DNA of 64,000 nucleotides from Candidatus Nitrotoga sp. CP45 (GTDB lineage: Bacteria; Pseudomonadota; Gammaproteobacteria; Burkholderiales; Gallionellaceae): NCBI GenBank assembly GCA_003402375.1, contig QFXJ01000045.1, positions 1-64,000 of the forward strand. Reading direction: 5' to 3'. The notes under the pieces were generated by a model. That model was not told the origin of the DNA, did not search any database, and saw only the letters and a program-made list of their open reading frames with translations. Position numbers and translations under genes: made by a program. Shown here piece by piece: positions 1 to 64,000 of this stretch (positions are counted from its first letter, which is position 1; every line of letters starts with the position of its first letter).

Positions 1-709
1 CGTGGAGCGCAACCACGCCATTACCGGCTTCCACAACGGCTGCACCGCTGCGCTCGTTGGCGGCACCGCCAATCCGGGGTTCAACGCGGCCTGTAATGCC
101 TTTGATTGATGATTGGGGAATACGGTTGTCAAGCGTGTTTACTATGCCTCCGACTGCGGCACCGCCGTACATCAGGGCTGCGGGGCCGCGTACCACTTCG
201 ATCCGGTCGACCAGTAGTGGATCGACGGCTGTAGCATGGTCAAAGCTCAAAGCCGAAACATCGAGCATGCCGATACCATTCTGCATAATCCGTACACGAT
301 CACCGTCAAGGCCGCGGATTACGGGACGGCTCGAGTTCGGGCCAAAGTAGGTGGAGCTTACCCCCGGGAGGTTGGAAAGCGTTTCACCTAATGTGCTTTC
401 TTGCCGAAACGATAATTCTTTTCCACTGAGCACCGAAACCGGGGATACAAGATCAAACAGGGCGCTTCCCAGCGGGTTGGCGGTTACTACAATCTGCGGC
501 AATAAAATTGCTTCAGTTGCTGATTGATCAGTAACCGGCTGTGCGGTAACGGGAAGGGTGATTTCAGCCGTGTGTGCGACAGAGGCTGTCGTAAATGCCA
601 GAAATAGTGAGGCCGGAAATAGTGAAGATAGTAAACCGGATTTTTTAGTCGCATCGGGAGTGCGCAGGTGTGCGTGTAGCGACCCGTCATATATGACGTG
701 CTTAAACAT
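1..709 (-). CDS. ZnuD-like TonB-dependent receptor, N-terminal part (cut by window edge)
   Basis: Partial outer-membrane TonB-dependent receptor; about 236 codons are visible and the gene continues past the left edge. The ATG at 709 has GGAG eight bases upstream. The protein starts with a long signal region ending near residue 48, then LPQIVVTANPLG and a plug domain with VIRGLDGDRVRIMQNG, SALSFDHA and DRIEVVRGPAALMYGG, a set typical of ZnuD/zinc-type receptors. It is the last gene visible in a leftward cluster of zinc genes, 48 bp after the DUF2946 gene, so zinc (free or ligand-bound) is the likely substrate. Substrate is inferred from the plug sequence and the neighbours; the barrel is not visible. 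Confidence 0.85.
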   Translation of the reverse strand, partial: MFKHVIYDGSLHAHLRTPDATKKSGLLSSLFPASLFLAFTTASVAHTAEITLPVTAQPVTDQSATEAILLPQIVVTANPLGSALFDLVSPVSVLSGKELSFRQESTLGETLSNLPGVSSTYFGPNSSRPVIRGLDGDRVRIMQNGIGMLDVSALSFDHATAVDPLLVDRIEVVRGPAALMYGGAAVGGIVNTLDNRIPQSSIKGITGRVEPRIGGAANERSGAAVVEAGNGVVALH

Positions 710-723
710 AACAATTCTCCAAA

Positions 724-751
724 ATATATTATATGACCCGTGTTAAACGGG
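724..751. promoter_or_regulatory. AT-rich palindrome and small hairpin before the receptor gene
   Basis: The 48-bp gap before the receptor start holds an odd palindrome ATATATTATAT (724-734) and a hairpin CCCGT-GTTAA-ACGGG (737-751). The AT core resembles the centre of enterobacterial Zur boxes, and TATAAT-like sequence is present, so this may be a second promoter/operator. No experimental or comparative support is visible. Confidence 0.3.
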
Positions 752-757
752 ACGGAC

Positions 758-1096
758 TTATGTAGTTTCTTGGAGAAGGGCAGGCGGGCCGCGCGCAATG
801 GCGGTAAGGGGGTGGCTGGAACGTAAGGTAAGGGCGACAAACCGAACCGTTCCGCCCGGAATGTCGGTAACCGTAAAAAAATGGGAAGCGCTGCCGAGTG
901 CGCCATCCAGTTGCGCGTAAGCCGCACAATACCCACATGTCGCTGAATGTGGTGTGTGCTTATCGTGCTGCTGGTCTTGTTTCGCAAGAGCGTGGTGCAG
1001 AGCATGTGCCGCTCCGCTTTGCTGGGCAAAAAGCAGCAACAGAGTAAGCAACAGCGGAATAAAAGCACGGGAAAATTGCATAACGGTGGCAATCAA
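758..1096 (-). CDS. DUF2946-like small His-rich exported protein
   Basis: Protein of 112 residues from a TTG at 1096 that overlaps the TGA of the upstream DUF3299 gene; an ATG at 1081 (five residues shorter) is the alternative start. An N-terminal hydrophobic segment is followed by a His-rich stretch and CGYCAAYAQL, which fits the DUF2946 family of small exported proteins often found near metal uptake genes. The Cys pair and about seven nearby histidines could bind a metal, but the family's function is not established. It sits between DUF3299 and the TonB-dependent receptor, so a role in zinc uptake or delivery is inferred from context only. Confidence 0.65.
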   Translation of the reverse strand: MIATVMQFSRAFIPLLLTLLLLFAQQSGAAHALHHALAKQDQQHDKHTPHSATCGYCAAYAQLDGALGSASHFFTVTDIPGGTVRFVALTLRSSHPLTAIARGPPALLQETT

Positions 1097-1776
1097 CGCG
1101 TGTTACTGAGATTATTCGGTGGTTTGTAAGGCTCAATTAGATCAGCCTTGACCTGATAACTGGCGAAACCCATCGAAGTATTGGAGGAAACTGTTTTCAA
1201 GGTGCCGCTGATGGAAATTGTCCCATATATCAACATTGCCTGCTTTAATGTCTTTTGTTGTTTTTTGGTCAAAGTTTTTGGAACTAAAACATGCAGAATC
1301 TGATTGCCAGGTGGGGGTGGTACATGGATACAGGCGCCAAAATAGGGTACCAAAAGAAATTCTTTGACACTGTCATAATTGACATCCAGTGGCACGACGA
1401 AACCTGGAATTTCAATGCGGGCACCGTTTAGATCGAACACAATAGGAGAGTCTTTCCAAGCTTCACGCACTCGTTCCAGGGCTTCTATGGCCCGGGGGTC
1501 GGAGTCTTTCAGCTTAGAGAGGTCTAACCCTTTGAGTGCTTTCATCGGATCCCAATCGGCGGGCATTAATTCGTCCCAGTTTAGTTTGCGGTAAGACCCT
1601 GCAGAATTGACCGTCGAAATTGATTTATTTGGCAGGCGGTCACCTACTTTGAACTCTTTTTTTTGTGTTTTGACATCGGCATTATTACTGGCAATAGATA
1701 AGCCAGTAAATCCAGACCAGAGCATAATTAACAAGGCTAATAATAGCCGCCATCTTTTTTTAAGGGTTGGCATCAA
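1093..1776 (-). CDS. DUF3299 family exported protein
   Basis: Protein of 227 residues with an N-terminal signal/anchor (LLLALLIMLWSGFTG) and the signature region EIPGFVVPLD ... LVPYFGACIHVPPPPGNQ at about residues 120-160, typical of DUF3299. The start ATG overlaps the TGA of the ABC permease gene, showing tight translational coupling. DUF3299 proteins commonly accompany a DUF2796 protein and a MacB/FtsX-type ABC pair, as in the Vibrio Zrg zinc system, so it is probably a periplasmic component of that transporter. Its biochemical role is unknown; the conserved Cys-His in GACIHVPPP is a candidate metal site. Confidence 0.75.
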   Translation of the reverse strand: MMPTLKKRWRLLLALLIMLWSGFTGLSIASNNADVKTQKKEFKVGDRLPNKSISTVNSAGSYRKLNWDELMPADWDPMKALKGLDLSKLKDSDPRAIEALERVREAWKDSPIVFDLNGARIEIPGFVVPLDVNYDSVKEFLLVPYFGACIHVPPPPGNQILHVLVPKTLTKKQQKTLKQAMLIYGTISISGTLKTVSSNTSMGFASYQVKADLIEPYKPPNNLSNTR

Positions 1777-3035
1777 ATTCTCGACATCAAACCGTCCATA
1801 AGCGACATTTTATAGGCACGATATCCTGGCAGCAACCCGGCCAACAAGCCCACGACCAAAACTCCAACCAAAAGTTTGAGCTCTGTGACAGAGACCAATG
1901 CAGGCTGCAGTGAGATGCCGTAGTTTGCCTGTACCCATGGTGCAAGCGTTAACGATGCTGCTGACAAAAGTATTATGCCCAATACAATCCCTCCCAGAGT
2001 CACCAGCAGGCTTTCACTAACCATAAGCAGAAAAATATCGCGCCGGCGGGCGCCAATTGCCCGCAGAACAGCCATCTCCCGTCGCCGTTCATTGAGGCTC
2101 GCCAGTAATACTGCCGCCAAGCCACTGAGGCCGACAAACACTACCATGCTGGTTACCGCCAGCAATGTTTTTTCTGCCACGCCTACCACCTGCCAAAGTT
2201 GCTCCAGGGCCACGCCCGGCATAACGGCGAGCAAAGGTTCGGCCTTGTACTCATTAATCTGCCGCTGCACTTTGAACACTGCGGCACGTGATTTCATACC
2301 CACCAATGCAGCGGTGACGTCTTTGGGGGTTAGATCAAACTTGCGGACGTGTTCACCTGGGATCGTAAACCCATGCATCGGTACACCGCCTACCCAGTTT
2401 AGATGGATAGCCGTGATGCCCTCCAAGGAAATGTGTAGGGTACGGTCTACCGGTGTCCCAGTCGGGGCAAGAATGCCGGAAACAATAAACGGCTTATCAT
2501 CGTGCGCCAGCAATCCGACTTCACCCATACCATGGCTGAGAATAATACGGTCACCAATGACATAGCCGAGTTGACTGGCAACTTCCATACCGAGTACTAC
2601 ATCAAAAACATCCCGAAACGGCTGACCTTTAACAAAGGACAATTGGCGGGAATCGCTGTAATGAAAATGTTCGAAATAGGCCGGTGTCGTTCCCATAACG
2701 GGGAATCCATGATGAGAATCCCCGAGCGATATAGGCACCGCCCAAGCGACCAAAGGATTTTCGGCAATGTCTTGAAAACTTTTCCAGGCGATGTTGCTGG
2801 TGGCCTCTCCGATCCTGAACACGGCATACAATATAAGTTGCACTGGACTGGTTCTGGCACCTACAACCAGGTCAGTGCCGGAAATTGATAGGCTAAACCC
2901 GCGGTGAGCCTCGTAGCGCAAGCGCTCAACGCCTAGCAGCATAGCTACGCTCAGGGCGATGGCCACCAGTGTGAGCCCCAAGGTTAAGCGACGATTCCAT
3001 GCACTGCGCAATGCTATGTGCAACAGATGGTTCAT
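1773..3035 (-). CDS. FtsX/MacB-type ABC transporter permease (Zrg-like)
   Basis: Protein of 420 residues: one N-terminal transmembrane helix (about 18-36), a MacB-type periplasmic domain, then a C-terminal FtsX domain with three helices (about 290-410) including the ERRREMAVLRAIGARR coupling region. This is the architecture of mechanotransmission ABC systems such as LolCDE and MacB rather than a classical importer. The start overlaps the end of the ATPase gene and its stop overlaps DUF3299. Together with ZrgA-like DUF2796 and DUF3299 it forms a Zrg-type module, known in Vibrio to support growth in low zinc. Transport of zinc itself is not proven for this family. Confidence 0.85.
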   Translation of the reverse strand: MNHLLHIALRSAWNRRLTLGLTLVAIALSVAMLLGVERLRYEAHRGFSLSISGTDLVVGARTSPVQLILYAVFRIGEATSNIAWKSFQDIAENPLVAWAVPISLGDSHHGFPVMGTTPAYFEHFHYSDSRQLSFVKGQPFRDVFDVVLGMEVASQLGYVIGDRIILSHGMGEVGLLAHDDKPFIVSGILAPTGTPVDRTLHISLEGITAIHLNWVGGVPMHGFTIPGEHVRKFDLTPKDVTAALVGMKSRAAVFKVQRQINEYKAEPLLAVMPGVALEQLWQVVGVAEKTLLAVTSMVVFVGLSGLAAVLLASLNERRREMAVLRAIGARRRDIFLLMVSESLLVTLGGIVLGIILLSAASLTLAPWVQANYGISLQPALVSVTELKLLVGVLVVGLLAGLLPGYRAYKMSLMDGLMSRI

Positions 3036-3739
3036 ATGACGTCCTCAATCAGCACGGCTTTGTTGATCGATGGCAGTGCTATCTCATAATGGAATTGCGC
3101 AGCCAATTGGCGGTTATGGCTTACGAAAATCAGCGCGGTATTTGCTTCGGCGCACTCTTGCAATAATAGATCGAGAAATGCAGATTGCCGGTCCGCGTCC
3201 AATGCAGAAGTCGGTTCATCGGCGATCACGATCTCGGGCTTTCCTATGAGCGCGCGGGCAGCCGCCACACGCTGTTGCTGGCCGACGCTAAGTTGGGTGA
3301 CGGGAATGTGCTCTGTGTTTTCCAGTTGCAGATGGGACAGCAGGCGCCGCGCTGTTTCTGACAGCGTACCGCCTCCAGCCAATGCCCGTTGCTGTCGGCG
3401 CGATGAAAAACGGCAGGGCAGGAGAACATTATCCATTACCGACAGATAAGGGATTAGGTTGAACTGCTGGAAAATAAAGCCGATATGGTCAGCGCGCAAT
3501 CTGTCGCATATCGCTGGACGCATGTGGGCGATATTTTTACCCAGAAGGTTGAGTGTGCCTTGTTGCACTGGTATAACCCCGCCAATAAGGCTCAACAAAG
3601 TGCTTTTTCCACTGCCGCTTGGGCCGTACAGGAATACCCGGGCTCCCGCCTCTACCCGCAATAGCTCTATGTCCAGGCAATCCACTGCTGCCCCCGGATA
3701 ACGGAAACGCAAATCCCGGATTTCAATTGCGAGCGCCAT
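3032..3739 (-). CDS. ABC transporter ATP-binding protein (Zrg-like)
   Basis: ATPase of 235 residues starting at the ATG at 3739, which overlaps the TAA of the upstream ZrgA-like gene (TAATG). A longer in-frame reading upstream lies inside that gene and has no ATPase features. Visible motifs are Walker A GPSGSGKS, signature LSVGQQQR and Walker B IVIADEPTSALD with the switch His in FVSHNR. Size and motifs match the LolD/MacB-type class of ATPases. It pairs with the permease immediately downstream (overlap of four bases), providing ATP-driven conformational change at the inner membrane. Confidence 0.9.
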   Translation of the reverse strand: MALAIEIRDLRFRYPGAAVDCLDIELLRVEAGARVFLYGPSGSGKSTLLSLIGGVIPVQQGTLNLLGKNIAHMRPAICDRLRADHIGFIFQQFNLIPYLSVMDNVLLPCRFSSRRQQRALAGGGTLSETARRLLSHLQLENTEHIPVTQLSVGQQQRVAAARALIGKPEIVIADEPTSALDADRQSAFLDLLLQECAEANTALIFVSHNRQLAAQFHYEIALPSINKAVLIEDVI

Positions 3740-4263
3740 TACCAGGCAATCCGCCGTTTGGATGGCGTCAGCATGGCAGCGGATTGACCGCGCGGAGTGG
3801 CAGCTTCCGTTTTTAATCGAAGCAAACCTGGAAAGTAAGTAAATAAATTGACTTCGAGATCGCGTAACTCGTTTGGTTTTGCGCAATAAAACACGAACTC
3901 GGCATCGAGGTCGGCATGTTCATGCCCCTCATGTTCATGTTCCTTATGTTTACCCGTTTGCAGTACCGGTGATTCCAGTGAGTATGTTTTTAAAGTGCAA
4001 CGCGCTGCCATCGTTGGCTGAAATAAACGTTCAGCTTGATGTAATTGATCCGCCATATGGCGAACTGCCGCTTTCTGTTTTTCCGTGCGCGGCTGATGCT
4101 CGAACCCCAATAGACTGTCGAGCGGGCTGGACAAATTGAGATGCAGCAAGCTGTCATCCAACGCGAGCTGCAAGGTGGCTACACCGTGCACGTGTGCTTC
4201 TGCTGCCATGATGGGAAACGGCGCAAGTAGAATCAGAAGCAAGAAAAATTTGCATTTGGTCAT
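3739..4263 (-). CDS. ZrgA-like DUF2796 zinc-binding periplasmic protein
   Basis: Protein of 174 residues. The ATG at 4263 is chosen because AGGAG lies eight bases upstream; a longer reading to 4293 lacks this. A cleaved signal peptide ends at AAEAHVHG, and residues 106-117 form a His/Glu cluster (KHKEHEHEGHEHA). DUF2796 includes ZrgA of Vibrio cholerae, a zinc-associated periplasmic protein. Two cysteines (about 89 and 127) could form a disulfide. It starts 23 bp after the DUF1826 gene and overlaps the ATPase start, so it is probably the metal-binding partner of the following ABC module. Confidence 0.8.
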   Translation of the reverse strand: MTKCKFFLLLILLAPFPIMAAEAHVHGVATLQLALDDSLLHLNLSSPLDSLLGFEHQPRTEKQKAAVRHMADQLHQAERLFQPTMAARCTLKTYSLESPVLQTGKHKEHEHEGHEHADLDAEFVFYCAKPNELRDLEVNLFTYFPGLLRLKTEAATPRGQSAAMLTPSKRRIAW

Positions 4264-4286
4264 AATCAATCTCCTTTCAACTAAAT

Positions 4287-4943
4287 TTACCAAAGTGCAT
4301 CCAAGGCCAGCAACACCCTAGGTGCTGTATTAGAGGGGACAATGGGTGAGCGATGAATAATGCCACTGCCCTCGTTGCCCTGCCAACGAGAACCCTTGAG
4401 CAAAACGATGGCATACGGTGTAGCACGATGAATGCCGGCCGGGTTCAGGATGACCCCGGAATTTTCGTCGGAAACGTCCGGGGGTGCTGGCCCCAGTTTG
4501 CTGCGATCCGCGCAGGCGTCCTCTAGCCATTCGGTAGCTGGGCCGCGATAGGTACACAACAAACGAATACCAACGTGGTCGACATGAAAGCGTGGACACA
4601 TGGCGCGGTTCACCACTTCCAGCCGCAACCCCACGGACGGGCAATCCAGCAAATCGGCAAATATTCCCACGAGCTGATTTAGGTCAGCTACGAAGGCCTC
4701 CTGCCCCGTATGTGCCGGTAGTAAGTGATGCGGAACAGTTGACCCCGCCTTCAAAACATGACGAAAACCGCTGCCCATTTGATGGGCTACAACGGCGAGA
4801 TAGGCATCGATAACTGGATCAGGATTTCGTTTGACTATCACAACCTGTGTTTCCGCTTCAAAAATGTCAATGAGCCGAAGCAGTTCGCTTGACGGCTCCA
4901 TTTCTGGCAATTGCAGTGATCGATACTGGATAGCGACACTCAT
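4287..4943 (-). CDS. DUF1826 domain protein
   Basis: Protein of 218 residues starting at the ATG at 4943, which overlaps the TAA of the CobW-type GTPase gene (TAATG); GGGAG lies about nine bases upstream. The sequence matches the DUF1826 family, including CPRFHVDHVGIRLLCTYRGP near residue 125 and a C-terminal IIHRSPIV segment. The His/Cys pattern RFHVDH with a later His suggests a possible metal-dependent, cupin or dioxygenase-like fold, which is speculation. DUF1826 genes are frequently next to COG0523 GTPases in zinc-responsive loci, and the translational coupling here supports a joint role. Confidence 0.75.
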   Translation of the reverse strand: MSVAIQYRSLQLPEMEPSSELLRLIDIFEAETQVVIVKRNPDPVIDAYLAVVAHQMGSGFRHVLKAGSTVPHHLLPAHTGQEAFVADLNQLVGIFADLLDCPSVGLRLEVVNRAMCPRFHVDHVGIRLLCTYRGPATEWLEDACADRSKLGPAPPDVSDENSGVILNPAGIHRATPYAIVLLKGSRWQGNEGSGIIHRSPIVPSNTAPRVLLALDALW

Positions 4944-6175
4944 TACGCTTCTCCCGGGAATTCCCGATCCATGCTGATATCCCAATGCGGGAACGGATCA
5001 GGCAAGCTATGCCACGTCTCTTTGCCCTGCTCCATTTCATAATCCGTCAGCAAGCAGGCATTTAGCGAATTACATATTCTGTGTTTATTCATGTCTATGC
5101 CGATAAACACCAATTCTTGGCGACGATCGCCGAAATCGGCGTTCCAGTTTGCTTTAATCTGGCCAAGACTTTCCTGATCGTCCGGCCATTGTGATTTGTC
5201 CACATCCGCCCACCATAAACCGGCATATCCATGGCGACAGGCACCACCGGCCTGTGACCAGCTAGCCGCAAAGTTGAAACGAGAGGCCAGCCAGAAATAA
5301 CCTTTCGAACGCAGTACGCCTGCCCATTCACTATGAATCAAATTCCAAAACCGTTCAGGATGAAATGGACGGGAAGCGCGATAAACAAAACTCTTGATAC
5401 CGTATTGCACACTTTCCGGTAGATGTTCTCCGCGCAATTCTTTCAACCAGCCGGGAGCCTGCTCGGCCTGTTCGAAATTAAATAGTCCGGTGTTCATAAT
5501 CATGTCCAGCGGTACGCAGCCAAACTCTGAAATTACAATTTTGGCGCGCGGATTAAGGCTAGCCAGAACATGGCGTAGCCAGTCGAGATAATCACTGCTG
5601 ACCAGGTCTGCCTTATTGATGACAATCACATCGCAGAATTCCACCTGATCAACCAGCAGGTCAACCACAGTGCGGTCATCTTCTTCTCCTAGGTTTTCAC
5701 CACGTTCAATTATGGAATCAGCGGATTGGTAATCACGGAAAAAATTTAAGGCATCCACTACCGTAACCATCGTATCCAACCGTGCCACATCGGATAGACT
5801 GCGGCCTTGCTCGTCAACGAAGGTAAACGTTTCTGCGATTGGCAGGGGCTCAGAAATCCCCGTCGATTCGATCAACAAGTAATCAAACCGGTCTTCTTTT
5901 GCTAGCCGGTTGATTTCCAGCAACAAGTCTTCGCGCAAAGTGCAACAAATACATCCATTGGTCATTTCGACCAATTTTTCCTCGGCACGTGATAATTCCG
6001 CACCACCTTGACGTACTAATTGGGCGTCAATGTTAATCTCCGACATATCATTGACAATCACGGCTACGCGTTTCCATTCACGGTTGTTTAGTACGTGATT
6101 AAGTAAGGTAGTTTTGCCGGCACCTAAAAATCCGGACAGAACAGTTACAGGAAGAATTTGCATGGATTTACCCAT
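4943..6175 (-). CDS. COG0523 (CobW/ZigA-type) metallochaperone GTPase
   Basis: GTPase of 410 residues from the ATG at 6175; an ATG at 6163 is an alternative. Walker A GFLGAGKT is at about 15-22, the COG0523 metal-binding motif CICC at 75-78, ESTG near 101 and NKAD for guanine specificity in the middle. A CobW C-terminal domain follows (about 285-395). COG0523 proteins deliver zinc or other metals to client enzymes under metal starvation. No His-rich linker is seen. The neighbours (ZIP transporter upstream, DUF1826 overlapping downstream, zur nearby) place it in the zinc-allocating branch; the client is not indicated. Confidence 0.9.
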
Positions 6176-6262
6176 AATATTTGTTGAACATCGGCAATAA
6201 AATTGCCGTTGGTATTTGTCCGAAAACAATCAATTTCAAGCAGCTCATTGATTCGTTTTCCA

Positions 6263-7024
6263 TCAATGCAGCAAATGAGCCAGTCTTGCTGTGCCTACAC
6301 CAAGCAACATCAGCATGAATTGAATTAACGTATCTTGTGGTTTGCATTTACGGTGAAGCTGGGGTATCAAGTCGGCAACTGAAATGTAAATGAAGCTGGC
6401 TGACGCCAGAATCAGCATGTAAGGGATTGCAACCTGTAGCCGATCTAGCGCCAGCCAACCGAGCACACCACCTAAAGTCATGGCGACTCCAGATAAAGCA
6501 TTCAACGCAAGTGCACGAAATTTTGGTACCCCCGCGCCAAGCATGATCATGAAATCCGATATTTCTTGCGGAATTTCATGCACCAATATGGCCAACGCTG
6601 TCGCCCAACCGAGCTTAGGGTCAGCAAGGAATGCAGCCGCAATCAGAATCCCATCCACGAAATTATGTAGGCTGTCACCTACGATAATCATTGCAACTTG
6701 GGGATGATTTGAAACGTGTCCATTTATTGCAGAATGGTCATGGCGCCACAATGCCACTTTTTCCAACAGAAAAAATCCAGCTAGGCCGCCTAATAATATC
6801 CACCCGGCCTGTTCCATATCCAGGCCGAGTTCTAATGCTTCCGGCAGCATATCGGTTAGGGAAAAAGTTAGCATGACTCCCACGGCATATGCCACCATTT
6901 TGTCGGCAAAGCGGGCTAGTATGGAAAGGGAAAGTGTCGCTGCCAGCAGAACTGAAACAACGCCACCAACCAATGTTGCCAAAATTATTGATAACAAAAT
7001 CATGAGTGTTTTATTAAGGTCCAA
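6263..7024 (-). CDS. ZIP family metal transporter
   Basis: Inner-membrane protein of 253 residues from a TTG at 7024; an ATG at 7003 would remove seven residues. About eight hydrophobic helices are visible. The ZIP binuclear metal site is present in two helices: GDSLHNFVDG (about 116-125) and LVHEIPQEISDF (about 147-158). ZIP proteins move zinc, and sometimes iron or manganese, into the cytoplasm. It is the first gene of the leftward operon and is preceded by a roughly 300-bp leader holding two palindromes next to zur, so zinc import under Zur control is likely. Confidence 0.9.
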   Translation of the reverse strand: MDLNKTLMILLSIILATLVGGVVSVLLAATLSLSILARFADKMVAYAVGVMLTFSLTDMLPEALELGLDMEQAGWILLGGLAGFFLLEKVALWRHDHSAINGHVSNHPQVAMIIVGDSLHNFVDGILIAAAFLADPKLGWATALAILVHEIPQEISDFMIMLGAGVPKFRALALNALSGVAMTLGGVLGWLALDRLQVAIPYMLILASASFIYISVADLIPQLHRKCKPQDTLIQFMLMLLGVGTARLAHLLH

Positions 7025-7243
7025 TGCATTGCAGTTAAATATTTGTTGGCCATGTATCCTGCGATCAGAAACAAGCTGCTTGTCATATTCAAAATGATTG
7101 TTATGACTTTATTTACAGCATGTAGATAACCAAAAAAGACGAACCGCCATTCATAATGGAATCAAACAAAAAATCAGCTTGAAAAAAAATGGATACGTCA
7201 TCCCAGCAAACAAACAAGCTTTAGGTCTATGCGGGTAACATTA

Positions 7244-7262
7244 AATGCAATAATGTTGCATT
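7244..7262. promoter_or_regulatory. Palindrome 1, candidate Zur operator
   Basis: AATGCAA-TAATG-TTGCATT is a perfect 7-bp inverted repeat with a 5-bp spacer. Its core ATGCAA-N5-TTGCAT is repeated 39 bp to the right. It lies about 220 bp upstream of the ZIP start and 67 bp past the zur stop. Dyad size and spacing fit a Fur/Zur-family site; binding is inferred. Confidence 0.5.
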
Positions 7263-7274
7263 GTAACTGCGACA

Positions 7275-7309
7275 GACCAAGTTATGCAACATAGTTGCAT
7301 AACTTGGTC
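7275..7309. promoter_or_regulatory. Palindrome 2, 15-bp arms, candidate Zur operator or terminator
   Basis: GACCAAGTTATGCAA and its exact reverse complement flank CATAG. The inner core ATGCAA-N5-TTGCAT matches palindrome 1. Long arms could also form a hairpin ending the zur transcript, but neither side has a strong T-run (only TCTTATT on the plus side). The shared core favours a protein-binding site; both roles are possible. Confidence 0.5.
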
Positions 7310-7328
7310 TTATTGAAGTGAAAAAGAA

Positions 7329-7748
7329 CTACCGGGAAATGGGACGGCCACAATCATCGCAGACGCCCTTGATATTGAGTTCAATTGACTCAACCGTAAA
7401 ATGCTTGGGTAAATTGGCCAGTTCTGGCTCTATTTCTGTTAGACAGCAAATCTTGCCACACTCTATACATTGAAAATGTGCATGCCGGTGAGTTGTATCA
7501 GGGTGTGTAGCCTGAAATCGGCACGCCCGGCCAGTACCAGCCACTTTGTGGGCCAGACCATGAATAACAAGCCAATCCAGCACCCGATAAACAGTGACTC
7601 GATCAAACTCACCCAGGCTTTTAAGCTTTTCGAGAACTTCCGGATGAGTAAGAGCGCTTCCTGCATTTAACAAAACACCAAGTACAGCACTCCTCACAGC
7701 CGTAGGACGCTCGCCAATTTCTTGTATCATTTGATCAGCTTTATTCAT
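7329..7748 (-). CDS. zur: Zur-type Fur family zinc repressor
   Basis: Protein of 139 residues with the Fur-family layout: winged helix in the first 80 residues (FDRVTVYRVLDWLV recognition region), then the dimerisation domain. The structural zinc site is CIEC (94-97) plus CDDC (130-133), and His 87, 89 and 91 (THRHAHF) supply regulatory-site ligands. Fur paralogues sense different metals; Zur is chosen because the downstream, same-strand operon encodes zinc uptake functions. It is separated from the ZIP gene by 304 bp containing two palindromes, so it probably has its own promoter. Confidence 0.85.
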   Translation of the reverse strand: MNKADQMIQEIGERPTAVRSAVLGVLLNAGSALTHPEVLEKLKSLGEFDRVTVYRVLDWLVIHGLAHKVAGTGRACRFQATHPDTTHRHAHFQCIECGKICCLTEIEPELANLPKHFTVESIELNIKGVCDDCGRPISR

Positions 7749-7925
7749 AATATTTAAATTAACGGCTTAATGGGTCACGTCAATTAGCTTAGCTGTGTCA
7801 TGACGAATCATGGATTTTCTCTTAATTTTTGTGTCAAATAATTTAGATGGGATCTTTCAATGAAAGATTATCATGGGAAGCATAGAGTTGATGTAATTAA
7901 TTACGTTCAACCCGTGAACTTGGAA

Positions 7926-9251
7926 TCATTTAATTGGTGCGAGAATTGTCCTTGCACACAACATTCCACTCATTACCGCGCCTTCCAGCGTAGCCGGATA
8001 TTGACCCGCCGTATAATCGCCTGCTAACAACACGTTGGGCATTTGTGTGGTATGGGCAGGGCGAAGCAGGTTTGTTTCACAGGAGAAGGTGGCGCGTTTT
8101 TCTGCAATAACTTTGTGCCACACAGGCGCTTCCCTTATTCCAAGTTGTTCACATAACTCTTGTGCCACCTTCTGTGCTAATAGTTCATGCTTTAAATTCT
8201 GATGTTTCCCTTGTGCGCTAATAACGGCGGCGATGAGGCCACGCTGTCCGGAGATTTGTCCTTTATCAAACAGCCATTGGGCAAAGCAGCGGTCTAAACC
8301 CAGCATTGGGTGCGGCAAACATACTTGTTCGGGATATTGCAGATACACGGTATAAATTGGTTGATATGGAATGGCTGCAATTTGCTCAGCTATCAATCCA
8401 AGTTGCGGTACGGTATGGAACAGCCGCGCAGCTGAAATGGGCGAAGCTGCACAAATGACATGGCTGAATAGCTCAGTATGCGCAGTGGATAGTAGCGTTT
8501 GGCGGGTAGTTAACCTGATTTCGTCGCCGTTTGGAATGATGGCTTCTACGTTGCAAGCGGTAAGCACCGTGCCCCTATGTTGTTTGACATATTCGGCCGC
8601 CCGCTCTGGAAGTAGTGCCGTGAAATCTATGCGTGGCAGCAGCATGTCGCTATCGTTGCGCGCACCGTTTAGGCTGTCGCGCAATACATTCAGTAACACC
8701 TGAGCGGAAGCAATATGCATCGGTGTGTTAAGTGCGGAGATGCAAAGCGGTTCCCATAGTAATCGTATTAGTCCATCACTTTGTCCATGCATGCGTAACA
8801 ATTCAAATACACTGATGTCGTGTAGCAAGGTGAAATTAATGTGCCTCAGCGCCAGCATAAAACGTGCGGCACGCAGCCGTTCGCCTAATGACAATCCCTT
8901 TGCGCTGAGCAGTCCAACCAGTAGATGAAGCGGAGCAGGCAGGTGAGGCGCTTTTAATTCAAAGCGATTGTGCAAGATGAGTTGCAGCGGCAAACGCAGG
9001 AAGTCGTGCTCGACGTTACCGCCGATTTGTTCAATAAGCTGCAATGTATGGTGATAGCAGCCAAGGAGGATGTGCTGGCCGTTATCAAGTTGAACATTGT
9101 TATGCCACACGCCGCGCGCGCGGCCGCCGAGTTGCCTGGCGCTTTCGAACACCGTAACCGGAACATTTGCCGCAGCGAGCGTAACGGCGGCGGCCATGCC
9201 GGCGTAGCCGCCGCCAATAATGGCGACATGATGATTTTTATTATTGCTCAC
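7926..9251 (-). CDS. hpnE: HpnE, squalene-associated FAD-dependent desaturase
   Basis: Flavoprotein of 441 residues from a GTG at 9251. The N-terminal Rossmann motif GGGYAGMAAA (about 13-22) is followed by FESARQLGGRARG, and a C-terminal LLAGDYTAGQYPATLEGAVMSG segment is typical of amino-oxidase/phytoene desaturase-like proteins. In the bacterial route HpnE reduces hydroxysqualene to squalene. It is the last gene in the order hpnC, hpnD, hpnE, with 45 bp separating it from hpnD, so the three are probably cotranscribed. Confidence 0.9.
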   Translation of the reverse strand: MSNNKNHHVAIIGGGYAGMAAAVTLAAANVPVTVFESARQLGGRARGVWHNNVQLDNGQHILLGCYHHTLQLIEQIGGNVEHDFLRLPLQLILHNRFELKAPHLPAPLHLLVGLLSAKGLSLGERLRAARFMLALRHINFTLLHDISVFELLRMHGQSDGLIRLLWEPLCISALNTPMHIASAQVLLNVLRDSLNGARNDSDMLLPRIDFTALLPERAAEYVKQHRGTVLTACNVEAIIPNGDEIRLTTRQTLLSTAHTELFSHVICAASPISAARLFHTVPQLGLIAEQIAAIPYQPIYTVYLQYPEQVCLPHPMLGLDRCFAQWLFDKGQISGQRGLIAAVISAQGKHQNLKHELLAQKVAQELCEQLGIREAPVWHKVIAEKRATFSCETNLLRPAHTTQMPNVLLAGDYTAGQYPATLEGAVMSGMLCARTILAPIK

Positions 9252-9296
9252 AATACTAATTTTTTGTTCGCTTTGGGCGTAGCGAAGTACAGGAAA

Positions 9297-10130
9297 TTAA
9301 TTTTTCACCCAAGTCTTCCATGCCAGCCACAGTTTGTGCAGAGGGGTGAGCGAGACGCGTTCTTTTAACACATGACAACCACTGTCAACGATTTCTTCCA
9401 GAGTAGTCCGATAAATTGCTGCCATGATCAGGCCAGTGCGCTGCGATTTGCGGTCTATAGCGGGCAGTTGCTCGAGTGCCCGCTGGTAATAGCGTTGTGC
9501 GCGGTCAACCTGAAACTGCATTAGTTTTTGAAAACCTTCGCTTTCCTTGTTATCAAGGATATCGTTTACGTGTACGCCAAAAAGCGCTAACTCACCAAGT
9601 GGCAGGTAGATGCGCCCGCGCCGGGCGTCTTCACCCACGTCACGGATGATATTGGTAAGCTGGAAAGCGAGGCCAAGATCGTGCGCATATTTAAGCGTAT
9701 TAGGATCAGTGTAGCCAAAAATTTCCGCAGCGAGCAGCCCCACGACCGAGGCGACACGATAACAATACTGTTGCAAGGCTTTGAAATCGGCATATTGGTG
9801 TTGTTGCAAATCCATTTCCATGCCGTTGATGATTTCGTGGAAATGTTCTTGAGGCAGGCTGTACTGTTTAACCACCGGCACCAATGCCCGTGCAACCGGA
9901 TGCTGCGGCGTGCCCGTGTAAATAGCGGCCACTTCGGTGCGCCACCACGCCAGCGTAGCACGTGCTACGTTTTCATCTGAATTTTCGTCCACAACATCGT
10001 CTACTTCGCGACAAAAAGCATACAACGCTGTGATAGCGCGGCGTTTGTCTGACGGCAGAAACATAAAACTGTAATAAAAGCTCGAACCGCTTTGGGCTGC
10101 CTTGTCTTTGCAATACTGATCTGGAGTCAT
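9297..10130 (-). CDS. hpnD: HpnD, presqualene diphosphate synthase
   Basis: Prenyltransferase of 277 residues of the squalene/phytoene synthase family. The first Asp-rich motif is YAFCREVDDVVDE (about 37-49) and the second is LTNIIRDVGEDARRGRIYLP (about 158-177). HpnD condenses two farnesyl diphosphates into presqualene diphosphate, which HpnC converts to hydroxysqualene. The Asp motifs are intact, so it should be active. It lies 51 bp downstream of hpnC on the same strand. Confidence 0.9.
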   Translation of the reverse strand: MTPDQYCKDKAAQSGSSFYYSFMFLPSDKRRAITALYAFCREVDDVVDENSDENVARATLAWWRTEVAAIYTGTPQHPVARALVPVVKQYSLPQEHFHEIINGMEMDLQQHQYADFKALQQYCYRVASVVGLLAAEIFGYTDPNTLKYAHDLGLAFQLTNIIRDVGEDARRGRIYLPLGELALFGVHVNDILDNKESEGFQKLMQFQVDRAQRYYQRALEQLPAIDRKSQRTGLIMAAIYRTTLEEIVDSGCHVLKERVSLTPLHKLWLAWKTWVKN

Positions 10131-10181
10131 GTTAAGTAGTAATCAAACGGTAACTGGCCAAACTATCCATTTAGGGCACCT

Positions 10182-10997
10182 TTAAAAGCTGAATGGCGCA
10201 CTTTTTCCCAGCATAATAACCCAGTCAAATGGACGCAACACAGGACGCTGGCGAAACATGTCGAACTGCACGGCTTCAAGTTTGTCGAGTATGCGATTGC
10301 CGCCCGCAATGATGATCCTCATCTCAATACCGATACGGCCAGTCAATATACTGCCAAGAGGGGCGCCACTACGCATCATGTCGCGTGTGCGCTGAACCTG
10401 AAACTGCATAAGTTGTTGCCATTCCTTATCTACGCGGCCATCCGCGATATGCGTTTCAGTTACGCCGAAGTGCGCCATTTCATCTTGCGGCAAATAGATG
10501 CGGTCGATGGCATAGTCTTTTGTTACATCCTGCCAGAAATTAATGAGTTGCAGACTGGTACAGATAGCGTCGGAATATTGCAGATTTGGGGGGCTAGCTT
10601 CTTCATACAGATGTAACAACAACCTGCCGACTGGATTAGCGGAACGGCTGCAATAATCCAGCAGTTCGTCGAAATTGGCGTAACGTTTTTTGAGTACATC
10701 CTGCGAAAAAGCGTCAAGCAGATCGTGGAATAATTGCAGCGGCAACTGATGCCGCGCAATGATGTCCGCCAAGTCGCAAAACAAAGGGGTAAGCGGTGTT
10801 TCATTGGCCGCAATGCGCTTGAGTTCAGTGCGAAACCCATCAAGTGCCATAAAACGTTCTTCATTTTGGAGATCACCCTCATCGGCAAAATCGTCAGCCT
10901 GACGGGCAAAATGGTAAATTATTTCAACTGCCCGTCGCAAACGTTTAGGCAGAAGAATGGAAGCGACAGGAAAGTTTTCGTAGTGATTGACGGCCAT
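10182..10997 (-). CDS. hpnC: HpnC, hydroxysqualene synthase
   Basis: Protein of 271 residues from the ATG at 10997; a TTG at 11054 would add 19 residues without family similarity. It is a squalene/phytoene synthase paralogue with IYHFARQADDFADE (about 26-39) and INFWQDVTKDYAIDRIYLP. In the HpnCDE route it hydrolyses presqualene diphosphate to hydroxysqualene. First gene of the hpnC-D-E operon. No squalene-hopene cyclase is present in the window, so whether the squalene feeds hopanoids cannot be seen here. Confidence 0.88.
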   Translation of the reverse strand: MAVNHYENFPVASILLPKRLRRAVEIIYHFARQADDFADEGDLQNEERFMALDGFRTELKRIAANETPLTPLFCDLADIIARHQLPLQLFHDLLDAFSQDVLKKRYANFDELLDYCSRSANPVGRLLLHLYEEASPPNLQYSDAICTSLQLINFWQDVTKDYAIDRIYLPQDEMAHFGVTETHIADGRVDKEWQQLMQFQVQRTRDMMRSGAPLGSILTGRIGIEMRIIIAGGNRILDKLEAVQFDMFRQRPVLRPFDWVIMLGKSAPFSF

Positions 10998-11161
10998 TTT
11001 GGGACAAACTTTGATCAGTGATTCTCGTGTTGATGGGAATTTAGGACACAGCAAACTGTGGGGGTAATGGCCGCTACGCAGTAAATGCTTGCACTATATA
11101 AATGTACGCGGTGATGTCACCTTGCGCTTGGCAAGGGCTTGCGGATGTAACAAGGCTTAGG

Positions 11162-11461
11162 TCAGTCTGACGTGGGGTAGCGGTAATAGATAGTATTCAG
11201 ATGTCGCGCAACGTCTTCAATGTCTTCATTATTCCATCCAAGCCCTGAAATGCCCTGCCAGCGTTTTATTTCTGACTGTAAACTTGTCCAGTCAGTAACG
11301 AGCTTCTTTTCCCGCCAATGCACTTGGGTGTCGTGGCAAGCAATGCAATGCGTTGAATACAACAACTCACCACGTGCAGCGTTGTGTATTAATTGTGCTT
11401 CGGCGTTAGCGAAATTTCCGAACAAGACGAACAGCACGGCGAGTATCAATCTTCCAAACAT
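11162..11461 (-). CDS. Small periplasmic monohaem cytochrome c
   Basis: Protein of 99 residues from the ATG at 11461, chosen because GGGAG lies about seven bases upstream. A signal peptide ends near FANAEA, and the haem motif CIACH is at about 39-43, followed by DTQVHWREKKLV. There is no Met after the haem site, so the usual sixth ligand is missing; His in QVHW or ARHLN is a possible substitute. Short monohaem proteins of this type are common in betaproteobacteria. Partner and function are unknown; it is upstream of hpnC on the same strand but with a 164-bp gap. Confidence 0.8.
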   Translation of the reverse strand: MFGRLILAVLFVLFGNFANAEAQLIHNAARGELLYSTHCIACHDTQVHWREKKLVTDWTSLQSEIKRWQGISGLGWNNEDIEDVARHLNTIYYRYPTSD

Positions 11462-11740
11462 GTCGATCTCCCAGTAAACGTTAATATACGGTTCAGTATA
11501 TACCCCCATACAAGGTTTTGTCGCCTGGTACCCTTGGTATTCATGGCGGAAGAGCGATTATTAAAAAGGCTTTCAAGCGCGGTTAACAATTTTTGGCAAC
11601 TACCAGCAGTGCAGAATCACAAACGACGATTATTTGGCTGATATTTAATGGTAGAAAAGCGGAGAGCTGTCATCAAGTTGATGCATGGCATGTTCGGCTG
11701 AAGCATGATTTATAACGAAGATAAGTGTAGTGCAGAGACG

Positions 11741-12169
11741 TTATTTTTCCTCCCCAATGAGTGGTTTGCGTGTAGATTTTGCCGGATGTGCCCGCGCGAA
11801 AGTTAAGATTACCTCGCGCACTACCTTGTGTTGTGGAGCGGGTAAGTTGAGATATGCCTCAATAACTTCGCGCTCTTGATGATCGATGTCTTCATCCCAT
11901 TTTTTCTGCTTGGCGCGTATGGATTTCATTGCTTGTTCACCGAAGCGCAGGATGTGCGGTTCTACGTTCAGCCAATCAGCCAATACCTGCAATTTTTCTT
12001 GTGAGGGAATTGCTTCGCCACGTAGCCAGCGACGCACGGCCTGCACCGTTACCGATCGCCCCCAATAGCGCGTATTGAATTCGCGTTCCAGAACAATGGG
12101 GCGCACGGGATAACCGGCATCTTCGATTGCTTTGCGTAATCTTTGACTGAATTCAGCTTTTTCGTCCAT
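11741..12169 (-). CDS. XRE-type HTH regulator next to restriction-modification genes
   Basis: Protein of 142 residues with a predicted helix-turn-helix at about residues 37-70 (VTVQAVRRWLRGEAIPSQEK then LQVLADWLNV), like phage-repressor/XRE proteins; the rest is charged and helical. It is divergent from the methyltransferase gene, and its start codon lies inside a set of TGTTCAT repeats. A role as controller of the R-M genes and of itself is likely from position, not shown. No Walker, enzyme or membrane features are visible. Confidence 0.7.
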   Translation of the reverse strand: MDEKAEFSQRLRKAIEDAGYPVRPIVLEREFNTRYWGRSVTVQAVRRWLRGEAIPSQEKLQVLADWLNVEPHILRFGEQAMKSIRAKQKKWDEDIDHQEREVIEAYLNLPAPQHKVVREVILTFARAHPAKSTRKPLIGEEK

Positions 12170-12240
12170 GAACAGAAAGTAATTTTTATAGCCTTATAAA
12201 TAAAACTTTCTGTTCATTTCGATATAAACTTCGTGTTCAT
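12168..12240. promoter_or_regulatory. Divergent operator region with TGTTCAT repeats
   Basis: An 11-bp inverted repeat GAACAGAAAGT / ACTTTCTGTTC is at 12170-12180 and 12205-12215. TGTTCAT occurs at 12211-12217 and 12234-12240 and inverted at 12168-12174, overlapping the XRE start codon. An AT-rich stretch (TTATAAATAAAA) between them could hold the promoters. This fits autoregulation and control of the methyltransferase by the XRE protein. Confidence 0.5.
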
Positions 12241-12260
12241 TTTTAATTGAACTTGCAGTT

Positions 12261-14291
12261 ATGGCCAAAAGTCTGTTGGAACAACTCCCCGAAATCGTCG
12301 CCAATGGCCGCAAGGAGGCCGAACGCATTCTGCAAAGCATCGAAGGCCGCCACCGCATAAATCTGCAAACCCGCGAATGGGTACTGCCTGCCAAAGATAG
12401 TACCGAACAAGATTGGATTACCAGCAATACACGCCAAGGCCACCTGCAAGATGCGGCTAATGCGGTGTGGACTAACTGCCTGATCTACGGTGACAACATG
12501 CTGGCAATGGCCGCGTTGCTGGCGGGCGACGAGCAAACACCAAGCCTGCGCGGCAAAGTGGATTTGATTTACATCGACCCGCCGTTTGATTCGAAAGCCG
12601 ACTACCGCACCAAGGTCACGCTACCCGGCATGGAGCTGGAGCAAAAACCTACCGTGATTGAGCAATTCGCTTACTCCGATACTTGGAGCGACGGCACCGC
12701 TTCCTATTTGGCGATGATTACACCACGGCTGATTTTGATGCGTGAGTTGTTGTCTGATAGCGGATCGATCTACGTGCACCTGGATTGGCATGTCGGGCAT
12801 TACGTAAAAATCGTGATGGATGAGCTGTTTGGGAAAAACAACTTTATCAATGAAGTAGTCTGGCACTACAAGAGATGGCCAACTCCTGCTATGGAGTGGC
12901 AAAAGATGCACGACAATATTTTTATTTACTCAAAAAATCAGAAACAGAGTTATTTCAAAAAGCTGTATGGCCCTAGAACAGAAGAAACTCAGAAACGATG
13001 GAAAGATAAGCGCATAGTTGCAAGTCATGATGATGATGGAAACCGAGTTCCTTCAGAATCGCTTACGCAAATGTCAGATGGTGCCCCATTAGATGATGTT
13101 TGGGACATCTCGATTATTGCCCCGGTAGCGCACGAACGAGTAGATTATTCAACACAAAAACCAGTTAAGCTCCTTGACCGTATTATCCAAGCCGCCTGCC
13201 CCGAAAATGGCCTTGTCGCCGACTTCTTCGGCGGCTCCGGCACCACCGCAGCCGTGTCGGAAAATCTCGGCCGCCGCTGGATCACCAGCGACCTTGGCAA
13301 ACCCGCCTGCATGGTGATGCGCAAGCGGCTGATCGACCAGAACGCGCAGCCGTTTTTATACCAGGCCATCGGCGACTATCAGGTGGAGGCAGCCAAATCT
13401 ACGCTGGGGCGCGGCTTTCGCATGGGCGATTTGTCGCAGATTGTACTGTCGCTGTTTGGCGCATTGCCGCTGCCACAGGAAGACTCACCACAACGCAACC
13501 TCGGCCACATTACCGCTGGCGGCAGCAAGACGCTGGTGCTGGCCGATTCGCCCAACAAGCTCACCGGCGCGGCCACACTGAAAAAAGCCATCGCCCAGCG
13601 CGATAACCTGATGGGCGGCTGGGATCGGGTGGTGGTGCTGGGTTGGAACTTTGAGCCTTCGATAGGCGAGACCATCACTGCGCTGAATGACAGCCGTCTT
13701 GAAGTGTTGGTGATTCCGCCGGACTTGATGGACAGACTGAAGAAAAAAGGCGGGTTGGACAAGCTCAAAGGCTCGGTGCGGTTTTCTTCGTTGCAGTATT
13801 TGACCATCAAGCCGGTAGAGCGGGTACGTCATTCCCGCGCAGGCGGGAATCCAGGTAATGAAAAAATCTCCTCGCAACGCGAGAAACAAAACCACAAAGA
13901 CTGTTTGATAAACCCGCTGGATTCCCGCCTGCGCGGGAATGACGAAGAGGAGGAAATCCTGACCGTGCAACTGGATAACTACGTGTTGCTATCGCCCGAA
14001 GCGATCAATCTGGATGAGTCCAACCGCGTCAAGTTGCAAGCGGTCATCAATCAGGAGCCGTTTGCATTGATCGAATACTGGGCGGTTGACCCTGACTATG
14101 ACGGCAAGGTGTTCCGCTCGGTGTGGCAGGATTATCGCGGCAACACTGATAACGATGGTGATCCGTTGCGCGTGGTGACGAAGGCAGTGTTGACGCTGCG
14201 CGCAAAACACGGCGCGCGCCGAGTGTGTGTGCGGGTGGTGGATGTATTCGGTTTTGAGGCGGAAGTGGTGGCGACGGTGGAGGGGGCGTAA
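12261..14291 (+). CDS. Type III-like site-specific DNA methyltransferase (Mod)
   Basis: Protein of 676 residues. The catalytic motif IV DPPF is at 106-109 and the AdoMet-binding FGGSGTT at 323-329, the beta-class order found in type III Mod subunits that methylate adenine N6. The target-recognition region is expected between them (about 200-290). Residues 523-561 are encoded by a palindromic repeat that keeps the frame open ([10 protein letters not shown] ... [10 protein letters not shown]), apparently an insertion into a surface region. The stop overlaps the start of the restriction gene (TAATG). No clear Shine-Dalgarno is seen before the ATG. Confidence 0.88.
13828..13943. repeat. REPIN-like palindromic element inside the methyltransferase gene
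   Basis: Two 27-bp arms at 13828-13854 and 13917-13943 are exact reverse complements around a 62-bp spacer; each arm is itself a GC-rich hairpin (TTCCCGCGCAGGCGGGAA). This is the common GTCATTCCCGC-type REP doublet usually found between genes. Here it is translated in frame. Confidence 0.9.
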
Positions 14292-17263
14292 TGAGTGATT
14301 TCACCCTAGCTAAACCGTCCGCAAAAACCGAAGATCAATTCGCACTCTCTGCCGGTCTGACCGCGAAGACCAATCAACTTTGCCTGGGTTTGGAATATGG
14401 GGTGGCGGATATTTACGAACTAGTCACGCCTGCCACGGCGGAGTTGCTGAAGTGGTGGTTTGGCGAGGACATGGTCGCTGCGCGTAGCACGTTGAATTTT
14501 CATGCGGGGCAACGGCAGGCGATACTCAACGCAATCGTCGCGCATGAGGTTCTGAAATCCAATAGTTTGCTCGATCTCTATCAACAGGCTGCACCCGATG
14601 CACTGCTAACTGGTGGTCGGCTGAATGAAGTGGCGCAAGCCAAACACGCGCATCCCAAATATTGCCTGAAGATGGCGACCGGAACGGGCAAAACCTGGGT
14701 GCTGCAAGCCTTGCTGATCTGGCAGTTGCTCAATAAAACGGCGGCACAGGCGGAAGGAATCGACGACCCGCGATTCACGCGCCAGTTTTTAATCGTTGCG
14801 CCGGGATTGATTGTATATGACCGTTTACTGGATGCGTTTTGCGGTAAGCAAATTGACGGTATGCGCAACTTTGCCACGTCGGATGTGGCGCAGTTTGCCG
14901 AGTTGTTTATTCCCGACCCATACCGTGAACTGGTGTTTGGTTTTGTACGCGGCAATGTGTGCGGTAAATCAGAGATTAGCCTGAAGGCCACGGGCAACGG
15001 CATGATCGCCATCGCCAACTGGCATTTGCTGGCTGATGTGGACGAAACGGAAAACGAAGAGGAAATCGCGGCACCGGGCGCAATGCTGGAGCCGCAACAA
15101 ATAATTAATGCTGTGCTGCCGCTCACACCGGGGCGCGCTACCGGCAACAGCCTGGAGATGTTGGACCGTCGCTACGCGCGCGGGAATGTACTGGAGTTTC
15201 TGGTTGGGTTGCCGGATTTGATGGTGTTCAACGACGAAGCGCATCATATCCACGAGCTGAAGAAAGAAGGTGAGACGAGCGAGGTGGAATGGCAAAAGAG
15301 CCTGAACCGCATTGCCGTGAGCAAAGGCCGCCGCTTTGTGCAGATGGATTTTTCCGCCACGCCCTATAACGATGTTGGATCGGGAAGGAACAAGCGCAAA
15401 CTGTACTTTCCGCACATCATCACTGACTTTGATCTGAAAAGTGCAATGCGCGCCGGGTTGGTGAAATCGCTGGTGCTGGACAGGCGCAAGGAAATCGGCG
15501 CGCTGCCGCTGGAATTCAAGGCTGAACGGGATGAGGACGGTAACCCCAGCTTGAGCGAAGGCCAGCGGGTGATGTTGCGCGCCGGATTGCAGAAATTGAA
15601 AAAGCTGGAGGTGGATTTTGCGCGCATTGATCCGGCTCGCCATCCGAAAATGTTGGTGGTGTGCGAGGACACCACGGTATCGCCGCTGGTAGCGCAATTT
15701 CTGTGCGATGAAGGTCTGTCCGAGGACGAAGTGATGTCCATTGATTCGGGCAAAAAGGCCGAACTGGGCGAGAAAGACTGGGCTCCAGTGCGCGAGCGTC
15801 TATTCAGCGTGGATCAGCACGCTACGCCGCGCGTGATCGTCAGCGTGTTGATGTTGCGCGAAGGATTCGACGTAAATAATATCTGCGTGGTCGTGCCGCT
15901 GCGCTCCTCGCAAGCCCCGATTCTGCTGGAACAGACTATCGGGCGCGGCTTGCGGTTGATGTGGCGCGATGAAGAGTATGCCGACCTTAAACGCGAGAAT
16001 CGCGAGCGTATCAACACCGGGCTTGAGCCGAGCAGCCTGATCGATATTCTTTCTATCGTTGAGCATCCAGCCTTCCAATCGTTTCACAACGAATTGAACG
16101 AATTGATGGCTGAAGGGTTAGCTGGTACGACAACCGAAGACAGCGACAATACCAATAGTACTGGCGATGTAATTGCGGCGGAGTTGCGTGATGGATTTGA
16201 GCAATACGATTTCGCGATCCCGCTTATTTTACGTGAAGCGGAATCTTTTCTGGAACACCATACGCCGGACTTGGCGGCATTGCCTGCTTTTACTGCCATG
16301 ACGCTAGCGCAACTCACCGGGTTACTCGGCAAAGGCGACACTTTTATTTCGCAGGATTTGCAGAGCAGTACGCTGTTTGGTGATTATCGCGTTGAGGGCG
16401 CGGTGATGAATGTCAGCGGTTATAACGATTTTCTGGCACGACTGACACGCCGTATCAGTCAAGCGTTGAGCCAGCCACTGCCCAAAGGCAACAAGATCGC
16501 CAAGCATCTGGCGAACCCGTATTTGCAGGCCAATACCGCCGAGTTGGCTGGCTGGCTGGATGGCTACATCCGGGGCTATCTGTTCGGTGAAACATTCAAC
16601 CCGATGGAGACAGAGAATTGGCGTGTGTTGTTGTTGCAGCCAGTGATTGACCACATCAGCAAGGTATTGGCCGTGGCGTTGATCGAATCGCAACATCAGG
16701 ACGTGGTGGGTGCAACCGAAGTGCACTATCGCAACTTATCAGAAGTCCCAAAATTGATGATGCGCGAGAGCAACTCGCTGCCAGTTACCAAATGCATCTA
16801 CGAACGGTTGCCATTTCCCGCCCGCAATGGTGGACTGGAACGGGCCTTCATCGAATGGGCGCAGGCTGACACGCAGATACTCGCTTTCTGCAAGGTAAGC
16901 GAAACACGCCATTGTTGTGTGCACCTGCGCTATGTGAAGGAAGACGGCTTGCCCGCGTTTTACTCGCCCGATTTTCTGGTGCGCACCGGGGATGCGGTTT
17001 ATTTGGTGGAAACCAAGGCCCAGCAACAAACCATTCATCCAAACGTGCAAAGAAAGCTGAAGGCTGCCACAGCTTGGTGTGGTCGCATCAACAGCTTGGA
17101 TGCTGAATTGCGTGACGGTATACCCTGGTACTATGTGCTGCTGGGTGAGGCCATATTCCATGAATGGCGCAGTAAGGGAGCACGGCTGGGCGAATTGCTG
17201 AACTATGCCCGTGTGCGCCCGCTGGCAGACGCATCAACGCAGGGGCGACTGTCGCTGTCATAG
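14291..17263 (+). CDS. Type III-like restriction endonuclease/helicase subunit (Res)
   Basis: Protein of 990 residues. The SF2 helicase motifs are present: Walker A ATGTGKT (129-135), DEAH (315-318), FSATPY (about 354) and QTIGRGLRL (about 548). A C-terminal PD-(D/E)XK nuclease is seen at about 890-910 (SPDF ... YLVETKAQ). This order is that of type III Res subunits. Its ATG overlaps the methyltransferase stop, so the two are cotranslated. All catalytic motifs appear intact, so restriction is probably functional if the methyltransferase tolerates its insertion. Confidence 0.9.
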   Translation: MSDFTLAKPSAKTEDQFALSAGLTAKTNQLCLGLEYGVADIYELVTPATAELLKWWFGEDMVAARSTLNFHAGQRQAILNAIVAHEVLKSNSLLDLYQQAAPDALLTGGRLNEVAQAKHAHPKYCLKMATGTGKTWVLQALLIWQLLNKTAAQAEGIDDPRFTRQFLIVAPGLIVYDRLLDAFCGKQIDGMRNFATSDVAQFAELFIPDPYRELVFGFVRGNVCGKSEISLKATGNGMIAIANWHLLADVDETENEEEIAAPGAMLEPQQIINAVLPLTPGRATGNSLEMLDRRYARGNVLEFLVGLPDLMVFNDEAHHIHELKKEGETSEVEWQKSLNRIAVSKGRRFVQMDFSATPYNDVGSGRNKRKLYFPHIITDFDLKSAMRAGLVKSLVLDRRKEIGALPLEFKAERDEDGNPSLSEGQRVMLRAGLQKLKKLEVDFARIDPARHPKMLVVCEDTTVSPLVAQFLCDEGLSEDEVMSIDSGKKAELGEKDWAPVRERLFSVDQHATPRVIVSVLMLREGFDVNNICVVVPLRSSQAPILLEQTIGRGLRLMWRDEEYADLKRENRERINTGLEPSSLIDILSIVEHPAFQSFHNELNELMAEGLAGTTTEDSDNTNSTGDVIAAELRDGFEQYDFAIPLILREAESFLEHHTPDLAALPAFTAMTLAQLTGLLGKGDTFISQDLQSSTLFGDYRVEGAVMNVSGYNDFLARLTRRISQALSQPLPKGNKIAKHLANPYLQANTAELAGWLDGYIRGYLFGETFNPMETENWRVLLLQPVIDHISKVLAVALIESQHQDVVGATEVHYRNLSEVPKLMMRESNSLPVTKCIYERLPFPARNGGLERAFIEWAQADTQILAFCKVSETRHCCVHLRYVKEDGLPAFYSPDFLVRTGDAVYLVETKAQQQTIHPNVQRKLKAATAWCGRINSLDAELRDGIPWYYVLLGEAIFHEWRSKGARLGELLNYARVRPLADASTQGRLSLS

Positions 17264-17465
17264 ATAAGGTATGCAAAAAAACGCGTAGCAAATTCCAAAT
17301 CAACTCGAAAATCAAGTGTAAAAAAGCAAAGCGGCATAAAGGCCAGTAGAATGACGCCTTAACCCATCTTCTGAATATCCCTGCAACAACGATTCAGCGA
17401 TCACTTCTTCAAACGCTTGGCGTGAGGTCGTGTACTTACAAATGAACGACATTAAGGAGAATGAA

Positions 17466-19826
17466 ATGCTGCCATCTGCCGCTGCCTTGACACCAGAAGA
17501 ACTCCATTTGATTGACGCTTACTGGCGCGCCGCCAACTATCTTTCCGTCGGACAAATTTACCTGTTGGACAATCCACTTTTAAAAGTGCCACTGGAGCTG
17601 GCGCACATCAAGCCACGCTTGTTGGGCCACTGGGGTACTACACCGGGGCTCAACTTTATCTACGTGCATATGAACAGAATTATCAAAGCGCATGGCCTCA
17701 ACATGTTTTTTGTCGCCGGCCCCGGCCACGGCGGCCCAGCTGTGGTGGCCAACACATATCTCGAAGGTACGTATAGCGAACTGTATTCCGATATTTCCCG
17801 GGACGAAGAAGGCATGCGGCAATTGTTTCGGCAATTTTCTTTCCCGGGCGGGATACCTAGCCATGCCGCACCGGAGACACCTGGTTCCATCAATGAGGGA
17901 GGAGAGTTGGGCTATTCGCTGTTCCATGCGTATGGCGCGGTGTTTGATAACCCCGATCTCATTGCCTGTTGCGTAGTTGGTGACGGAGAAGCAGAGACCG
18001 GACCGTTGGCCACCTCTTGGCATTCCAACAAGTTTCTCAACCCCCGCACAGACGGAGCTGTATTGCCCATCCTGCATCTCAACGGCTACAAAATCGCCAG
18101 TCCGACCATACTCGCGCGCATTAGTCGGGAAGAGCTGGCGAGTCTGTTCGCGGGTTATGGCCACAAGCCTTATTTTGTGGAAGGTGACGAGCCTGAAGCT
18201 ATGCACACACTCATGGCCGCTACTGTCGATGCGGTGATTGCCGAGATTCGCGATATCCAGCGCAAAGCGCACGAGGGCAGCTTGATGGATCGCCCACTCT
18301 GGCCCATGATCGTGTTGTGCAGCCCCAAGGGATGGACCGGCCCGAAAGAGGTGGACGGAAAAAAAACAGAAGGTTATTGGCGCTCGCATCAGGTGCCGTT
18401 CGGCAATATGGAGAAGCCGGAGCATGTGCGGCTGCTGGAGAGCTGGATGAAATCCTACCGGCCTGAAGAACTGTTCGATGACAATGGTACGCTCAAACCT
18501 GAGCTGGCGACGCTCGCCCCGACCGGGGACCGCCGCATGGGCGCTAATCCCCATACCAACGGTGGTATGCTGCTGCGCGATCTGCGTTTGCCAGATTTCC
18601 AGGATTACGCGGTGGCGGTAGATTTACCCGGCAGCAGTATGGCTGAATCTACTCGGGTAATGGGGGACTTTCTGCGCGATGTAATGCAGAAAAACCGCGA
18701 CAATTTTCGCGTGTTCGGCCCGGACGAGACCGCTTCCAATCGGCTGGGTGCGCTGTTTGAAGTGACGGACCGCACCTGGATGGCGCTGCGCTATGATTTC
18801 GACGATCATCTCGCGCCAGATGGCCGGGTAATGGAAATACTATCCGAACACGCCTGCCAGGGTTGGCTGGAAGGTTATCTGCTTACCGGCCGCCACGGAC
18901 TGTTCTCGTGCTATGAAGCCTTCATCCACATTGTGGACTCAATGTTCAACCAGCATGCCAAGTGGCTCAAGGTGTGCCGCGAAATTCCTTGGCGCCGTCC
19001 CATTGCCTCGCTAAATATTTTGCTCACCTCGCACGTTTGGCGACAGGATCATAACGGCTTCTCGCATCAGGATCCCGGCTTTATCGACCATGTTATGAAC
19101 AAGAAGGCGGATATTATCCGCGTCTATCTGCCTCCGGACGCCAATACGCTACTCTGTGTTAGCGACCAATGTTTGCGCAGCCGCAATTTGGTGAATGTCA
19201 TTGTTGCCGGTAAGCAACCCGCGCAACAATGGTTGGATATGAAAGCCGCCATCAACCACACCAGCGCAGGCATAGGCTTGTGGGAATGGGCCTGCAATGA
19301 CCAAGCCGGCGAGCCGGATGTGGTTCTAGCAGCGGCGGGCGACGTGCCCACACTGGAGATGTTGGCGGCCATAGATATCTTGCGCCAGCTGATACCGGAG
19401 CTAAAAATCCGCTTTATCAACGTGGTCGACCTGATGACCTTGCGACCGCAGGAGGAACATCCGCACGGCTTACCAGACAAGGAATTCGATTCCCTGTTTA
19501 CCACCGGTAAGCCGATCATTTTCGCCTACCACGGTTATCCGTGGCTGATTCATCGCCTGACTTATCGCCGCACCAACCACGATAATCTCCACGTGCGCGG
19601 CTACAAAGAAGAAGGCACCACTACCACGCCATTTGACATGGTTGTGCTTAACACCCTTGATCGTTTCCATTTAGTAATGGATGTGGCAAACCGGGTGCCG
19701 AAATTGCAGGCACAAGCGGCACACATCAAACAGCGTATGCGTGACAAACTCAACGAACACACGCAATACATTCACCAGTTTGGCGAAGATATGCCTGAAA
19801 TACGCGACTGGAAATGGCCACAATGA
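17466..19826 (+). CDS. xfp: Xylulose-5-phosphate/fructose-6-phosphate phosphoketolase
   Basis: Thiamine-diphosphate enzyme of 786 residues, the usual family length. The ATG at 17466 has AAGGAG six bases upstream and is preferred over in-frame ATGs at 17430 and 17442. Family signatures include [35 protein letters not shown] and the cofactor-binding [18 protein letters not shown]. It cleaves xylulose-5-P or fructose-6-P with phosphate to acetyl-phosphate. The acetate kinase gene overlaps its stop, so acetyl-phosphate is converted to acetate and ATP by a coupled partner. Confidence 0.95.
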
Positions 19827-20935
19827 GCCATGCAATCCTCACCATTAACAGCGGCTCATCCAGCCTTAAGGCAAGCCTGTTCCGCGCCGACGGCACGCGC
19901 CGTGACTGGCGCTACGCCCATGCCGGAAAAAATTCTCCGCATAATCACGCCGATTCCTTCGACGCGCTACTGAATGATCTGAGTGGGGAAGTGCCGGATG
20001 CAATTGGCCACCGTTTCGTACATGGCGGCGAAGCAATAGATTCAGCACGACTTCTCGATGTGGCAGAAATTAAGCGACTAAATGGCATTACACATCTTGC
20101 ACCGCTGCACATGCCGGGCAATCTGCTCGGAGTGGAGCTGTGCCGGGCGCGATTAGACGTGCCACAAATAGCCTGTTTTGATACCGCATTTCACCACACC
20201 ATGCCAGAACTGGCGCGGCGCTTGCCGATCCCGTGTGGTCTTGGCATACGGCGCTACGGATTTCACGGCCTCAATTATGCTTACATCGCCTCTAAACTTC
20301 CGTCACTACTGGGAGAGGCTGCACAGGGCCGCATCGTGGTTGCGCACTTGGGCGCGGGAGCCAGCCTGTGCTTGATGGAAGGGCTGAAATCCATCGACAC
20401 AACCATGGGCTACACGCCAGCCGGTGGCATCCCGATGGGCACGCGCAGTGGCGACCTGGATCCGGGCGTGATGCTGGAGCTGGCAAAACGTTACGATAGC
20501 GCGGGATTAAGTGATCTGGTCAATCACCATATGGGACTACTCGCATTGTCTGCCGGAGAGAGCAGTGACATGCAACGCTTACTGGAAAGCCGTAGCGAGA
20601 ACGCCTGTTTTGCGGTGAGCTATTTTTGCCGCCAAGTGCGTGCCGCTATCGGTGCATTGGCCGCCAAGGCGGGCGGTATTGACGCGCTGGTGTTCAGCGG
20701 CGGCATCGGCGAATATGCGCCACAGGTACGGGAGTGCATTTGCGGACCACTTGGCTTTCTCGGTTTGGCCCTGAACGTTGAAGCTAACCAATCCAACAGC
20801 ATTCAGATCAACGCTACCGGTTTTAAGCCCGTGCTACGTATCGCTGCTGACGAAGAAGATGTCATTCGTGGCTTGGTTCAAGCTTTATTGAGGGGCATGT
20901 TATTTCCCCTGCCCGCTGACAATTGTAATGATTAA
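19823..20935 (+). CDS. ackA: Acetate kinase
   Basis: Protein of 370 residues; the ATG at 19823 overlaps the phosphoketolase TGA. ASKHA-fold signatures are clear: [71 protein letters not shown] and [14 protein letters not shown]. It makes ATP and acetate from acetyl-phosphate in the cytoplasm. Pairing with xfp instead of pta indicates a phosphoketolase bypass. It is slightly shorter than the usual ~400 residues; no missing motif was noticed. It converges on the response-regulator gene with a 34-bp gap. Confidence 0.95.
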
Positions 20936-20969
20936 ATTTATTGAATTTTGAAAATATACGAACAAGACA

Positions 20970-21602
20970 TTATTCAATCAAATGATGTTTGATTGCATAG
21001 CGAACCGCTTCAGCATTGTTTTTCAATTTCATTTTTTCCAGTAAACGCGCACGATAAACGCTGACGGTCTTGGCACTAAGTGATAAAGCCTCTGCCATTT
21101 CGCTCAAACTTTTGCCCGATGCCATTAAGCACAGTGTTTGGTATTCGCGGTTGGATAAGGTTTGGTGCAGCAGCTCCTGATATCCTTGTGACAGGCCATT
21201 GGCCAATTCTTCTGCCAGTTCGTTGCTAATATATTTTTTGCCGCAGGCAACTTGGCGTATGGCGGTAACCAGTTGTGTCGGGGCGCTTTGCTTGCTGAGA
21301 TAGCCTGCAGCCCCAGCTTTCATAGAACGCAATGCATATTGATTTTCCTCATGCATGCTTAAAATGAGTACGGGTAACTGCGGCTGATTGAGCTTAAGCT
21401 GTTTAAGTACATCGATACCATTTTTGTCAGGCATGCTGATATCGAGTAGTACTAAATCATAAGCGTTTGCTTGCGCCATCTTGATGGCTTGCATGCCATT
21501 TTCAGCTTCTCCGGTTACGCGTATATCCTCGGTGTCATTGAGAATCTGTTTCATGCCTTTGCGGATCAGTGCGTGATCATCTACTACTAATATATTAATC
21601 AT
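20970..21602 (-). CDS. NarL/UhpA-type response regulator
   Basis: Protein of 210 residues: receiver domain (phosphoacceptor Asp54 in LVLLDISMPDKNG, acidic pair DD8-9, Lys in LSKQSAP) and a C-terminal LuxR-type helix-turn-helix (LSNREYQTLCLMASGKSLSE, AKTVSVYRARLLEKM). It activates or represses promoters when phosphorylated. The sensor kinase gene lies 22 bp upstream on the same strand, so they are a cognate pair. Targets cannot be read from the sequence; the convergent ackA is only a neighbour. Confidence 0.92.
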   Translation of the reverse strand: MINILVVDDHALIRKGMKQILNDTEDIRVTGEAENGMQAIKMAQANAYDLVLLDISMPDKNGIDVLKQLKLNQPQLPVLILSMHEENQYALRSMKAGAAGYLSKQSAPTQLVTAIRQVACGKKYISNELAEELANGLSQGYQELLHQTLSNREYQTLCLMASGKSLSEMAEALSLSAKTVSVYRARLLEKMKLKNNAEAVRYAIKHHLIE

Positions 21603-21624
21603 GATTGATATTCAATAATATTCA

Positions 21625-23151
21625 TTACAGCAATTTTTGTTGTGGCTGTGACAAAAAAAAGTTACCGGCAGTTAATGGTTCAGATTGATGCGGAATGCAT
21701 GCCTTAATTGCGGTTCCTGAGCCCGGTGTGCCTTTGATGTGCACATTGCCGCCAAAGTAGGCGACCCGTTCCTTAATGCCGCGCAGGCCAAAAGAACGCG
21801 GTTTGATGCGGTCTGATTCGGTAAAGCCGCAGCCATTGTCGCTAACAATCATTTCGACGCAGGTCGCTTGGTTATAAAGATCTATTTTTACTTTGCTGGC
21901 ATGTGCGTGTTTCATGATATTGGTGAGTGTTTCTTGCAGGATACGGAACAGCGCGATGGCGATATCCGGATCTAAAGTAATATCTTCATCTGGGTGGTTA
22001 AATACGCAAGAAATACCGGTACGCTGTTCAAATTCGTCTACCTCGATTTCCATTGCTGTGGTGATTCCGAAGCAGTCTAGCGTGCTTGGGCGCAGGGAGT
22101 GAGAGATGTCGTTGGCGGCGGCGGTGCACTTATCAACCAGGTTTTCAACATCCTTAATTTTTGCAATCAGCTCAGGTGTTTCCCTGTTCAGTCGTCCACC
22201 CAACCAAGCGATGTTGAGCTTAATGGCGGTAAGTGTGCTTCCTAAGTCGTCATGGACCTCGCGTGCGATGTTAAGGCGCTCTTGTTCGCGTACAAGCTGG
22301 ACGTGGGAAGATAGTTCACGTAATTGTTCCTGTGAATGTTTTATTTCGATTTCCGCCTGCTTGCTTTGGCTGATGTTCGACATAATGCCTTCCCACTGAA
22401 TTTCGCCATGCAATGTTTTTCGGGGGCTACAGCGTAGATTAATCCATTTAATCTCGCCTTCCGGCAATATCACGATACGCCCTTCCCAGTTCCAGAAAGT
22501 AAGATTATTTGCTGAAGTGCGCATGGATTGTTCATATGAGCCGCGGTCATCCGGGTGCAACATATTTATGAATAAGTGTGGATTTTTTTCTAAATCCTGT
22601 GGGTTCAAGTCGAGAAGGGCTTTACTGCCGTCGCTGATATAGGGAAAGGAAATATCGTCATCATGCTTGAGTAATATTTGATAAGCCATGCCTGGCAGGT
22701 TAGTGATGAAGGCTTGCAGGCGCGCTTGATTTTCTTGTAAGGCAATTTGCGCTTGACGGTGCTCGTAACGAATACGTGCTTCGCGTAAATTGTGTGCTAT
22801 TGAGGGAGCGAGCCTATTTAAACTCCCTTTAAAAATGTAATCGTTTGCACCGGATTGCATGGTATGAATGATTGTTTCTTCATGTAGATCATGCGACAGG
22901 AATAGAAAAGGGAGGTCTACTCCTTGTGATTGCATTAGCTCGAGTGCAGCTAGCCCACAAAATCCGGACGGGTCATAGCTACATAGCACCACATCCCACT
23001 CATCTTCAGTTAAGGCAACTTGCATGGCGGACGCATTATCTACTCGTCGGTGTTCCACCTTGTAACCGCTCTGTTCCAGTTTTGCAAGCGTGCGCTGGGT
23101 ATCATCCAGTGAGGTTTCCACTAATAAGGCACGAAGTTTATTGGTAGCCAT
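21625..23151 (-). CDS. Receiver-PAS-HisKA_3 histidine kinase
   Basis: Cytoplasmic protein of 508 residues without transmembrane helices. A receiver-like domain occupies about 6-120, a PAS/PAC region about 145-265, then a HisKA_3 dimerisation domain with the phosphoacceptor His near 300 (IAREVHDDLG) and a HATPase domain (LTNIMKHAHASKV, VSDNGCGF, SFGLRGIKERV). In the receiver the expected Asp is replaced: VVLCSYDPSGF where relatives have LILSDY-type sequence, so the domain may not be phosphorylated. It should phosphorylate the downstream NarL-type regulator. The signal sensed is unknown. Confidence 0.9.
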   Translation of the reverse strand: MATNKLRALLVETSLDDTQRTLAKLEQSGYKVEHRRVDNASAMQVALTEDEWDVVLCSYDPSGFCGLAALELMQSQGVDLPFLFLSHDLHEETIIHTMQSGANDYIFKGSLNRLAPSIAHNLREARIRYEHRQAQIALQENQARLQAFITNLPGMAYQILLKHDDDISFPYISDGSKALLDLNPQDLEKNPHLFINMLHPDDRGSYEQSMRTSANNLTFWNWEGRIVILPEGEIKWINLRCSPRKTLHGEIQWEGIMSNISQSKQAEIEIKHSQEQLRELSSHVQLVREQERLNIAREVHDDLGSTLTAIKLNIAWLGGRLNRETPELIAKIKDVENLVDKCTAAANDISHSLRPSTLDCFGITTAMEIEVDEFEQRTGISCVFNHPDEDITLDPDIAIALFRILQETLTNIMKHAHASKVKIDLYNQATCVEMIVSDNGCGFTESDRIKPRSFGLRGIKERVAYFGGNVHIKGTPGSGTAIKACIPHQSEPLTAGNFFLSQPQQKLL

Positions 23152-23247
23152 ATTCTATTCGTTATTTCATAAGGTTAAGACTATATTGCAATAATACAGT
23201 AACCAGATTTTAGAGTGGTATAAGAGTTATCACCACTGCATGATAAA

Positions 23248-23771
23248 TTACCGGTTTAGTGTGTTTCTATGTAAGTCTTTTGTTGAAAATTTACCCAGCA
23301 TCAAAATGCTAAATTCATCGCTGTTCATGCGCGCCAATACAGCACGTTTCGGTATTTTTTTAGAATTGGTCAAGGTCCAGGATGAAGAATGCGAGAGTTG
23401 CTTAGGCTTGGCGTTGCCATATGTTTCCCACTGTTTGCGTAAGCCGCGTTTATTCAATAGGCAGGTTAGATGCCTTAGCTCATTACGATGTGGTTCGCCC
23501 TGCCATGTGAACCAGTACAGTCCTGTTGAGTTATAAATACGAATTTCTGCGGAGATTTCATTTTATTCAGGAGGGGTGTTCAGAAATTTTTTTAGCGCCC
23601 GATCCCGATCCAAGGGATAAAGTCATATTCAGAAAAGTATCGATGCGGCCATTAAATCCCCTGGTGGAAACCAAGATGTAACGCCAAGTCTGGCGATAGT
23701 TTTAGCGTGCGGTCGGTCAGGTGCCATTCAAACGTCCCGGGTTTTGTGATCTCCGATGCGGTATAAACCAT
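23248..23771 (-). pseudogene. Decayed PAS/GGDEF-like sensor remnant (tentative)
   Basis: Several leftward frames look like broken pieces of one signalling gene. At 23652-23771 a 39-residue frame contains FEWHLTDRTLKLSPDLALHLG, similar to a PAS-domain start, and ends in TAA. At 23248 to about 23556, another frame without an ATG contains STGLYWFTWQGEPHRNEL (PAS/PAC-like) and then LARMNSDEFSILM, resembling a degenerate GGDEF segment. The spacing is too short for a full GGDEF domain, so deletions plus frameshifts are inferred. A 69-residue protein starting at the TTG at 23457 is the alternative. Confidence 0.35.
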
Positions 23772-23900
23772 CTGGTTTTTCGAATTCGTTTGCGTAGCGT
23801 ATGAGGAAAAATGACTCTTTTTATATAAGGGTTGAATGTATCAAAAGCGGTTTGGCCATGAACTTGACCGGAAAGTCATGCTGATTTTTTGATTAAAAAA

Positions 23901-23918
23901 GTGTAAAAAAAATCGACA
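23901..23918 (-). promoter_or_regulatory. Second copy of PEP-CTERM upstream box
   Basis: GTGTAAAAAAAATCGACA, identical to the box at 24862-24879. It lies about 75 bp downstream of the PEP-CTERM stop, pointing leftwards to the remnant region. No good GG-N10-GC promoter was found beyond it, so it may be an orphan from a lost gene or duplication. Confidence 0.5.
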
Positions 23919-23991
23919 AAACAACCTTGATATCCAAATATCAGCAGGTGGCTTTGTCAATTAACTTGTGAGTAGAACTTAAAGCTGGTGA

Positions 23992-24648
23992 TCAGCTAAA
24001 TTTTCTGCGCACACCAACGAGACCGAGCAAGCCAACACCAAGCAACCATAATGCAGTTGGTTCAGGTACACGCGTGATTGTAGGGGTATAGTCATAGCTA
24101 ATATCCGCGCCACAATTTGCTGTTGTATTCTGAATATTCTGAATGTTACCGCCGCCACCAGTAAAGGTAGAGCCTGAAATGGTTGTACAACCGACGGTGA
24201 AATTTCCGGATCCGATAAAGTTAGCGAGCGGGCCAGTTATTACTGCGCTGCCTGAGTCGGTGGTTGTTCCAAGATTCAATGTTGCACCCGAGGCAAGCGT
24301 GGTGAAGCCACCAGTTGTTGCCAATGTAGTTGTAAATGCCGGTGTTCCCACTGACACACCATTGCTAAAGGTAAAGAAATAATTTAGAAGTGACTGAAAG
24401 CTAAAAGTTTGAGGGTTTGCAGCACCATTAAACAGGCTGGTTGTACTTTCAGAGTTACCTACTAGCGTCAATGTGACTGAATTCAACGTGCCCAGGCTGA
24501 TATCGAACAATGGCAGTAAACCACTCTGGTTGATTTCAGTTGTCAGCATAGGATTGAGGAAAGAGCCAGTAATTACAGTAGCCTGCGCGCCGCCAGCTGC
24601 CGCAATACTACTAACTGCAAGTAGCGCAGCAATCATGTTTTTTTTCAT
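23992..24648 (-). CDS. PEP-CTERM sorting domain protein
   Basis: Protein of 218 residues with an N-terminal signal peptide (MKKNMIAALLAVSSIAAAGG), a low-complexity Thr/Ser/Gly-rich middle predicted to be beta-strand rich, and the tripartite C-terminal sorting signal VPEPTALWLLGVGLLGLVGVRRK (motif VPEP, hydrophobic helix, basic tail; given here as one segment of residues about 193-216). Such proteins are exported, processed by exosortase and usually linked to exopolysaccharide. No exosortase or eps genes are in the window. A sigma-54 promoter and a conserved box lie upstream. The exact role of this protein is unknown. Confidence 0.9.
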   Translation of the reverse strand: MKKNMIAALLAVSSIAAAGGAQATVITGSFLNPMLTTEINQSGLLPLFDISLGTLNSVTLTLVGNSESTTSLFNGAANPQTFSFQSLLNYFFTFSNGVSVGTPAFTTTLATTGGFTTLASGATLNLGTTTDSGSAVITGPLANFIGSGNFTVGCTTISGSTFTGGGGNIQNIQNTTANCGADISYDYTPTITRVPEPTALWLLGVGLLGLVGVRRKFS

Positions 24649-24751
24649 AATTATTATTCCTTGTTATTAATATACAAACCGTTGGTAATCTTTATATTTT
24701 TTGGCTAACTAAAAAATATAAATATATTTATGGCAACCCTGCCATCTCCAA

Positions 24752-24767
24752 AGCATAAATTGTGCCA
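24752..24767 (-). promoter_or_regulatory. Sigma-54 (-24/-12) promoter for the PEP-CTERM gene
   Basis: On the minus strand TGGCAC-AATTT-ATGCT gives the GG-N10-GC spacing of RpoN promoters, about 105 bp before the start codon. An enhancer-like box lies about 100 bp further upstream. Confidence 0.7.
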
Positions 24768-24861
24768 AAAACTAAAGTCGGTGTAAATTATGTTGTATAA
24801 CATGAGGTTGAATGGTGTAAATGTTAGAAACGGAAATTGTAGAATGACAATTACCGGGAAG

Positions 24862-24879
24862 GTGTAAAAAAAATCGACA
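24862..24879 (-). promoter_or_regulatory. Candidate PrsR-type enhancer box
   Basis: GTGTAAAAAAAATCGACA (minus strand TGTCGA-T8-ACAC-like) sits upstream of the sigma-54 promoter of the PEP-CTERM gene. PEP-CTERM genes in exosortase bacteria are known to depend on RpoN and the PrsK/PrsR system and to share a TGTCGA...ACAC-type motif. Assignment to PrsR is inference. Confidence 0.5.
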
Positions 24880-25254
24880 TGCGTGATTTCGGGCAGTTCA
24901 GTATTGGCAATTGCTATGGGTGTAATGCCGGTTTAGCGCTGGAAACCCAGCGCAAACGCAAGCAACTTCTTAAAATCAGGGGAAATCTTACGGCGATTGT
25001 GCAAGCTAATTTGCCTGCTGTATCGTGTCCTGTGAAGTAATCGCAACAGCGCGTTTGGTAATTAATCTGACGGTTATCTTTAGCCCAAGTCGAATATTTT
25101 TACATATTGGGTATTACGCAAGTTGTTATCAAGCGCAAGTGTTTCAAGTATTAGTTGAGGCAGGTCGTGCAGCGTGTTCTTCTCCGATTTCACTCCCAAA
25201 GGGGTTCGAATTTAAGCAAACCCACTTGGTCCATCAACAATGGCTTCATTCAGA
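24880..25254. other. Intergenic stretch with one hairpin
   Basis: No convincing gene. A hairpin GCGCTGG-AAAC-CCAGCGC is at 24936-24953 without a T-tract. Short open frames here (53 and 77 codons, plus strand) lack a ribosome site or recognisable features. Confidence 0.4.
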
Positions 25255-26337
25255 CTAATAAATTGGATAAGGTAATCTCTTGAACTGAAGCGTTGCGCCT
25301 TGCAAGGATTTCCAGTGGATAGTTTGGTCTTTGTGGCTACTAATCTGCACCACCGCCAGCATGTCATAGCCGCCATTTGGGGCGGGCGATGCGTTGACTA
25401 CCATGCCACTGGCCTGGCCTTCCATGTCCGCGCTGTAAAGCTCGTCACCCGGTTGCGGTGGACCATCACTATCGATATGCGCTAAATACATACGGCGCTT
25501 GAGTTTACCGAGATATTGCATGCGCGCCACAATTTCCTGGCCGGGATAGCAGCCTTTTTTGAAATTCACGGCACCGATTAATTCCATATTGGCCATTTGC
25601 GGTACAAATTGCTCTTGGGTAGCCGGTAGGATCACTGGAATGCCATCATGAATCGTGAGCCAGTCCCAGCAAGGTGAACCAACCGGACGTCCGGCCACAA
25701 TAAGTTTTTGCCATAGGGCGGGTGCGTGTTCGATTGTTGTGTTGATTTGAAAGCGCTGTTCGCCGAGACGAATGACGCCAGTATCATTGTGCTCTGATAC
25801 CCGGTTGCCTACTTCTTCCGCTCCCCAAGGTTCTACCGGAACCGAACCCAAGTATTCCCGCAGTTGTTCCTCTGAACCCTCCCCAGCCCAGCCAAAACTG
25901 ATTTGTTGGTCGGTTACGTCCTCAATTTTTACTTTGGAGCGCAGGATGTATTTGGATAGGCGTTGTTGGATGTCGGCGCACAAACTAAGCGGTAGTTGCA
26001 GGAAAAAAGCCTTGTCTGCGTCATCAAGCACCCCTTTACGCCAGATCAGGAAGCTTGCCAGCATTCGTCCTTTTGGGCTGTTCAGGCTGCTGAATTGGGC
26101 ATGCCATGGGGTGACTTCACGCACATCGCTACTACATAGGTTTTGCAGGAAGGTTTCAGCATCTTCACCTGAAACCTTGAGTACCCCAAGCTGGCTTAAG
26201 TAGCACAGTACCATGCCGTCTTGTGCGGCAGTGAGTTCGCCTTGCCCAGCGCCAAAATATTGCACGATGCCATCTTGTATTTCGGCCCCTTGTTCCCGTA
26301 AATAATCTTGCCAAATCGGATTCATCTTACTGCCCAT
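25255..26337 (-). CDS. ygfZ: YgfZ, folate-binding tRNA-modifying/Fe-S protein
   Basis: Protein of 360 residues from ATG 26337 (an ATG at 26325 is possible). The family signature KGCYPGQEIVAR is present near residue 260, together with LSQLGVLKVSGEDAETFLQN and LNSPKGRMLASF. YgfZ is a GcvT-like folate-binding protein that supports Fe-S enzymes, including MiaB in tRNA thiolation. It stands alone, divergent from the peptide transporter gene. Confidence 0.9.
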   Translation of the reverse strand: MGSKMNPIWQDYLREQGAEIQDGIVQYFGAGQGELTAAQDGMVLCYLSQLGVLKVSGEDAETFLQNLCSSDVREVTPWHAQFSSLNSPKGRMLASFLIWRKGVLDDADKAFFLQLPLSLCADIQQRLSKYILRSKVKIEDVTDQQISFGWAGEGSEEQLREYLGSVPVEPWGAEEVGNRVSEHNDTGVIRLGEQRFQINTTIEHAPALWQKLIVAGRPVGSPCWDWLTIHDGIPVILPATQEQFVPQMANMELIGAVNFKKGCYPGQEIVARMQYLGKLKRRMYLAHIDSDGPPQPGDELYSADMEGQASGMVVNASPAPNGGYDMLAVVQISSHKDQTIHWKSLQGATLQFKRLPYPIY

Positions 26338-26402
26338 TCATAAGGTTAAAAGTGGCCGCAACTTTACCACGAATAGCGATATTTCGGATAAACTCTCGCG
26401 CC

Positions 26403-28541
26403 ATGAAATACTTACATTACTTACCGCTGCTACTGGTGCTTACAGCTTGTGACGGTGGTTTATGGAATAATCCTTACCCGGTCAGTGATAAAGGTAAGTC
26501 GATTTATTATTCTGCTTTTACTGAACGGCCTAAACATCTCGATCCGGCGTCAGCGTATAGCGAAAATGAATATATATTTCTTGCGCAGATATATCAACCG
26601 CCGCTGCAATATCATTTTCTGAAACGTCCATATACGCTGGTGCCGCAGGCAGCCAGTGAAATGCCGACAGTGAGTTATTTGGACAAAAATAACCAGCCAT
26701 TACCAGATGACGCGCCTGCCGAAAAGGTGGCATTCAGTGTTTACGAAATTCATTTGCGTACCGGTTTGAATTATCAGCCGCATCCGGCTTTTGCGCGCGA
26801 TGCCAAAGGTAAATTGGAATACCATGCGCTTACAAGCAATGATTTAAGTAATATCCATGCACTGAATGATTTTCCGCACAGCGGTACGCGTGAAGTGAAA
26901 GCGGCGGATTATGTTTATCAAATCAAACGGCTTGCCCATCCGGCTATACATTCGCCAATTGCAGGACTTATGGTGGATTACATCGTTGGCCTTAAAGAAT
27001 ACATCGCAACTTTGCAGCAAGCTAAAAAAAAGAACCCCGATATTTTTCTTGATCTCCACGACTATCCGCTGGAAGGTGTGCAAACAGTGGATGACCGCAC
27101 TTACCGTATCAAAATTTACGGTAAATATCCCCAGTTTGCTTATTGGTTGGCGATGACATTTTTTTCACCTATGCCAGTTGAAGCCGAGCGCTTTTATGCG
27201 CAGGATGGAATGTCTGAACGCAACCTGGTTCTGGATTGGTGGCCGGTGGGTAGTGGGCCGTATTATCTATCGGAAAATAATCCCAACCAGCGTATGGTGT
27301 TGACGCGCAATCCGCATTTTTCCGGCGAAGTCTATCCGACGGAAGGTGAGGCGGGGGATAAAGAAGCTGGGCTGTTGGCTGACGCGGGTAAGGCTCTGCC
27401 GTTAATCAGCAAAGTGGTGTTTAGTCTGGAGAAGGAAACCATTCCTTACTGGAACAAATTTTTGCAAGGTTATTACGATGCGGCAGGCATCAGCTCTGAT
27501 AGTTTTGATCAAGCAGTGCAGGTGAATGTTAGCGGCGAAACTAACGTTACAGACGAGATGAAAGCGCAAGGTATTAAGCTTTCTACCTCGGTAGCCACCT
27601 CTACTTCGTATATGGGTTTCAACTGGCTTGATCCGGTTGTGGGAGGCGCGAGTGAACGTGCGACCAAGTTGCGCCGTGCCATTTCTATCGCGGTGGATTT
27701 TGAGGAATTTATTTCCATTTTTGCCAATGGCCGTGGCATTAGCGCGCAATCGCCTATTCCACCGGGTATTTTCGGCTACCGCGAAGGCGAAGCAGGCATC
27801 AATCATTACGTGTATGACTGGGTTAATGGCGCACCTCAACGTAAATCAATTAATGAGGCGAAAAAGCTGCTGGCCGAAGCTGGCTATCCCGATGGCTTGG
27901 ATGAAAAAACAAAACAACCGCTGATTATTTATCTTGATACGACCGCCACAGGTGTGGGCAGCAAATCGCGGCTGGACTGGTTACGCAAGCAACTCGACAA
28001 ACTCAATCTGCAATTGGTGGCGCGCAGTACTGACTACAACCGCTTTCAGGATAAGTTACGTAAAGGCGATACGCAGATGTTTTATTTCGGCTGGAACGCT
28101 GATTATCCCGACCCAGAGAATTTTTTATTTTTGCTGCATGGTGCGCAAGGCAAGGCCGTGAAGGGCGGCGAGAATGCCTCGAATTACAATAGTCCGGAAT
28201 ATGACCGCCTGTTTGAGAAGATGAAGAACATGGAAAACGGTCCAGCGCGCCAGGAAATAATTGATGAAATGTTGGAAATTTTGCGCCGCGACTCGCCCTG
28301 GATATGGGGGCAACATCCTAAAGATTATGTATTGCGCCATGCTTGGCTGCATAACAGCAAGCCCAATAAAATGGCCAATAACAATGTTAAATATTTGCGC
28401 ATAGATGCAGCACGGCGTGATGAACTGCGTAGCGGTTGGAACCAGCCTAAGCTATGGCCATTGTGGTTAATTGGCTCTACGCTCGCTTTACTGGGCTGGT
28501 GGCTGTGGCGTGTGTTGCGGCAGCGGGAAGAGGCACGATGA
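26403..28541 (+). CDS. Oligopeptide-type ABC substrate-binding lipoprotein with C-terminal TM anchor
   Basis: Protein of 712 residues from the ATG at 26403; upstream in-frame sequence lacks a signal. A lipobox LTAC gives lipidation at Cys16. The body is an SBP_bac_5 domain (about 35-650), as in OppA/YejA peptide-binding proteins. Unusually, residues about 684-712 (WPLWLIGSTLALLGWWLWRV then RQREEAR) form a hydrophobic helix with a positive tail, so the protein may be held at both ends. Permeases and a fused ATPase follow, making a complete importer. Peptide specificity is not evident. Confidence 0.85.
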   Translation: MKYLHYLPLLLVLTACDGGLWNNPYPVSDKGKSIYYSAFTERPKHLDPASAYSENEYIFLAQIYQPPLQYHFLKRPYTLVPQAASEMPTVSYLDKNNQPLPDDAPAEKVAFSVYEIHLRTGLNYQPHPAFARDAKGKLEYHALTSNDLSNIHALNDFPHSGTREVKAADYVYQIKRLAHPAIHSPIAGLMVDYIVGLKEYIATLQQAKKKNPDIFLDLHDYPLEGVQTVDDRTYRIKIYGKYPQFAYWLAMTFFSPMPVEAERFYAQDGMSERNLVLDWWPVGSGPYYLSENNPNQRMVLTRNPHFSGEVYPTEGEAGDKEAGLLADAGKALPLISKVVFSLEKETIPYWNKFLQGYYDAAGISSDSFDQAVQVNVSGETNVTDEMKAQGIKLSTSVATSTSYMGFNWLDPVVGGASERATKLRRAISIAVDFEEFISIFANGRGISAQSPIPPGIFGYREGEAGINHYVYDWVNGAPQRKSINEAKKLLAEAGYPDGLDEKTKQPLIIYLDTTATGVGSKSRLDWLRKQLDKLNLQLVARSTDYNRFQDKLRKGDTQMFYFGWNADYPDPENFLFLLHGAQGKAVKGGENASNYNSPEYDRLFEKMKNMENGPARQEIIDEMLEILRRDSPWIWGQHPKDYVLRHAWLHNSKPNKMANNNVKYLRIDAARRDELRSGWNQPKLWPLWLIGSTLALLGWWLWRVLRQREEAR

Positions 28542-28717
28542 TTATATTTTTTGCCCGGACAAAAAAACCTTCGGTTTGGCAAAGATAATTTCGGATTAAG
28601 TGTTAAAGTGTAAGGTGATTTTGTAAGAATGCCTGATAAAATTTTAAGTGTTCGAGAGTAACATGCAGGTGTGCGGCAACACCTTTTTTGCCGCAATTTT
28701 TAAAGAAAGGAATAATT

Positions 28718-29032
28718 TTGAGTCATTTTGAAAAAACAACATTTAGAGTCGTGTCGATCGCAATTTTGGCTATCATGCCCGTGATTAGTCACGCTTATCC
28801 TACCGATCCTGAGGAATGCAAGGCGGCTGAAGGAGTATGGATAGATTTTAAAACTACGCCCTCTGATGGCTGGTGCCGCGGCCCGAAAGCAACCCCTACA
28901 GGACCTATAATGGTCTGTGCCAAAGTTAAGGGGATTGAACAGAAAATTGGTTCGGAAATGGTATGTATCCCACGTGATGTAGCAAGACAAAAATTATTGT
29001 TGGAGCATGACGTTCCAGCTAAAGCGATTTAA
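28718..29032 (+). CDS. Small exported Cys-containing protein, unknown
   Basis: Protein of 104 residues from a TTG at 28718, preceded by AAAGGA at good spacing; 30 bases of in-frame upstream sequence lack any initiation signal. A signal peptide ends near SHAYPTD, followed by four cysteines (ECKAAEG, WCRG, VCAKV, VCIP) that could form two disulfides. It lies between the binding-protein and first permease genes of the peptide transporter, so a periplasmic accessory role is possible. I do not recognise a family. Confidence 0.6.
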   Translation: MSHFEKTTFRVVSIAILAIMPVISHAYPTDPEECKAAEGVWIDFKTTPSDGWCRGPKATPTGPIMVCAKVKGIEQKIGSEMVCIPRDVARQKLLLEHDVPAKAI

Positions 29033-29145
29033 AAAAATAAAGAAAAACAGAAGCCGGGCTGGATGATGCTGAGCCAGCGCTGCCTAATAAACAGGCTGGT
29101 CAATCAGGTGATTGGAGCAAAGGCAGATGATCAAGGCGGTAGCGT

Positions 29146-29220
29146 GTACTTGAAAGAAGTACTTGAAAGAAGTACTGAAAAGAAGTACTGAAAAGAAGTA
29201 CTGAAAAAAGTACTTGAAAG
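29146..29220 (+). repeat. 13-bp tandem repeat
   Basis: Six near-identical units of GTACTTGAAAGAA / GTACTGAAAAGAA in the 268-bp gap before the first permease gene. The two unit variants cluster, suggesting slippage expansion. The repeated AAAGAAGT could affect spacing of the promoter or mRNA leader. Confidence 0.9.
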
Positions 29221-29300
29221 ATTTCTCTGGCGAACATAAATACGTTTATGTATCGCCGCTCATTCATTATGGTGGGTAAGTGTAACCTACAGCTCTGTCA

Positions 29301-30278
29301 ATGATCGCTTATCTTATTCGCCGCATTTTGTATGCTATCCCGATTTTGGTCGGTGTGAACCTGCTCACCTTTTCTCTTTTTTTTGTGGTGAATACTGCGG
29401 ACGATATGGCGCGGATGCAATTGGGTATGAAGCGCGTTACGCCTGAAGCGATCGAAAAGTGGAAGCAGCAGCATGGTTATGACAAACCGCTGCTATTTAA
29501 TGCCCATGCAGAGGGCATAAGCAAAATCAGCGATACGATTTTTTTCCAGAAGTCGGCCAGAATGTTTGCATTTGATTTTGGTTCATCCAACGACGGGCGT
29601 AATGTTGCGCGTGAAATCCAGACCCGCATGATGCCTAGTCTTGCCATTGCGTTACCTACTTTTCTTATTGGACTGCTCATTTACATTACTTTTGCGCTGT
29701 TGATGACATTGTTCAGGGCGACAGCACTGGATATGCTGGGGGTGTCGTTATGTGTTTTGCTGATGTCCATCTCCGGTCTGTTTTACATTATTGGCGGTCA
29801 GTTCGTGGCGAGTAAATTGTGGCACTGGGTGCCAATCTCGGGCTATGCGGGCGGGTTGGACAGTATCAAATTTGTGTTGCTGCCTGTGTTGATTGGCGTA
29901 ATGGGTAGTGTCGGTGCCAGTAGCCGTTGGTATCGAACGATTTTTTTGGAAGAAATCGGTAAGGACTATGTGCGGACCGCCCGTGCCAAGGGCCTGTCGG
30001 AATTGCGCGTGTTATTTCGTCACGTGCTGAAGAATGCAATGATCCCGATTTTAACCGGTGTGGTGGTAGTCATTCCGCTGCTGTTCATGGGTAGTTTGTT
30101 GACCGAATCATTCTTCGGTATCCCCGGTCTGGGTAGCTACACAATAGACGCAATTAATGCGCAGGATTTCAGTGTAGTACGTGCCATGGTTTTTCTTGGT
30201 TCGATGTTGTATATCGCCGGTTTAGTTTTGACAGATATCTCATATACCATTGTTGACCCGCGAGTGAGGTTGCAATGA
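29301..30278 (+). CDS. OppB/YejB-like ABC permease
   Basis: Inner-membrane permease of 325 residues with an N-terminal helix (IRRILYAIPILVGVNLLTF), a periplasmic stretch, then five more helices. The coupling EAA region is KDYVRTARAKGLSELRVLFRHVLKN near residue 220-245 and the C-terminal GIPGLGSYTIDA is typical of OppB. It forms one half of the membrane channel for peptides or similar substrates. Length is normal. It follows a tandem-repeat leader. Confidence 0.88.
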   Translation: MIAYLIRRILYAIPILVGVNLLTFSLFFVVNTADDMARMQLGMKRVTPEAIEKWKQQHGYDKPLLFNAHAEGISKISDTIFFQKSARMFAFDFGSSNDGRNVAREIQTRMMPSLAIALPTFLIGLLIYITFALLMTLFRATALDMLGVSLCVLLMSISGLFYIIGGQFVASKLWHWVPISGYAGGLDSIKFVLLPVLIGVMGSVGASSRWYRTIFLEEIGKDYVRTARAKGLSELRVLFRHVLKNAMIPILTGVVVVIPLLFMGSLLTESFFGIPGLGSYTIDAINAQDFSVVRAMVFLGSMLYIAGLVLTDISYTIVDPRVRLQ

Positions 30279-30309
30279 GCGCCTTTATAAATATATTCCC
30301 CGTCTGCAA

Positions 30310-30352
30310 TGAGTCACACATTAAGCGCAGATCGAGCTTAATGTGTGACTCA
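30310..30352. repeat. Perfect 17-bp inverted repeat between permease genes
   Basis: TGAGTCACACATTAAGC and its exact reverse complement flank a 9-base loop in the 147-bp gap between the two permease genes. No T-run follows, so it is not a standard terminator; an mRNA processing/stability hairpin or mobile palindrome is possible. Confidence 0.9.
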
Positions 30353-30425
30353 ATCTGCCCATATTTAAATTCCATTCTATGCTCAGAACGAGCGATTTTC
30401 AGTACTCAATGTCGGGGTAAGTAAT

Positions 30426-31859
30426 ATGCCCGTTATTCTTTGGACAGATGCGATGATCTACCTGCTGCTCGCAACGGTTCTTGCTGCGGCATTGTGGATA
30501 CGAAAACGCCCTCATCTTGTTCTACCTTGGCAACGCGTGGCTAAGGGCAGTGTGGGCATGGTGTCGCTGTTGCTGTTGTCGTTATTCGTGCTGGTGGGGT
30601 TACTTGACACCATGCACTACCGCGCGGCGCTGTCGGAGAAGAGCAATGGCCAGACAGTGTATTCGGCCGAGGTGTTGAGTGTCTTCGATGCACTTGCCAA
30701 AGGTATAAAAAGCCGTAGCGAGAAAACCTATTCTGCACCACTGGCGGCGTATCTGTATGCCAAGGAAAGTATGGAAACGTCGGAGGGCAAGATACTTCGG
30801 GATTATCCGCGCTTGCGTTACGGTGGTGCCCATTTGGCTGATCCACAGCGCGAACTTCTGGGCGATGTGCTAAAACGCACAGGAATCGGTGCTTTAGAGG
30901 GGTTGCTAATTGGCGTGTTATTGATTGCGGTCAGTAACATGTTATTCCATTTTTTCGTCAAATTTAGGACAGTCTGGTCGTCGGCCGGACGGGAAATCAG
31001 TAAAGATAATTGGATATCCACTTTTACCAGAGCGATGAAAAATAAGCCTTTCAAGGCATTGTTAATAACAACTTTGTTGATAGCCATGCTGCTTGGCATA
31101 ACTGTCAATCTGGCCGCGGTTTACCATGTGTTGGGCACTGATAAAGTGGGGCAGGATGTACTGTATCTCGCGCTGAAAAGTATTCGCACCGGGCTTGTAA
31201 TCGGCACTGTCACGACGCTAGTGATGTTGCCGTTTGCATTGCTGCTGGGTATAGCGGCAGGATACTTGCGTGGTTGGGTGGATGATGTGATCCAGTATCT
31301 TTATACCGTATTAAGCTCTATTCCCAGTGTGTTGTTGATTGCGGCTGCAGTGTTGATGATGCAGGTTTATATTGAGATGCATCCCGATTGGTTTGAAACA
31401 TCTGCTGCACGCGCAGATTTACGCTTATTGTTTTTGTGTCTGATTCTCGGTGTGACCAGCTGGACCGGACTATGCCGCTTGCTACGGGGCGAGACACTTA
31501 AATTGCGAGAATTGGAATACATCCAGGCGGCGCAGGCATTCGGCGTTTCATCTTCGCGTATCCTTACTCGCCATATAGTGCCAAACGTGATGCACATCGT
31601 ATTGATTGCGGTGGTAATGGATTTCAGCAGCTTGGTATTGGCCGAGGCAGTGCTATCTTATGTCGGTGTGGGGGTCGACCCTAGTACGATGAGCTTTGGT
31701 ACGTTGATAAACTCCGCCCGCCTGGAGATGGGGCGCGAGCCGATGGTGTGGTGGACGCTGGCGGCTGCGTTCGGATTCATGCTGGTGCTGGTATTGGCCG
31801 CCAATCTGTTTGCTGATGCGGTACGCGATGCATTTGATCCGCGCTTGAATCGGACTTAG
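30426..31859 (+). CDS. OppC-like ABC permease with long N-terminal extension
   Basis: Protein of 477 residues, about 150-180 longer than typical OppC. The C-terminal part (about 235-475) is a standard permease domain with coupling motif ELEYIQAAQAFGVSSSRILTRHIVPN and SYVGVGVDPSTMSFGTLIN. The extension has two extra helices (about 6-24 and 43-63), a soluble loop with YSAEVLSVFDALAKG, and another helix around 155-175. Some Yej/Opp-type systems have enlarged C subunits, so it may still be ordinary. It pairs with the OppB-like permease and precedes the fused ATPase by nine bases. Confidence 0.85.
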   Translation: MPVILWTDAMIYLLLATVLAAALWIRKRPHLVLPWQRVAKGSVGMVSLLLLSLFVLVGLLDTMHYRAALSEKSNGQTVYSAEVLSVFDALAKGIKSRSEKTYSAPLAAYLYAKESMETSEGKILRDYPRLRYGGAHLADPQRELLGDVLKRTGIGALEGLLIGVLLIAVSNMLFHFFVKFRTVWSSAGREISKDNWISTFTRAMKNKPFKALLITTLLIAMLLGITVNLAAVYHVLGTDKVGQDVLYLALKSIRTGLVIGTVTTLVMLPFALLLGIAAGYLRGWVDDVIQYLYTVLSSIPSVLLIAAAVLMMQVYIEMHPDWFETSAARADLRLLFLCLILGVTSWTGLCRLLRGETLKLRELEYIQAAQAFGVSSSRILTRHIVPNVMHIVLIAVVMDFSSLVLAEAVLSYVGVGVDPSTMSFGTLINSARLEMGREPMVWWTLAAAFGFMLVLVLAANLFADAVRDAFDPRLNRT

Positions 31860-31867
31860 GTGGCTGC

Positions 31868-33943
31868 ATGAAATCTGATTCCTCTCTCAACCAGCTCCGC
31901 CCCCTGACCAGCACCCCTCCAGAAATTGGGAGAAGGGAATTTATACTGAATGTAGATAGTTTGGTGACGCGTCTGAATAATGGTGCGCGCATTGTGGACG
32001 ACATATCGTTCAGCCTTAAACAAGGCGAGACTTTTGCGCTGCTTGGCGAATCCGGCTGTGGCAAATCTATGACGGCATTAGCACTAATGCGTTTGCTGCC
32101 GGATGGAATACGCGTCGCCAGCGGTGATATTAAACTTGGTGAAGAAGATATTTTGGCGCTGCCAGAATATGCCATGCGCAAAGTGCGTGGTGGTCAGATG
32201 GCTATGATTTTTCAGGAACCGGGGTTGAGTTTGAACCCAGTGATGACGGTCGGCGATCAAATTGCCGAGGTATTGACATTACATCAGCAACTGCGTGGCA
32301 AAGAAGTTCGCCCGCGTTGTGTTGAATTGCTGGAGCAGGTGGGTATTTCCGATGCCCTTCGCCGTGCGTCTGAATATCCATTCCAGCTTTCCGGTGGCAT
32401 GAAACAACGCGTGATGATTGCAATGGCAATGGCCGGACAACCCAAGTTGTTGATCGCAGACGAACCCACTACCGCTCTCGACGTGACCATACAAGCGCAG
32501 GTGCTTAAACTGTTGCGCGATACGCAGCAGAAAACCGGTATGGCGTTGTTGCTGATAACACATGATCTGGGTGTAGTCGCTCAAATGGCGCATCAGGTCG
32601 GGGTGATGTATGCCGGACAAATTATTGAGCAGGCACCGCGTGAACAATTGTTCGCGCGTCCCGCTCATCCCTATACGCAAAAACTATTTGCCGCGTTGCC
32701 GGATGCTGGACGCAGTGGGCAACCATTAGCGGCCATTCCGGGCAATGTACCCCCATTGGGTGCTCCACTTGCAGCTTGTAGATTTGCTCCGCGCTGCGAT
32801 AAAGCGTGGGCGCTATGCCACGAGCAGGTGCCGGAGTGGACGCAACTGGAAAACGGGCAGGGGGTAAGGTGCCATCTGTATACATCGCAAATGGGGAGTG
32901 AGAAATTAAACTTGAAAACATCCCTCTCTCCCGCGCCATCTAACGTAAGTGGGGAAGGAGCTGGGGAAGAGGGGAGGGATACATTTTTACAAGTGGAAAA
33001 CCTGCAAGTCCACTTTCTCATCCGAAAAGGCATATTGCAACGCACGGTCGGTTACGTTAAAGCAGTAGATGGAGTGTCAATGAACATTCCAGAAGGGCGT
33101 ACGCTGGCACTGGTGGGTGAATCCGGTTGCGGTAAAACTACAGTAGGCAAGGCCCTGCTGCAACTCATTACACCTACCGCAGGCAGCGTCCGTTTTGCGG
33201 GCCACGAACTCATTGGCATTACTGCGAGGCAATTGCGCAAACATCGTGCCGGGATGCAAATGATATTTCAGGATCCCTATGCATCTTTGAACCCCAAGAT
33301 GCGCGTAGCGGAAATTTTACAAGAGGGGATGGATGCGCTGTCTATCGCTAAAAATAGCGATGAGCGGCAACGCCGCATAGATGAATTGTTGGAACAGGTT
33401 GGGTTGGAGAAAGCTTCCAAGTGGCGATATCCGCATGAGTTTTCTGGTGGGCAGAGGCAGCGTATCGCTATCGCCCGGGTGCTGGCAGTTAATCCGAATC
33501 TGCTAATTTGTGATGAACCGACCAGCGCGCTGGATGTTTCGGTGCAAGCGCAAATTTTAAATTTGCTAAAATCATTGCAGCAGCAATTAAGATTAAGCTA
33601 CCTGTTTATTTCGCATAATCTGGCGGTGGTGGAATATCTCGCGCACGAAGTATATGTGATGTATTTGGGACGTATCGTCGAGCGCGGCACTGTGGCGGAA
33701 GTATTGCATACCCCCAAACATCCTTACACTCAGGCCTTGCTGTCTGCAGTGCCGAGAATAGATGGTCAGGGCATGAAAACTATTCGTCTGCCTGGAGAAA
33801 CGCCCTCTCCTTCCCGTCCACCGCAGGGCTGCCACTTTCATACTCGTTGCGCACATGTCATGGCGAAATGTCGAGAAGTTTATCCGGGTGAGACCATCAT
33901 TAGCGCCACGCACCGCGTGCATTGTTATCTGGCGGCGGAGTAA
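31868..33943 (+). CDS. Fused OppD-OppF-type ABC ATPase
   Basis: Protein of 691 residues containing two ATPase domains in tandem, as in YejF and DppDF fusions. Domain 1 (about 25-300) has GESGCGKS, LSGGMKQRV and LLIADEPTTALD plus an Opp C-terminal zone with cysteines (CRFAPRCDKAWALC). Domain 2 (about 370-690) has GESGCGKT, FSGGQRQRI and LLICDEPTSALD, ending in CHFHTRCAHVMAKC. These Cys motifs resemble the Fe-S/zinc clusters of OppD/F. The linker (about 351-371) and N-terminus (about 4-24) are encoded by GC-rich imperfect palindromes. It powers the upstream permeases. Confidence 0.92.
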   Translation: MKSDSSLNQLRPLTSTPPEIGRREFILNVDSLVTRLNNGARIVDDISFSLKQGETFALLGESGCGKSMTALALMRLLPDGIRVASGDIKLGEEDILALPEYAMRKVRGGQMAMIFQEPGLSLNPVMTVGDQIAEVLTLHQQLRGKEVRPRCVELLEQVGISDALRRASEYPFQLSGGMKQRVMIAMAMAGQPKLLIADEPTTALDVTIQAQVLKLLRDTQQKTGMALLLITHDLGVVAQMAHQVGVMYAGQIIEQAPREQLFARPAHPYTQKLFAALPDAGRSGQPLAAIPGNVPPLGAPLAACRFAPRCDKAWALCHEQVPEWTQLENGQGVRCHLYTSQMGSEKLNLKTSLSPAPSNVSGEGAGEEGRDTFLQVENLQVHFLIRKGILQRTVGYVKAVDGVSMNIPEGRTLALVGESGCGKTTVGKALLQLITPTAGSVRFAGHELIGITARQLRKHRAGMQMIFQDPYASLNPKMRVAEILQEGMDALSIAKNSDERQRRIDELLEQVGLEKASKWRYPHEFSGGQRQRIAIARVLAVNPNLLICDEPTSALDVSVQAQILNLLKSLQQQLRLSYLFISHNLAVVEYLAHEVYVMYLGRIVERGTVAEVLHTPKHPYTQALLSAVPRIDGQGMKTIRLPGETPSPSRPPQGCHFHTRCAHVMAKCREVYPGETIISATHRVHCYLAAE
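32920..32980. repeat. GC-rich palindromic repeat in the ATPase linker
   Basis: ATCCCTC and GAGGGAT bound a purine/pyrimidine-rich imperfect stem that encodes the interdomain linker. A related sequence (CCTCTCTCAACCAGCTCCG and AGAAGGGAAT) is at 31878-31940 at the 5' end of the same gene. They resemble the CCCTCTCCC-type intergenic repeats of many proteobacteria. Confidence 0.5.
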
Positions 33944-34049
33944 AAGTCACATAATCTCCACTTAAGGTGTCGCTACCAAATAATTTACCCCACATTGTCC
34001 ATTGGAAGTATGAATCCAATAAAATAAATGGAGTTTCTTATGATACCCA

Positions 34050-34238
34050 TTAGAAATTTTCCTTGTTTTTCAATAATAAAGTGCCGCCGGAGGGTAATGT
34101 GTTAGGTGGAAATGTATAGCTATAAACAGGAAACAGGCCAATAAATTTATAATTAAAAGCTATTTTGACTCTATTGCAGCTTGCCTCCTGACGTTCTGTC
34201 AGTGTGTAGTTTAGTCGGACATATCGAGCACGGGACAC
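34050..34238 (-). CDS. Possible small protein, unknown (weak)
   Basis: An open frame of 62 codons from a GTG in the 397-bp gap between the peptide transporter and the antiporter. The composition looks protein-like (KIAFNYKFIGLFPVYSYTFP, then LPSGGTLLLK) but there is no clear ribosome site, and no family is recognised. It may be the C-terminal part of a lost gene. The rest of the gap shows nothing recognisable. Confidence 0.3.
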   Translation of the reverse strand: MSRARYVRLNYTLTERQEASCNRVKIAFNYKFIGLFPVYSYTFPPNTLPSGGTLLLKNKENF

Positions 34239-34340
34239 AGGGCAATTCTTGGCAAGGACTGTCCAAGTATCAAAACCCTATCCAGCCGCCAACAATTTCC
34301 ATCAATCATACTTATCCAGCGGTCCAACGAAGGGAACTTA

Positions 34341-36062
34341 ATGGGTCACAATATTCCTCTGATTACCACCATTGCCGCCGGCTTCAGCGTCGCTTTGATT
34401 CTCGGATTCATTGCCGAACGGATTAAGATACCGGCACTGGTCGGCTATTTGGTTGCAGGCATCATAATAGGCCCGGCTACGCCCGGTTTCGTGGCCGATG
34501 TGAATATCGCGTCCCAACTGTCGGAAATCGGCATCATGTTGCTGATGTTCGGTGTTGGGCTTCATTTTTCGTTCAGTGACCTGCTCGCGGTAAAGCGCAT
34601 TGCCATTCCCGGTGCGGTGGTGCAAATGGGGTTGGCGACAGTGCTGGGTATGTCTATGGCTTTGTGGTGGGGCTGGAGTTTGGGGAGTGGGCTGATCTTC
34701 GGGCTGTCGCTGTCCTGCGCAAGTACCGTGGTGCTGCTCAAGGCACTCGAAGCCCGGGGTGTGCTCGAATCAATGAATGGGCGGATTGCGGTTGGATGGT
34801 TGGTAGTCGAAGATTTGGCCACAGTGCTGGTTCTGGTGTTGCTGCCCCCACTTGCCAATGTTCTCGGTGGCGCAGTGATTGCATCTGCTGAGGCAAGACC
34901 TCTATGGGTAACCATCGGTCAAACGCTGTTGCAGGTTTCTGCCTTTATCGCCCTAATGCTGATTGTCGGACGTCGCGTGCTGCCTTGGCTATTGTGGCAG
35001 GTAGCGCGCACGGGTTCACGCGAACTGTTTACCCTAGCCGTGATCGCGACAGCGATTGGTATCGCCTACGGTGCGTCGGCCTTGTTCAACGTATCGTTTG
35101 CGCTTGGTGCATTCTTCGCCGGCTCGGTGATGAGTGAATCCGAGTTAAGCCACCGTGCAGCGGAAGAGTCTTTGCCGTTGCGCGATGCTTTCTCGGTGCT
35201 GTTTTTCGTGTCGGTGGGTATGTTGTTTGACCACACGATCCTGATCGAGCAGCCCATCCACATGCTGGCCGTAGTTGCCATCATCATCCTTGGCAAGTCA
35301 CTCGCGGCGCTGGCTTTGGTAATTGCGTTCCGCTATCCCCTCAATACGGCATTGACAGTCGCGGCCAGCCTCGCGCAGATCGGGGAATTCTCTTTTATAT
35401 TGGCAGGTCTGGGCCTATCGCTGGGCTTGATGCCCGCCGAAGGTATGAGTCTGGTGTTGGCTGGTGCACTGATTTCGATAGCCCTGAATCCATTATTGTT
35501 TGCTGCCATTGCACCCTTTCAGCGTTGGCTGCTCAAACGCTCTGAATTGGCTCGCAGCCTGGAACAGCGTCAAGACCCTTATGCCGAGTTGCCCATGAGC
35601 ACCGAGCGTAAATACCTCGATGGACAAATCGTCCTGATTGGTTATGGCCGGGTGGGCCGTCGCATTGCCAAAGCGCTTGATGCTCGCGGCATTCCTTATG
35701 TGGTTGCGGAGCAGAATCGTGAGTTGGTCGAAAACTTGCGCAAGAATGGGATGGTTGCCGTTTCAGGGAGCGCCGCCGATCCGGGGGTGTTAATCCAGGC
35801 ACACATTGCCAACGCGGCCATGCTTGTCATCGCCACGCCCGACCCGCTCAATGTTCGCCAAATTGTGGACACCGCGCGCGCACTTAATCCCAATATAGAA
35901 ATCGTATTGCGTACCCATAGCGAGGATGAGTCGCGATTGTTGCGTAAAAATAAAATCGGCACGGTCTTCTTTGGCGAGGAAGAGTTGGCCAAGGGCATGA
36001 CGAGCCATATTCTGGAACGTTTCGCCCCGCAGCAAGCGGCCACGGCACCCAGCCACGAATGA
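34341..36062 (+). CDS. YbaL/Kef-like monovalent cation:proton antiporter
   Basis: Protein of 573 residues of the CPA2 family: about twelve transmembrane helices in the first 390 residues (LGFIAERIKIPALVGYLVAG, MLLMFGVGLHFS), then a cytoplasmic TrkA-N/RCK nucleotide-binding domain (about 412-530, VLIGYGRVGRRIAKALDARG). Such proteins export K+ or Na+ in exchange for protons under regulation by NAD(H) or other ligands. The ATG at 34341 is 6 bases after AAGGGA. It is convergent with the stress-protein and P-type ATPase operon. Confidence 0.88.
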   Translation: MGHNIPLITTIAAGFSVALILGFIAERIKIPALVGYLVAGIIIGPATPGFVADVNIASQLSEIGIMLLMFGVGLHFSFSDLLAVKRIAIPGAVVQMGLATVLGMSMALWWGWSLGSGLIFGLSLSCASTVVLLKALEARGVLESMNGRIAVGWLVVEDLATVLVLVLLPPLANVLGGAVIASAEARPLWVTIGQTLLQVSAFIALMLIVGRRVLPWLLWQVARTGSRELFTLAVIATAIGIAYGASALFNVSFALGAFFAGSVMSESELSHRAAEESLPLRDAFSVLFFVSVGMLFDHTILIEQPIHMLAVVAIIILGKSLAALALVIAFRYPLNTALTVAASLAQIGEFSFILAGLGLSLGLMPAEGMSLVLAGALISIALNPLLFAAIAPFQRWLLKRSELARSLEQRQDPYAELPMSTERKYLDGQIVLIGYGRVGRRIAKALDARGIPYVVAEQNRELVENLRKNGMVAVSGSAADPGVLIQAHIANAAMLVIATPDPLNVRQIVDTARALNPNIEIVLRTHSEDESRLLRKNKIGTVFFGEEELAKGMTSHILERFAPQQAATAPSHE

Positions 36063-36091
36063 TGACACAAGGCCGCGACGAGACACGCGGT

Positions 36092-36979
36092 TTACATGGT
36101 GGCGCGCGGCTCACGCACTACGAGCGCATCGCAAGGCAGCCAGCCGAGCAGCTTGGCCGCTGAGCTGCCGAGGAGAATACTCATTACCCCGCTGCGCCCA
36201 TGCGTCCCCATCACCACCAGGTCGATTTCATGGTTGCGAACATATCGGGTCAGCACCGTTTCCAGCACGCCATGCTCGATCACGGGGCGCACCTTCACAT
36301 CGGCGTCAAGTTCACACGCAGTCAGAAAATTCACATACTCACCTTGCTCGATGTCGCGGATAAAACTGGCACAAGATAGCTTGCCGGAAATCCCGGAAAG
36401 CGGAATCTGGCAAGCGTGGTAGAGGATCAATTCGCGTCTTGGGAAAAGGCGGGCAGTAGCCAGTAGCGCGTGACGTGACGAGTCCGAAAAATCAGTGGCA
36501 ACCATTATCCGCTGATACGGGCCGCGTGTCCGGTTGCGCACCACTAGAAGATGCTGAGACAGCGTGCGCGCAAGTCGTTCCACAGTCGATCCCAGCAGGA
36601 ACCGGCCGAAAACTGTATGGCACGCCACGCCAGTAAGGACCAACCCGCATTCGGTGCTGGCGGCAACGTCCCGAATGGTGGTTGCTGCATCACCGGCACG
36701 CGCTATCCGCATAGTGGCATGAATATTTAGTCCAGATAGATCATGGGCGAGCTGCTGCCGGGCGATGTTCAATAAATAATCGTCATCGGTGCCAACGGCC
36801 CAGGCCACTGTTTGATCAGGTGATGCAGTGACATCAAGCACATTCAGTGCGACCAGTTCGGCGTGCCATTCTCCAGCGAGCTGTGCGGCACGATCCAGGG
36901 CGCGATCGCAACGGGCGCTGAGATCAGTGGCAAGCAACAGGCGAGCGGGCGGAGCGGTTGGCGAAAGGCTTGTAATCAT
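36092..36979 (-). CDS. Tandem-domain universal stress protein (UspA)
   Basis: Protein of 295 residues from the ATG at 36979, which overlaps the TGA of the P-type ATPase gene; longer in-frame readings run into that gene. Two Usp domains: the first starts PARLLLATDLSARCDRALDR and ends with the region FGRFLLGSTVERL; the second starts YQRIMVATDFSDSSRHAL and has GTHGRSGVMSILLGSS, an intact G-2X-G-9X-G-S ATP-binding pattern. Translational coupling to the ATPase suggests a shared stress or ion-homeostasis role. Confidence 0.9.
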   Translation of the reverse strand: MITSLSPTAPPARLLLATDLSARCDRALDRAAQLAGEWHAELVALNVLDVTASPDQTVAWAVGTDDDYLLNIARQQLAHDLSGLNIHATMRIARAGDAATTIRDVAASTECGLVLTGVACHTVFGRFLLGSTVERLARTLSQHLLVVRNRTRGPYQRIMVATDFSDSSRHALLATARLFPRRELILYHACQIPLSGISGKLSCASFIRDIEQGEYVNFLTACELDADVKVRPVIEHGVLETVLTRYVRNHEIDLVVMGTHGRSGVMSILLGSSAAKLLGWLPCDALVVREPRATM

Positions 36980-39729
36980 GGGGTTCTCTTTTTTGGTTCG
37001 AGGTAATTGCTCAGGCGAGTATGCCGGATCACGAATTTTTCCAGCTCGGCGATGCAGAATACAAATAGCCCGGCACCCAGCGCCTTGCCCCATTCCAACG
37101 CCGAAAGATCGGTCGATTTGAAGATAGCCTGCATTGCGGGGGCGTGGGTGTAGGCGATTTGCAGCGGGATACATGCAGCGATCGCAAGCAGGACATAAGG
37201 GTTTCCGGTCAGCCCTTTCCAGTTCGCTACCGGCGCAAGGATGAAGCGGCTATTGACCAGGTAGAACATTTCCGCCACGACCACCGCATTGACGGCCATT
37301 GTGCGTGCTGTTTCGATGCTGGTGCCGTCTTCCAGTTCCCACAAAAACAGGCCGAGTGCGCCGGTCATCATCAGGACGGAAACCATCAGTACCCGCCAGA
37401 TGAAGAAACCGGACAGCAGGGCTTCTCCTGGTGGCCTGGGACGGCGGCCCATGATGCCATGTTCGGCAGGTTCGAAGGCCAATGCCAGGCCCAGCGTGCT
37501 GGATGTGGCCATGTTGATCCACAGCACCTGCGCCGCAGTGAGAGGTAAGGTCAGTTCGAACAATATGGCGGCGATCACGACCAACGCTTCGCCGCCGTTG
37601 GTGGGCAGCATGAACAGGATAAATTTTTTCAGGTTGTCATAGACCGCCCGGCCTTCACGAACAGCGGTCGCGATGGTGGCGAAGTTGTCATCGGCCAGCA
37701 CCATATCGGACGCTTCCTTGGCCGTCTCCGTGCCCTTCATGCCCATGGCTACGCCTACGTCTGCCTGTTTCAGGGCGGGGGCGTCGTTGACCCCGTCGCC
37801 GGTCATCGCCACGACTTGGCCGCCGCCCTGCAGTGCTTGCACCAAGCGCAGCTTGTGTTCCGGGCTGGCCCGCGCGAATACGTCGACCTCCATTGACACC
37901 CGACGCAAGGCGGCATCATCCATCATGGTGATTTCCGCCCCGGTGATCGCCGGCTTGCCGACGCCGATGGCGAGTTGGGCGCCGATGGCACGCGCTGTTT
38001 CAGCATGGTCGCCGGTGATCATTTTGACGCGGATGCCAGCGTGATGGCATTCGCTCACGGCGCGGATGGCCTCCTCGCGCGGCGGATCGATGATACCGAC
38101 CAGAGCCAGCAGCGTGTATCCTTTTTCCACATCCGAGAAGCCTAGACGCTCGCCTGCTGGCGCGGCGCGCTTGCAGGCCAACGCGAGCAAGCGCAAGCCT
38201 TGCGTCGCTGTTTCGGTGGCCATGCGATGCCAGTAATCGACATCGAGCAACTGTTCACCATCGTGACCCCACTGAAGCGCGCAAATCTCCAGTATTCGCT
38301 CGGGTGCTCCCTTGACGAAGATCCAGGGTTCGCCGTCGTTGTCGCGATGATAGGTTGCCATGAAACGGTGCTGCGACTCGAATGGGATAGAGTCGATCCG
38401 GGGCCACGCGGCATCACCGACGTGCTGAGAAAAACCGGCCTTGTTGCCTGCCACTAGCAAAGCACCTTCGGTCGGGTCGCCCTCTATGCGCCACAGTTTT
38501 CCTTCTTTACGCAGACGGGCATCGTTGCACAACACGCCAGTGCGGATCGCCATGGACAGCGCCGGGTAGTGGTCGGTATCGATGAGGCGGCCGTTGATGC
38601 TGAAATCGCCTGCCGGGTCATAGCCGACACCGCCAACATCGAATACTTGGCTGGTGCAGACAACGCGCTGCACGGTCATTTCGTTGCGGGTCAGCGTGCC
38701 GGTCTTGTCTGAGCAGATTACAGTCACCGATCCGAGCGTTTCTACGGCGGGCAGGCGACGGATGATGGCGTTACGCCGCGCCATGCGCTGCACGCCTAGC
38801 GCCAAGGTTACAGTCATGATCGCAGGCAGGCCTTCGGGAATGGCCGATGCGGCCAGCGCCACGACCATCATGAACATTTCCGAGGGGGTATGGTCGCGCC
38901 AAATGGTACCAAGCACGAAGGTCGCGGCGGACATAGCGAGAATGGCCAGAGCGAGCATGCGGCCAAAGCGGTCGATTTGGCGCAGCAAGGGCGTGGACAG
39001 GCTCTGAATGCCTGTGAGCATCTGGTTGATTTTGCCCAGCTCAGTCATGCCGCCGGTGGCAATGACAATGCCCGTGGCTTGACCATAAACCACCAAGGTG
39101 CCCGAATAGGCCATACAATAACGGTCGCCCAGCGGCGTGTCGGCATTCACGGTCTTAGTGTTCTTCTCTACCGGCAGGGATTCGCCAGTCAGCGCGGCCT
39201 CTTCGACGCGCAGTTCCTTGACTGAAACCAGGCGCAAATCTGCTGGAACTTTGTCGCCAGAGGTGAGGACAACCAGGTCACCTGGTACCAGGTCGGAGGC
39301 TTCGACTTCACGTCGGCTGCCATTGCGGATCACCGTCGCATGCGGGGACAGCATGGCGCGGATGGCATCGAGAGCCGCCTCTGCTTTACCCTCCTGGATG
39401 AAACCGATAATGGCATTGATCACCACTGCGAAAAGCAGCACCCCAGTATCGACCCAATGACCGAGAATCGCAGTGATGACCGCCGCGCCAATCATCACAT
39501 AAAGCAAGATGTTGTGGAACTGCATGAGCAGCCGCAGCAATGGGCCACGACGCTTTGGCGGGGCCAGTCGATTCGGACCATATTGGGTAATTCGCCGGCC
39601 TGCTTCTACATCCGACAAGCCATCAGGCCCGGTTTGCAACGCCTGCTTGACTTCCTCGTGGGCTAGGGTGTGCCAACTCCTGGGCTGGGGTGAATTTTCG
39701 TCGCGATCATTCAAGTGCTTAGTCTTCAA
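36976..39729 (-). CDS. P2-type cation-transporting ATPase
   Basis: Protein of 917 residues with complete P-type features: actuator LTGES, M4 motif SAIPEGLPA, phosphorylation DKTGTLT, and the hinge TGDGVNDAPALK, plus N- and C-terminal cation-ATPase domains and about ten helices. No N-terminal heavy-metal domain is present. The IPEGLP motif fits Ca2+-type or related P2 pumps that export Ca2+ or Na+/K+; the ion is not certain. It overlaps the Usp gene and is divergent from a second Usp gene across a 152-bp gap. Confidence 0.92.
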   Translation of the reverse strand: MKTKHLNDRDENSPQPRSWHTLAHEEVKQALQTGPDGLSDVEAGRRITQYGPNRLAPPKRRGPLLRLLMQFHNILLYVMIGAAVITAILGHWVDTGVLLFAVVINAIIGFIQEGKAEAALDAIRAMLSPHATVIRNGSRREVEASDLVPGDLVVLTSGDKVPADLRLVSVKELRVEEAALTGESLPVEKNTKTVNADTPLGDRYCMAYSGTLVVYGQATGIVIATGGMTELGKINQMLTGIQSLSTPLLRQIDRFGRMLALAILAMSAATFVLGTIWRDHTPSEMFMMVVALAASAIPEGLPAIMTVTLALGVQRMARRNAIIRRLPAVETLGSVTVICSDKTGTLTRNEMTVQRVVCTSQVFDVGGVGYDPAGDFSINGRLIDTDHYPALSMAIRTGVLCNDARLRKEGKLWRIEGDPTEGALLVAGNKAGFSQHVGDAAWPRIDSIPFESQHRFMATYHRDNDGEPWIFVKGAPERILEICALQWGHDGEQLLDVDYWHRMATETATQGLRLLALACKRAAPAGERLGFSDVEKGYTLLALVGIIDPPREEAIRAVSECHHAGIRVKMITGDHAETARAIGAQLAIGVGKPAITGAEITMMDDAALRRVSMEVDVFARASPEHKLRLVQALQGGGQVVAMTGDGVNDAPALKQADVGVAMGMKGTETAKEASDMVLADDNFATIATAVREGRAVYDNLKKFILFMLPTNGGEALVVIAAILFELTLPLTAAQVLWINMATSSTLGLALAFEPAEHGIMGRRPRPPGEALLSGFFIWRVLMVSVLMMTGALGLFLWELEDGTSIETARTMAVNAVVVAEMFYLVNSRFILAPVANWKGLTGNPYVLLAIAACIPLQIAYTHAPAMQAIFKSTDLSALEWGKALGAGLFVFCIAELEKFVIRHTRLSNYLEPKKRTP

Positions 39730-39881
39730 TGCGGAACCCTCTATGCGTGTTGAAAAGACGGAATGCTTATCGCATATTTAAAATATGAGTAAAATTGCTC
39801 AAAAAGTCTACCCAGCATTGCGCAGACTGTCCAATTTTTCGAGGTAGCGGTGAGCGGTATTCAAGCGAAAAGAAGATAATC

Positions 39882-40766
39882 ATGGCACTACTCAAACATC
39901 TTTTAGCTGCAACCGACCTTTCAGCGCCAGCTCGCCATGCCGTCGAGCGCGCGGCCTTGGTGTGCCAGGAAATAGGAGCATCGTTGGACTTGCTCCATGC
40001 GGCCAACCTTGCTCCACTGGAAAGACTTCGGCAACTCATGCTGGAAACGCCGGCAGAACTACAACAACGGATACTCAATGCCGCGCGCGAGAAACTGCAC
40101 GAGTTGGCCGAGTCGCTTCATAAGAGCTACGACGTGTCTGTAGGCACTCGTGTCGTCTTTGGTTCCTTGCTTGCGGAATTGGCCAAGGAACCAGAAGCGA
40201 TGGCGGCAGACCTGATAGTTTGCGGTGCCCGTGGCGAGAGCTTTATGCGGCACCTGTTGTTGGGTTCGACTGCTGAAAGAATGCTCAGCGAAACGAAATG
40301 CCCCATGCTGGTCGTCAAGCAGGCCGCTTATGGACCCTATCGGACGCTACTCGTACCCGTTGACTTCTCTCCTTCTTCCCTGCGGGCTATCGGAAATGCA
40401 CGGGCCGTCGCCCCGCACGCCGATATTGTATTGCTGCACGTTTTTGAAGTTCCATTCGAGGGATACTTGCGATATGCCAGCGTCGATGAGGATACCATCA
40501 ATCACTATCGCGTTATCGCCAAGCAAGAGGCTGCTCAAAAGCTGCTTGCTTTGATCCAAGAAACCGAGTTACCGCTGAACGCTGCCCGGTCCATCGTGCT
40601 GCACGGCGATCCATCTTTGCGCATCGTCGAGCAGGAACAAGAGCTGAATTGCGACCTGATTGTGATGGGTAAGCACGGAGAAAATATGCTCGAGGAGCTA
40701 TTTCTCGGCAGCGTCACAAAGCACGTTCTGGCCGAGTCGCAATGCGATGTCCTGGTTTCGGTGTGA
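39882..40766 (+). CDS. Tandem-domain universal stress protein (UspA), second copy
   Basis: Protein of 294 residues from the ATG at 39882; the upstream in-frame stretch lacks Usp sequence. Both halves are Usp domains: KHLLAATDLSAPARHAVERA ... GARGESFMRHLLLGSTAERM, then YRTLLVPVDFSPSSLRAIGN ... GKHGENMLEELFLGSVTKHV. In the second, the glycine pattern GKHGEN-9X-GS is kept. It is divergently transcribed from the P-type ATPase, suggesting a shared control region. It is a paralogue of the 36092-36979 protein. Confidence 0.9.
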   Translation: MALLKHLLAATDLSAPARHAVERAALVCQEIGASLDLLHAANLAPLERLRQLMLETPAELQQRILNAAREKLHELAESLHKSYDVSVGTRVVFGSLLAELAKEPEAMAADLIVCGARGESFMRHLLLGSTAERMLSETKCPMLVVKQAAYGPYRTLLVPVDFSPSSLRAIGNARAVAPHADIVLLHVFEVPFEGYLRYASVDEDTINHYRVIAKQEAAQKLLALIQETELPLNAARSIVLHGDPSLRIVEQEQELNCDLIVMGKHGENMLEELFLGSVTKHVLAESQCDVLVSV

Positions 40767-40884
40767 CCCGTGCTGATGTAATACATGACATCTTCACGCT
40801 GAAAAATGTGGCCTTTATCTCCGAGTGACCAAGTGAATGCTGAATTGTCAACAAAAGGTAAAGCAAATGGTAGAGGAGGAAAGT

Positions 40885-42369
40885 TTAGGGATTTTGAGCA
40901 ATGCGTCGCGTCTTGTGCATAAACTTCTTTTTCTGGCTACTGGCCTTGAGAAGTTTGCCGCGGTTCTGATCAGTACTGTAAATGCGAGATGATTTGCCGG
41001 GTTGCACGATGAAAATTTGCTGACCTGGATTGAGTATGTTTATGTTGCTATTCCAACCTTGCAGCTTTTCCACACTCACCTTGTAGATGCGAGAAATAGT
41101 GTTCAGTGTGTCACCTTTACGCACGGTGTATGTAATAGTATTCCCAGGTAACTGGCTGGCAAGGGTAGGGTGAGCATTAAATGCCTCGAATTCATTTTTT
41201 GCAGTCTGGCCATTAAGTGGTACCAGTAGCATCTGCCCGATACTTACCTTAAGTTGTTTTGTTGACAGGCCATTGATGGATCGAAATGTCTCTGGTGACA
41301 GGCCGAAGCGTGTCGCGAGTCCGTTTATTTGTTCTCCTTTCCTGCTTTTATAAGCTTGCCATGATACGAGTGGCAGGCTGTTACTTGCCAGATTGGCGCG
41401 AAAGGTGTCCACCTTGTCCACGGGTAACAATAGTACTTCTGAATTTTCTTGCAGGATAACCGGACGGCTGTGGGCTGGATTCAGCGCGCGGAATTCGTCC
41501 AGAGTAACATCCGCCAACCCTGCGGCAAGTTCCATATCAATATTTTTTGAGGTGCTGACAGCAACGAAATACGGTTGATCCGGAACGGGATGCAGCGCCA
41601 AGCCGAAGCTGGCTGGATTGCTGACAATATTCTTTATTGCTTGCAGTTTTGGCACATAGTTGCGTGTTTCGGATGGCATTTTCAGGTTGGCGTAATTCGC
41701 CGGCAGACCCAGTTTGCGGTTATGTGCGAGAGCTCGCTGTACTGCGCCTTCGCCCCAGTTGTACGCGGCAAGTGCCAACTCCCAATCGCCAAATATGCCA
41801 TGCAGCTTTTGCAGGTAGTCGAGCGCTCCAAGGGTCGCGCTGATGATATTGCGCCGCCCGTCGTACCACCAATTCTGCTGCATACCAAAATGTTTGCCTG
41901 TAGACGGGATGAACTGCCAGATGCCAGAGGCGCTAGAAGTGGAATAGCCTCCTGGATTAAACGCGCTTTCGATCATGGGTAGCAGCGCTATTTCTGATGG
42001 CATTCCGCGCCGTTCGACTTCTTCCACAATAAAGTGGAGATAGCGCTGTCCCCGCTCGGTCATTCGTTGCATGTAGTCCGGACGTTTTGCGTACCATTGC
42101 TCGTGGTTCGCCACTAGCGGGCTATTCAATTTGCGCAACGCGTAACCATTACGGATGCGTTGCCATAAGTCGTTTTGTGACAGGTTAGGGTCGACAGTGA
42201 GTTTCAGATCTAGGCCAGCAGAATCAGTGGAAGGTTGTGGTATGGAATCTGCTTGTAAGGTATCGAGCGGATTATTCAATAAAACTTTCTCATCCGCATG
42301 GACTGCAGACATTGCGGTAAGCGCAATGTAAGCGGAAAAAACGAATAAGCAAAGTTTGTTTAACTGCAC
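40885..42369 (-). CDS. mltD: MltD membrane-bound lytic murein transglycosylase D
   Basis: Protein of 494 residues from a GTG at 42369 with TAGGAC upstream. A signal peptide (FVFSAYIALTAMSAVHA) is followed by an SLT domain with catalytic Glu134 (LLPMIESAFNPGGYSTSSA) and SGIWQFIPSTGKHFG. Two LysM peptidoglycan-binding modules follow at about 333-381 (partly degenerate) and 405-450 (YTVRKGDTLNTISRIY). A lipobox is not evident. It cleaves glycan strands in the periplasm. It stands alone before the RbgA-like GTPase. Confidence 0.92.
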   Translation of the reverse strand: MQLNKLCLFVFSAYIALTAMSAVHADEKVLLNNPLDTLQADSIPQPSTDSAGLDLKLTVDPNLSQNDLWQRIRNGYALRKLNSPLVANHEQWYAKRPDYMQRMTERGQRYLHFIVEEVERRGMPSEIALLPMIESAFNPGGYSTSSASGIWQFIPSTGKHFGMQQNWWYDGRRNIISATLGALDYLQKLHGIFGDWELALAAYNWGEGAVQRALAHNRKLGLPANYANLKMPSETRNYVPKLQAIKNIVSNPASFGLALHPVPDQPYFVAVSTSKNIDMELAAGLADVTLDEFRALNPAHSRPVILQENSEVLLLPVDKVDTFRANLASNSLPLVSWQAYKSRKGEQINGLATRFGLSPETFRSINGLSTKQLKVSIGQMLLVPLNGQTAKNEFEAFNAHPTLASQLPGNTITYTVRKGDTLNTISRIYKVSVEKLQGWNSNINILNPGQQIFIVQPGKSSRIYSTDQNRGKLLKASSQKKKFMHKTRRIAQNP

Positions 42370-42490
42370 TGGCGATGTCCTACAGAAATAAAATTATGTC
42401 GAGGGTTGCTGATGGTGAAAGGGAACTTCAATTATTGATCAAGCCAGCTTTTTACGGTTGCATTACGGGGCAAGGGATTTTTTGAAACTG

Positions 42491-43402
42491 CTATTCGCTT
42501 GAATTGGTTATATTTGAAGCTTGTTCCTTTGCTTTAATAACTGCTTGTTCGGCTAACATTATACTGCGGCTTTTGGGTGTTTCCAGGCTGATCCGTCCGA
42601 GTGCTCCGGTGCGGTAATCCTGTAGCAGCATGAGAGCAGCTTTTTCCAGATCTGGAACACCCCCCTTGAGCAGATAACCGCGCCGTTTTGCGACTGCCTC
42701 GATAATACCCACGCCATCCAGACCTTCAACGGAGAATCCGTAACGGTTTGCAAGCAGGTTGGGGTAGCATGCCAGCAGGATGTCGCCCAGAAAACTGGCC
42801 ACTTCTTCGTCGATTATGGCATTTCGCCCTACCGCGTGGCTTGCGGCCAGCATGAGGCCGTCGCTGTCATACTCAATTTTTGGCCACATTAGCCCCGGCG
42901 TATCGATCAGCGTCATCCGTTCATTCAGGTCGAATCCCTGCTGATTTTTGGTCACTGCCGGTTCGTCGCCTACAGCTGCCACCCGACGCTTCAGCAGCGC
43001 ATTTATCAGTGTGGATTTCCCCACATTGGGGATGCCCATGATCATCATGCGTAACGGTTTAAGTCTGTTATCACGATGCGGGGCGAGCATCTCGCACAAA
43101 CCGGGAATCTTGGCGACATCTCCCGGCTTTTTGCAGGATAGCGCTACGGCCTTAATTCCTTTTTGCTCATTGTAGAAGTCCAGCCAAGCAGTAGTGACAG
43201 CAGGATCCGCCAGATCGGCTTTATTGAGGATTTTCAGGCAGGGCCGCTGGCGATGCAAGCGCAGTTCCTTAATGACAGGATTGCTGCCCGCTTCCGGCAC
43301 GCGTGCATCCAGCACTTCTATGATCATATCGACACGTTCCATGGTTTCGGCTGCTTTTTTGCGCGCCGAAACCATGTGACCGGGAAACCACTGAATGGAC
43401 AT
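42491..43402 (-). CDS. RbgA/YlqF-type ribosome-biogenesis GTPase
   Basis: Protein of 303 residues with the circularly permuted G motifs of the YlqF family: G4 LNKADLAD (about 59), G1 GIPNVGKST (about 123-131), G3 DTPG (about 167). The start IQWFPGHMVSARK is highly characteristic. In Bacillus RbgA matures the 50S subunit; proteobacterial relatives are less studied. It is not in an obvious operon. Confidence 0.9.
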   Translation of the reverse strand: MSIQWFPGHMVSARKKAAETMERVDMIIEVLDARVPEAGSNPVIKELRLHRQRPCLKILNKADLADPAVTTAWLDFYNEQKGIKAVALSCKKPGDVAKIPGLCEMLAPHRDNRLKPLRMMIMGIPNVGKSTLINALLKRRVAAVGDEPAVTKNQQGFDLNERMTLIDTPGLMWPKIEYDSDGLMLAASHAVGRNAIIDEEVASFLGDILLACYPNLLANRYGFSVEGLDGVGIIEAVAKRRGYLLKGGVPDLEKAALMLLQDYRTGALGRISLETPKSRSIMLAEQAVIKAKEQASNITNSSE

Positions 43403-43861
43403 TCGTAATCAACTATCTAACTAAAGGTGCATTTTACTCTTCGTGGACTGATACGTCATGTTTTGTCGTTACTTGAAGGTTTACTTAAGATCCGGATTAA
43501 ATTTAATTGTTCTGTCTCAGAAAAATATTGAGGTTGGTTGGTAATAAGAATTCAACAGTGCTAATGGATTATTAAGTTTTTGAGAGGTCTTTCGAGCCGT
43601 TATTGCTTTCGTTATGCTTGTCTTGATAGCAACCTAAGTGCATAATCGTTCGTGAAAATTCAATATTATCTAGGACTTATCGTGATTGACAATGACTGTA
43701 CATCCGACCGTTCCGTACCCAAGGTGCTTATCGATTTGTTTGTTGGAAGTAGGTGTTTAGGTCACCTATTTGCTCGTTTGTTGCCCAACGTGGAGGCTGT
43801 AAATAGTATGTACCATGCTAGCCAATGGCGTTGCTATATTAAGTGCGTAAGAAAGGGCATT
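43403..43861. other. Gap before the serine protease gene
   Basis: AT-rich intergenic stretch of 459 bp. An in-frame reading upstream of the protease (from 43652) is open but has no secretion or domain features, so it is treated as leader. No repeat or RNA structure was recognised. Confidence 0.4.
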
Positions 43862-44656
43862 ATGGTGGCTGGATTTCCGTTTGATAGTCGAACAAAAAAA
43901 ATTGCTATTGAGTTCATATGCACTTCGTTTTTGATCCTGTGTTGCCATTTTGGCAACGTATTCGCGGGAGACCTCTCTCAGACCATAGAAATAGTCAGAC
44001 CTTCCGTTGTAGCTGTCGGAACCATACTGCACACTCGTGCGCCACCAGCCAATTTTCTTGGAACTGGATTTGCTGTAGGCGATGGTCTTCATATTATTAC
44101 CAATGCCCATGTTGTTCCGCAAAATCTAAATACGGAAAAAAAAGAATCGCTGGCTATTTTCATTGGTCGCGGCACATCAGCCAAGGCTCGGCCTGCAACT
44201 ATAGTCGCAGTTGATGTTGAGCATGATTTGGCATTGTTGAAAATCAGTGGCGAACCATTGCCTGCTTTGGTAATTGGCGATTCAGACACTGCAAAAGAGG
44301 GAGAAGCAGTTGCCTTTACTGGTTTTCCTATTGGCATGGTACTGGGGCTCTACCCGGTGACGCACCAGGCCATTATTTCGGCTATTACCCCTATTGTCAT
44401 TCCGGCACTATCTACGAAACAGCTTGATATTAAAATAATTAAGCGGCTGCGCACACCATATTTGGTATTTCAATTGGATGGAACTGCCTATCCAGGGAAT
44501 AGCGGAAGTCCGTTATTTGATCCAAAAACTGGCAAAGTGATTGGTATTCTGAACATGGTATTCGTAAAAGACACTAAAGAAAACGTGTTAGCCCATCCAA
44601 GCGGCATTTCATATGCCATCCCCAGTAATTACATCCATGCAATCATGAAACAATAA
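43862..44656 (+). CDS. PDZ-less trypsin-like serine protease (HtrA-like)
   Basis: Protein of 264 residues from the ATG at 43862 with GAAAGGG upstream. A signal peptide ends near VFAGDL. The catalytic triad is visible: His83 (TNAHVV), Asp122 (VEHDLALLK) and Ser214 (PGNSGSPLFD). No PDZ domain follows, unlike DegP/DegS. It is probably a periplasmic protease or a small stress-related hydrolase; substrate unknown. It is isolated, convergent with purA. Confidence 0.85.
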   Translation: MVAGFPFDSRTKKIAIEFICTSFLILCCHFGNVFAGDLSQTIEIVRPSVVAVGTILHTRAPPANFLGTGFAVGDGLHIITNAHVVPQNLNTEKKESLAIFIGRGTSAKARPATIVAVDVEHDLALLKISGEPLPALVIGDSDTAKEGEAVAFTGFPIGMVLGLYPVTHQAIISAITPIVIPALSTKQLDIKIIKRLRTPYLVFQLDGTAYPGNSGSPLFDPKTGKVIGILNMVFVKDTKENVLAHPSGISYAIPSNYIHAIMKQ

Positions 44657-44765
44657 AAAGCTTTACTGTGTCACTAAATGATCATTGTTTTGCGTGGTGG
44701 TTAGCAGGGTGCGCACCAAAGAGGGCTAAAGTAATTTCAAAAATATATTTCAACCGATTTTCTAG

Positions 44766-44802
44766 AATCCTTGAAGGATTTTTCATTAGCTTTGTAAGCT
44801 AA
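44766..44802. terminator. Two short hairpins between convergent protease and purA
   Basis: AATCCT-TGA-AGGATT (44766-44780) followed by TTT on the plus strand could end the protease transcript; TTAGCTT-TGT-AAGCTAA (44786-44802) lies beside it. Both are weak, with short arms and little U-tract. Confidence 0.35.
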
Positions 44803-44824
44803 AAGAACATCATCTAAAAACTAC

Positions 44825-46150
<1,326 letters not shown>

Positions 46151-46193
46151 TCATTCAAAATTGCCCCACTTTTTCGGTAAGTGGTTGATAAAT

Positions 46194-47360
46194 TTAAAAT
46201 TTCATTTTTGCCACGTGCCATGTGCCATCACGCATGACCAGTTCGCTGTCACAATTGAGCTCAGCGCGCAGTTCGACCGCGCCCAGAAAATCGATTATCA
46301 CTGCGTGTCCCTGTGCGCGCAATTGCACGATTTTTTCATGTAGCGCTGCATCATTTCGATGCGGTGCCAATATACCCATAGGTTGTGGGTGTTGCGCCAG
46401 CAAGCCATGCAACTGGCGTAAATCCATGCTAAAGCCGGTGGCAGGGCGGGCACGGCCGAAGCTTTTGCCCACGTCGTCATAACGTCCGCCCAAAGCGATG
46501 GCATTGTGGCTGCCAGCATGATAAGCGGCAAATACCATGCCGCTGTGGTAGTGATAGCCTCGTAGCTCCGCAAGATCGATGCCAATGCTGTGTGCCAAAG
46601 GTTGCAGATGGGCCGCAGCTTGTTCCAGTTCATTTAATGCTGCCGTCACTTCAGGATAATTCGGCAATGCCGCACGGGCTTGTGCTATCACCTCCACCCC
46701 ACCGTATAATTTAGGTAATGCCAACAGCGCATTTTTAACTTCTGGTATCAAATCAGCTACTAATGGGCGCAATGCAGGCATGTTTTTGCCTTGCAATGCG
46801 TTGGACAGCTCTACTTCTAGTTTTTTGGGGATTCCAGCGCGATTGATCAGTGTGCGAAACAGCGCAACATGGCCAAGATCAAGATGAACTCCTCCAACAC
46901 CAAGTAAAGCTAAAGCCTGTAGCATTAGGCGCTGCATCTCCAGATCACTTTCCAAACCGCTGTGACCATACAGCTCTGCACCAATCTGTAATAACTCGCG
47001 CGTGCGCATTAATCCGGCAGGCTGGGTGTGCAGCACGTTTCCGGCATAGCACAACCGGGTTATGCCTTGACGATTGAGTAAGTGGGCATCAATGCGTGCC
47101 ACTTGTGGCGTGATGTCGGCGCGCAGCGCCAAGGTACGCCCACTCAATTGGTCAACCAGCTTAAAAGTACGCAAGTCCATATCATGGTTGCCAATGATCT
47201 GCAGAGACTCGGCATATTCCAACAGCGGAGGCGCTACTAATTGATAACCGGATAGGCGTAACAATTCAAGCACATTGGCGCGCATGCGTTCAATGCGCCA
47301 TGCCTCATCCGGCAAGATATCTTGAATGTATTCTGGCAATAGCCAATTTGAATTCGGCAT
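46194..47360 (-). CDS. hisZ: HisZ, ATP phosphoribosyltransferase regulatory subunit
   Basis: Protein of 388 residues resembling histidyl-tRNA synthetase catalytic core but without the anticodon-binding domain. It starts NWLLPEYIQDILPDEAWRIE, with DITPQVARIDAHLL and LCYAGNVLHTQPAG. HisZ activates short-form HisG in histidine synthesis; HisG is not in the window. Its ATG overlaps the DUF2065 stop. Confidence 0.93.
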   Translation of the reverse strand: MPNSNWLLPEYIQDILPDEAWRIERMRANVLELLRLSGYQLVAPPLLEYAESLQIIGNHDMDLRTFKLVDQLSGRTLALRADITPQVARIDAHLLNRQGITRLCYAGNVLHTQPAGLMRTRELLQIGAELYGHSGLESDLEMQRLMLQALALLGVGGVHLDLGHVALFRTLINRAGIPKKLEVELSNALQGKNMPALRPLVADLIPEVKNALLALPKLYGGVEVIAQARAALPNYPEVTAALNELEQAAAHLQPLAHSIGIDLAELRGYHYHSGMVFAAYHAGSHNAIALGGRYDDVGKSFGRARPATGFSMDLRQLHGLLAQHPQPMGILAPHRNDAALHEKIVQLRAQGHAVIIDFLGAVELRAELNCDSELVMRDGTWHVAKMKF

Positions 47361-47545
47361 TATTTAACCCAATACAGTAATAGCAGCCCAGACAGCATGG
47401 CAGTGATGCCTAAGAAACGAATTTGTCCATCAGAAAGCAGCACTAGTTTGCGAAATGCATCACGCCACAGGGCAGGAAATAAAAATGGCATGATACCTTC
47501 AATAATCAGCATCAACGCCAACCCGATAAACCAATAAGTTAGCAT
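47360..47545 (-). CDS. DUF2065 small membrane protein
   Basis: Protein of 61 residues with two hydrophobic helices (about 5-25 and 43-60) and the DUF2065 pattern LIIEGIMPFLFPALWRD. It is conserved between hflC and hisZ in many betaproteobacteria; function unknown. It starts 15 bp after hflC, and its stop overlaps the hisZ ATG. Confidence 0.85.
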   Translation of the reverse strand: MLTYWFIGLALMLIIEGIMPFLFPALWRDAFRKLVLLSDGQIRFLGITAMLSGLLLLYWVK

Positions 47546-47560
47546 GTTGAGAGCATTTTC

Positions 47561-48439
47561 TTATTTACTCGCCTTACTGGAACCCTTGAGATACTTAAAG
47601 AATGTGGAGCTGGGATCCATTACCATGACATCGCTCTTGTTCTTGAAGCTTTGTCTATATGCATCCATGCTGCGATAGAATGCATAAAACTCTGCGTTAC
47701 GCCCAAATGCGGCAGCATAAATCGCAGAAGATTTTGCATCGCCATCCCCCTTTATTTTTTGCGCATCACGGTATGCGTCAGCAAGCGTTACTTCTCTTTG
47801 CCGGTCAGCATCGGCGCGGATCTTCTCACTCTCGGCATTACCGGTTGCACGTAGCTCATTGGCAACGCGTTTACGCTCGGCATCCATCCGGCGATATACC
47901 GATTCACTGATCTCAGTTGGGAAATCTACCCGCTTCAGGCGTACATCCAGTACTTGTACGCCGATTTTCCGTGCGTCTAAATCGGCTTTTTGACGCAAAG
48001 TATTCATAATTTTGTCACGTTCGCCGGACACCACTTCATTAATAGTTCGTTTGCCGAACTCCTCACGCATGCTTGAATTTACTGTCTGCATTAAACGAGT
48101 TTTTGCGCGGATCTCGTCTCCTCCCACACTGACGTAATACTGCTTCACATCGGCGATGCGCCACTTGACGAAGGAATCCACCATCACATTTTTCTTTTCA
48201 GCTGTGATAAAGCGTTCTGGTTCCACGCTATCAAAGGTCAAAATGCGCGAGTCGAAATAACGTACATTCTGTATCAGTGGGATTTTGAAATAGAGGCCGG
48301 GTGCGGTCTTCACCCCCACCATTTCGCCGAGTTGTAATACGATGACTGTTTGGCGCTGATCTACCACGAACATACTTAGGCTGAGTAAGATTAATACTGC
48401 GGCTGCACCCATCAAAATATTGACAAAATTAGTTTTCAT
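47561..48439 (-). CDS. hflC: HflC, SPFH-family FtsH modulator
   Basis: Protein of 292 residues with an N-terminal helix (about 7-24, ILMGAAAVLILLSLSMFVV) and an SPFH/band-7 domain (VVDQRQTVIVLQLGEMVG on). It forms the HflKC cage around the FtsH protease in the inner membrane. The ATG overlaps the hflK stop (ATGA), typical of the pair. Confidence 0.95.
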   Translation of the reverse strand: MKTNFVNILMGAAAVLILLSLSMFVVDQRQTVIVLQLGEMVGVKTAPGLYFKIPLIQNVRYFDSRILTFDSVEPERFITAEKKNVMVDSFVKWRIADVKQYYVSVGGDEIRAKTRLMQTVNSSMREEFGKRTINEVVSGERDKIMNTLRQKADLDARKIGVQVLDVRLKRVDFPTEISESVYRRMDAERKRVANELRATGNAESEKIRADADRQREVTLADAYRDAQKIKGDGDAKSSAIYAAAFGRNAEFYAFYRSMDAYRQSFKNKSDVMVMDPSSTFFKYLKGSSKASK

Positions 48440-49641
48440 TGACGTGCCTCCCTGTTGCGGCCGCGTAATTCCTCGCGCGCGCGCGGCATTACTGCCGCAG
48501 CTTCATTCATCGGTGCGGATGGAACCGCTTGTTGTTCAGTATGACCTATTGTTTGTGCCTCGGATAAAGGTGGCCCATTCTGCGCGGTGCTTTGAATCAG
48601 CTTGTCCAACGGCAGGTAAAGCAGGTTGTTACCACTCTTTTGGTCTACCATTACCTTACTTGTGCTGGTCAAAACCTGTTGCATCATGTCGATATACATG
48701 CGTTCACGAGTAACGGCAGGTGCCTTTTCATATTCCACCAGCACTTGCTGGAAGCGGCTGGCATCACCCTCTGCACTGGCGATCACGCGCTGGCGATAAC
48801 CTTCTGCTTCCTGCATTAGACGCGCTGCCGCACCCTTCGCCCTGGGTATTACATCATTGGCGTAAGCTTGGCCTTCGTTCTTTTGGCGCTCCCTGTCTTG
48901 GCCAGCCTTAACCGCATCGTCGAATGCGGCCTGGACCTGTTCAGGTGGTTGCGCATTTTGCATGGTAACTTTGCTTAATAGAATCCCAGATTTATACCGG
49001 TCCAAAATATCTTGGGCGAGTTTGGTTGTAGCCGCAGCCACCTGTTCACGTCCTTCGTACAGCACAAAGTCCATCTTGTTCTTGCCAACGATTTCACGTA
49101 TTGCAGTTTCTGCCGCTTGACGCACATTCTCATCTGGTGCACGGTTATTAAACAAATACTCGCCTGGGTCTTTTAAGAAGTACTGAACGGCGAATTGAAT
49201 ATCGATAATGTTTTCATCATCGGTCAACATCAACGACTCTTTTAAAATTTTGTTTTTGACGTTGTCACGGTAACCAATTTCCACCGTCCTGACCTGACTA
49301 ATATTCACGACCTCGACGGACTCAACAGGGAATGGCATATGCCAGCGCGGGCCGGGTTGAGTAGTCTCGACAAAACTACCGAAACGTAGCACCACGCCGC
49401 GCTGGCTAGCGTCCACGATGTAAAATCCACTAGCGATCCAAATCAGTACAACTACTACTAAAATGAGGCCAATGCTGGCATTGAATTTATTAGGATTGCC
49501 ACCGCCACCAGTGTTTCCGGTACCGCCACCTTTGTTGCCAAATAGCGCGGCAATTTTTTTATTGATGTCGCGCAACACGGCTTCTATGTCTGGTGGGCCG
49601 CCACTGTTTTTGTTGCCCCATTGAGGGTCATTCAATCCCAT
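48436..49641 (-). CDS. hflK: HflK, SPFH-family FtsH modulator
   Basis: Protein of 401 residues. A Gly/Asn-rich N-terminus (GNKGGGTGNTGGGGNPNKF) precedes one helix (about 55-75) and the SPFH domain (VDASQRGVVLRFGSFVETTQ). The C-terminal tail is low-complexity and basic (REELRGRNREARQ). It partners HflC in the complex that modulates FtsH. It lies 20 bp downstream of hflX. Confidence 0.95.
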   Translation of the reverse strand: MGLNDPQWGNKNSGGPPDIEAVLRDINKKIAALFGNKGGGTGNTGGGGNPNKFNASIGLILVVVVLIWIASGFYIVDASQRGVVLRFGSFVETTQPGPRWHMPFPVESVEVVNISQVRTVEIGYRDNVKNKILKESLMLTDDENIIDIQFAVQYFLKDPGEYLFNNRAPDENVRQAAETAIREIVGKNKMDFVLYEGREQVAAATTKLAQDILDRYKSGILLSKVTMQNAQPPEQVQAAFDDAVKAGQDRERQKNEGQAYANDVIPRAKGAAARLMQEAEGYRQRVIASAEGDASRFQQVLVEYEKAPAVTRERMYIDMMQQVLTSTSKVMVDQKSGNNLLYLPLDKLIQSTAQNGPPLSEAQTIGHTEQQAVPSAPMNEAAAVMPRAREELRGRNREARQ

Positions 49642-49661
49642 AACTCATCCTATTTAATCAA

Positions 49662-50780
49662 TTATTTAGTTTCAGGGGCATCCCACTGTGTTCGGGTGTT
49701 ACATACTTCTGCCAACGCCGCACGCAATTCATCTATCCCCGCGCCAGTTTTAGCGCTCAAATAAATGCGCGCAATTCTAGCATAATCGTCACGTTGCACG
49801 CCTGCGGGTAAATCCTGTAAATCAATCTTATTGAATATCAAAATTTGCGGGATATGCTGTGCGCCAATTTCCAGCAATACTTTATTAACTTCAGCTATCT
49901 GGTCAAACCGTTCCGAGCTGTTAGCATCGACTACATGCAGCAACAAATCTGCCTGCGCCGTTTCTTCTAATGTGCTGCGAAAGGCTGCAATTAAACTATG
50001 CGGCAGATGACGAATGAAGCCTACCGTATCCGACAATACCACCTGACCCGATCCCTCGATATATACGCGCCGGGCAGTTGTGTCGAGCGTAGCAAACAAC
50101 TGATCTGCAACATAGGCATTCGAGTGGGTCAATTTGTTAAATAACGTAGACTTGCCCGCGTTAGTGTAGCCAACGATAGACACCGATAACACATCTGATC
50201 GGGTACGTGACCGGCGTAGCACTTGGCGATGGCGATGAAGCTTTTCTAGGCGTTCTTTTAACAAAACTACACGTTTATCCAGTTTGCGCCTATCCAGTTC
50301 CAACTGTGTTTCGCCTGGTCCGCGAGCACCTACTGCATATTTCTGTTGGCCCATGTCGGTATTCATTCCGACCAAACGTGTAGAAAGGTATTTAAGCTGT
50401 GCCAGTTCCACCTGTACCTTACCTTCATGGCTTTGAGCGCGCAAGGCAAAGATATCTAATATCAACATGGTGCGGTCAATCACACGGGCCTTAATTCTGG
50501 CGGTAAGATTACGCATTTGCGCAGGGGACAGGTCGTGGTTAAAAATAACCAGCGGAACGTCGTTCTGTTCGACGATGGCGGATATTTCATCCACCTTACC
50601 ACTACCCGCAAATAATGATGCATCAGGACGATGCCGCCGTCCTTCCACTAATGCGATGCAACGCACACCTGCACTTTCCGCCAGCAGGCGCAATTCTTCC
50701 AAGCTTTCTGCATAATCTGGTGCACCAAAATCCAGGCTGACTAATACTGCCGTGTTAATTACCGCAGTGCTTTTGTGCAT
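49662..50780 (-). CDS. hflX: HflX, ribosome-associated GTPase
   Basis: Protein of 372 residues: N-terminal HflX domain (FAGSGKVDEISAIV, YLSTRLVGMNTDMGQQKYAV, GPGETQLELDRR) and a G domain (G1 GYTNAGKST about 198-206, G3 DTVGFI, G4 NKIDL). HflX splits stalled or stressed ribosomes. Its ATG overlaps the hfq stop (TAATG), the standard arrangement. Confidence 0.96.
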   Translation of the reverse strand: MHKSTAVINTAVLVSLDFGAPDYAESLEELRLLAESAGVRCIALVEGRRHRPDASLFAGSGKVDEISAIVEQNDVPLVIFNHDLSPAQMRNLTARIKARVIDRTMLILDIFALRAQSHEGKVQVELAQLKYLSTRLVGMNTDMGQQKYAVGARGPGETQLELDRRKLDKRVVLLKERLEKLHRHRQVLRRSRTRSDVLSVSIVGYTNAGKSTLFNKLTHSNAYVADQLFATLDTTARRVYIEGSGQVVLSDTVGFIRHLPHSLIAAFRSTLEETAQADLLLHVVDANSSERFDQIAEVNKVLLEIGAQHIPQILIFNKIDLQDLPAGVQRDDYARIARIYLSAKTGAGIDELRAALAEVCNTRTQWDAPETK

Positions 50781-51010
50781 TAGTCAGCGTCTAATGGAAT
50801 AGTGATGGCGCGTGCAGGAACAATAGTGGAAATGGCGTGTTTGTAAACCATTTGCGTGATTGTATTTTTCAGCAGTATTACATATTGATCGAATGATTCG
50901 ACCTGACCTTGCAACTTGATGCCATTTACCAGATAAATGGCGACCTGCACATGCTCTTTGCGTAGTGCATTCAGGAACGGGTCTTGTAATTGTTGCCCTT
51001 TTGTACTCAT
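50780..51010 (-). CDS. hfq: Hfq RNA chaperone
   Basis: Protein of 76 residues with complete Sm1 and Sm2 motifs ([50 protein letters not shown]). It forms the hexameric sRNA chaperone. The C-terminal tail is short, as in many betaproteobacteria. It is the first gene of the hflX-hflK-hflC operon. Confidence 0.97.
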
Positions 51011-51439
51011 TGGTTTTGCTCTTAATTGGTTATGGTGGGGAGCTACTTTACTGGATTTCTTGACTATTCGGAAGACTGAGTGAACGATTCCTTTTGGTTA
51101 CCGAGCGGATGTTATTGAAGTCACATGTGATTATGAACAGCGGCTGCCAGAATTTCAAAGATCAGATAGATACGCCCAAATTGATGACGTGCTTATGCAA
51201 AGAGAAAAACGAGCATCATGAACGAATGTATAGCAATTTTCAAAATTAAAGAAAAAATGGGGTGTTGTCCTTTTTGTGAAGGATGGCCAAGAATTTTCTC
51301 TTGCTATGTTTAATTGCGCTCAATTTTAAGGATGGCATCTCTGTTCTTTGCCTTCAGGTCATGGCGGTCAACGTGTAATCTATACAGAGCGTTAATGATT
51401 ACAACGGCAATTACGCCGTCACTGATTTAGGAGATAAGC
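51011..51439. other. Gap between hfq and the small secreted protein gene
   Basis: 429 bp between divergent genes, expected to hold both promoters. A short dyad ACGGC-AATTAC-GCCGT is at 51404-51419, just before the ribosome site of the right-hand gene. No gene recognised. Confidence 0.4.
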
Positions 51440-51757
51440 ATGTTGAAAGCAGTATTTAGCATTACCGCAATAACCCTCGCATTTGCTGCATCCAGCCATG
51501 CCGTCGAAACCCCAAAAATTGACAATCGTGAAGCTATGCAGGAACAGCGCATTGATCAGGGTATTAGATCCGGTGCCTTGACACCAAAAGAAGAGGCCAA
51601 ATTAGATGCTGGGCAAGCCAAGGTAGCAAGGATGGAAGAAAAAGCCAAGGCTGATGGCAGCGTAACTAAGCATGAACGCATGCGCATCAAACATGAGCAG
51701 AATGTGCAAGACAAGAGAATCCACAATATGAAGCACAACGAAGCTCATACGCATTAA
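51440..51757 (+). CDS. Small exported charged protein, unknown
   Basis: Protein of 105 residues with AGGAG seven bases before the ATG. A clear signal peptide (AVFSITAITLAFAASSHA) gives a mature part of about 84 residues, rich in Lys, Glu, Ala and His, probably helical, with MQEQRIDQGIRSGALTPKEE and a His-containing tail (HNMKHNEAHTH). The pattern of an Asp/Gly-containing loop resembles weak EF-hand-like repeats seen in small periplasmic proteins. A hairpin terminator follows. Function unknown; metal binding is a guess from the tail. Confidence 0.75.
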   Translation: MLKAVFSITAITLAFAASSHAVETPKIDNREAMQEQRIDQGIRSGALTPKEEAKLDAGQAKVARMEEKAKADGSVTKHERMRIKHEQNVQDKRIHNMKHNEAHTH

Positions 51758-51792
51758 TCCATCATTTATACGCTAACCCGCCATTCGAGGGG

Positions 51793-51819
51793 ACGCTACG
51801 CCAAAAAACGGCGTAGCGT
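51793..51819 (+). terminator. Hairpin terminator after the small exported protein gene
   Basis: ACGCTACGCC and GGCGTAGCGT form a perfect 10-bp stem with a 7-base A-rich loop, followed by TGTTCATTT. The U-tract is imperfect but position and stem support termination. Confidence 0.65.
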
Positions 51820-51869
51820 TGTTCATTTAAACGTTAGCATTTAAAAAATATCGGTACAAAGGAATAAAA

Positions 51870-52838
51870 ATGCCATCATTCATTAGTCCAGTAAGGTTGT
51901 TTCTATCGACCTTGTGCATGACGGTGCTGTTGGTCATGTGGCGGCCACTGTATGCTGGACCGATCCGTGATCGCATCATTGAGCATCGCTTGGAGCAACA
52001 AGCAAGAGACATTGAGGATGGCGAACATGCTGAGCCGGTGTCGTTGCCTAGCGGGGCGCGACTCGTGAGCGATGTTGCCTACGGTAAGGATAGCCAGCAG
52101 CGTATGGATGTTTACCTACCACAACAAGCAAGAGGAGCACCTGTGATCTTCATGGTGCATGGTGGCGCCTGGCGTTGGGGAGATAAAGGCGCAACAAATG
52201 TTGTCCAAAACAAAGTAGCCCGCTGGGTACCTGAAGGATTCATTTTTATCTCTGCCAATTACCGCTTACTTCCCAAGGCGCGCCCATTAGAACAGGCACA
52301 AGATATTGCCAGTGCGATTGCCGCAGCGCAAGGCAGGGCAGCATCGTGGGGGGGAGACCCTAAGAAATTCATTGTGATGGGTCACTCAGCGGGCGCGCAT
52401 CTTGTCGCCCTCCTAACCGCTTCACCCGATATGGCCTTTAAGCTGGGAGCAAAGCCATGGCTTGGTACCATTTTGCTCGACAGTGCTGCATTTGACATGG
52501 TGAGAATCATGGAAGCGAAGCATGCTCACTTGTATGATGTCGCCTTTGGAAATGATCCTGCTTACTGGCGAGCTGCGTCACCCCTTCATGTACTTTCTGA
52601 AACTGCTATTCCATTCTTGGCTGTATGCTCTACGCGCCACGCGGACTCATGCCCGTGGGCAACCGAATTTGTTACCGAGGCAGAATCGCTTAAAGTGCAT
52701 GCAAGCGTTCTGCAGCAAGATCTTTCACACAAAGATATCAACCAGCAGTTAGGGCTTGAAGGCAGTTACACCAACGCGGTTGAATTATTCATGGGTGGAC
52801 TTGATGCGTCTGTAATACGGAGGCTAACAAATTATTGA
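51870..52838 (+). CDS. Alpha/beta hydrolase (carboxylesterase-like)
   Basis: Protein of 322 residues with an N-terminal signal/anchor (LFLSTLCMTVLLVMWRP) and an esterase domain: oxyanion-hole VHGGAWRWG (about 93-101), nucleophile Ser near 173 (VMGHSAGAH), and a catalytic His near the C-terminus (LSHKDINQQ). It resembles the kynurenine formamidase/BD-FAE-like esterase group of exported hydrolases. Substrate unknown. It is a single-gene unit preceded by GGAATAAAAATG. Confidence 0.82.
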   Translation: MPSFISPVRLFLSTLCMTVLLVMWRPLYAGPIRDRIIEHRLEQQARDIEDGEHAEPVSLPSGARLVSDVAYGKDSQQRMDVYLPQQARGAPVIFMVHGGAWRWGDKGATNVVQNKVARWVPEGFIFISANYRLLPKARPLEQAQDIASAIAAAQGRAASWGGDPKKFIVMGHSAGAHLVALLTASPDMAFKLGAKPWLGTILLDSAAFDMVRIMEAKHAHLYDVAFGNDPAYWRAASPLHVLSETAIPFLAVCSTRHADSCPWATEFVTEAESLKVHASVLQQDLSHKDINQQLGLEGSYTNAVELFMGGLDASVIRRLTNY

Positions 52839-53043
52839 TGGGGGTGTGCTAATGCGTGTTTCTTGAAACAATGGACATAATCTTTTTTGTGAAATATGGC
52901 ATTCTCTTTTGTATAGTCCATCGTGTTTAAAAGGGTAGCGTCTGTTTGCAGTGATAGCATTCATCTGATGAAGCGATACAAGGTTAAGGATTGTGGGGCG
53001 GGCACTAGCTGTTTCCTGAGGCGGCAGCTTTAGGAAGTTGTCC

Positions 53044-53421
53044 TTAAGTATATAAAATATCGATTAGACAACGGCGGGCTGGAAAACGGCTCATGTCTTG
53101 GCGTGAAGAACATCGGGAAACTGTGTGCGGAAGCTGGGGTTGGTAGGGCCTTTGCGAAGCAAAAACTTGTAAAATTGTATGCACGGTTTGATGAGGGAGG
53201 GGGGAGAGTTTATCTTCGCTATACCATGCGTCTTGGTTGGCTACTTGCTGGCGTGATAGCCCGATCATGCGCTCGATGAAGTGGTTATGCTCTTCTTCTG
53301 AAACCCGAAATACCATCCCAGGTGTCCAGTCCAAAATGTCTTGATCTGCACCAAGGTTCGTCGCTTTATTTCCCTCGTGTTGTTCATCAAGTTTCTCATA
53401 ATGGCCGACCCAGCGAATCAA
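53044..53421 (-). CDS. Possible hypothetical protein upstream of TetR gene (weak)
   Basis: A 125-codon frame from a TTG at 53421 lies in the otherwise empty 753 bp between the esterase and TetR genes. Codon use and composition look coding in the middle (FRVSEEEHNHFIERMIGLSR, then QVANQDAWYSEDKL), but no good ribosome site is seen and no family is recognised. It is divergent from the TetR gene, where uncharacterised genes often sit. It could be a fragment. Confidence 0.4.
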   Translation of the reverse strand: MIRWVGHYEKLDEQHEGNKATNLGADQDILDWTPGMVFRVSEEEHNHFIERMIGLSRQQVANQDAWYSEDKLSPLPHQTVHTILQVFASQRPYQPQLPHTVSRCSSRQDMSRFPARRCLIDILYT

Positions 53422-53469
53422 ATTTTAGATTTATTTTATATGGGAAAAGACCCTCTGTTTACTTTAAAA

Positions 53470-53479
53470 CAAACGTTTG
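53470..53479. promoter_or_regulatory. Candidate TetR operator
   Basis: CAAACGTTTG is a perfect 10-bp palindrome about 115 bp before the TetR gene start, between it and the divergent 53044-53421 frame. Short palindromes of this kind can arise by chance. Confidence 0.3.
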
Positions 53480-53591
53480 ATACACTTGTTCGCTGTTGCT
53501 TTAGAAACAGTAAAGGGAAAACTATGATCACCGTAACGTCCGAGGATAGGCCGCCCTGCTTCAAGTATTTTGTATGTAGGCGGGTATTTGC

Positions 53592-54233
53592 ATGACTGCT
53601 GAAACAAAAATTAATTTAAGTGAGCAGGCACGTGAACGCTTGCTTGTGGCCGCTCGTGTGGTTTTCTCGGAAAACGGCTTTCAAAATGCCACAGTACGCG
53701 AAATTTGCCGCCGTGCAGAGGTAAATATTGCAGCGATAAATTATTATTTCAATAGCAAAGAAGCTTTATTCGCGGCCACCTTGAATTTTGAGCCACTTTT
53801 GGCACTGTGTAAGAAAGTCAATCAAGGTTCAATCTGCGCCCAGGAGCGATTGCTTGATTTCATTCACGATTTTTTGATGCAGTTGCTGGACGAAAAGGAA
53901 TTCTCAGTGCAATGTCAGCTTATGGCGCGTGAATTGGCAGAGCCGACTCCAGTGCTAGGCAAGATCGTGCAGGAGGCCATCGCACCGATACATCAGTTTG
54001 TCGCTAATTTGGTGTGCGAAATTGTGGGTAAAAAGATCAGTGAGGCAGAATTGCGCCGCTGTGTGTTCAGTATTTTCGGCCAGTGCATGTATTACCGTCA
54101 CGGGCAACCAGTAATTCAGAGATTACATCCAAAATTGCGCTATGACCACAGAGAAATCGAAGCCATCGCGAAACATATCGGGGAATTTTCTCTTGCTGGT
54201 TTGAAGCAGGTTGCTCAAAACAAATGTCAGTAA
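53592..54233 (+). CDS. TetR family repressor with CecR/CerR-type C-terminal domain
   Basis: Protein of 213 residues. The N-terminal helix-turn-helix is ARERLLVAARVVFSENGFQN ... VREICRRAEVNIAAINYYFN (about 12-55), with a C-terminal ligand domain typical of CecR (YbiH)-type regulators (LMARELAEPTPVLGKIVQEA). It lies 106 bp before a complete RND efflux operon on the same strand and is the probable local repressor, released by a ligand that is also a pump substrate. Confidence 0.88.
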   Translation: MTAETKINLSEQARERLLVAARVVFSENGFQNATVREICRRAEVNIAAINYYFNSKEALFAATLNFEPLLALCKKVNQGSICAQERLLDFIHDFLMQLLDEKEFSVQCQLMARELAEPTPVLGKIVQEAIAPIHQFVANLVCEIVGKKISEAELRRCVFSIFGQCMYYRHGQPVIQRLHPKLRYDHREIEAIAKHIGEFSLAGLKQVAQNKCQ

Positions 54234-54339
54234 TTACCTGCGCTTGGCTATTCAGAAATTATTTAGAAATATTTCGCAGGATGGTTGTTTTTAAGGATGA
54301 TTTGGTGAAATTGAGGCGAATGATTTGCTGGAGATATAA

Positions 54340-55491
54340 ATGAAACAAGCCATTTGCTTGTCAGTTTGCAAGGCAGTTTGTGCGGCTGTATTTTTACCTA
54401 TGCTGCTTTCAGGTTGCGGTTCTGGTGACAGTCAAAAAAAAACTGCAGCGGCTACAACCCCTCCGCCTCCTGAAGTTGATGTAATCACCGTTATTCGAAG
54501 CTCAGTAGTTCTTACGCAAGACCTGCCCGGTCGCCTTCAGGCATATCGTACAGCCCAAGTACGGGCCAGAGTGGAAGGAGTGGTTGAAAAACGAAAATTC
54601 ACCGAAGGCAGCAATGTTAAAGAGGGTGATTCGCTGTATCAAATTTTTTCACGCAACTACCAGACAGCCCATGATGCGTCTAAAGCAGACGTAGCTGCTG
54701 CCCGTCAAACATTGGCGCGTTATAAATATCTTTTAGACGCAAAGGCAGTTAGCCGGCAAGAATATGAATTGGCAGATGCCAAGCTCAAACAGGTCGAAGC
54801 AGCCTTTTCCAAGGCACGAGAAGATTTGGACAATACCCGTGTGCCAGCTCCTATTTCGGGTCGCATAGGGCGCTCCCAAATTACCGAAGGGGCGCTTGTA
54901 GGCCGTAACGAAGCCACGTTACTTGCAACTATCGAGCAAGTCCATCCTCTTTATGTAAACTTCACGCAATCAGGTGCTGACACTCTCCGTCTTCAGCAAG
55001 CAATTAAAGCTGGAAATTTGACGCGAACCGAGCCAGCCAAAGTTGAGCTGGTGCTTGAAGATGGAAGTATCTATCCCCAATCGGGCAAATTTCTATTCTC
55101 GGATTTGGCCGTTGATCCCAGTACAAATAGCGTTTCACTCCGGGCAGAGTTTCCAAATCCTAAACAAGAGCTACTACCCGGGATGTTTGTTCGTATTCGC
55201 TTCCCTGAGGCAAATGCCGATAACGCTATCAAAATACCTCAACGTGCACTGCTAGCGGATGTACAGGGACAATTTGTGATGATTGTAGACCCACAGAGTA
55301 AAGTGGCAATCCAGCGGGTTAAGACAGGCAGTATGGCGAGTGGGGATTTCATCATCACCGAAGGATTAAAAGGTGGTGAACAGTTAATTGTCAACGGCTT
55401 GCAAAAAGTGAAACCGGGCAGCGTTGTGAAGCCCATACCCTTAAATCAAACTACAAATACCCCAGTGGCAATAGCCCACACGAAAAAATAA
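54340..55491 (+). CDS. RND efflux periplasmic adaptor (AcrA/MexA family)
   Basis: Lipoprotein of 383 residues; lipobox LLSGC gives acylation at Cys26. A biotinyl-lipoyl-like region (RVEGVVEKRKFTEGSNVKEG), an alpha-hairpin (about 105-165) and beta-barrel domain with PAPISGRIGRSQITEGALVG follow. It links the inner-membrane pump to the outer-membrane channel. First gene of the efflux operon, followed by the pump after 8 bp. Confidence 0.94.
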   Translation: MKQAICLSVCKAVCAAVFLPMLLSGCGSGDSQKKTAAATTPPPPEVDVITVIRSSVVLTQDLPGRLQAYRTAQVRARVEGVVEKRKFTEGSNVKEGDSLYQIFSRNYQTAHDASKADVAAARQTLARYKYLLDAKAVSRQEYELADAKLKQVEAAFSKAREDLDNTRVPAPISGRIGRSQITEGALVGRNEATLLATIEQVHPLYVNFTQSGADTLRLQQAIKAGNLTRTEPAKVELVLEDGSIYPQSGKFLFSDLAVDPSTNSVSLRAEFPNPKQELLPGMFVRIRFPEANADNAIKIPQRALLADVQGQFVMIVDPQSKVAIQRVKTGSMASGDFIITEGLKGGEQLIVNGLQKVKPGSVVKPIPLNQTTNTPVAIAHTKK

Positions 55492-55499
55492 AGGCTGAC

Positions 55500-58400
55500 G
55501 TGTTAGCTAATTTCTTTATAGACCGTCCCATCTTTGCCTGGGTCATTGCCATAGTTATCCTACTTGGTGGGGGGCTTGCACTACGTAGTTTGCCAGTTAC
55601 CTCTTATCCGGCTGTGGCTCCTCCGGCTTTAGCTATTACTCTTAGCTACCCTGGTGCCTCCGCCCAAGTAGTTGAGGAAACCGCCGTTGCCTTGATTGAG
55701 CAGGAATTGAACGGCATCGAACACTTGCTCTATATGGATTCTTCCTCCGAACTTGGCCGCGGCACCATCACACTAACCTTCGAAGCTGGCTCTAATCTGG
55801 ACATTGCCTCGGTCGAAACCCAAAACCGCATTAAGCGTGCTGAAGCGCGCTTGCCAGAGGATGTACGTCGCCTGGGAGTAACTGTGGCAAAGTCAGCGCG
55901 AAATTACTTGATGTTCGTCACACTTGTTTCGCCAGATAAAAGCCTAGATAACGTTGCTCTTGGCAGTTATGCGGCTGCCAACGTGCTGGAGAGCATTCGC
56001 CGTGTGCCTGGGGTAGGTGAAGGAATACTCTTTGGCACCGAATATTCAATGCGGATATGGCTTCAGCCAGAGCGGCTTCATGCATTTAGCTTGACCCCAG
56101 GCGATGTTTCACGCGCTGTACGAGCGCAGAACATACAGCTTGCCATGGGTGAGCTTGGACAGCTACCAGCATTGGACGGTCAGCAATTGAACGCGGTCAT
56201 CGTTACCCAAGGCAGACTGTCAACGCCTGAAGAATTTGGTAACATCATAGTGCGGGCCAATCCAGATGGCTCCACTGTACGTATTAAAGATATAGCGTCG
56301 GTAGAATTAGGGGCACAGGATTATTCCGTTGCCGCTCGTCTTGATGGTCAACCGGCTTCAGCCATAGCCATTCGCTTATCACCGGGTGCCAATGCCCTGG
56401 ATACAGCCAAAGCTGTCAAAGCCAAGATGACGGAGCTAGCCAAATTTTTCCCAAAAGGGATCAATTGGGTGGTGCCTTATGACACCTCTCAATTTGTTGA
56501 AATATCGATCCAGGAAGTTGCGAAGACTTTGGTAGAAGCGATGGTACTTGTTTTTTTGGTTATGTACATATTCTTGGGAAGTCTTCGTGCCACTATCATC
56601 CCCACTATCGTTGTACCAATTGCTCTCATCGGGGCCGCCGTAGGACTGTACATTGTAGGCTACTCAATCAATACCTTGACGCTATTTGCCATGGTGTTGG
56701 CCATCGGCATTGTGGTGGATGACGCCATTGTGGTAGTGGAAAATGTCGAACGCATCATGACCGAAGAAGGACTACAGCCACGCGAAGCCACGCGCAAGGC
56801 GATGGGGCAGATTATAAATGCCATTATTGCCATCACTTTGGTGCTAATTGCAGTATTCATTCCTATGGCTTTCTTTAGTGGTTCTGTCGGAGCCATCTAT
56901 CGTCAATTCTCGGTAACGCTGATACTGACTATAGCCTTTTCAATGTTGATGGCGTTAACGTTAACGCCAGCGTTGTGTGCCACATTGTTGAAACACACAC
57001 CGGAAAATGAGAAAAAGCCTAACAAGGGATTTTTTGGCTGGTTTAATCGTTTTTTCAGCAGAATGACCCAACGCTACAAATCTGGCGTGGGACATGTTTT
57101 GAAAAAGACCGGGCTCTATCTTATTATCTATGCCGTCATTCTGATTGTGGTGGGGGGATTATTTTCACGTTTACCAACCAGCTTCCTGCCTGAGGAAGAT
57201 CAAGGTTATTTTATTAGTGTGATCCAGTTGCCGCCAGGTTCTACTCGAGAACGTACGCTCGAGGTTCTTACTCAAGTAGAGCAGTTTTATCTTAAACAGC
57301 CCGAAGTTGAGCACGTTATCGGCGTGGCTGGCTTTTCATTCTTTGGCCGTGGTCAGAATGCGGCTATTGCTTTCGTTCGGCTTAAAGGTTGGGATGCGCG
57401 TCCTGCACCAGAAAATTCTGCTTCTTCTCTAGTCCAGCGCGCCAATATGACCTTGTTTCGCATCAAACAAGCCATGATTTTTTCCATTAACGTACCACCC
57501 ATCCCGGAGTTAGCCGCTGTGGGCGGATTCGATTTTCGTTTGCAGGATCGTTCAGGCCAGGGACGTGAAAAACTACTTGAAGCGCGAAATATGGCATTGG
57601 GCATAGCCGGTCAAAATCCAGTATTAGTAGGCGTGCGGCCAGAAGGACAAGAAGCGGGGCCACAATTGCGGCTGGATATTGACCGATTAAAAGCGCGTGC
57701 CCTAGGCATCGATTTGGCTGATTTGAACGAAACTCTGCAATCGGCACTAGGCGTCGCCTATATCAACGACTTCGTGCGTGAAGGCCGTATTCTGCGGGTT
57801 CAAATGCAAGCAGAGTCCAGCGTAGGCAAATCACCTGAGGAAATATTGCGCTTGCCTGTACGAAATGCTCAAGGCGCAATGGTACCGCTGTCCGAATTTG
57901 CTTCTCCGCGCTGGGATGTCGGATCGCCGAAGCTGGATCGTTACAATGGCCTGCCGTCAATGAAAATTTCTGGCGGCCCCGCTCCTGGCCGAAGCAGCGG
58001 CGATGCAATAGCAGCGATGGAGCAAATGGCTAACCAATTACCATCAGGTTTTGGTTTTGAATGGTCTGGAACCTCTTATGAGGAAAGGCTGTCTGGTAGC
58101 CAAGCGATATTACTCTTTGGCCTTTCGTTGGTTGCCGTGTTTTTGTGCTTGGCAGCACTTTATGAGAGCTGGTCAATTCCAGTGGCGGTTCTGCTGGTAG
58201 TGCCCATCGGCATCCTGGGCGCATTACTAGCCATGACGTTACGAGGCATGCCAAACGATGTTTATTTCAAGGTAGGACTGATTGTTATCATCGGTCTTTC
58301 GGCCAAAAATGCGATCTTGATTATTGAATTTGCACGTGACCTGCAGGAGCGGGGATACAGCCTGTTTGATGCTACGTTGGAAGCTTGCCGGTTAAGATTT

Positions 58401-58622
58401 CGTCCCATATTAATGACATCGATCGCATTTATCTTGGGCGTATTGCCCTTAGCTATTTCCACAGGCGCAGGGGCTAATGGCCGTCAAGCCATTGGTACCA
58501 GTGTCATGGGAGGAATGATAGCCGCAACGGTTTTAGCGGTATTTTTGGTGCCGGTATTTTTTGTGGTCGTACGTCGCATCTTCCCCGGTCATCTACGCCA
58601 ACAACAGGACGATCATGCGTAA
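55500..58622 (+). CDS. RND multidrug efflux pump (AcrB/MexB family)
   Basis: Protein of 1040 residues from a GTG at 55500. Twelve helices, two large periplasmic loops, start FFIDRPIFAWVIAIVILLGG, and the HAE1-family proton relay in helix 4 (MVLAIGIVVDDAIVVVENVE). Repeated DUF-like halves (RLPTSFLPEEDQGYF in the second). It exports drugs or other amphiphiles using the proton gradient. Length and motifs are normal. Confidence 0.95.
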   Translation: MLANFFIDRPIFAWVIAIVILLGGGLALRSLPVTSYPAVAPPALAITLSYPGASAQVVEETAVALIEQELNGIEHLLYMDSSSELGRGTITLTFEAGSNLDIASVETQNRIKRAEARLPEDVRRLGVTVAKSARNYLMFVTLVSPDKSLDNVALGSYAAANVLESIRRVPGVGEGILFGTEYSMRIWLQPERLHAFSLTPGDVSRAVRAQNIQLAMGELGQLPALDGQQLNAVIVTQGRLSTPEEFGNIIVRANPDGSTVRIKDIASVELGAQDYSVAARLDGQPASAIAIRLSPGANALDTAKAVKAKMTELAKFFPKGINWVVPYDTSQFVEISIQEVAKTLVEAMVLVFLVMYIFLGSLRATIIPTIVVPIALIGAAVGLYIVGYSINTLTLFAMVLAIGIVVDDAIVVVENVERIMTEEGLQPREATRKAMGQIINAIIAITLVLIAVFIPMAFFSGSVGAIYRQFSVTLILTIAFSMLMALTLTPALCATLLKHTPENEKKPNKGFFGWFNRFFSRMTQRYKSGVGHVLKKTGLYLIIYAVILIVVGGLFSRLPTSFLPEEDQGYFISVIQLPPGSTRERTLEVLTQVEQFYLKQPEVEHVIGVAGFSFFGRGQNAAIAFVRLKGWDARPAPENSASSLVQRANMTLFRIKQAMIFSINVPPIPELAAVGGFDFRLQDRSGQGREKLLEARNMALGIAGQNPVLVGVRPEGQEAGPQLRLDIDRLKARALGIDLADLNETLQSALGVAYINDFVREGRILRVQMQAESSVGKSPEEILRLPVRNAQGAMVPLSEFASPRWDVGSPKLDRYNGLPSMKISGGPAPGRSSGDAIAAMEQMANQLPSGFGFEWSGTSYEERLSGSQAILLFGLSLVAVFLCLAALYESWSIPVAVLLVVPIGILGALLAMTLRGMPNDVYFKVGLIVIIGLSAKNAILIIEFARDLQERGYSLFDATLEACRLRFRPILMTSIAFILGVLPLAISTGAGANGRQAIGTSVMGGMIAATVLAVFLVPVFFVVVRRIFPGHLRQQQDDHA

Positions 58623-58649
58623 ACTCGAAAATAGCGCAATTTACTGATT

Positions 58650-60116
58650 ATGATAAATTGCACAAAAATCAGAACGTCACTCACCCTTGTGTTGAGTGGT
58701 TCGCTCCTAGCTGCATGCGCTGCGGGGCCGAATTACCAACGCCCGGAAATGGATTTACCGGAACATTGGGTAACCCAGCCAAGCGCTATTAGCCCTGCTA
58801 CAGAGAAGTCGGCTAATGCGGCGGGAGAACATTGGTGGAGTCTATATGCCGATCCAATCCTCGAAAAGATCGAAGAGGAAGCACTTGCTCATAATGTGGA
58901 TGCCCAAGTTGCCACTGCACGGATATTAGAAGCGCGTGCCCAGCTTGGAATAACCGAATCAGATCAATATCCAAAACTCAACGCCAATGGAGCTCAATCA
59001 CGCACCAAAAGAAGTATTAACCCCGGGCTTTTTATACCTCCGGTACGGATCTTGGAGTTCTCCCGCGTCACCTTGGACGCAAGCTACGAACTAGATCTAT
59101 GGGGGAAATTCCGCCGCGCTAGCGAGGCCTCACGTGCTGATCTATTTGCGGCTCAGTTTAACAAAGACGCTGTACGCTTATCACTAACTGCACAAGTAGC
59201 GCAGCAATATTTCGCTTTGCTGTCGGCTGATGCACAAGAGTCTGCTATACGCCGAGTATTAGCTGGACGTCAGGAAAGGCTCGCATTAGATACAAAGCGT
59301 TATGAAGTAGGGGTCATTTCAGAATATGAGCTACACCAGTCTGAGGCTGATGCTAACGCTGCACAATCACAACTAATTTCCGTTACTAAAGCTCGTGACC
59401 AACAAGAAGCAAGCCTCGCGCTGTTGCTAGGCCGCTCACCGCGCAACATCATGAATGGCAAATTAGAGCGGGGAAATCCCACTCTGACTAATATTTGGGT
59501 ACCGGATGGATTACCGGCTGAATTATTATTACGTAGACCAGATATACAAGAAGCAGAACAAAAGTTAATAGCAATGAATGCGCGTATCGGCGCAGCGCGC
59601 GCGCAATTCTTTCCTTCAATTAGTTTGACCTCGTATCTCGGCAGTGAAAGTATTTCTCTTTCTAATCTTTTCACCGGACCCGCAGGTATTTTTCAGTTTG
59701 CCGCTGGTATTGGTCAGCCAATCTTTAATGCTGGCCGCATTAAATTTGGGGTGCAGGTAGCAGAGTCTCGCCGTGATCAGGCGTTAGCTCAATATAAGCA
59801 GGCAGTTGCCAGTGCTTTCGCCGATGTGCGTAACGCTTTGTTTGCACAAGAGTCGGCGCATCAGGCGCTAGCCGCTGAAAGCTCCCGCAGCAGGGCACTT
59901 TCGAAAGCTCATAAACAAGCGGAATTGCGATATCAAGTAGGCATTTCTAGCCGCTTGGAATTTCTGGATGTGGAGCGGAATTACTTGCAAGCAGAATTGA
60001 ACCGCATTGATGCAGAGCGTGCCCAGCGTACAGCAGTTGCTGATTTGTTTAAGGCGTTGGCTGGAGGGTGGCCGCAACTTCCCGTTAAGTCGGTACAGCG
60101 ACCGTTGCCGTCTTGA
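58650..60116 (+). CDS. NodT/OprM-type outer-membrane efflux lipoprotein
   Basis: Protein of 488 residues with lipobox LAACAAGPNY (acylated Cys near 23) and two outer-membrane efflux repeats (GEHWWSLYADPILEKIEEEA; ELLLRRPDIQEAEQKLIAMN). TolC-like trimer channel for the RND pump. Starts 27 bp after the pump gene; completes the tripartite operon. Confidence 0.94.
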   Translation: MINCTKIRTSLTLVLSGSLLAACAAGPNYQRPEMDLPEHWVTQPSAISPATEKSANAAGEHWWSLYADPILEKIEEEALAHNVDAQVATARILEARAQLGITESDQYPKLNANGAQSRTKRSINPGLFIPPVRILEFSRVTLDASYELDLWGKFRRASEASRADLFAAQFNKDAVRLSLTAQVAQQYFALLSADAQESAIRRVLAGRQERLALDTKRYEVGVISEYELHQSEADANAAQSQLISVTKARDQQEASLALLLGRSPRNIMNGKLERGNPTLTNIWVPDGLPAELLLRRPDIQEAEQKLIAMNARIGAARAQFFPSISLTSYLGSESISLSNLFTGPAGIFQFAAGIGQPIFNAGRIKFGVQVAESRRDQALAQYKQAVASAFADVRNALFAQESAHQALAAESSRSRALSKAHKQAELRYQVGISSRLEFLDVERNYLQAELNRIDAERAQRTAVADLFKALAGGWPQLPVKSVQRPLPS

Positions 60117-60553
60117 AATTAAGTAATGGATATGGCTGTATCTGAAAACTAATTATCTTTTCCCATCTTTGAACTAGGTACTGTATGGCTCCCTACACTG
60201 AAATGTACAAACTTGCAATTTCTTTTTAGAAAGATGACAATAAGCACGAATTATTCGCATTTGCATTTCATGGATTTAGGCCGTTTTTCTAACGGTGATA
60301 TAGAGATGGCAGTTTCTGAATTGTATTGTGGTCGTATTGGCTTCCAGCTCTAAAACAAGTTTAGTTGTTCGTATCTAAAGAATTAGGATTTGCTTCAAAA
60401 GCGCGAGATGGTGATTAATTATAATGGGTCGAATAGATAGGCTTCGGGCTACCCTTCCGCAACAAGCTAAAGCTGGTCACAAATTCTAATACTAATAGTT
60501 AGATAAATCCGGGATGTCAGCCACATCGGCTTACATACCATACAGGAGAAGTC
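60117..60553. other. Gap before the iron permease gene
   Basis: 437 bp with no gene seen. It should contain the end of the efflux transcript and the promoter of the iron genes. A Fur-box-like match was looked for and not found convincingly (only AT-rich CTAATACTAATAGTTAGAT near 60487). Confidence 0.4.
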
Positions 60554-61333
60554 ATGTTTGAGACACTGATGATTACTTTTCGAGAAGGTTTGGAAGCTTT
60601 TTTGATCATTGCAATTTCATTGATCTATTTAACACAAACTAGCCGTCGCGAATTGATTCCGGCAGTATATAGTGGTGTAGGTTTGGCGCTGCTACTGTCC
60701 GCATTGCTGGGGGTACTACTGGCTCGTATTGGCGCTATTTCTCCATTTTGGATGGGGATGATGGCACTTGTAGCTGCCATATCAGTCATTTATTGCACAG
60801 TGCATATGAGCAAGATGGGTAAGTTTATGAAGAGAGAAATTACCGATGGTTTCAATAAAGTATCGGAACAGTCTTCTGGTCGTGCCTGGATGATGGCCTT
60901 CTTTTTTTCCGCATTTATGGTGGGACGCGAGGGGGTCGAAACGGCAACTATGATTGCTTCGTTCGCGGCGCAAGCAGAAACGTCGCGTATGGCGATCGGG
61001 GCAGTGCTTGGCGTTTTACTGGCAAGCTTACTCGCATGGGCTTGGGTCAAATTTGGTCGGCGAATAAATTTACAGAAATTTTTTCAGTTTACCGCTGTTT
61101 TTATGACAATCTTTGCGTTGCAATTAATATTCTATGCATTCCATGAATTTACTGAAGCAGGTGCGCTACCTTTGGTTGATAACGCTTATTGGCATGTGGC
61201 CACTGAACCTTGGTCGCCGGAAGGTGAATATAGTCAATGGTTTTCGTACAGCTTTGGCATTTTGCCGTTAGCTTGGTTAATCTATACATATTTCTCTGAT
61301 CGAAAAACGAATGCCGCTAAACTAGCTTCTTAG
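60554..61333 (+). CDS. FTR1 family iron permease
   Basis: Inner-membrane protein of 259 residues with about seven helices. The two REGLE-type iron-binding motifs are REGLE at 10-14 and REGVE at 125-129. Relatives (EfeU/FtrC) import ferric iron, often with a periplasmic partner such as EfeO/FtrA or a multicopper oxidase, none of which is in the window. AGGAG lies about eight bases before the ATG. TonB-ExbB-ExbD genes follow by 92 bp. Confidence 0.9.
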   Translation: MFETLMITFREGLEAFLIIAISLIYLTQTSRRELIPAVYSGVGLALLLSALLGVLLARIGAISPFWMGMMALVAAISVIYCTVHMSKMGKFMKREITDGFNKVSEQSSGRAWMMAFFFSAFMVGREGVETATMIASFAAQAETSRMAIGAVLGVLLASLLAWAWVKFGRRINLQKFFQFTAVFMTIFALQLIFYAFHEFTEAGALPLVDNAYWHVATEPWSPEGEYSQWFSYSFGILPLAWLIYTYFSDRKTNAAKLAS

Positions 61334-61425
61334 CTTGTCAACGCTCATTTAATATGCGCTAATATCCAGTTCAGGCAATGGCTTGCTAAACTCGTGCAAT
61401 GGCAATTGCAATATAGAAACGGTAC

Positions 61426-62172
61426 ATGAGCGCAATATCATTATTTTCAGCACCACATCTCCCCATAATGACTTGGCCACAGGTTAAGCGCCTAGTACCA
61501 CTGCTGCTAATCATCTTGCTTCACATCGGTTTTATCTATGCATTGCTAAACGGCTGGCTTTACCAAACCGAGCAAGTATTACCGAAAGCCGAACAAGGAT
61601 TGCCAAAAGAAGTATTCGTCAGTTTAATTACAGTTGACAATACACCAGAGCCAATGCCACCAGAACCTCAGCCAACACCACCAAAACCAGTGCCAGTCGT
61701 CAAGCAAACTATCACTCCGCCACCGGTAATTCCAGTTATTAACAGAACACCGTCAGAGCAAGCTATCACAACACCGCCCGTTCCTCCGCAACCGCCTGTC
61801 CCACCTCAGCCAGCCGTAGTGGCTCCACCCTCTGAGCCGGTGCTGTCCGCTCCACCTATGCCTGCAACTCCGCCTCCACCCTCCCAACCTAAGACCGTTT
61901 CAACCGGTGTGGAGTATCTACAAGCACCTGTACCGGAATATCCGCCCCTCGCCAGACGCATGGGTGAAGAAGGACGGGTTACCCTTCGCGTACTGGTGAA
62001 TGAAACTGGCCGCCCCACCCGGGTCGATGTACAAAAAACATCGGGCTCGCCTCGACTGGACGAAGCAGCGCGGCAAGCAGTCCTACATGCAATGTTCAAG
62101 CCGCATATCGAAGATGGCAGAGCAACTACTGTTTATGCTATCGTGCCTATTACCTTTCATTTGGATAATTGA
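61426..62172 (+). CDS. tonB: TonB energy transducer
   Basis: Protein of 248 residues: N-terminal inner-membrane helix (about 22-42, LLLIILLHIGFIYALL), a Pro-rich periplasmic spacer (about 70-155), and a C-terminal TonB domain (YPPLARRMGEEGRVTLRVLV, TSGSPRLDEAARQAV). It transmits energy from ExbBD to outer-membrane receptors, which could include the zinc receptor at the left edge. Followed by exbB after 13 bp. Confidence 0.93.
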   Translation: MSAISLFSAPHLPIMTWPQVKRLVPLLLIILLHIGFIYALLNGWLYQTEQVLPKAEQGLPKEVFVSLITVDNTPEPMPPEPQPTPPKPVPVVKQTITPPPVIPVINRTPSEQAITTPPVPPQPPVPPQPAVVAPPSEPVLSAPPMPATPPPPSQPKTVSTGVEYLQAPVPEYPPLARRMGEEGRVTLRVLVNETGRPTRVDVQKTSGSPRLDEAARQAVLHAMFKPHIEDGRATTVYAIVPITFHLDN

Positions 62173-62185
62173 AGAAAGAATCGTC

Positions 62186-62914
62186 ATGCAAACAACTCCT
62201 TATGGACTAGATAGTTTATGGATTCAAGGTGATTTAATCACCAAGGGCGTCACTGTACTACTTGTCGTTATGTCGATCGCATCCTGGTACGTGATTGTCA
62301 CTAAAGCTCTTCAGCTATTGAGCTATCGTCGTGCGTCACATGCTGCCGGTCACGCATTTTGGGATACCACTAACTTGGCTGAAGGTGTTGCCACGCTTGG
62401 TACCAACAATCCATTTTCCGATATCGCACAGGCAGGTGTGATTGCTATGCGCCATCATGCTGCGCACAAAGGTCATTTGCACGACCAGCTATTAGTCAGC
62501 GATTGGGTTACGCTGTCATTGCGGCAAGCGATAGATGACACTTCCGGTAAGCTGCAAACCGGTATGGCTGTATTGGCATCGGTTGGTTCGACCGCGCCAT
62601 TTGTCGGCCTGCTTGGTACGGTGTGGGGTATTTATCACGCTCTTGTATCGATCGGCACTTCGGGACAAGCTAGTATCGACAAGGTCGCTGGACCAGTAGG
62701 CGAAGCATTGATTATGACCGCGCTAGGTTTGGCGGTAGCGATTCCGGCTACCTTTGGCTATAACGCTTTAGTCCGAAGCAATAAATCCACTATTGCAAAG
62801 CTGAATAAATTTGGATTCGATTTGCATGCGCTGTTTATTACTGGTGCCCGCTCCAGCAGTACCGAGATTGTCGGCGATAATGGCGCTAAAATTGTCGCCG
62901 TCAGGAGTGCATAA
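62186..62914 (+). CDS. exbB: ExbB proton-channel component
   Basis: Protein of 242 residues from the ATG at 62186, chosen because upstream in-frame codons overlap tonB. MotA/TolQ/ExbB domain with three helices; conserved SVGSTAPFVGLLGTVWGIYH and GLAVAIPATFGYNAL segments. Forms the stator with ExbD that energises TonB. The TAA overlaps the exbD ATG. Confidence 0.93.
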   Translation: MQTTPYGLDSLWIQGDLITKGVTVLLVVMSIASWYVIVTKALQLLSYRRASHAAGHAFWDTTNLAEGVATLGTNNPFSDIAQAGVIAMRHHAAHKGHLHDQLLVSDWVTLSLRQAIDDTSGKLQTGMAVLASVGSTAPFVGLLGTVWGIYHALVSIGTSGQASIDKVAGPVGEALIMTALGLAVAIPATFGYNALVRSNKSTIAKLNKFGFDLHALFITGARSSSTEIVGDNGAKIVAVRSA

Positions 62915-63330
62915 TGGGAATGGGCTCTCTGTCCGATACGGACGATGACTTTAACCCGGAGATTAACACCACACCGTTAGTCGATGTCATGCTGGTGTTG
63001 TTAATTATATTTATCATCACAATTCCGGTGATAAACCATAGCGTAAAAATTGATTTACCACGTGCGACCAACCAGCGCGATGAGATCAAACCGGAGAGCA
63101 TCAACCTGTCGATTGATGCGCAAGGCCTTATGTATTGGAATAACGAAACTATTGATGCGGCACAAATGAATGTCCGTATCGCTGAGGCTTCGAAAAAGAC
63201 ACCACAGCCTGAGCTGCATATACGTGCAGAACGCACTACTCAATATGAAAAAATTGTAGAAATAATGGCTGCCGCACAGTCTGGCGGTTTGAATAAAATA
63301 GGATTTATAACTGATCCGCAAAATAAATAA
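62914..63330 (+). CDS. exbD: ExbD proton-channel component
   Basis: Protein of 138 residues with one N-terminal helix containing the essential Asp (INTTPLVDVMLVLLIIFIIT, about 19-38) and a periplasmic domain (LHIRAERTTQYEKIVEIMAA). It completes the TonB-ExbB-ExbD system. Last clear gene in the window. Confidence 0.93.
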   Translation: MGMGSLSDTDDDFNPEINTTPLVDVMLVLLIIFIITIPVINHSVKIDLPRATNQRDEIKPESINLSIDAQGLMYWNNETIDAAQMNVRIAEASKKTPQPELHIRAERTTQYEKIVEIMAAAQSGGLNKIGFITDPQNK

Positions 63331-63420
63331 TGGGCGGTAATGGCGCATATGAAAGTGGGTGTACTGGGCTAATAATGACGCGATAAGCCATTTGGGTATT
63401 TATCTATCCAGCCTATTTCT

Positions 63421-63547
63421 CATAAAAATGGCGAATAACGTGGGGTACCGCATTAACCTGATGGATCACTTGATCGCAGCTATTACTGATCCCTGTACGT
63501 CAAGCTACATTAACCCCCTGCACGATTTGTTGACGCAGCGCAGATGA
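63421..63547 (+). pseudogene. Possible IS1380-family transposase fragment (weak)
   Basis: A frame reading MDHLIAAITDPCTSSYINP then LHDLLTQRR resembles the N-terminal region of IS1380-family transposases (pattern of a DPR-like turn followed by a DLL-QR helix). It ends in TGA with no catalytic part. Similarity is faint. Confidence 0.3.
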
Positions 63548-63791
63548 TCCTCCTTGATTTTCGACCACAGTGCCCGCCACTATCTATGGACAGCAGGCGC
63601 TTTTTTTTTACAGCCACCTTACGGCCACAGTTAACTGTCTTTGCTGGTGTTTAAAGTTCCCCCGGTACCTTGGTGACCGCCGTGCTGCGTCCGGGAAAAT
63701 GTCTGGCCGGGGCCGAAAATACCATGATGGTTTAATGAAGAATGTATCGCGGATACTTCGCTCTGCATCGCTCGTGGGCAGGCGGAGAATT

Positions 63792-63962
63792 TAGATCAAG
63801 CAGTTATTGCAGATCAGCCATGAAATGATCTACCGGCATATCGCCACATAGTCAAACGTGATAGAGGAGACATGCGTCAGCATTTCGAAGCCAGAAATCA
63901 CGCCGTAAGCGCTATGCAAGCGGGCAAGAGCGGCGAAGCATGATCAAGAGCTTAGCGTTGTG
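63792..63962 (+). pseudogene. IS30-family transposase remnant
   Basis: One frame reads QISHEMIYRHI (from 63810) then a stop; the next frame, from 63886, reads RSQKSRRKRYASGQERRSMI then a stop. Both match successive conserved segments of IS30-type transposases, separated by a frameshift and stops, so this is a dead fragment. No terminal inverted repeats were identified, and the element may extend past the right edge. Confidence 0.6.
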
Positions 63963-64000
63963 AACGTTTGGAAGTTGTTGACCAAAAGGTGTGCATGGGT

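Follow-up and report, generated by a model that had tools for sequence, protein, structure and literature searches.

A predicted zinc-starvation gene row in Candidatus Nitrotoga that joins a Zrg module to ZIP, ZigA and a putative DUF1826 oxygenase

Nine closely spaced genes at the end of a contig of Candidatus Nitrotoga sp. CP45 raise the question of which metal they serve, and of what an ABC pair that does not look like an importer would do among them. The window (the whole stretch analysed, 64,000 nucleotides of contig QFXJ01000045.1) carries them at positions 1-7024 on the minus strand, and each matched a named family above its Pfam cut-off in profile searches. Read leftward, the order is ZIP, ZigA, DUF1826, ZrgA, ABC ATPase, FtsX/MacB-type permease, DUF3299, DUF2946 and a TonB-dependent receptor, which confirms the nine one-strand genes of the preliminary description. 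The mostly overlapping junctions reported there were also recovered, with overlaps at five of eight: TAATG for ZigA/DUF1826 and ZrgA/ATPase, ATGA for ATPase/FtsX, TGATG for FtsX/DUF3299 and TTGA for DUF3299/DUF2946, the last provided that DUF2946 starts at TTG 1096. Gaps of 87, 23 and 48 bp separate ZIP from ZigA, DUF1826 from ZrgA and DUF2946 from the receptor, respectively. Full ZrgA was found in 7 of 19 Candidatus Nitrotoga genomes, and the order, which had been put forward for a check in relatives, was identical in all seven. Together with a regulator gene, a ten-gene row of identical order and single strand is present in the window and in all six genus relatives with ZrgA above cut-off (73-100% identity), and therefore the row is not a chance arrangement. 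Spacing and conservation suggest that it is co-transcribed. Among the matches listed in a literature search, no title on zinc uptake in Nitrotoga was found.

Three features were absent from the earlier gene list: a Fur/Zur-family gene, a double operator and the truncation of the receptor. The regulator gene (7329..7748, minus strand; PF01475 39.2 bits, cut-off 23.1) lies directly upstream of ZIP, a position kept in 6/6 genus relatives, and a Fur-family regulator gene was found near 19 of 80 Zrg loci. Its product of 139 aa belongs to the Fur family and has the structural Cys pairs (two CxxC pairs), but it scores 33.4 bits against the NCBIfam Zur equivalog PRK11639, below the cut-off of 167; we call it Zur-like because of its context and the operator. 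Two Fur-family proteins were found in the genome, and since the other copy, encoded elsewhere, is the stronger match, the regulator of the row is probably not Fur. The double operator ahead of ZIP has the motif ATGCAAC-N3-GTTGCAT. Box 1 (7284..7300; minus-strand sequence ATGCAACTATGTTGCAT) is conserved and is one of only two exact occurrences of ATGCAAN5TTGCAT in 2.8 Mb; it lies within a longer hairpin (about 7274-7310) that is 94.9% paired, with seven pairs changed on both sides among seven sequences. Box 2 (7245..7261; minus-strand sequence ATGCAACATTATTGCAT) is conserved as well. The identical motif stands ahead of zinc/zrg genes in distant relatives of other lineages. It differs from the E. 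coli Zur box (PMC6103462) and was not found in the literature searched, a search outside which the supplementary logos (PMC2770081, RegPrecise) lay; a comparative regulon paper checked for the operator did not mention Zur. The operator offers a handle for locating zinc regulons in bacteria with a box unlike that of E. coli.

Products near the two ends of the row point to zinc. The ZIP-family metal permease (6263..7024, minus strand, starting at TTG 7024 or ATG 7003; PF02535 106.5 bits) contains HNFVDG and HEIPQE; it passes the ZIP family cut-off but stays below that of the ZupT equivalog (74 bits versus 252). ZigA, a COG0523 zinc metallochaperone GTPase (4943..6175, minus strand), scores 683 bits against NF038288 (cut-off 600), 189.5 bits against cobW and 88.7 bits against CobW_C, and contains GFLGAGKTT and CICC, the latter a CxCC motif; the earlier assignment of a ZIP protein and a cytoplasmic GTPase is supported. 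Because the window begins at a contig end, it contains the receptor merely up to residue 236 (2..709, minus strand; TonB plug PF07715 79.5 bits). The best NCBIfam model of this fragment is ZnuD, below cut-off, and the fragment contains the plug D-H of the ZnuD zinc site, the only two ligands that it covers. Full-length relatives align all four high-affinity ligands of Neisseria meningitidis ZnuD (D99, H100, E340 and H499), which bears out the earlier ZnuD-like call, although one such relative reaches 362.9 bits against the NCBIfam ZnuD cut-off of 950; we therefore file the receptor as ZnuD-like only. Of the receptors linked to Zrg that were checked, two (L065 and L117) are without the ZnuD site. 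The row is very probably a zinc-starvation operon, as had been proposed, in view of the ZigA score, the ZnuD ligands and the operator ahead of zinc/zrg genes.

The earlier uptake reading of the row leaves one member unaccounted for: the DUF1826 protein (4287..4943, minus strand; PF08856 180.1 bits) resembles an oxygenase. Its gene adjoins that of ZigA, and a COG0523 gene was nearby in 19 of 30 sampled loci. A predicted structure of moderate confidence (nine sequences, mean pLDDT 69.6, below 50 for residues 114-118 beside the motif) matched the double-stranded beta-helix fold in a fold comparison, and the sequence carries an HxD...H triad with a following Arg (H120-x-D122, H197, R209). The C-terminal Arg binds 2-oxoglutarate in Fe(II)/2-oxoglutarate oxygenases. 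In a 39-row alignment that includes the window sequence twice, H120 is kept in 35 rows, D122 in 37, H197 in 35 and R209 in 38; the first His is missing from four rows and the second from four. Judging from the model and the motif, it is highly likely that DUF1826 has the Fe(II)/2-oxoglutarate oxygenase fold, and likely that it is an active enzyme. Profile searches gave no match to an oxygenase family, only PF08856 in 9/9 and one chance-level match; as remote families often escape sequence profiles, this lowers the oxygenase claim but does not remove it. No published passage naming DUF1826 as an oxygenase was found, and the prediction appears to be new here. A common fold alone proves no function, and DUF1826 could instead be a zinc- or iron-binding chaperone that has the beta-helix fold and a retained metal site; for PA5534, the DUF1826 protein of Pseudomonas aeruginosa, sections of PMC11761036 offer the guess of a zinc-sparing paralogue or chaperone. 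We consider this unlikely, given that most of the 39 rows keep the C-terminal Arg jointly with the triad of metal ligands.

The genes that follow DUF1826 correspond to the already known Zrg system, as first assigned, with ZrgA, ATPase, permease and DUF3299 adjacent and above their Pfam cut-offs. ZrgA (3739..4263, minus strand; PF10986, formerly DUF2796, 165.7 bits) is of a periplasmic zinc-binding family, has a His-rich loop (HKEHEHEGHEHADLD) and is related to the solved structures PA4063 (7ahw) and 8ezw; it passes the Pfam cut-off of 27.4 but, at 102.7 bits, misses that of NF047873 (185), and is thus a member of the ZrgA family, not of the NCBI equivalog. The nearest NCBIfam models of the ATPase (ZrgC; 3032..3739, minus strand; ABC_tran PF00005 103.4 bits) are FtsE, DevA and LolD, each below cut-off. 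The permease (1773..3035, minus strand; FtsX PF02687 66.7 bits, MacB_PCD PF12704 39.1 bits) is followed by the DUF3299 protein (ZrgE; 1093..1773, minus strand; PF11736 128.9 bits, solved relative 4hsp) and by a small, exported-looking, His/Cys-containing DUF2946 protein (758..1096, minus strand, from TTG 1096 or ATG 1081; PF11162 26.0 bits, cut-off 23.7). For seven proteins, no match to DUF2607 (ZrgD) appeared up to E 10, and DUF2946 is present in the row instead; at loci L060 and L061, DUF2946-like genes stand directly ahead of ZrgA, the place of zrgD in Vibrio. A porin-like gene, with a weak DUF3138 match below cut-off, was seen near 17 of 80 Zrg loci.

What the ABC pair does is disputed in print, where Zrg figures as a zinc importer or as a MacB-type exporter (passages in PMC9820375 and PMC11481552). 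The preliminary description had remarked that an FtsX/MacB pair does not count among the classical importers, and the predicted permease structure (mean pLDDT 83.1) agrees: it has four long helices with a periplasmic domain following the first, as in MacB/LolE-type (mechanotransmission) proteins, and it matches LolE, MacB, HrtB and FtsX, with no classical importer among the 50 best matches listed in either fold comparison. Genes of ZIP or of the ZnuA/ZnuB families lie within 6 kb at 39/80 related Zrg loci, which would speak for an auxiliary role more than for redundant import, and we give about even weight to the Zrg pair being auxiliary and not the importer itself. The role in receptor assembly suggested earlier found no specific support, as a TonB receptor was found within 6 kb at only 11/80 Zrg loci (three receptor queries).

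According to the Vibrio cholerae model, the pair would itself import zinc with ZrgA as its binding protein, and ZIP would be a second route. In the parts of PMC9820375 available, a V. cholerae znuA mutant needs zrgA for growth in low zinc, loss of zrgA in that mutant lowers low-zinc survival about 100-fold, which is interpreted there as the missing binding protein of an importer, and ZrgA has high-affinity zinc sites; here, ZrgA was found no more than 6 kb from the permease in 76/80 loci. The permease fold, and the genes for a different family of inner-membrane zinc importers that often lie nearby, nevertheless make this reading doubtful. Somewhat less probable still is MacB-type export by the pair of a metallophore, free or complexed with a metal, as modelled for P. 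aeruginosa PA4063-PA4066, where excerpts of PMC11481552 propose pyochelin-cobalt export and report that a zinc-uptake mutant contains more intracellular pyochelin and cobalt once PA4065 is removed. The predicted permease is MacB-like, but no NRPS condensation domain was found in this genome, so that pyochelin-type synthesis is unlikely, and no HlyD/MacA or outer-membrane factor was found in 50 picked neighbour proteins among 25 of 38 families listed. A CusB-like HlyD query, which may miss MacA-type adaptors, matched a neighbour in 2/80 loci, and no MacA-type adaptor was seen among the genes of the row, which runs off the contig.

Related loci were also surveyed for their metal. A zinc-linked partner lies within 6 kb in 31/53 long-flank Zrg loci and none within that distance in 22/53, the latter count telling against the zinc scheme. 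No consistent tie of homologues to another metal was seen; for the 22, this covers 50 hand-picked neighbour proteins, from loci with and without a zinc partner, in which no other transition-metal system appeared among the 25 of 38 families listed. One KdpA and one E1-E2 ATPase probably represent potassium transport. PF01297 and ABC-3 genes occur at related loci; PF01297 also includes binders of metals other than zinc. It is very improbable that zinc is merely a family label and that the metal served is cobalt, copper or iron. Cobalt binding is known among COG0523 proteins, the cobalt content of cells is affected by ZupT and by CobW proteins (passages of PMC11340326), and TonB receptors are easily misassigned, but the ZnuD ligands are kept, ZigA exceeds its equivalog cut-off, the regulator is probably not Fur, and PF01297 and ABC-3 genes accompany related loci.

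Replacement of ZnuABC by ZIP-Zrg as a general rule was ruled out by the distribution of PF01297 in the genus (1/7 genomes with ZrgA versus 7/12 others, p 0.15) and in the 79 genomes from which the 80 Zrg loci come (46/79), where it occurs in 16/33 genomes with ZIP near Zrg versus 30/46 without, no significant link (p 0.17).

Taken together, we rather favour a scheme of Zur-type repression, a zinc relay from receptor to ZigA, an auxiliary Zrg pair and a DUF1826 oxygenase. With plentiful zinc, the regulator would repress the row at the two boxes, as their conservation and position suggest. In zinc shortage, going by family roles, the ZnuD-like receptor would carry zinc through the outer membrane, DUF2946 and ZrgA would hold it in the periplasm, ZIP would move it through the inner membrane and ZigA would pass it to client proteins. 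The Zrg pair would be of the MacB/LolE mechanical kind and not a zinc channel; it may spend ATP on moving its own periplasmic domain and so drive, with ZrgA and DUF3299, a periplasmic step such as releasing zinc from a ligand or handing it to ZIP, or in other species to a ZnuAB-type importer. DUF1826 would act beside ZigA as an oxygenase on some substrate. More tentatively, the zinc-starvation response might include an oxygen-using step in which DUF1826, as an oxygenase paired with ZigA, alters a zinc ligand or protein, thereby releasing or delivering zinc, with Zrg as a periplasmic machine that runs on ATP and supplies ZIP (or a ZnuAB-type importer) but does not itself carry zinc through the membrane. 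If the oxygenase prediction is true, DUF1826 would be a new enzyme within this response, and, if induced when zinc is lost, it would make the allocation of zinc depend on iron, oxygen and carbon status; the function of this frequent ZigA neighbour becomes a testable question. Similarly, zrg genes beside ZIP or ZnuA/ZnuB-type genes suggest an auxiliary machine as a third option besides import and chelator export.

What is very probably a broad zinc-shortage kit is gathered in one gene row in a bacterium of a nitrite-oxidising group, and parts of it recur elsewhere. In Francisella novicida, COG0523 and ZIP genes (FTN_0880-FTN_0879) form a single Zur-regulated operon, the sections of PMC5786701 available naming neither Zrg nor a receptor, and the directly Zur-regulated DUF1826 gene FTN_1758 lies elsewhere in the genome. 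The cobW1 operon of Cupriavidus metallidurans likewise has a COG0523 gene, there with a double Zur site and a response to extreme zinc starvation, and encodes paralogues of zinc-requiring enzymes; excerpts of PMC11340326 name no Zrg or receptor. P. aeruginosa has the same adjacent DUF1826-zigA pair (PA5534-PA5535), which adjoins the zinc-sparing paralogues dksA2, folE2 and pyrC2, whereas here the pair adjoins Zrg; both genes are up after N-acetylcysteine (PMC9431628), and parts of PMC11761036 report both as higher in zinc-depleted cells (PA5534 p 0.42 and 0.056 by two methods). The ZrgA-ATPase-permease-DUF3299 module is shared with PA4063-PA4066, and a structure of PA4066 exists (passage in PMC9820375). 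The same four core genes are common to ZrgABCDE of V. cholerae and V. parahaemolyticus, where, in the portions of PMC9817125 and PMC9820375 available, zrg genes are zinc- and Zur-regulated and form a five-gene operon with the DUF2607 gene (zrgD) adjoining zrgA. Unlike in Vibrio, the Zrg genes here share their row with ZIP, ZigA, DUF1826 and a ZnuD-like receptor, and DUF2946 follows DUF3299.

Candidatus Nitrotoga is a nitrite-oxidising group, and the window is the initial 64 kb of a 233-kb contig in a 2.8-Mb genome. The preliminary description had placed nine leftward genes on one strand, and this was borne out by their Pfam families and translations. The row spans positions 7024 to 2 on the minus strand and is preceded by a Fur/Zur-family regulator gene (7748-7329, minus strand). 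The description had also stated that most of the genes are joined by overlaps, which is correct for five of the eight junctions, while the other three do not overlap. Beyond the regulator lie three minus-strand genes (7926-11054) whose translations resemble those of the hpnCDE squalene genes. Elsewhere the genome has a second ZIP gene (G000:C23:31958-32737, equivalent to L042:4959-5738), which shares 45% identity with that of the operon; no zinc genes were evident around it by reading.

When the related genomes were searched for the same gene order, the ten genes, regulator included, were found with order and strand kept in all six related loci that carry ZrgA above its cut-off. Counting the window's genome, ZrgA exceeded this cut-off in seven of the 19 genus genomes, and an eighth gave a weak match below it. 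Genome G061, which is without ZrgA, retains both operator boxes, the regulator, ZIP, ZigA and DUF1826 (L193, G061:C44). On this 4.3-kb contig a short DUF3299 remnant follows DUF1826, where the Zrg core would stand. The presence of the front genes without the core suggests that the operon consists of two separable halves, although an assembly artefact is possible.

Outside the genus, nearly the same long gene order was found in the Rhodocyclaceae locus L065, at 32-63% identity. There the order is Zur, ZIP, a weak DUF2946 match, COG0523, DUF1826, ZrgA, ATPase, permease, DUF3299, a second weak DUF2946 match, receptor, thioredoxin-like protein, TonB, ExbB and ExbD. Both DUF2946 matches are below the cut-off, and the COG0523 protein was ruled out as ZigA (113.5 bits versus a cut-off of 600). 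Locus L078 has the order ZIP, COG0523, DUF1826, ZigA (617 bits), DsrE-family protein, ZrgA, ATPase, permease, small protein, porin-like gene, ZnuA-family, ABC-3 and DUF3299.

Two 17-bp palindromes, putative Zur-type operators, are located between the regulator gene and ZIP (box 1, 7284-7300; box 2, 7245-7261). The exact pattern ATGCAAN5TTGCAT occurs in the genome only at these two boxes, with 12 more places at one mismatch. Both boxes are kept in seven Nitrotoga sequences, with a single mismatch in one box of L037. In several genomes of the genus scan, single exact copies of the pattern also turned up elsewhere, so a match to so short a pattern is not in itself proof. In Rhodocyclaceae and relatives, a palindrome of this kind is likewise found between the regulator gene and ZIP, for instance CAAATGCAACATTGTTGCATTTG in L095; in L059, L065 and L067 it stands before the regulator instead. 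Box 1 is also part of a hairpin (7274-7310, minus strand) whose arms vary yet stay paired among the seven Nitrotoga sequences. In this hairpin 94.9% of cells are paired, seven of the 17 pairs are changed on both sides, and none of 500 shuffles equalled it for four of the five measures. The element may serve as terminator of the regulator transcript and operator in one; a clear T run follows it in L036 only.

To survey the Zrg module (ZrgA, ATPase, permease and DUF3299) more widely, the best 80 of 205 relatives were picked by permease similarity. By their titles these are mostly Betaproteobacteria with a few Gammaproteobacteria; seven loci are, judged by equal length, contigs also in the set of relatives, and two come from one genome. 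Neighbours were searched with tblastn (E up to 1e-6) within 6 kb, and the counts depend on flank length, which reached at least 5 kb left and at least 2 kb right of the permease in 53 loci. The permease was accompanied by the ATPase in 79 of the 80 loci, by ZrgA in 76 and by DUF3299 in 67. ZIP was found in 33, Zur in 19, COG0523 in 13, DUF1826 in 8, ZnuA-family genes in 16, ZnuB-family genes in 11 (Pfam confirms ZnuA and ABC-3 for the query proteins) and a TonB receptor in 11. ZIP, PF01297 and ABC-3 genes occur together near seven loci, and in 16/80 loci ZIP shares the strand of ZrgA and ends fewer than 250 bp upstream of it. In the Methylobacillus locus L063, too, ZIP adjoins the zrg genes. 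Near 17 of the 80 modules there is a porin-like gene without a clear family assignment (for example L078:9854-11227). Four loci titled Nitrosospira or Nitrosovibrio carry a PBP_like_2-kind periplasmic binding protein just before the permease (L073:3596-4621, L081:8924-9709, L083:8885-9901 and L094:8881-9960).

Across these loci (1.35 Mb), 51 sites with the palindrome were found at up to two mismatches versus 2.8 expected from an approximate shuffle. Of these, 46 lie at most 450 bp upstream of ZIP (25), ZigA (9), ZrgA (7), Zur (4) or the porin-like gene (1); of the remaining five, a single site falls within the permease gene and four are elsewhere. At least one site is present in 35 loci and none in 45. 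Sites were found in 23 of the 33 loci with ZIP nearby versus 12 of the 47 without. Six site-bearing loci have no zinc partner nearby, and in four of these the site is 120-142 bp upstream of zrgA.

For the role of the module we favour an auxiliary machine, a reading drawn from gene neighbourhood, because Zrg so often has genes of a different inner-membrane importer family nearby. In 41/80 loci no other inner-membrane importer gene was found within 6 kb, partly owing to short contigs. The permease model (40 sequences, single-chain, mean pLDDT 83.1) matched the folds of LolE, MacB, HrtB, YbbP and FtsX. Two other readings have been published: the module is described as a zinc importer (PMC9820375, PMC9817125) and as a pyochelin-cobalt exporter (PMC11481552).

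The receptor of the window breaks off at base 2, the contig end, most likely because the genome contains at least two similar receptor copies. N-terminal receptor parts were found on contigs C46 and C31 (L138) and C-terminal parts on C10 (L136) and C2 (L137), each at a contig end. On C2 the C-terminal part is followed by genes for BNR-repeat and thioredoxin-like proteins. By reading, such genes likewise follow the operon receptor of Nitrotoga BS (L036), while a Sel1-repeat gene follows it in L037. Either tail may belong to the window's receptor. In L036 a second receptor, extended at its N terminus, also lies beside the operon, and the operon receptor itself is seemingly interrupted in L036 and L031. 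In genome G026 a TonB-ExbB-ExbD-like set, named from reading translations, lies near the operon and points towards it (L031:4476-6308).

The best solved relative of the receptor, by 40 orders of magnitude, is ZnuD of Neisseria meningitidis. For a full-length relative, the ZnuD model of NCBIfam scored best of all models, at 362.9 bits, which is below its cut-off of 950. According to PMC4557270, the zinc ligands of ZnuD are D99, H100, E340 and H499. None of seven other receptors in the genome had all four in rough alignments (23-28% identity), and the H499 region is disrupted in the L036 operon copy. The Zrg-near receptors of L065 and L117 are without the site, so likeness to ZnuD is not general among Zrg-linked receptors. 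Counted along the receptor alignment with ZnuD, all four ligand positions hold identical residues, and the same four are found in the second L036 copy, L071 and L082. These aligned ligands in relatives uphold the earlier description of the receptor as ZnuD-like.
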